Origin: a virus
Virus record (IMG/VR): IMGVR_UViG_3300020470_000583
Span: 1 to 20,554 of that record
Length of the DNA: 20,554 nucleotides
Direction: 5' to 3' (one strand)
The notes beneath the pieces were generated by a model. That model did no database searches, was not told where the DNA came from, and was given only the letters and a program-made list of their open reading frames with translations. How positions within the stretch are numbered: position 1 is the stretch's first letter; every line of letters starts with the position of its first letter. The position numbers and the translations under genes were made by a program. This document shows positions 1 through 20,554 of this stretch, piece after piece.

Positions 1-98
1 AGGCTGCGGCAAAGCGTAAGTTTAAGGTTTATCCTTCTGCGTATGCAAATGCTTGGTTGGTGCGTGAGTACAAAAAGCGTGGCGGTACTTATGCCTAG
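1..98 (+). CDS. Small basic phage protein, C-terminal fragment
   Basis: The window opens inside this gene; the first complete codon is at base 3 and it stops at TAG 96-98. The visible 31 residues are Lys/Arg-rich with a KFKVYPSAYANAW segment, followed by a KKRGGTYA tail. I remember similar KVYPSAYAN-type ends in small proteins of marine phages and some large viruses, where the function is unknown. The stop overlaps the start of the next gene by 8 bases (ATGCCTAG, 91-98), the same kind of tight coupling used by the genes that follow. The upstream part is missing, so length and start cannot be judged. A DNA- or RNA-binding role would fit the charge but is inference only. Confidence 0.6.
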   Translation, partial: AAAKRKFKVYPSAYANAWLVREYKKRGGTYA

Positions 99-324
99 CA
101 GAAAGCCTAAAGGTGGACTGACTAAATGGTTCAAGGAAGATTGGCGAGATGTTAAGACAGGTAAGAAGTGCGGTAGGAGTGGCAAGAAAGATAAAGGTAG
201 ACCTTACCCTGCTTGTCGTCCTAAAAGTAAAGCAAGTTCTGCATCTGCTAAGAGAGCGGCTAAACGTAAGACAGGTCCAGCTAGGATAAGTTGGAAAACA
301 AAAAGAAAAAAAGGTAAGAAGTAA
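91..324 (+). CDS. DUF5872-like small basic protein
   Basis: This 77-residue protein is very rich in Lys, Arg and Gly. It contains GGLTKWFKEDWRDV near residues 7-20, then a KTGKKCGRSGKKDKGRPYPACRP segment with two cysteines, and it ends in KRKKGKK. The GGLTxWFxEDW opening with a downstream CGR...YPxCRP part is what I recall of the DUF5872 family, found in phages and giant viruses, with unknown function. In-frame ATGs at 43 and 49 lie upstream, but ATG 91 is preferred because it places the conserved segment at the N terminus and gives a short overlap with the preceding gene. The paired cysteines might bind metal (inference). The stop shares a base with the next start (TAATG). Confidence 0.72.
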   Translation: MPSRKPKGGLTKWFKEDWRDVKTGKKCGRSGKKDKGRPYPACRPKSKASSASAKRAAKRKTGPARISWKTKRKKGKK

Positions 325-445
325 TGCCATTTTCTAAGTACAGCAAAAAGCAAAAAAAGCTGGCGGCTTTAGCCCCACCTCGCAAAAAAATAACAGGCGC
401 AGATTTAAAGAAGTTAAGAAAAAAGAAGAAGGGTAAGAAGTAATG
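313..445 (+). repeat. Repeated gene-junction motif GGTAAGAAGTAATG
   Basis: The 14-base string GGTAAGAAGTAATG occurs at 313-326 and again at 432-445. Each copy encodes the final GKK of one gene, its TAA stop and the overlapping ATG of the next. Both are preceded by an A-rich lysine-coding tract. The purine-rich AAGAAG just before each stop could double as a weak ribosome-binding site, so the KKGKK tail may partly reflect a translation signal (inference). Confidence 0.55.
324..443 (+). CDS. 39-residue lysine-rich microprotein
   Basis: This short open frame starts at ATG 324 inside the preceding stop (TAATG) and ends at TAA 441-443, which again overlaps the next start. It encodes 39 residues, beginning MPFSKYSKKQKK, with an LAALAPPRKKITGADL middle and a KKKKGKK end. 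About 40 percent of the residues are lysine or arginine. No domain is recognised. It is accepted as a gene because it fills the space exactly between two genes with TAATG junctions on both sides and ends in the same KKGKK motif as its neighbour. A nucleic-acid-binding or condensing role is possible from charge alone. It is short enough for automated annotation to miss. Confidence 0.6.
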   Translation: MPFSKYSKKQKKLAALAPPRKKITGADLKKLRKKKKGKK

Positions 446-1306
446 GCTGAAGAACGTAAAGATCGTAAAGACATGACTCACGCCGAGGCGATTGCGGATC
501 ATTTTAGAATACTTGGTAGGCCTAATCCTTTTGCTGTTGCTCATAGCGGTACGCCAGCGCAGCGAAAAGGTGGTCTCGGCTCTAACAAGGGTGCAGCAAG
601 GTATCAAAACACTTCTGCTGAAGATCGTAGAAAAGCAAATACTGATGGTCGTTTTGGTTATTTTGATGAAGTAAATAAACGTTACGTTCCTGCTATATTT
701 GATATGATGGATGGCGGTGGTCGTGACACTAGGGGTGATGAGTTTAAAGGTGGTATCTTTAGCGGTTTGCTTAATGATTTAGGCGTAAAACCATACGGTT
801 CACAAATGGAACGTGCTATGGTTAGTCCTAGTACGTCACCTATTGTGCAGGCTGTAAATGCTGTTCCCTCTCCATCTTATGCTACTATGGACATGGGTGA
901 AGCTGGTCGAGGTTCTATGCCTGCTGATACTCAATTACCTTATGCAAATATGAATATGGGTGAGGCAGGAAGAGGCTCAATGCCGCCAAGTGTACCTTCA
1001 TCTTATATGGAAGCTGGTCGAGGTTCTATGCCTGCTGATACTCCATTACCTTATGCGACTATGAATATAGGTGAAACTGGTCGGGGGTCTTTACCAAATC
1101 CTTTTGATGGTTCGACTTATGATATGCCTGTTGATGTACGTCAGCCAAATATTTCAATACCTTCTCAGTCAACAGGTGATCCAGATTTTGATAAATTTAT
1201 GGATTTGGTTAGAAAAAATCCTTTAATGCCAAATAGAACTATGGAAGAAAATTATCAGATTTATTTAAATATGAAAAAATCAGGTAGCCTTGGTCAGTTT
1301 ATGTAA
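443..1306 (+). CDS. Hypothetical protein with GEAGRGSMP repeats
   Basis: This 287-residue protein is not recognised. The first 120 residues are mixed and charged (HAEAIADHFRILGRPNPFA near the start, then a Gly-rich stretch and FDEVNKRYVPAIFDMMDGGG). Residues 150-220 hold four copies of an (G)EAGRGSMP-like motif beginning near residues 152, 173, 190 and 210, separated by PADT.LPYA.MN linkers, so this part looks extended and low in complexity. The last 50 residues (DFDKFMDLVRKNPLMPNRTMEENYQIYLNMKK) look helical. It starts in the TAATG overlap at 443 and ends in a TAATG overlap at 1306, so it belongs to the same transcript as the basic microproteins. Virion protein or packaging accessory are both open. 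Confidence 0.75.
   Translation: MAEERKDRKDMTHAEAIADHFRILGRPNPFAVAHSGTPAQRKGGLGSNKGAARYQNTSAEDRRKANTDGRFGYFDEVNKRYVPAIFDMMDGGGRDTRGDEFKGGIFSGLLNDLGVKPYGSQMERAMVSPSTSPIVQAVNAVPSPSYATMDMGEAGRGSMPADTQLPYANMNMGEAGRGSMPPSVPSSYMEAGRGSMPADTPLPYATMNIGETGRGSLPNPFDGSTYDMPVDVRQPNISIPSQSTGDPDFDKFMDLVRKNPLMPNRTMEENYQIYLNMKKSGSLGQFM
899..1043 (+). repeat. Direct repeat encoding EAGRGSMPADT
   Basis: A 34-base identical copy lies at 899-932 and 1010-1043, 111 bases (37 codons) apart. After one mismatch the identity continues for another 12 bases (934-945 and 1045-1056). More diverged copies sit between and after them, near 959 and 1070. The near-identity suggests recent duplication or gene conversion inside the gene. 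Confidence 0.75.
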
Positions 1307-1572
1307 TGCCCAGAAGACGAGAGAAAGCCATACCTAAAACGACTAAAGGTAAGGGTCGTAACTATAGGACGGTAAAAGAAGGCGCTGGCATGACTGCTGC
1401 TGGCGTAGCTGCACATAGAAGGAAAAACCCAAAGTCGAAACTAAAAACGGCTGTAACAAAAAAGAAAAATTTAACTGCAAAAGAAAAGGCTCGTAAGAAG
1501 TCTTTTTGCGCTAGGTCTAGAGGCTGGACAGGTGAACGTGGCAAAGCTGCTCGTAGAAGATGGAATTGTTAA
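1306..1572 (+). CDS. DUF6321-like small basic protein
   Basis: This 88-residue, strongly basic protein has the order GRNYRTVKEGAGMTAAGVAAHRR, NPKSKLKTAVT, then a Lys-rich linker and KSFCARSRGWTGERGKAARRRWNC. As I recall, the EGAGMT..GV..YR..NPGSKLKTAVT pattern followed by KSFCARS is the hallmark of DUF6321 proteins, common in phages and giant viruses and without a known function. Two cysteines lie in the last 25 residues, one of them the final residue. It starts in the TAATG overlap with the gene before and its stop directly abuts the ATG of the adaptor gene at 1573. The strong charge suggests contact with DNA or RNA, but nothing here proves it. Confidence 0.8.
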   Translation: MPRRREKAIPKTTKGKGRNYRTVKEGAGMTAAGVAAHRRKNPKSKLKTAVTKKKNLTAKEKARKKSFCARSRGWTGERGKAARRRWNC

Positions 1573-2190
1573 ATGGCTTTAAGTAATTACAATGATTTAA
1601 AGGCAAGTATAGCCGATTTTTTAAATAGAGATGATTTAACGTCAGTTATTCCTGATTTTATTAGTCTTGCAGAAGCTCAACTAAATAGAGAAATAAGACA
1701 TTGGAGAATGGAAGATAGAGTTGTTTCGGTAGTTGACTCTCAATATACAGCTTTGCCTAATAACTTTTTAGAACCGATAAGATTAATAAAAACAACAGGA
1801 AATTTTCAGATACTTGAGCTTGTTGGTGCTTTGGAAATATCAAAATTAAGACAGGCAAATAATGACAATGTTGGCGTTCCTAAAGTTTATACAATTTTAG
1901 ATCAAGCCTTCGAGGTGTTTCCAAAACCCGATGGCGACACAACATTTGAATTAACTTATTATGAAGAAATACCAGACTTAGCTACAAACAGCACAAACTG
2001 GTTAATGACTTATTATCCTTCTGCATATCTATATGGTTCTTTACTTCATTCTGCGCCATATTTATCTGAGGGTAATAGAATAGCAGAATGGAGTGCATTG
2101 TATCAAAAGGCAATCAATGATATAAATGCGGAGAGTGAACGAGCAAAAACTGGCGGCTCTGGTCGCAGGATGAAAATTAGGAGCTATTAA
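1573..2190 (+). CDS. Phage adaptor (head-tail connector) protein, SU10-like
   Basis: This 205-residue protein begins MALSNYNDLKASIADFLNRDDLTSVIPDFISLAEAQLNREIR in outline, the start I associate with adaptor proteins of SU10/P22-like phages (dodecameric rings beneath the portal that join it to the nozzle). The pattern is an N-terminal helical bundle, a beta-rich middle (LPNNFLEPIRL, FEVFPKPDGD, FELTYYEEIPDL) and C-terminal helices, with a basic tail (GGSGRRMKIRSY). Family assignment is from memory of the N-terminal motif; the function follows from homologues. It lies far from the portal (13986) but heads the block with fibre and nozzle genes, consistent with tail-side assembly. The ATG at 1573 abuts the preceding stop. 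Confidence 0.75.
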   Translation: MALSNYNDLKASIADFLNRDDLTSVIPDFISLAEAQLNREIRHWRMEDRVVSVVDSQYTALPNNFLEPIRLIKTTGNFQILELVGALEISKLRQANNDNVGVPKVYTILDQAFEVFPKPDGDTTFELTYYEEIPDLATNSTNWLMTYYPSAYLYGSLLHSAPYLSEGNRIAEWSALYQKAINDINAESERAKTGGSGRRMKIRSY

Positions 2191-2622
2191 ATGGCAAGTT
2201 TTACTAAAGTAAATGACTTTGTGGTCAATCTAGCTAATACGATGGATTTAAACGGAGATACGCTAAAAGTAGCTCTTTGTAATACTGATCCAACGGCAGG
2301 AACAAATGCGGCAGCGGATGGAAATGGCATATTAGCCAATGTCACCGAAATAAATTACGCAAACTTATCTTCCAGAACATTACAGAATGTCACAAGCACA
2401 CAAACCTCTGGCACTTATAAATTATCTGCGGATGATTTAGTTTTAACAGCGTCAGGTGGTTCGGTTGCAGCATTTCGATACGTTGTAATTTATGATGACA
2501 CACCGTCATCGCCAGCCGATCCTCTAATTGGTTATTACGATTACGGTTCGTCTTTAACACTGAACGATGGCGATACGTTTACAATAGATATTGGAACAAA
2601 CGGTATCTTAACACTGACATAG
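2191..2622 (+). CDS. Conserved beta-rich virion structural protein
   Basis: This 143-residue protein is rich in Thr, Ser, Asn and Asp with alternating hydrophobics. It begins MASFTKVNDFVVNLAN and contains LKVALCNTDP, DGNGILANVTEINYANLSSRTL, SGTYKLSADDLVLTASGGSVAAFRYVVIYDDT and PLIGYYDYGSSLTLNDGDTFTIDI. I remember closely similar proteins in many phage structural modules, with unknown exact role; decoration, adaptor-associated or tail positions are all possible. The ATG follows the adaptor stop directly and the gene is followed by a strong ribosome-binding site (TAGGAG) for the fibre gene. The structural assignment rests on neighbours and composition. Confidence 0.7.
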   Translation: MASFTKVNDFVVNLANTMDLNGDTLKVALCNTDPTAGTNAAADGNGILANVTEINYANLSSRTLQNVTSTQTSGTYKLSADDLVLTASGGSVAAFRYVVIYDDTPSSPADPLIGYYDYGSSLTLNDGDTFTIDIGTNGILTLT

Positions 2623-2634
2623 TAGGAGAGCGTC

Positions 2635-3684
2635 ATGGCAAAACTTTTTAACAGAGCCAAAATGACGACAAGCACTACTGGAACAGGAACCGTGACTTTG
2701 GGTTCTGCTTCTGTCGGCTTCCAATCTTTTGCTGATGCTGGTGTTTCGAATAGTGATGTTGTCCAATATGTAATAGAAGAGGGAGCCAACTTCGAAATTG
2801 GAACAGGCACATATTCCAGTAGTGGTACTTCTCTGACAAGAACGCCCACGGAAAGCAGTAATAGCAACAACGCAATTACTTTAGCTGGAAATGCTACTGT
2901 GTCGGTCACTGCTGTTCACTCAGACTTTAATGTTCTACAGCACGAAGGTTCTACAAAAGTTGCGGTATCTGCGACAGGTGCATCTGTAACTGGAAACTTG
3001 TCTGTTTCTGGTACAATTCCTGCTGGTCAGCTTACTGGTGCAATGCCAGCTATTGATGGTTCAGCATTGACAGGCATTCAGGGTATTCCTAGCGGTGCTA
3101 TCATGATGTGGAACGGCACAAATGCAAACATCCCGTCAGGTTTTGTTTTATGCGATGGCAGCAACGGAACTCCTGACTTAACAGATAAATTTATATTAGG
3201 TCGTGGATCAAGCAGTAACTCTGGAAATTCTGGTGGTGCTAACACTGTTACTTTGGCAGAAGGTAACTTGCCAAGCCACTCACATGGTGCTGGTAATTAT
3301 GTGACAAGTAACACTGGCGCACACTCACATACTTTAAGTGGTAATACTAATAACACTGGCGGTCACAGTCATAATACAAACAACACTGGTAACCACTCAC
3401 ACAATACTCTTATTTATGGTGCAGGAAATACAAGATATTTTTTGACCGCTGGGCTTACCTCTAATTATGCAAGTAACAATGTTTTTGCTGGCACAAGCAA
3501 TACTGGGGGCCATAGCCACAACACAAATAACGCTGGTAATCACAGTCATAACGTTGGTGGAAATACAAGTAATACTGGAAACCATTCCCACAACGTTTCT
3601 GGAAATAGTGGCAATGTTGGTAGCGGTTCTGCGCTCACTATCACACCAATTCATTTTACATTGGCGTTTATAATGAAAACCTAA
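2635..3684 (+). CDS. Tail fibre with collar domain and HxH metal motifs
   Basis: This 349-residue protein is probably a receptor-binding fibre. Residues 1-110 form a beta-rich attachment region. Residues about 151-191 (SGAIMMWNG, PSGFVLCDGSNGTPDLTDKFILGRG) match the phage tail collar domain of T4 gp12-type fibres. After this come seven HxH motifs at His 215/217, 230/232, 244/246, 254/256, 293/295, 303/305 and 317/319, set in Asn/Thr/Gly-rich sequence. In T4 gp37, HxH motifs of three chains together bind a row of iron ions in the fibre tip; the same trimeric metal-bound needle is a reasonable model here. The end (ITPIHFTLAFIMKT) is the usual collar-fibre C terminus. The gene has a clear AGGAG site before ATG 2635. 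The 38-residue stretch between the fourth and fifth HxH could be the exposed receptor tip. Confidence 0.88.
   Translation: MAKLFNRAKMTTSTTGTGTVTLGSASVGFQSFADAGVSNSDVVQYVIEEGANFEIGTGTYSSSGTSLTRTPTESSNSNNAITLAGNATVSVTAVHSDFNVLQHEGSTKVAVSATGASVTGNLSVSGTIPAGQLTGAMPAIDGSALTGIQGIPSGAIMMWNGTNANIPSGFVLCDGSNGTPDLTDKFILGRGSSSNSGNSGGANTVTLAEGNLPSHSHGAGNYVTSNTGAHSHTLSGNTNNTGGHSHNTNNTGNHSHNTLIYGAGNTRYFLTAGLTSNYASNNVFAGTSNTGGHSHNTNNAGNHSHNVGGNTSNTGNHSHNVSGNSGNVGSGSALTITPIHFTLAFIMKT
3331..3600 (+). repeat. HSHN-coding repeats in fibre gene
   Basis: Short imperfect repeats of the form AAYACTGG..CAYAGYCAYAAY encode TGGHSHN or TGNHSHN units within the fibre gene. They lie on both sides of a repeat-free stretch around 3405-3495. 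Such repeats can change copy number by recombination and thereby alter needle length. Confidence 0.6.
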
Positions 3685-3685
3685 T

Positions 3686-4378
3686 ATGGCACAAAAAGTA
3701 AAATTTCATGCTTCCCAAGAAGTGCTAGACGCATATCCGCATCCATATCCTTCTGTAAAAAACTTACCAGATTGGTTTAAAAATTTACCGCCATCATTGG
3801 ATAGTCACCCTGCAAATGGCTCTGTCAAAAGATGTATTCCGTTCTTAGAGGCTTGTAATCAAGGTTTTATTATTCCTTTCTATTGTGATGTTTTTGTTCA
3901 TGCAGATGCTGAAAAAATAGATTTCGAGTTTGCTGAGAAAAATCTTTGCGATGGAATGTCACCACATTCTAAAGAGCAAGTTGAAGGGCATCCATTTGAA
4001 AATTTTAAATATGGAAAAGTGCCTCTTAAATGGCACAATCCTTGGGTTATACAAACGCCAAAAGGTTATAGCTGTTATTTTGTATCTCCATTTAATAGAC
4101 TAGAAGATAGATTTAAACTTTTTGATGGTGTTGTGGATACTGATAATTATTATAATAATATAAATTTTCCGTTTATATGGACGGCTGGAGAAGGTGAATA
4201 TTTAATAGAAAAAGGCACACCTATGGTGCAAGTGATACCGTTTAAAAGAGATACTATAAAGCATGAGGTCGGTGTGATGGACAACAGAAAAAGAAATAAA
4301 ATTAATAATAAATTACAAACACTTTTTAACAATAAGTACAGACGTTTGTTTTGGCATAAAACGGAGAAAGAAAGATGA
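3686..4378 (+). CDS. DUF6065-like protein in tail module
   Basis: This 230-residue soluble protein has no signal peptide or membrane segment. Recognisable segments are YPHPYPSVKNLPDWFKNLPP (residues 17-36), a SVKRCIPFLEACNQGFIIPFYCDVFV stretch (residues 47-72) and KWHNPWVIQTPKGYSCYFVSPFN in the centre, then FPFIWTAGEGEYLIEKGTPMVQVIPFKRD and a basic tail. The P..LPDWFK...KRC.PFL.A...G..IP layout is what I remember of DUF6065 proteins, found in phages and bacteria with no known activity. It begins two bases after the fibre stop and overlaps the next gene by ATGA, so it is part of the tail operon; an enzyme that modifies the fibre, the host surface or a small molecule cannot be told apart. Conserved Trp, Cys and His residues make an enzymatic role plausible (inference). 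Confidence 0.6.
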   Translation: MAQKVKFHASQEVLDAYPHPYPSVKNLPDWFKNLPPSLDSHPANGSVKRCIPFLEACNQGFIIPFYCDVFVHADAEKIDFEFAEKNLCDGMSPHSKEQVEGHPFENFKYGKVPLKWHNPWVIQTPKGYSCYFVSPFNRLEDRFKLFDGVVDTDNYYNNINFPFIWTAGEGEYLIEKGTPMVQVIPFKRDTIKHEVGVMDNRKRNKINNKLQTLFNNKYRRLFWHKTEKER

Positions 4379-4716
4379 CAGTTAAAGCACTTGCATTATG
4401 GACTACTGGCAAAGTATCCATACAGATAGACGGTGAAGAGTATATAGCAGAAATTACTCACCCTGCATTTTCAACAGAGCATCAAACTGCGTTGGCAGCT
4501 ATGAAAAATAGCCTACAAGCAGATGGCGCATCTGAAATTTTTATAGAAGAACATCCGCATGAAAGTTTTATTCATAAAATAATAAATGGGAAAAATCACA
4601 CGTCTGATAATGTAAATTCTTATCAAGTTTTTGTTGATTTAAGAAAATATGCGGATGATTTGAAAAATTATGAGGATGTAGGTAGTATCCCAGACGATAT
4701 TGATATTGGAGATTAA
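4375..4716 (+). CDS. Hypothetical acidic protein
   Basis: This 113-residue acidic protein is not recognised. The start (MTVKALALWTTGKVSIQIDGEEYIAEITHP) predicts a few beta strands, the middle a helix (TEHQTALAAMKNSLQADG), and the end is Asp/Glu-rich (DDLKNYEDVGSIPDDIDIGD). It overlaps the preceding gene by ATGA (4375-4378), so translation is probably coupled. No membrane segment or signal peptide is seen. Because it lies between the DUF6065-like gene and a repeat protein in the tail module, it could be a partner or chaperone of either, but nothing in the sequence says which. Confidence 0.7.
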   Translation: MTVKALALWTTGKVSIQIDGEEYIAEITHPAFSTEHQTALAAMKNSLQADGASEIFIEEHPHESFIHKIINGKNHTSDNVNSYQVFVDLRKYADDLKNYEDVGSIPDDIDIGD

Positions 4717-4719
4717 TCT

Positions 4720-5346
4720 ATGACGATTGCATCACAACCGATAGCTGGTGGCCCAATAGCATCAAGTGGCGGTGCGAATTATGCAATGTCCGTTACAAGC
4801 GGTACGTTTACGCTTTCGATGCAAGGTGCTGCTAAACTTATTACAGACACTTATCCAAGCGGCACATTTGTTTTAAGTGGGCAACCAATAGGGTTTAGAG
4901 AAGAGTATGCTTATCCAATTCAAAGCGGAACCTTTACGCTAACTGGTCAACCAACAACTGCATCTATTGGTAAAGGTATATTCTTAGAGCCTATTGGCAC
5001 ATTTGCATCGACAGGTCATGCCGTAAGTTTTCAGAAAAATTTAAGCCCAGATGCACAAGTAGGCGTGTTTACGTTAACTGGGCAAGATCAAACTTATGCA
5101 ATCGACATATCAATTATACCACCAGCCGCTACGTTTACGCTAACTGGTAATGAAGTAATTTTTGGTTTTGATATTGATGCAGAAACAGGAACATTTGCGT
5201 TAACTGGACAAAGTGCTGCATTGCGGCATGGAAGAACCATATCAATACCAGATGCACAAGCATATACTTATCAAGGATACGAAGTAAAATTTAGAGGTTG
5301 GTTTAGTCCGTTTGTTCCACCAGCAATATGGACGGATGCGGCTTAA
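4720..5346 (+). CDS. Seven-repeat GTFTLTGQ beta protein
   Basis: This 208-residue protein is built almost entirely of seven repeats with the core G-[TV]-F-[TAV]-L-[TS]-G-[QN]. The conserved Phe residues fall at positions 30, 50, 72, 95, 117, 139 and 159, so the period is 20-23 residues. Between the cores lie variable segments of about 14 residues with alternating hydrophobics. The likely fold is a beta solenoid or stacked hairpins, typical of phage fibres, tail spikes or capsid decorations; none of these is proved. The last 40 residues (AQAYTYQGYEVKFRGWFSPFVPPAIWTDAA in outline) differ and may be the docking end. I recall similar repeat proteins in marine phage contigs, with no function known. 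A GGAG site lies about 9 bases before ATG 4720. Confidence 0.78.
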   Translation: MTIASQPIAGGPIASSGGANYAMSVTSGTFTLSMQGAAKLITDTYPSGTFVLSGQPIGFREEYAYPIQSGTFTLTGQPTTASIGKGIFLEPIGTFASTGHAVSFQKNLSPDAQVGVFTLTGQDQTYAIDISIIPPAATFTLTGNEVIFGFDIDAETGTFALTGQSAALRHGRTISIPDAQAYTYQGYEVKFRGWFSPFVPPAIWTDAA

Positions 5347-5377
5347 ACTGGTATGCTAAGTAAAATAGGAGATTAAA

Positions 5378-6148
5378 ATGGCTATATCGATTACTAAGCC
5401 TGTCGTGGGCGGTGACGAAAACACATGGGGAACAAAATTAAATACAGCCCTTGATGTTATTGTAGACGCTTCTAATGGAACAAGCGGCACTATTGCCCCA
5501 GATTTAAGCACACTTACCATTAACAGCACTAACGTTACAGCTACGGCAGCAGAATTAAATGTTGTTGATGGCGATACCGCTGCAACAGCTACTACTGTCG
5601 TAGGTGCGGATCGTGTTGTTTTTAATGACAACGGCACTATGAAACAAGTAAGTCTTGCTGACATAAATACATATATTCAAAGCCAAGCTGCGGCTGGTGG
5701 TAATGGTCAAATCACGATTAGTGCTGGAAATGCCATAACTGGGGGTGGTACTTTTACAGTAAATCAGGCAGGCAATAGTACCGTCACTTTAGACCATCAA
5801 GATACTTCAAGCCAAAGCAGTGTAAACAATAGTGGACAAACGTTTATTCAGGATATAACGCTCGACACATATGGACACGTTACTGGTATTAACTCAGCAA
5901 CAGCCTCAAGTGGCGTAACTTTTCTTGCGAGTGGAACGCAATCAGCAAGTTCATCTGGCGGTGGTAATTTTACTATAAGCACTGGTGTAGCTAATAAAAG
6001 TTTCTTAATTAGGCCAACTTTTTATAGCAGTAACTTGTCAGGAGCAGGGCCATTTTTTGGAACTACGGACGGTAGCGGCAACATCTCGGCACAAGTTTCG
6101 GCTGTTGGTAATAACCAAAGTTTTACTGTGTCATATGTAGTATTTTAA
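5378..6148 (+). CDS. Tail fibre-like structural protein
   Basis: This 256-residue protein starts MAISITKPVVGGDENTWGTKLNTALD, the N-terminal pattern (TKP..GGDxNTWGxxLNTALD) I associate with marine phage fibre and appendage proteins. It is followed by TINSTNVTATAAELNVVDGD, a TAAELN-type fibre repeat, then a Gly/Thr/Asn-rich middle with a DTYGHVTGINSATAS element, often seen near the C-terminal part of fibre shafts, and a hydrophobic beta-rich end. There is no collar domain or HxH motif, so it probably forms a different fibre or a baseplate attachment from the 2635 protein. AGGAG at 5366-5370 serves ATG 5378. It precedes a chaperone-like gene, the usual order for fibre and assembly factor. Confidence 0.78.
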   Translation: MAISITKPVVGGDENTWGTKLNTALDVIVDASNGTSGTIAPDLSTLTINSTNVTATAAELNVVDGDTAATATTVVGADRVVFNDNGTMKQVSLADINTYIQSQAAAGGNGQITISAGNAITGGGTFTVNQAGNSTVTLDHQDTSSQSSVNNSGQTFIQDITLDTYGHVTGINSATASSGVTFLASGTQSASSSGGGNFTISTGVANKSFLIRPTFYSSNLSGAGPFFGTTDGSGNISAQVSAVGNNQSFTVSYVVF

Positions 6149-6162
6149 AAAGGTAGAAAATA

Positions 6163-6555
6163 ATGCAACACGATTTTAACAGCAAACATAAGTATATGAC
6201 GCTTAATTCTGAAAATATTGTCGTACAAACCGTTTTTTCAAATTCAAATGAATTTATTGTTTCAAAAGCAATGGTTGCTATGCCAGAAAATATTAAGGAA
6301 GACCCCATCGGAAAAGTTTACGATGCAAAAACAAAAACTTTTTCAGAAGCCCCTCTGACTGTTGATGATATAAAACAAAAAAGAGATGAAATACTTACTT
6401 CACAAGTTGATCCAATAGTAAGTAATCCTTTGCGTTGGGAAGATTTGGGTGAAGAAAAGCAAAATGAGTGGCGCACATATCGTAAAGCATTATTGGATAT
6501 AACAAGCCAAAAAGGATGCCCAACAAACGTTATATGGCCGACAAAGCCATCTTAG
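6163..6555 (+). CDS. Tail assembly chaperone-like protein
   Basis: This 130-residue protein ends with the pattern KRDEILTSQVDPIVSNPLRW...EEKQNEWRTYRKALLDITSQKGCPTNVIWPTKPS in outline. The RD..L..sD.......W..YR.ALRDI....G.P..V.WP..P signature is that of the phage tail assembly chaperone family (Phage_tail_APC type), also present at the C terminus of some tail fibre assembly proteins. The N-terminal half (FIVSKAMVAMPENIKEDPIGKVYDAKTKTFSEAP) resembles the small beta domain that precedes this signature in other phages. Its role would be to help fold or attach the fibre encoded just before it. It starts 15 bases after the fibre stop. Confidence 0.8.
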   Translation: MQHDFNSKHKYMTLNSENIVVQTVFSNSNEFIVSKAMVAMPENIKEDPIGKVYDAKTKTFSEAPLTVDDIKQKRDEILTSQVDPIVSNPLRWEDLGEEKQNEWRTYRKALLDITSQKGCPTNVIWPTKPS

Positions 6556-6564
6556 GAGTAGACA

Positions 6565-8394
6565 ATGCCATTAGTGCCTTTAAAATTACAAGCAGGGTTT
6601 TACCGCAACGGCACAGAATTTGACGCTAGTAATAGATGGCGTGATGGAAGCCTTGTTAGATGGCGAGATGGTTCACTGCGTCCGATTGGCGGATGGCAAG
6701 CGTTTAAATCTGGTTTTTGCACAAATCCAGTGAGAGGATCACACGCTTGGGAAAGTAACGCAGGAACTGCTTACTTTGCTGGCGGCAGCTATAATGAACT
6801 TATAGCCATGACAGGCGCAGGGGTAACTTATGATATAACGCCAACGGTTCTATCGGCTGGTCGTGAGGATGCTGCACTAAATTTAGGTGCTGGTGGTGGT
6901 TTTTACGGCATTGGGTATTACGGCACTCCAAGACCATCAACAGGAACTTATTCTGAGGCAACATCATGGTCGCTTGATAACTTTGGTGAATATTTGCTTG
7001 GGGTTCATTTTGATACAGGAACTTTAGTAGAGTGGCAACTTGGATCGTCAGCCGTTGCAGTTCCAGTAGCAAATGCGCCAACTAATAATCTTGGATTAGT
7101 CGTGACCGAAGAGCGATTTGTTTTTCTTTTAGGTGCTGGTGGAAACCCACGCAGAGTGGCTTTCTCAGATAAAGAAAATAATACAATCTGGACACCAGCG
7201 GCAACAAATGAAGCTGGAGACATTGACCTTCAGACAAGCGGTCAAATTATGCAGGGCATAAAAACAAGAGGTCAGACGCTAATAATAACCGACACTGACG
7301 CATTCTCAGCAAAATACATTGGCCCACCATACGTTTATGGTTTTGATCGTGTTGGTACTTCGTGCGGTGCAGTTTCTAGAATGAGTGCAGTAGATACAGA
7401 TGTCGGTGCTTTTTGGATGGGTCAAAATGGCTTTTTTACTTTTGATGGTAACAGGGTCAGAGAGCTTCCTTGTGAGGTTCATGATTATGTTTTTGATGAT
7501 TTGAATGTAAACCAACAATCTAAAATATGGGGATTTAGTAATGTTGAGTTTAGCGAAATCTGGTGGTTTTACCCATCTGGTAGTAGCTTGGAGATAGACA
7601 GATATGTTGCTTATGACATACTTGAAAACCATTGGCTGATAGGTAATCTATCACGAACATCTGGCGTACCAAGGGGAGTTTTTAGAACGCCGATTATGAC
7701 AGGTGAGTATGCAGCAGAAACAGTAACTTACAATGTGACAGTAGTTTCGGATGGCGGCAATAAATATGCTATTTCAAGTTATTCTGGCTCTGCACCAACA
7801 ATAACTCTTACAAAAGGTAACACATACAAGTTTGATCAATCAGACGCTTCAAACGCCACGCACCCACTTCAGTTTTCTACAACTTCAGATGGTACGCATG
7901 GTGGTGGTTCAGCATATACCACAGGGGTCACAGTAGTCGGAACCGCTGGGCAAACTGGTGCATATGTTCAAATAGTTGTAGCAGATAATGCGCCCGATAC
8001 GCTATATTATTACTGCACACAACACTCAGGCATGGGCGGTACTGCAAATATCAATGGACAAGTAGTTGTTTTTAACCATGAGCAAGGTTTGAACTACGAT
8101 AGCGGTTCTGTTTTTTGTGAAACTGGTCCAGTGTCAATCGGCAATGGTGATAATGTTATGTACGTTACGTCAGTTATACCTGATGAAAAAACTCAAGGTG
8201 ATGTAAATATGACTTTTAAAACAAGGCTTCATCCTAACGGTTCAGAATCAACATTTGGTCCATTTGTTCCTTCAAATCCTACAGACGCTAGATTTAGTGG
8301 AAGACAAGTAAGAATGAAGGTAGAGGGAGTTAAGGCTGCAAAATGGCGTGTGGGAACTATGCGTTTAGAAACAAGGGTTGGAGGTACTAGATAA
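6565..8394 (+). CDS. Nozzle / DNA-stabilisation protein with cupredoxin-like insert
   Basis: This 609-residue protein looks like the P22 gp10/SU10-nozzle type of tail protein that closes the conduit beneath the adaptor. The N terminus (LQAGFYRNGTEFDASNRWRDGSLVRWRDGSLRPIGGWQ in outline) and the C-terminal TQGDVNMTFKTRLHPNGSE and RFSGRQVRMKVEG segments are typical of that family as I remember it. Residues about 386-500 look different: YNVTVVSDGG, LTKGNTYKFDQSDASNATHPLQFS and TLYYYCTQHSGMGG, which resemble a small blue-copper (cupredoxin/plastocyanin-like) domain. His433, Cys484, His487 and Met490 would be the four copper ligands. The domain sits between RGVFRTPIM and VVVFNHEQGLNY, so it appears inserted as an exposed module. 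A TTAGGAG site overlaps the preceding stop. Nozzle: confident in type; copper binding: inference. Confidence 0.82.
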   Translation: MPLVPLKLQAGFYRNGTEFDASNRWRDGSLVRWRDGSLRPIGGWQAFKSGFCTNPVRGSHAWESNAGTAYFAGGSYNELIAMTGAGVTYDITPTVLSAGREDAALNLGAGGGFYGIGYYGTPRPSTGTYSEATSWSLDNFGEYLLGVHFDTGTLVEWQLGSSAVAVPVANAPTNNLGLVVTEERFVFLLGAGGNPRRVAFSDKENNTIWTPAATNEAGDIDLQTSGQIMQGIKTRGQTLIITDTDAFSAKYIGPPYVYGFDRVGTSCGAVSRMSAVDTDVGAFWMGQNGFFTFDGNRVRELPCEVHDYVFDDLNVNQQSKIWGFSNVEFSEIWWFYPSGSSLEIDRYVAYDILENHWLIGNLSRTSGVPRGVFRTPIMTGEYAAETVTYNVTVVSDGGNKYAISSYSGSAPTITLTKGNTYKFDQSDASNATHPLQFSTTSDGTHGGGSAYTTGVTVVGTAGQTGAYVQIVVADNAPDTLYYYCTQHSGMGGTANINGQVVVFNHEQGLNYDSGSVFCETGPVSIGNGDNVMYVTSVIPDEKTQGDVNMTFKTRLHPNGSESTFGPFVPSNPTDARFSGRQVRMKVEGVKAAKWRVGTMRLETRVGGTR

Positions 8395-8741
8395 TGCCAG
8401 TTACTCCACCAGTTATAGGTGCAGACATTAGGCAGTGGGGGCGTGAGCTTAATTTATTTCTCAGTAGAAATTTAGGTAAACTATTTTTTAAACAATCTGG
8501 TGATGTTCCATCTGAAAATGGTATTTTTCTATGGGATGAACAAAGAAATTATCCTGTAGTTTCTGCACAAAATGTATTTAAACAAGTAGCTATGAAGCAA
8601 ACCACACCTAGTTCTAGTGTTGGTGCATCTGGCGATGGAGCAGGCATGATAGCTTGGGATACTAACTATATTTATATTTGTACTGCTGCATATGATGGAT
8701 CAACAGCAATTTGGAAGAGGGTAGCACTGTCTACATATTAA
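8394..8741 (+). CDS. Small tail-associated structural protein
   Basis: This 115-residue protein begins MPVTPPVIGADIRQWGRELNLFLSRNLGKLFFK and ends in GMIAWDTNYIYICTAAYDGSTAIWKRVALSTY. The final WD..YIYICTA...TAIWKRVAL pattern is one I remember from many phage fibre and tail proteins, where it forms a small beta domain. The first part may be a helical attachment segment. It starts inside the stop of the nozzle gene (TAATG at 8392-8396), so it is probably translated with it and located at the same tail end. It could be a nozzle-tip or fibre-anchor protein, but no experiment-based homologue is recalled. Confidence 0.65.
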   Translation: MPVTPPVIGADIRQWGRELNLFLSRNLGKLFFKQSGDVPSENGIFLWDEQRNYPVVSAQNVFKQVAMKQTTPSSSVGASGDGAGMIAWDTNYIYICTAAYDGSTAIWKRVALSTY

Positions 8742-9116
8742 ATGCCTAAAGATACACAAGTAAATGAATTAGAAAGATGCCGCCCTTGGATAGAGGCGGC
8801 TTTGGAGTATTCTGGCGGTACTCATAGCTTTAAAGATGTGGCAAAAGGTATTCTTGAGGGCAATATGCAGTTATGGCCTACTCCAAGGGGGTGCATTGTT
8901 ACTGAAATTGTGGTATATCCTAGAAAAAAGGTGCTAAACGTGTTTTTAGGCGGCGGTGAACTAGATCAGTTGTTAGATATGCACAATGATGTTACAGCTT
9001 GGGCAAAAAGTTATGGATGTGAGGCTTTGAGTATTACAGGCCGTTTTGGATGGAAGAAACCCTTAAAAGCGCATGGCTGGAAGCCATTACACGCTTCGTT
9101 TCAAAAGGAGATATAG
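8742..9116 (+). CDS. Conserved phage protein, possibly GNAT-like fold
   Basis: This 124-residue protein contains HSFKDVAKGILEGNMQLWPTPRGCIVTEIVVYPRKKVLNVFLGGGELDQLLDM, followed by an AWAKSYGCEALSITGRFGWKKPLKAHGWKP end. The layout (short helices, a beta sheet with an ITGRFGW..PL..HGW tail) resembles an acetyltransferase-like small fold that I remember in many short-tailed phages between tail and internal-virion genes, where it has no proved activity. No clear acetyl-CoA loop (Q/RxxGxG/A) can be read, so an enzymatic role is doubtful. Its ATG directly abuts the preceding stop, and its stop lies one base before the start of the next gene. Confidence 0.6.
   Translation: MPKDTQVNELERCRPWIEAALEYSGGTHSFKDVAKGILEGNMQLWPTPRGCIVTEIVVYPRKKVLNVFLGGGELDQLLDMHNDVTAWAKSYGCEALSITGRFGWKKPLKAHGWKPLHASFQKEI
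9105..9110 (+). promoter_or_regulatory. Ribosome-binding site deciding start at 9118
   Basis: AAGGAG sits seven bases before ATG 9118. An in-frame ATG at 9073 would add 15 residues read from the end of the preceding gene, but it lacks such a site. The start at 9118 is therefore chosen. Confidence 0.75.
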
Positions 9117-9117
9117 A

Positions 9118-9612
9118 ATGAGTGGTGGTAAAGGTGGTGGAAGAACTACAACAACAGAAATACCAGCATATATTGAGGATGCCGCTAAATCAAATTTAGC
9201 TCTTGCTGATAGAATATCTAACATAGGATATACGCCTTATTATGGTCCAGACGTTGCTGCATTTTCTCCAATGCAAGACGCAGCTTTTCAAAACACGCAA
9301 GATGCAGCTTCAGCCTTTGGAATGAATACAGGAGAAGGGCGATTTATGCCTGAACCAACAGAATTTGCTGGTGGTGCTATGGGTTATTCTTCTGCACCTA
9401 TATTTGAGCAATCTGTAGAAAACTTAGCTCAGTTTAGGCCAGCGCAAAGTCAATTTATGGATACATTCTTTATGGACCCTGTTACAGGTGAGGCAGGAAG
9501 TAACGCTGCTCCGTTAGGAAGCGCAGAAAGTTTTACTCCTACAAGCTATACAAATACTTCACCATTAGGGGTGCAACCTATATCAAGAAATGCAATGACG
9601 AGGGGTAAATAA
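9118..9612 (+). CDS. Internal virion / ejection-type protein, short
   Basis: This 164-residue protein begins MSGGKGGGRTTTTEIPAYIEDAAKSNLALADRI in outline and continues YTPYYGPDVAAFSPMQDAAFQNTQDAASAFG. The order (SGGKGG linker, IPxYIxxAAxxNLALA, then Y.GPDVAAFSPMQ.AA) is what I remember of proteins next to the large internal virion proteins of marine podoviruses. In some phages I believe the same N-terminal part is joined to a sequence like the next gene (9614), so the two may act as one unit. The C-terminal half is Ser/Thr/Pro-rich and probably flexible. No transmembrane helix. Function as an ejected core protein is inferred from position. Confidence 0.65.
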   Translation: MSGGKGGGRTTTTEIPAYIEDAAKSNLALADRISNIGYTPYYGPDVAAFSPMQDAAFQNTQDAASAFGMNTGEGRFMPEPTEFAGGAMGYSSAPIFEQSVENLAQFRPAQSQFMDTFFMDPVTGEAGSNAAPLGSAESFTPTSYTNTSPLGVQPISRNAMTRGK

Positions 9613-9613
9613 T

Positions 9614-10252
9614 ATGGCAGGCGCAGCAAATCCAGCAATGACAATGAACCCTTATCAAGGGGCGGCACAAGCAACAATGGCAGCAGGCCAAGGCTTTGCT
9701 AATCCAAATGTAGATCAGTTTATGAACCCATTTAATGATGCGGTGGTTGATAAAACATTGAGAGATGTTGGAAGCGCTGCTCAGATGGGTCTAAATAATA
9801 TTGGCGCAGGAGCGCAAAGAGCAGGCGCTTACGGTGGCTCTAGGCAAGGTATTATGGAAGCTGAAGCATTAAAAGGTTTTCAGCAACAGGCATTAGATAA
9901 GGTTGGAGCATTACGTCAAAGAGGTTTTGATAATGCTATAAATAATGCGTTTAGATCAGCGCAGGGGTTGCAGGGTGTAGGCTCTCAGGCTTTTAACATG
10001 GGGCAAGCTATAAATCAGCAACAAATGCAGCAAGGCACTATGCAGCAGCAACTAATGCAAAACCTTATTAATGCAGCTAGAGGGCAGTATGATAATTTTT
10101 CTAGTGCGCCAGCAAATAAATTAGCATTGCCACTTGCCGCATTAGGCGCTGCACCAGTGCCGCAAACTCAGATGCAATCTAGGCAATTAGGAATTATGGA
10201 TTACTTAACAGCAGGGCTTTCTGGCATAGCTGGTATGCCAAGATTTATGTAG
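9614..10252 (+). CDS. Ala/Gln-rich internal virion / ejection-type protein
   Basis: This 212-residue protein contains VDQFMNPFNDAVVDKTLRDVGSAAQMGLNNIGAG and QRAGAYGGSRQGIMEAEALKGFQQQALDKVGALRQRGFDNAINNAF in outline. The MNP[FY]...VVD.TL.D and GA.GGSRQ.I.EAE patterns are common, as I recall, in phage proteins encoded between tail and portal genes and thought to be ejected with the DNA. It is rich in Ala, Gln and Gly, mostly helical, with a Gln/Met-rich coiled segment (residues 134-150). The end (LTAGLSGIAGMPRFM) is hydrophobic and might touch membrane. A GAGGGG tract about 8 bases upstream supports ATG 9614; only one base separates it from the previous stop. Confidence 0.68.
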   Translation: MAGAANPAMTMNPYQGAAQATMAAGQGFANPNVDQFMNPFNDAVVDKTLRDVGSAAQMGLNNIGAGAQRAGAYGGSRQGIMEAEALKGFQQQALDKVGALRQRGFDNAINNAFRSAQGLQGVGSQAFNMGQAINQQQMQQGTMQQQLMQNLINAARGQYDNFSSAPANKLALPLAALGAAPVPQTQMQSRQLGIMDYLTAGLSGIAGMPRFM

Positions 10253-10260
10253 GTTAAAAC

Positions 10261-11388
10261 ATGATTAGAGATTATGATATTAAAGATTATGATTTTAGAG
10301 ATTTTGCAGGAGCAGCGGCAAGCGCACTTAATACATTAAGGTTTGAGCCTGATAAAGGTCTTAATCAAGCGCTACAAACGATAAACCAGCAAAGAACTGT
10401 TCAGCGTGGTAAAAATAAAACTATAGAATATTTAAAAAGTTTGGGTACGCCTATGGCTGATAGGCTTGCTAATATGGTTGGTACAGGTGTGTTTGCCCCG
10501 AATGACGCTTTTAAAATTATGTTTGATATGGAGCAAGATGCAAAAAAGAAACAAGATGCGTTTGCATTAGCTGAGTTTACAAATGAACTTGCTATGAAAA
10601 GAGATGCTGCAAAACCACCAAAATTATCAACATATGATAAAAAATATGCTGCTTTGATTGGGGCTGGAACCCCAGATGATTTGGCAAAAGGTCTTGCTTC
10701 AGGAAGATTAATAACGCAACAAAATCCCCAAACAGGATTGACTATTGTTTTTGATACTGTGTCGCAAACACAATATTCTCTTCCAGATCAAGTTAATTCT
10801 CAAGTAAATCAAGCTGCAACAAGATTTAATGAAGATGAGGAATTATTAGATGAGTTTAAAAATCTAAATATAAAAACAGCAATGGGTTTAAGAGGATGGT
10901 TTAATAATGCTTTAAATCTTGTAACCGATGCTGTGGGTGCAGGAAATTATTTTTCTCCTGAATCTAGTAAGGTTCAGTCTGCAATGAAAGTTTTAGAATT
11001 ATCAACATTAGCTTTAGCTGATACGCAATTTGCAGGAAAGCCTACAAACTTCGTGAGAGAACAAGTAAAAGATAAGTTAACAATAAGCCCTAATGAAATA
11101 TTTACTGGTCCAGATGGTGCGCTTAATAAAGCTAGAGATGTAATTCGTGAGCTTGAAAAGACTTTGCGAAACACAGACGCTATAATAAATAGTAATCAAT
11201 CAACTGTTGACGCTAGAAGGCAAGCTAGTGACGCTCAACCTCAAGTTAAAAATTTACTTGGTAGTTACAAGTCTCTTGTAAAAGCTTTAGAAAATAACAG
11301 TTCAACAACATCTGAAACATTTGAAGTTCCAGATGAAGATGCTGCTCTTATTCAGGAAATTCTTAGAAGTGCAGGAGATATAGATTAA
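10261..11388 (+). CDS. Putative internal virion protein
   Basis: This 375-residue, largely helical protein is not recognised by a named domain. Residues 1-110 contain RDYDIKDYDFRDFAGAAASALNTLRFEPD and coiled charged sequence (DMEQDAKKKQDAFALAEFTNEL). The centre has a beta-like part (ITQQNPQTGLTIVFDTVSQTQYSL), and residues 205-300 hold GLRGWFNNALNLVTDAVGAGNYFSPESSKVQSAMKVLEL with FVREQVKDKLTISPNEIFTGPDGALNKARDVIREL. The end is acidic (EVPDEDAALIQEILRSAGDID). Its size, helicity and position between the 9614 gene and an 865-residue protein fit a core or ejection protein of a short-tailed phage. It ends in a TAATG overlap with the next gene. Confidence 0.62.
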   Translation: MIRDYDIKDYDFRDFAGAAASALNTLRFEPDKGLNQALQTINQQRTVQRGKNKTIEYLKSLGTPMADRLANMVGTGVFAPNDAFKIMFDMEQDAKKKQDAFALAEFTNELAMKRDAAKPPKLSTYDKKYAALIGAGTPDDLAKGLASGRLITQQNPQTGLTIVFDTVSQTQYSLPDQVNSQVNQAATRFNEDEELLDEFKNLNIKTAMGLRGWFNNALNLVTDAVGAGNYFSPESSKVQSAMKVLELSTLALADTQFAGKPTNFVREQVKDKLTISPNEIFTGPDGALNKARDVIRELEKTLRNTDAIINSNQSTVDARRQASDAQPQVKNLLGSYKSLVKALENNSSTTSETFEVPDEDAALIQEILRSAGDID

Positions 11389-13985
11389 TGGCTTCTGTAG
11401 AATTTAATGATGTTATGAAAGCTTTGAGAATTGCAAAGTCTCAGGGTGACAATGATAAAGCTCTAAGACTTGCAAGATTAGCAAACTCTATGATGAAGGA
11501 TGAGCCTAAGAATGTTGGCTCTTTTAGGTCTGTAATGGGGCAGATTAACAAAGAAATTGCAGAAGGTGTAGGCGGCTTAGTAGATTTTATAAATCCATTT
11601 GATAAATATACAGGATCGGCAGAACAAGGTTTAAAAAACTTAATGGAATCGTCAAACATAAGTGTTGCTGATAGGGAAGCTGAAGGATTAAGAGAAAGCG
11701 CAGGGGCAGGGCTAGGAAGGGCTGCTGCTGCGGTTGTTCCTATAGCAAAAGGCGTTCAGGCATTGCAGGGTGTTGGCGGTTTAACTGGTAGGGTAGCTCA
11801 ATCTGTGTTTCCATCCATAGCTAGTACAGGTGGCGTTGGGGCAGAATTATTAGCAGGCGCAGGAGCAGGGGCAGCGCAAGAAGAGGCTAGGCGTAGAGGT
11901 TACGGTGATACTGTTCAAGGTATAGCTGGTGTGGCTGGTGGTTTAGGCGCAGGATTAGCTCCTGCTACAGCTAGAGGTGCTGGCTCTCTTGCTGCAAATA
12001 GTATTGCAGGTCGATTTTTAAAAGGCGGCACTGATAAAATAAAATCAACACTAGCTCCATATACTGAAGCTGGAGCAATGCCATTAGCTTCTGAGAGGGC
12101 GCAAACTGGTGTAGGTGGCAGGGCTGAAGCTGAAAGAATTGCTGATACTGAGCTTACACCTAGTTTATTAAATTTAACTCCTGCGGCAAAAAGTGGTAAT
12201 GAGTTTTTAGCAAGATTAGAGCGTGGCGCTATGGATAGAGATGCAGCGCTAAAGAGCAGAATAGAAGAAAGAAGATTACAAGCAGATGATGCAGCAAGAG
12301 CAGAGCTTACGCCTGAAGGTAATGTTTCTGACACGCAATCTTTTGTAACGGAAAGAATTAAATCTTTTACTAATACAATGAATGGCTTTATCAAGTCGGC
12401 TCAAAATAATGCTGTTGCAAGAATATCCAATGAGGGCGCTGATGATGTTCAAGCTAGTGTTATTTTAGCTAACGAGCTTTCTGCTGCTAAAAATGCGGCA
12501 AGAGCTAAGCGAAATGAACTTTGGGATGAAATAGACAAAGATCAAGTAATTCCTGCGCCACAATCAAGCGCAGCCGTTTTATCTCAGAAAAAAACTTTAG
12601 GAGCTTTTTCTGAAAAAGATGTTCCTGAAGCAATAAATCAATTTCGCACAAAATATGCTAAAAAAAGTAAAGATATAAAAGTAAGAGACTTACTTGATTT
12701 ATATTCAAAGCTTAGAGCTACAGCTAGAGATGCTTCGTCTGGTGAAAATCCAAATAGCAATATGGCAAGATTAGCCAATGAGATAGCTCCAATTATTTTA
12801 AAAGATTTAGATGATGTGGATGCTTCAACATTGTTAGGTAAGCAAATAGCTGATGCGAGAGACTTTACAAAAATATATCACGATAAGTTTTCTCGTGGAA
12901 CTGTTGGTCAAATAATGGCTAAAAAATCGTCAGGTGATCCTAAAATAAGAGATGAGTTAACCTTAGAAAAGTCTCTTGATAGAGGTAGCAGAACAGAAAG
13001 AGAGCTTGCTGCTAGAGATTTATCTGATGCGCTGGAAGGTAGGAGTGACGAGGGAATAGGTGCAATAGCAACCTTTTTAAGGTCTAGGTTTGACGATGAG
13101 GCTTTTCCTAACAACCAATATAATCAAGCAAATGCTCAAAGATTTCTAGATAAGTATAGTAGAGTTTTGTCTGATGATTCTTTTGGTTCTGTCAGGGCTG
13201 ATATTGATAATGCAATAAAATCTCAGCAAAAAGTTGCAAATGTTACAGAAAAGGCAACTGCTGCACAAACTGCTGCAAATACAGAAAAAGGAAATACTTT
13301 ATTAAAATTTGCGTCAGTAAACCCAAATACAGCTATTGATCAAATATTATCTTCAGCTAACCCTAAAGCTGCTATGGCCTCTTTATTAAAGACAGCTAAA
13401 AAAGATGCTACTGGTCAAGCACTTGCAGGCATAAAATCAGCTTTATCTCAAAGAATATTAGATAGGTCTATTTCAAGGTTAGATGTTGTTAGGGGTATAG
13501 ATACTGCTACCTCAGAAGTAAGAGGAACTAAGGTAGCAGAGATTTTAAGAAATAAAGACTTTATGAGCATTGCTAGACAGGTTTATTCTAATGCAGAGTT
13601 AAATAGATTGAAGGTACTATCAAGAGAACTTCAAAAACTTGATATAACTAGAGTTGGTTCTGACGCTGGAATTGATCCATTTCCTACAAATAAACTTGTC
13701 GAAATTATCGGAAGAATTTTAGGTGCTAGATATGGTGCTTCACTTGGCGGTAATACGGCTGGTGGCGGCTTGCAAGGCGCTCAAATTGTCTCAGGAAGAG
13801 TAAGAGACTATTTAGCAAGGTTAACAACTAATAAAGCAGAACAGTTATTAATGAGGGCTGTTGAGGATGAAGAGTTAATGAGAACTTTACTTTTAAATGC
13901 AACGCAGCCTAAAAACTTTGCAAGAATAGAAAGAAGTCTAGCGCCCTACTTGGTTGGAACTGCGGCAGGGCTAGAGGAGCAATAG
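11388..13985 (+). CDS. Large internal virion / DNA-ejection protein
   Basis: This 865-residue protein is the largest in the window. Residues about 1-100 are charged and helical. Residues about 104-205 are Gly/Ala-rich and hydrophobic (AGLGRAAAAVVPIAKGVQAL, GVGAELLAGAGAGAAQEEARRRGYGD and GIAGVAGGLGAGLAPATARGAG), the sort of membrane-active stretch seen in ejected proteins that line or pierce the cell envelope. The remaining 650 residues are long charged helices with few prolines. No transglycosylase or protease motif was recognised. In P22- and T7-like phages, ejection proteins of similar size form a channel for DNA transfer; this is the best candidate here by position (just before the portal gene) and composition. 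The stop is followed at once by the portal ATG. Confidence 0.65.
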   Translation: MASVEFNDVMKALRIAKSQGDNDKALRLARLANSMMKDEPKNVGSFRSVMGQINKEIAEGVGGLVDFINPFDKYTGSAEQGLKNLMESSNISVADREAEGLRESAGAGLGRAAAAVVPIAKGVQALQGVGGLTGRVAQSVFPSIASTGGVGAELLAGAGAGAAQEEARRRGYGDTVQGIAGVAGGLGAGLAPATARGAGSLAANSIAGRFLKGGTDKIKSTLAPYTEAGAMPLASERAQTGVGGRAEAERIADTELTPSLLNLTPAAKSGNEFLARLERGAMDRDAALKSRIEERRLQADDAARAELTPEGNVSDTQSFVTERIKSFTNTMNGFIKSAQNNAVARISNEGADDVQASVILANELSAAKNAARAKRNELWDEIDKDQVIPAPQSSAAVLSQKKTLGAFSEKDVPEAINQFRTKYAKKSKDIKVRDLLDLYSKLRATARDASSGENPNSNMARLANEIAPIILKDLDDVDASTLLGKQIADARDFTKIYHDKFSRGTVGQIMAKKSSGDPKIRDELTLEKSLDRGSRTERELAARDLSDALEGRSDEGIGAIATFLRSRFDDEAFPNNQYNQANAQRFLDKYSRVLSDDSFGSVRADIDNAIKSQQKVANVTEKATAAQTAANTEKGNTLLKFASVNPNTAIDQILSSANPKAAMASLLKTAKKDATGQALAGIKSALSQRILDRSISRLDVVRGIDTATSEVRGTKVAEILRNKDFMSIARQVYSNAELNRLKVLSRELQKLDITRVGSDAGIDPFPTNKLVEIIGRILGARYGASLGGNTAGGGLQGAQIVSGRVRDYLARLTTNKAEQLLMRAVEDEELMRTLLLNATQPKNFARIERSLAPYLVGTAAGLEEQ

Positions 13986-16088
13986 ATGGAACTAAAAGCC
14001 AAAACAGAACTAGAGATAGAAAGCATTGTTCAGGCCGCTATTGATGACGCTGTAGACTTTGTTGAGAGCGAAATATCTGAGGACAGAATTAGAGCGCAAC
14101 GCTACTACGATGGTGAGGTAGATATAGGCTATGAAGATGGGCGCAGTAAAGTAGTCGCTACTAAAGTTCGGGATACGGTTCGAGCTATTAAGCCTTCATT
14201 AATGCGTGTGTTTTTAAGCACCGCAAGACCAGTTGAGTTTATGCCTCATGGTCCAGAAGATGTAAATATGGCAGAGCAAGCAACTGATTACGTTCACTAT
14301 GAGTTCCAACGTAGCAATGGTTATAGGGTGTTGAACGATGCGTTTCACGATGCGCTAATTAAAAAGCAAGGTATAGTCAAAGCTTACTGGGAAGAAATGC
14401 CAGAAGCAGAGATTTATACTTATACAAACTTATCTGATGATGAATATACGTTTTTAGTGCAGGATGATGATGTAACTGTTTTAGAGCATACCGTTGAACA
14501 AGAAATGAGTATGGATGAGCAAGGCGTTGAAATAGAAATGCCTGTTCATTCTGCAAAAGTGTCGAGAAAAATGTATGCTGGTTGTTTAAAAATAGAAAGC
14601 ATACCTCCAGAGGATTTTTTTGTAGATAGAAATTGCAGAACTTTAGAGGATGCTCATGTTATTGTTCATAGAACAGAAATGAGGGCTAGTGATCTTATTT
14701 CTATGGGCTTTGATGCTGAAGAAGTTTTAAAACTTGATAGTTTTGATGCAGGCACAGAAATGACTGAAGCCGAGCGAACTGAAAGACAGGGCTATACAAG
14801 TGATTTTAATGAAACAAGCTCTGATCCATCTATGAATCAAGTTACTTTAACAGAAGCTTATATGCGGATGGACGTTGATGGAACAGGGGTTGCTGTGTTG
14901 CATAGATTTCTATGCGGTGGAACTAGGTATAAACTGCTAGATTATGAGTTAGCAGATGAATTACCTTTTGCAAAATTTGAAGTAGACCCAGAACCACACA
15001 CATTTTATGGCAGAAGTATTGCTGATCTAGTTATAGATGATCAGGACGCAGCAACCTCTATTTTAAGAGGTATATTAGACAATGTAGCTATGACTAATAA
15101 TCCTAGAGTTGGTATAGTCGATGGCGCAGTAAATATAGACGATGTTTTGAATAACGAAATAGGTGCTATTGTTCGTATGCGTCAGGCAGGCGCAGTGCAG
15201 GATTTAGCTGTGCCATTTACAGCAGGCCAAACGCTAGGCGCACTAACCTATCTAGATCAGCTTGTAGAGGGCAAGACAGGCGTTACCAAGGCTTCTATGG
15301 GCTTAGACCCTGATGCTATGCAGTCTACAACTAAGGCCGCTGTACAGGCTACTGTGCAAGCAGCAGCAGGGCAAGTAGAAGTGATGGTGCGAAACCTAGC
15401 TGATGGTGCTAGAGACTTGTTTGGCTTAATGTTGAGATTGCTGCAAAAGAACATGGAAGACGGAGCTATGATGCGTATGAATGGACGTTTTCAGCCTGTT
15501 GATCCTAAAGCTTTTGACATAGATATGGACATTAGTATTAATGTTGGGCTTGGCACTGGCAGAGAGGAAGAAAAAACAAACGCTTTAGCTATGGCTCTAC
15601 AGCAGCAAACTATGGTTTATCAAACATATGGCGCTATGAATGGTTTGGTATCTCTAACAAACATCCGTAATACTCTTGCAGACATATTAGCTTCTAGCGG
15701 TATTAGAAACGCAGATCGTTATTTTGCGCCAATTACGCCAGAGATAGAAATGCAATTAATGCAAATGCAACAACAGCAACAAGCTATGTTGGCGCAACAA
15801 GGCCAAGGGCAAGACCCAGCTTCTATGATGGTGCAGGCAGAAGCAATGAAAGCACAAACAAAAGCGCAAGTTGATTTGCAAAGAGCGCAAATGGATGATG
15901 CTAGAAAGCGTGAAGAAATGGCTATGGATGATGATTTAAAACGAGATCAGATGGCGCAAAATCTATATGTTGATGCAGCAAAGACTTTAGGTCAATATGG
16001 ATCAACTGTAGATGTGGCTAAGATTAAGGCAGAGCAAGAAAGAGAGCGGCAAATAAATGATATGACCGCTAGAGCAGCAGGGTTATGA
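13986..16088 (+). CDS. Portal protein, P22/SU10-like
   Basis: This 700-residue protein is the dodecameric portal through which DNA enters and leaves the head. The N-terminal part (EDRIRAQRYYDGEVDIGYEDGRSKVVATKVRDTVRAIKPSLMRVF in outline) is the recognisable start of P22-like portals: a tyrosine-rich YYDG segment followed by a helical V.DTV....PSL.R.F. The middle contains ESIPPEDFFVDR, DQDAATSILRGILDN and GVTKASMGLDPDAMQ, matching stem and crown elements of this family as I remember it. Residues from about 590 are a Gln/Met-rich then charged coiled coil that could form the portal barrel. GAGGAG lies before ATG 13986. The stop overlaps the next start by ATGA. Confidence 0.9.
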   Translation: MELKAKTELEIESIVQAAIDDAVDFVESEISEDRIRAQRYYDGEVDIGYEDGRSKVVATKVRDTVRAIKPSLMRVFLSTARPVEFMPHGPEDVNMAEQATDYVHYEFQRSNGYRVLNDAFHDALIKKQGIVKAYWEEMPEAEIYTYTNLSDDEYTFLVQDDDVTVLEHTVEQEMSMDEQGVEIEMPVHSAKVSRKMYAGCLKIESIPPEDFFVDRNCRTLEDAHVIVHRTEMRASDLISMGFDAEEVLKLDSFDAGTEMTEAERTERQGYTSDFNETSSDPSMNQVTLTEAYMRMDVDGTGVAVLHRFLCGGTRYKLLDYELADELPFAKFEVDPEPHTFYGRSIADLVIDDQDAATSILRGILDNVAMTNNPRVGIVDGAVNIDDVLNNEIGAIVRMRQAGAVQDLAVPFTAGQTLGALTYLDQLVEGKTGVTKASMGLDPDAMQSTTKAAVQATVQAAAGQVEVMVRNLADGARDLFGLMLRLLQKNMEDGAMMRMNGRFQPVDPKAFDIDMDISINVGLGTGREEEKTNALAMALQQQTMVYQTYGAMNGLVSLTNIRNTLADILASSGIRNADRYFAPITPEIEMQLMQMQQQQQAMLAQQGQGQDPASMMVQAEAMKAQTKAQVDLQRAQMDDARKREEMAMDDDLKRDQMAQNLYVDAAKTLGQYGSTVDVAKIKAEQERERQINDMTARAAGL

Positions 16089-16321
16089 CAACAGAGGTAA
16101 GAATAGCGGCAGATGATGCTGAGAGATTAAAAAACGATACTGCTTTTACGCAGTTTGTTGAGGATGTTCGTAATGAGCAAATTAGGCTTTTTACGACTAG
16201 CGCCGCTCAAGACGTTGAGCAACGTGAAGAGGCGCACGCAATACTGCGTGCATTAAACAAGATCGAAGTGCAGCTTGACGCTGCAATAGCAGCAAAGACA
16301 CTTTTAGATCGTAAAGAGTAG
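16085..16321 (+). CDS. Small conserved helical protein between portal and scaffold
   Basis: This 78-residue protein is predominantly helical and charged (RIAADDAERLKNDTAFTQFVEDVRNEQ, then EQREEAHAILRALNKIEVQLDAAIAAKTLLDRKE). It begins at the ATGA overlap with the portal gene, so translation is likely coupled. Similar short helical proteins are commonly found between portal and scaffold genes in phages of this type, as I recall, without a confirmed role. It may assist portal or scaffold assembly. No metal site, membrane segment or nucleic-acid-binding motif is visible. Confidence 0.7.
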   Translation: MTTEVRIAADDAERLKNDTAFTQFVEDVRNEQIRLFTTSAAQDVEQREEAHAILRALNKIEVQLDAAIAAKTLLDRKE

Positions 16322-16325
16322 AGGA
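16321..16325 (+). promoter_or_regulatory. Ribosome-binding site for GTG start at 16333
   Basis: GAGGA begins at the last base of the preceding TAG stop and ends seven bases before GTG 16333. It supports the GTG as the real start of the scaffold gene, since the first in-frame ATG is more than 130 codons inside. Confidence 0.7.
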
Positions 16326-16332
16326 CAGTACC

Positions 16333-17310
16333 GTGCAAACGACTGACAATATAGAAAGCGCCATTGAACAAATCATAGCGCCAGCGCAACAAGAAACAGG
16401 CGAAACTAATCAAGTTGAGGAAGAAACATCTGTAGCTCCAGAAGCTGAAGAAGCTGAAGTGGAAGCAGTTGAAGAAACTGAGGAACTTGATGAGGTAGAG
16501 GTGTCTGATGAGGAATTATTAGATGCCGATATTGAAGCAACTGACATTGAAGAGGAAACTGTCGAGCCAGAGTATTACACCGTCAAATCTGACGGCAAGG
16601 AAGAAACGGTAACAATAGATCAGTTAAAGCAAAGTTATTCAGGTCAAAGCGCAATAAATAAGAGGTTTCAAGAGGTAGCTGAAGCTCGTAAAGAAGTTGA
16701 GAAGAAAGCTGCTGAAATCTCACAACGTGAGCAAATGATAACTCAGATGTACAATCAAGCACAGCAACAAGGTTTTGTGTCACAACCTCAGTTACCAGAT
16801 CATACTTTGGCAGAGAGTGACCCCATTGCTTATATGGAGCAAAGGGCAAAATATGATGCTGATATGCAGAGTTACCAGCAGCAGCAGATGCAAATGCAAC
16901 AACTACAACAGCAACAACAGAAGCAAGCTGATGAACAGCACCAATCTTTTGTTGCAGAACAGGCTGAAATAATTAGAGGTAAAATTCCTGAATTGGCTAA
17001 TCCAGAAAAGAGTCAAGCTCACTGGAGGTCACTTATGGATAGTGCCAAAGAGTATGGCTTTAGCGATGAAGAGATCGCAGCCACAGCCGATGCACGTTAT
17101 ATCCAAATGGCTAACGATGCTATGAAATTTAGACGTATTGTTGCAAATCGCAAAAAGGCAGAAGCCAAAGGCAAGAAAGCCAAACCTGTTGTAAAAGCTG
17201 GTGCTAAGAAGGTCGCTGATCCAGAAGGCTCACTAAAGCGTAAGCAATTTGCTAAATTGCAAAAGACAGGTCGAATGGAAGATGCAATCGATCTAATATT
17301 GAAAACTTAG
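16333..17310 (+). CDS. Capsid scaffolding protein
   Basis: This 325-residue protein is the likely scaffold around which the capsid assembles. Its N-terminal 75 residues are extremely acidic (runs of Glu with EEVEVSDEEL-like motifs). A YTVKSDGKEETVTIDQLKQSY segment follows, then a long coiled coil with a Gln/Met-rich stretch (residues 170-205), and a basic C terminus (RKKAEAKGKKAKPVVKAGAKK; then LKRKQFAKLQKTGRMEDAIDLILKT in outline). Acidic head, coiled centre and a basic capsid-binding tail is the classic scaffold layout, and it lies directly before the major capsid gene. The start is GTG at 16333; GAGGA seven bases before supports it and no in-frame ATG lies near. A hairpin spans its stop codon. 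Confidence 0.85.
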   Translation: MQTTDNIESAIEQIIAPAQQETGETNQVEEETSVAPEAEEAEVEAVEETEELDEVEVSDEELLDADIEATDIEEETVEPEYYTVKSDGKEETVTIDQLKQSYSGQSAINKRFQEVAEARKEVEKKAAEISQREQMITQMYNQAQQQGFVSQPQLPDHTLAESDPIAYMEQRAKYDADMQSYQQQQMQMQQLQQQQQKQADEQHQSFVAEQAEIIRGKIPELANPEKSQAHWRSLMDSAKEYGFSDEEIAATADARYIQMANDAMKFRRIVANRKKAEAKGKKAKPVVKAGAKKVADPEGSLKRKQFAKLQKTGRMEDAIDLILKT

Positions 17311-17326
17311 CATTAACAAAATGCTA
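17308..17326 (+). promoter_or_regulatory. Hairpin across scaffold stop codon
   Basis: TAGCATT (17308-17314), loop AACAA, AATGCTA (17320-17326) is a perfect 7-bp inverted repeat whose first three bases are the TAG stop of the scaffold gene. No T-tract follows, so it is not a standard terminator. It lies 10 bases before the AAAGGA ribosome-binding site (17337-17342) of the capsid gene and might affect mRNA processing or the ratio of scaffold to capsid protein (inference). Confidence 0.45.
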
Positions 17327-17350
17327 TAAGCCGTTGAAAGGAATAGATAA

Positions 17351-18307
17351 ATGGCACAACCAGCAAATACCTTTGATAGCTACGATCAGGTAGGTATTAG
17401 AGAAGACTTGAGTGATGTTATAAATAACATTACTCCAGAGGCCACTCCGTTTCACAGTAAGTGTCCTAAAACAACAGCCAACAATACGTTGGTAGAATGG
17501 CAGACTGATACACTTCGTAACAGTGCCGCAAACGCTCATATTGAAGGTGATGCAACTACTGCACAAGCAGCCACTGCAACTGTTCGACTTAACAACCGAA
17601 CACAAATCTTCAAAAATGCGGTAATCGTATCTGACACTGACGAAGGCCTCAATAAAGCTGGAAGGCAGCGTGAGATGGCCTACCAAATTGTAAAAATTGC
17701 CAAAGAGCAAAAATTAGACATTGAAAAAGCTCTATTTGACAATAATGCAAAAGTAGCAGGGAACTCCAGTACTGCGAGAGAGTTGGCAGGCGCACCAGCT
17801 TGGATGACTACAAACGTGAACTTTGTTTCTGCGTCATCTGGTGCTAACCCAACGGGCGATGGTACGGATGCACGAACAGATTCGGGCGCACCTACTGCGT
17901 TTTCACAAGCTAAATTTGATGCTGTTATGCAATCAATTTGGGAAAATGGTGGGGAGCCTGACACTGTGTATCTCAGCGCATTCCAAATGAATGTGGCATT
18001 GGGCTTTACTGGTAACAATAACCAGCGTTCACAAGTGCAAGCATCTGACGAGCGTGTTATCAAAAGTCTCGCAGTATACACGACTCCTTGGGGTACTATT
18101 GAGTTTATGCCCTCGAGGGAGAACAGAAGCCGTGACGTTTTCATCATGCAAGATGATAAGTGGGAGATTGCGACATTGCGTCCAACTAAAAACACTGAGC
18201 TTGCAAAAACTGGTGATAACACTCAGAGACAAATCGTCACTGAGCTTACACTCTGTGCTAAAAATGAAGCTGCAAACGGCATTATTGCCGATAACACAAC
18301 TTCATAA
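17351..18307 (+). CDS. Major capsid protein, SU10 type (DUF5309-like)
   Basis: This 318-residue protein forms the head shell. The N terminus (NTFDSYDQVGIREDLSDVINNITPEATPFHSKCPKTTANNTLVEWQTDTL in outline) is the recognisable start of SU10-type HK97-fold capsid proteins: IREDLSD.I.NI.P..TPF......NT..EWQTD.L. This is followed by EGDA.......R..N.TQIF...V.VSDT, a central domain with DNNAKVAGNSSTARELAGAPAWM, an ENGGEPDTVYLSAFQMN helix-strand unit and a C-terminal WEIATLRPTK.TELAKTGDN..RQIVTELTL. These are typical family features as I remember them. Length is normal for the family. It is preceded by a good AAAGGA site and followed by a perfect stem-loop, as expected for a highly expressed gene. Confidence 0.92.
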   Translation: MAQPANTFDSYDQVGIREDLSDVINNITPEATPFHSKCPKTTANNTLVEWQTDTLRNSAANAHIEGDATTAQAATATVRLNNRTQIFKNAVIVSDTDEGLNKAGRQREMAYQIVKIAKEQKLDIEKALFDNNAKVAGNSSTARELAGAPAWMTTNVNFVSASSGANPTGDGTDARTDSGAPTAFSQAKFDAVMQSIWENGGEPDTVYLSAFQMNVALGFTGNNNQRSQVQASDERVIKSLAVYTTPWGTIEFMPSRENRSRDVFIMQDDKWEIATLRPTKNTELAKTGDNTQRQIVTELTLCAKNEAANGIIADNTTS

Positions 18308-18318
18308 TAAAATAATAG

Positions 18319-18340
18319 GTAGGGGCAAAAATGCCCCTAC
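18319..18340 (+). terminator. Stem-loop after major capsid gene
   Basis: GTAGGGGCA, loop AAAA, TGCCCCTAC is a perfect 9-bp GC-rich hairpin twelve bases after the capsid stop; a G-T and an A-T pair can extend it. The following TTCT is a short tail, so on the + strand it is a weak or partial terminator, perhaps letting some transcription pass to the next genes. On the opposite strand a more T-rich tail follows. Confidence 0.7.
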
Positions 18341-18358
18341 TTCTAACAGGAGAAAAAC

Positions 18359-18610
18359 ATGAAAGTTTTAGTAGTAGATAGAAGCATCTCAACGTCTAAA
18401 GGTATTGTAAGAGGTGGAGATGAGGTTGATCTGCCAGAAGCAGAAGTAAAAAAGATTATGGCTATGAAGCCAAATGCTTTTGAAGTGCTAAAAGCAGACC
18501 CAAAGCCTGCAAAGAAAACAGCAAAAAAGAAACGTGCTAGAAACGATGATGGCACACTAAAAGCTGATGATCCTAGCACACCAGAAAATGAGGCATGGGA
18601 AGATGGCTAA
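18359..18610 (+). CDS. Small conserved protein downstream of capsid gene
   Basis: This 83-residue protein has a small N-terminal beta-alpha part (MKVLVVDRSISTSKGIVRGGDEVDLPEAEVKKIMAM in outline), a Lys/Ala linker (KPAKKTAKKKRARN) and an acidic tail (ADDPSTPENEAWEDG). I remember a similar K-rich linker with an ADDPSTP.NEAW end in small proteins that follow the capsid gene in marine phages; function unknown, and a head-completion or tail-tip role is possible. A clear AGGAG lies eight bases before ATG 18359, right after the terminator-like hairpin. It overlaps the next gene by 8 bases (ATGGCTAA). Confidence 0.72.
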   Translation: MKVLVVDRSISTSKGIVRGGDEVDLPEAEVKKIMAMKPNAFEVLKADPKPAKKTAKKKRARNDDGTLKADDPSTPENEAWEDG

Positions 18611-18893
18611 AATTGGCGAGTCATATAAGTTTGAAGATGATACGCTAATCATCAAAAACACGCATGACGCTAATGATATGCTCAAGGATGTTGAACACGC
18701 AAGGCAACATTCTGATAATAGCTTTGGCTCTGATTATAAGCACGTTGGTAACGTAGATATGGCGTTACTTAGCGTGTGGCTAAAAGAAGCTGGAGTTAGC
18801 TGGTCAGATACTGGCGCAGTTAAAGAAGTGCTAAAAAGAAAGCTTATGAGTAATGAGTTTTCCAAACTAAGAGTTTGGGAAGGTAGCTACTAG
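18603..18893 (+). CDS. Conserved phage protein of unknown function
   Basis: This 96-residue protein reads MAKIGESYKFEDDTLIIKNTHDANDMLKDV at the start, has a helical AGVSWSDTGAVKEVLKRKL middle and ends SNEFSKLRVWEGSY. I recall near-identical layouts (GE.FKFE...L.I..THD....L......R, then KEAGV.W.DT.A...V..RK, then L.S.EF...RVW.G) as a widespread phage family near the capsid gene, annotated only as hypothetical. An in-frame ATG at 18567 would add 12 residues from the other frame, but ATG 18603, in the 8-base overlap with the gene before, gives the conserved N terminus. No membrane segment. Confidence 0.75.
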   Translation: MAKIGESYKFEDDTLIIKNTHDANDMLKDVEHARQHSDNSFGSDYKHVGNVDMALLSVWLKEAGVSWSDTGAVKEVLKRKLMSNEFSKLRVWEGSY

Positions 18894-18894
18894 C

Positions 18895-19296
18895 GTGGAT
18901 TTGCCCAAGGTTAACATATTAACCGCTGGCACAATGATAGTAGCGATTGTCGGCACAATAAGTGGTGGCATATGGTATGCTTCTAGCCAAGCTTCTGTGA
19001 TTGAGGGTCTTAGCGCAGAAGTAGAAAGATTGACTATTGAGAATAATGCAACTGATCGAACTAATTTAATCAGGGATGTAGAAGCAAATAGCGAACAAAT
19101 AGATGAGATTATAGACTACATTGTCGAAGTCGAAGAGGACGGTGGCGAAACGATTGATGAAATTTACGAAGAGATCGATGCGCTACATGAAGAAACTGCT
19201 TCTATGGCTCAACATATGATGGCTATAATTAAGTTACAAGCAAGGGTAGCAGTTTTGGAAAAAACGATGCAGTTTACAAAAAATGATGGGATGTAA
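18895..19296 (+). CDS. Membrane-anchored acidic coiled-coil protein
   Basis: This 133-residue protein has one N-terminal membrane segment (residues 8-28, ILTAGTMIVAIVGTISGGIWY) followed by a long acidic coiled coil (residues 35-120, with EIIDYIVEVEEDGGETIDEIYEEIDALHEE in outline). The probable topology is inner-membrane anchor with the coil in the periplasm, the shape of an i-spanin, but no family was recognised, and anti-superinfection or holin-partner roles fit as well. The start is GTG at 18895, two bases after the preceding stop; an alternative in-frame ATG at 18934 would cut into the membrane segment. The next gene starts two bases after its stop. Confidence 0.65.
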   Translation: MDLPKVNILTAGTMIVAIVGTISGGIWYASSQASVIEGLSAEVERLTIENNATDRTNLIRDVEANSEQIDEIIDYIVEVEEDGGETIDEIYEEIDALHEETASMAQHMMAIIKLQARVAVLEKTMQFTKNDGM

Positions 19297-19298
19297 CT

Positions 19299-19754
19299 AT
19301 GGACCCCATAACAATCCTTGCAAGCATAAAAACAGGGCTTGCTGCTGGTAAAACTGTTGCAGGGCTAAGTAAGCAGATTGGGCAATTTTTTGACGCAACT
19401 GACCAAGCAAAAAAAACTTTACAGAAAAAAGGTGTATCAAGCAAAAGTGCAAATGCTACGGCGTTGGATCGCTGGGCTAAAATACGCCAAGCAGCAGAAG
19501 CTGAAGAAGAACTCAAAGAGTGGATCACTCAAACGTATGGCAGAAGTAAATACTTAGAGTTACTGAAAATTAGGCGAGAGGTGCTTGCTGAAAAACGTGA
19601 AGCAGAAGCCCAAGCTAGAAGGGATCAGATAGCACAGCAAGAGCTTATGATTACAATCTTTGGTATAGTTGTTTTATTGATTTTTACATTTGTTGGAGCC
19701 ACAGCTTATATGCATTATATGGAGTGGATTGATGTGAGGGATTATTTTCCATGA
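19299..19754 (+). CDS. Phage protein with charged helix and C-terminal membrane anchor
   Basis: This 151-residue protein begins MDPITILASIKTGLAAGKTVAGLSKQIGQFFDATDQAKK in outline, has a charged helical centre (residues 55-115: KEWITQTYGRSKYLELLKIRREVLAEKREAEAQARR in parts) and one C-terminal membrane helix (residues 118-140, MITIFGIVVLLIFTFVGATAYMHYM). I remember the same layout in small proteins of marine phages, including T4-like cyanophages; function is not known. The opening (DPI..ASIKTGLAAGK) is amphipathic and might also touch membrane. Tail-anchored topology would place most of the protein in the cytoplasm. It ends in an ATGA overlap with the next small gene. Confidence 0.7.
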   Translation: MDPITILASIKTGLAAGKTVAGLSKQIGQFFDATDQAKKTLQKKGVSSKSANATALDRWAKIRQAAEAEEELKEWITQTYGRSKYLELLKIRREVLAEKREAEAQARRDQIAQQELMITIFGIVVLLIFTFVGATAYMHYMEWIDVRDYFP

Positions 19755-19927
19755 TTTATGTTTTAATTTTTTTACATTTTATAAACACAGACAACTTGCA
19801 TTATTATCAGATAGGAACCTATTCGGATAAACAGCAATGCCTAGAGCAAGCAGAAAAAGCAAAAATACTAGTAACACACAACTCAATGAAAGTAGCTTGC
19901 CTAGAGGTGAACGCCCAACAATCATAG
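19751..19927 (+). CDS. 58-residue exported two-cysteine protein
   Basis: This short frame starts at ATG 19751 in an ATGA overlap with the gene before and ends at TAG 19925-19927. It reads MIYVLIFLHFINTDN at the start (a hydrophobic signal or anchor, residues 2-11), then YYQIGTYSDKQQCLEQAEKAKIL and MKVACLEVNAQQS. The two cysteines (residues 30 and 50) bracket a helix and could form a disulphide in the periplasm. I recall many marine phages with comparable tiny exported Cys-pair proteins, function unknown. It overlaps the 19837 frame by 91 bases. It was not evident from length alone and is accepted because of the coupled start and protein-like pattern. Confidence 0.55.
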   Translation: MIYVLIFLHFINTDNLHYYQIGTYSDKQQCLEQAEKAKILVTHNSMKVACLEVNAQQS

Positions 19928-20046
19928 AGCGTGGTAAGAAGTTTGCAGCATACGATAAAAATGGTAAGCTGCTGATATTGGGGTACGAAAGAAGAATAGT
20001 ACAGGAGTATGCATATGCCCAAACAAAAGTACGACTTAAACGATAA
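19837..20046 (+). CDS. Small basic protein in overlapping frame
   Basis: This 69-residue frame overlaps the 58-residue gene by 91 bases. Residues 1-25 (MPRASRKSKNTSNTQLNESSLPR) are low in complexity; residues 29-60 (TIIERGKKFAAYDKNGKLLILGYERRIVQEYAYAQ) look like a real small beta-beta-alpha fold and continue well past the end of the overlapping gene. If translation begins at TTG 19897 instead, the overlap shrinks to about 31 bases and only the convincing part is made. No strong ribosome-binding site is seen for either start. The function is unknown. Confidence 0.5.
   Translation: MPRASRKSKNTSNTQLNESSLPRGERPTIIERGKKFAAYDKNGKLLILGYERRIVQEYAYAQTKVRLKR
20003..20007 (+). promoter_or_regulatory. 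Ribosome-binding site choosing ATG 20015
   Basis: AGGAG is seven bases before ATG 20015 and only one base before ATG 20009. The spacing favours the second ATG. Confidence 0.7.
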
Positions 20047-20320
20047 CGGCAAGATTGATGCTGATGAGCGTGAGATCATGCTAGAGGATCGCAGAAGGAT
20101 TATGATTGATGCTGATGCTAAAAGAGATGCACAGAGGCGTATGGCATGGTTTAGCCTTACAGGTATGCTTTTGTTTCCCTTTGGCGTAGTGTTTACAGAG
20201 TGGATGGAGCTTCCTAGAGCTTCAGAAATGCTATCAAGCATGAGCAATATATACTATGTCAGTATCGCCGCCATTGTTGCAGCATATTATGGATTTACAA
20301 ACATGGGGTCTAAAGAATGA
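20015..20320 (+). CDS. EF-hand and two-TM protein, holin candidate
   Basis: This 101-residue protein starts MPKQKYDLNDNGKIDADE. Residues 7-18 form a canonical 12-residue EF-hand loop: Asp7, Asn9, Asn11, Lys13 (backbone), Asp15 and Glu18 at calcium positions 1, 3, 5, 7, 9 and 12. A charged helix (EREIMLEDRRRIMIDADAKRDAQRR in parts) leads to two membrane segments (residues about 44-64, AWFSLTGMLLFPFGVVFTEW, and 75-95, NIYYVSIAAIVAAYYGFTNM). I remember the same combination in marine phages, including T4-like cyanophages, without known function. A calcium-sensing membrane protein or holin is a reasonable inference given the next gene. It ends with an ATGA overlap. Confidence 0.72.
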   Translation: MPKQKYDLNDNGKIDADEREIMLEDRRRIMIDADAKRDAQRRMAWFSLTGMLLFPFGVVFTEWMELPRASEMLSSMSNIYYVSIAAIVAAYYGFTNMGSKE

Positions 20321-20554
20321 TAGGACAATTATTAGGACCAGTCGCAGGTCTAGCTAGTAGTTGGCTCGATGCAAAAACTACAAAGCAAGCTGCAGAAGCG
20401 AAGCTAAAGCTTACAGAAGCCGAAGCAAAGGCAAAGATACTATTGTCAGAAAAAACAAGCGTTGCCGATTGGGAACGGATTATGGCAGAGAATAGTGGTT
20501 CAAGCTGGAAAGACGAATGGTTCGTTATAATTTTAAGTTTGCCATTAATTTTAT
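20317..20554 (+). CDS. Holin-like protein (GTA_holin_3TM type), truncated by window
   Basis: The last gene starts at ATG 20317 in the ATGA overlap and is open to the end of the window, giving 79 visible residues. It begins MIGQLLGPVAGLASSWLDAKTTKQAAEAKLKL, has an Ala/Lys helical centre and then WERIMAENSGSSWKDEWFVIILSLPLI, where a membrane helix starts. The order (G......WLD.K....A, amphipathic helix, then A..SWKDEW and hydrophobic helix) is what I remember of the gene-transfer-agent-type three-TM holin family. The rest of the gene lies outside, so the number of membrane segments cannot be counted. If correct, it would form the pore that releases lysis enzymes. Confidence 0.65.
   Translation, partial: MIGQLLGPVAGLASSWLDAKTTKQAAEAKLKLTEAEAKAKILLSEKTSVADWERIMAENSGSSWKDEWFVIILSLPLIL

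Follow-up and report, generated by a model that had tools for sequence, protein, structure and literature searches.

The nozzle gene of a marine phage raises the question of what kind of domain interrupts its coding sequence, whether that domain is likely to hold a metal, and what it might do on a phage tail. The window, the whole 20,554-base stretch that was analysed, is a fragment of a podovirus-like marine phage, in which the following genes were placed:

2635-3684 of the window: fibre/collar gene
6565..8394, + strand: nozzle (tail stabilisation) protein, 609 amino acids, host of the insert (PHROG 3287, model and PDB matches)
13986-16088 of the window: portal
17351-18307 of the window: major head protein

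The interrupted gene encodes a podoviral nozzle protein

The first-pass annotation had named the product of ORF 6565-8394 a nozzle protein, and this identity was confirmed independently by family, structure and profile comparisons. The protein matched PHROG 3287 with an E-value of 1.6e-79, covering residues 7-609. An AlphaFold model of the full protein (pLDDT 88.4) had podoviral nozzles as its best PDB matches, namely those of Pa223 (9nwi_Y, Z 31.4), SU10 (29.4), VP1 (29.2) and P22 (gp10, 26.4), with T7 gp12 also among its Foldseek matches, and a sequence profile of the nozzle reached 9nwi_Y at an E-value of 9.2e-33. The model has a platform and propeller core like those of P22 gp10 and T7 gp12. 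While this core fold is common to the nozzles of P22 (gp10), T7 (gp12), SU10 (gp17) and Pa223, no cupredoxin has been described in any of them; the SU10 nozzle has Ig-like inserts, located between blades 2 and 3, whereas the insert in the window nozzle is cupredoxin-like. The nearest isolate, Octadecabacter Antarctic DB virus 2, has a nozzle 57% identical to that of the window and without the insert.

The domain is a discrete insertion in a continuous nozzle sequence

7711..8067, + strand: inserted domain, nozzle residues about 383-501 (gap in relatives, nested-clade gain)

We aligned nozzle homologues with and without the extra stretch, which resolved it as a discrete insert of residues 383-500. 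In relatives L087-L112, the positions equivalent to residues about 378 and about 502 are joined by a linker, of 4-7 residues in most cases. In these relatives and DB virus 2, the motif GVF-x-x-P runs straight into VY-x-HE, with 4-7 residues between them in most, compared to about 120 residues in the window nozzle and its close relatives. The flanks that had been read as continuous nozzle sequence, RGVFRTPIM and VVVFNHEQGLNY, are indeed joined in insert-free relatives, for example as RGIFRTPIW-ADAGGS-VYDHETGFNY in L100. An assembly chimera or false join was considered and rejected because more than 20 other contigs show the same architecture, their domains being about 61-82% identical.

In a tree of the nozzle core, copies with an HSGM loop form one clade (support 100/100), copies with HGNAM-type loops adjoin it, and three label changes, the minimum possible, account for all insert states. 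Because of this arrangement, the tree indicates that the cupredoxin was gained inside a nested clade of this nozzle lineage. The domain is under purifying selection, with dN/dS below about 0.3 in 10 of 10 pairs (L005 and L006, for example, differ by a dN of 0.09 and a dS of 2.0). Its divergence is also mosaic: between the window and L015, dN was 0.28 in the domain compared to 0.09 and 0.004 in the flanks, while the pattern was reversed between L083 and L049 (0.04 in the domain, 0.22 and 0.16 in the flanks). These values suggest that the domain seems to have been exchanged by recombination. Base composition was uninformative about a foreign origin (GC 0.44 vs 0.42).

Other nozzles in the set carry additional inserts. 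The L017 nozzle (2556-5675) carries a cupredoxin at each of two sites: one copy, with an HGNAM loop, lies within a long insert near residue 170, and the other occupies the usual site. The L113 and L120 nozzles have no cupredoxin; a different insert, roughly 120-150 residues long, interrupts them near residue 160-170, which may be the position of the SU10-like nozzle domains.

The insert is predicted to have a cupredoxin fold

7720..8055, + strand: the cupredoxin fold itself, from its first strand to its last (residues 386-497; model m1095b8b1690a)

A model of the domain alone, built from an alignment of 60 copies, had a pLDDT of 92.9 and a pTM of 0.87 and shows a Greek-key beta sandwich of cupredoxin topology. 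When it was compared to the PDB (Foldseek, VIA-align), the first match was 2dv6_A (Z 10.1, rmsd 2.7 over 103 residues), the nitrite reductase of Hyphomicrobium denitrificans, whose N-terminal type 1 copper domain was matched over the whole domain at 18% identity. The 2dv6 domain differs in being part of a three-domain copper enzyme. Next came factor VIII A domains, whose cupredoxin fold is a related one, followed by two-domain laccases and rusticyanin; pseudoazurin was also among the Foldseek matches. Nearly all of the top solved-structure matches were copper proteins or had a cupredoxin fold, and the few Ig-type chains ranked lower. The earlier proposal of a cupredoxin-like domain at residues about 386-500 was thus borne out by a high-confidence prediction, and a different fold, such as an Ig-like one, was looked for among the structure matches and not found to lead them. 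Based on the model, we consider the insert almost certain to be a cupredoxin in fold.

By sequence, kinship with copper proteins is reached through intermediates. A plain Pfam search of the window protein returned no match, and the window domain scores below the cut-off of PF00127 (Copper-bind). PF00127 was nonetheless the family matched most among 60 members, weakly (17 of 60, best E-value 0.0013), and one relative, L226, scores just above its cut-off in the same region (21.4 vs 21.2 bits). Two small proteins of Prochlorococcus (L249 and L254) are matched by PF00127 (E-values 5.7e-8 and 8.9e-8) and also by the window domain's own profile (29.5 and 38 bits). In hhalign comparisons, the domain family aligned to these proteins with a probability of 97.8, and these in turn aligned to plastocyanin-like proteins at 97.6, with the Cys and second His in register; the direct comparison of the domain family to classic cupredoxins gave 86. 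Searching the PDB by sequence yielded only chance-level matches, pseudoazurin and plastocyanins among them, with E-values of 0.3-1. For the amicyanin family TIGR02657, a single member of 60 matched, short of the cut-off (E-value 0.044), and it was not the window copy.

The putative type 1 copper ligands are nearly invariant

7861..7863, + strand: His433, first putative copper ligand (THPLQF), 222/225 viral copies
7897..7899, + strand: His445 in the conserved GTHGGG loop, 66/72 distinct copies of the first viral set
8014..8016, + strand: Cys484, putative ligand closing the penultimate strand (YYYC), 212/225 viral copies
8023..8025, + strand: His487, putative ligand, 210/225 viral copies
8032..8034, + strand: Met490, putative axial ligand, Met in 207/225 viral copies, Gln in 5 viral and 2 cellular

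Among 60 varied copies, only six columns were invariant: His51, Tyr69, Pro95, Cys102, His105 and Met108 in domain numbering. Four of these six are the proposed ligands, which is unlikely to be due to chance, since a random draw of six from about 108 columns would include those four with a probability of about 3e-6. All four ligands (HCHM) are present in 205 of 225 distinct viral copies and HCHQ in another 5, so that 210 have a type 1 set of His, Cys, His and Met or Gln, in the right order and on the right strands. The 83 cellular copies include 75 with HCHM and 2 with HCHQ. In the model, the first His lies just before the fifth strand (53-56), the Cys ends strand 97-102, and the second His and Met follow in the next loop. 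The placement of His433, Cys484, His487 and Met490 as type 1 ligands therefore held, with positions and topology as expected, and a search of homologues for the loss of these residues instead revealed near-total conservation.

The reading of the ligand loop was correct only in part. Its spacing is C-x2-H-x2-M, as first described, and is found in 200 of 225 viral copies, but the shortening is not a novelty, as amicyanin carries a loop of the same length. Amicyanin, plastocyanin and pseudoazurin (PF00127) share the His...Cys-x2-His-xn-Met series with the window domain; they are periplasmic or thylakoid electron carriers and have Asn, not Pro, after the first His. Asn is usual at this position in plastocyanin and azurin, while Pro is found in 213 of 225 viral copies of the phage domain, so its colour and potential may differ from those of plastocyanin and azurin.

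One explanation for these residues is that the fold serves as a stable, Ig-like spacer or decoration, with the ligands kept for folding (e.g. buried polar packing) and no metal bound in nature. Beta-sandwich decorations are frequent on phage tails, the SU10 nozzles have Ig-like domains, and some copies without the ligands, such as the HDQT and HSSR types, keep the fold signature. However, the ligands are among the most conserved residues, and their losses are clustered rather than single, as most of the 15 viral copies outside the HCHM and HCHQ types lack both the Cys and the second His, or are incomplete. The tolerated axial change is also from Met to Gln, a known alternative axial ligand, as in stellacyanin, and a natural swap at type 1 copper sites. 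A metal-free spacer is therefore unlikely in our view, at perhaps one chance in five. As judged from these alignments, a metal site explains the ligand pattern much better than retention for packing does, and the insert probably binds copper.

The cupredoxin may act as a docking module at the propeller edge

In the SU10 nozzle, the short fibre docks on a three-tryptophan loop at the edge of propeller blade 1 (PMC9509320). The Pa223 nozzle has an extra stretch, LWDDDPNPWDTYTSVW, at the insert point of the window nozzle that is Trp-rich like the SU10 dock, an equivalence that comes from a low-confidence stretch of the Pa223 alignment. By analogy, we infer that the cupredoxin sits where other nozzles have their fibre dock.

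We propose that recombination placed the cupredoxin in an edge hairpin of the nozzle beta-propeller and that, because the nozzle is hexameric, six copies would surround the tail of each virion. Assembly of virions in the copper-poor cytoplasm is a point against copper loading; copper would be acquired probably after lysis, or else during transit of the envelope. The domain could then serve as a metal-stabilised module for adhesion or docking, linking the phage to the host envelope or to some other part of the virion; what it holds would be a common surface ligand or that virion part, and copper would add stability or affinity. As the domain is common to many tail parts and hosts and strongly conserved, such a module would hold something general. 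Diversification for specific receptors was considered and set aside, since strong conservation across phages of different hosts disfavours a host-specific recognition surface. Adhesion or docking is the role that we favour, tentatively and at somewhat less than even odds. Taken as a whole, a cupredoxin with a complete type 1 ligand set, inserted at the propeller edge, likely loaded with copper and possibly active in adhesion or docking, is a reading that we hold with reasonable but not high confidence.

A more specific role would be that of a lure, in which the copper-loaded domain is recognised by outer-membrane copper-uptake proteins of the host, as a counterpart of the 'Ferrojan horse' whose iron version in tail fibres has been discussed (PMC11705849). 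The metal scarcity of the surface ocean and the seven HxH motifs, of iron-binding type, in the fibre/collar gene of the same window would suit this idea. It is doubtful, with odds that we place well below those of the metal-free spacer, as no receptor is known and the domain also occurs on non-tip proteins (amidase-like, baseplate and structural). A role in electron transfer or redox chemistry at the host envelope is less probable again: despite the complete type 1 ligand set and a fold common with electron carriers, the protein has no redox partner or second cofactor domain, and the tail is not linked to an electron chain. Electron transfer by the insert is thus unlikely, and we would be surprised to see it.

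The fibre/collar gene (2635-3684) encodes seven HSH motifs, at residues 215, 230, 244, 254, 293, 303 and 317, and the HxH motif is linked to iron in T4 gp37, which would place two possible kinds of metal module in one tail locus. The insert itself contains no HxH motif. HxH iron-binding tail fibres, such as those of T4 (gp37) and alterophage R22Y, resemble the putative cupredoxin site in being metal modules on phage tails, but they bind iron, are trimeric and have a fold unlike that of a cupredoxin.

The domain is a widespread module of phage tails

The same domain was detected within PHROG 30742, 27200, 693, 677 and 708, with E-values down to 1.3e-22. These are mostly tail fibre and baseplate families, and their descriptions go no further than tail fibre, baseplate or unknown, with no fold or copper site named. 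Marine phages also carry the domain in structural proteins, in a tip protein resembling lambda J and in an amidase-like protein of the virion; in marine bacteria and archaea it occurs in cellular proteins that have cadherin, collagen or PBP domains. The cultured phages S-TIM5, S-B68, P-HM1, S-H9-2, Baldr and Melnitz-3 carry it with ligands intact. The domain is therefore a widespread module, recurrent on phage tail parts, and not a speciality of nozzles.

Several further contexts were seen. SAR11 contigs from single cells encode T7-type tail-fibre genes (PF03906) with a cupredoxin (L181 3714-5474 and L192 3351-5459), from either a prophage or an infecting pelagiphage. A SAR92 protein (L203 4233-5321) joins a phosphatidylethanolamine-binding domain (PF01161) to a cupredoxin. 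Large virion-like proteins (L384 4702-8280, also L372, L381, L385 and L394) contain multiple cupredoxin-like repeats, of which some have Met replaced by Gln and others have lost the site; in the L384 protein these are accompanied by seven CBM5/12 modules.

Some cyanophage records annotate relatives of the domain as immunoglobulin-like (the P-HM1 copy as containing PF07686, an Ig V-set family, probably because its YYYC resembles an Ig motif), and BFVD entry M4QD42 bears the name immunoglobulin domain, but the single Cys of the insert leaves no V-set cysteine pair and thus no canonical Ig disulfide, and with cupredoxins leading the fold matches we give this assignment almost no chance of being right.

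Cupredoxins and decorated phage tails are each well known. Our search of open-access literature, in which absence carries little weight, returned no description of a cupredoxin on phage tails, so the recurrence on phage tails of a cupredoxin module whose type 1 site is intact appears to be new to that literature. Next to the HxH iron fibres, the module would be a putative second type of metal-binding element of phage tails, and it spans nozzles, fibres, baseplates and tips in phages of SAR11, Methylophilales and cyanobacteria. Database entries that are unnamed or annotated as antibody- or Ig-like become a testable biochemical claim, and virion copper is measurable now because cultured phages such as S-TIM5, Baldr, Melnitz-3 and P-HM1 carry the domain. 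It is a long shot, slightly ahead of the copper lure, that many ocean phages display cupredoxins loaded with copper on the tail and exploit the metal when they attach or enter, with copper as part of host recognition; if they do, phages would be part of the marine copper cycle.
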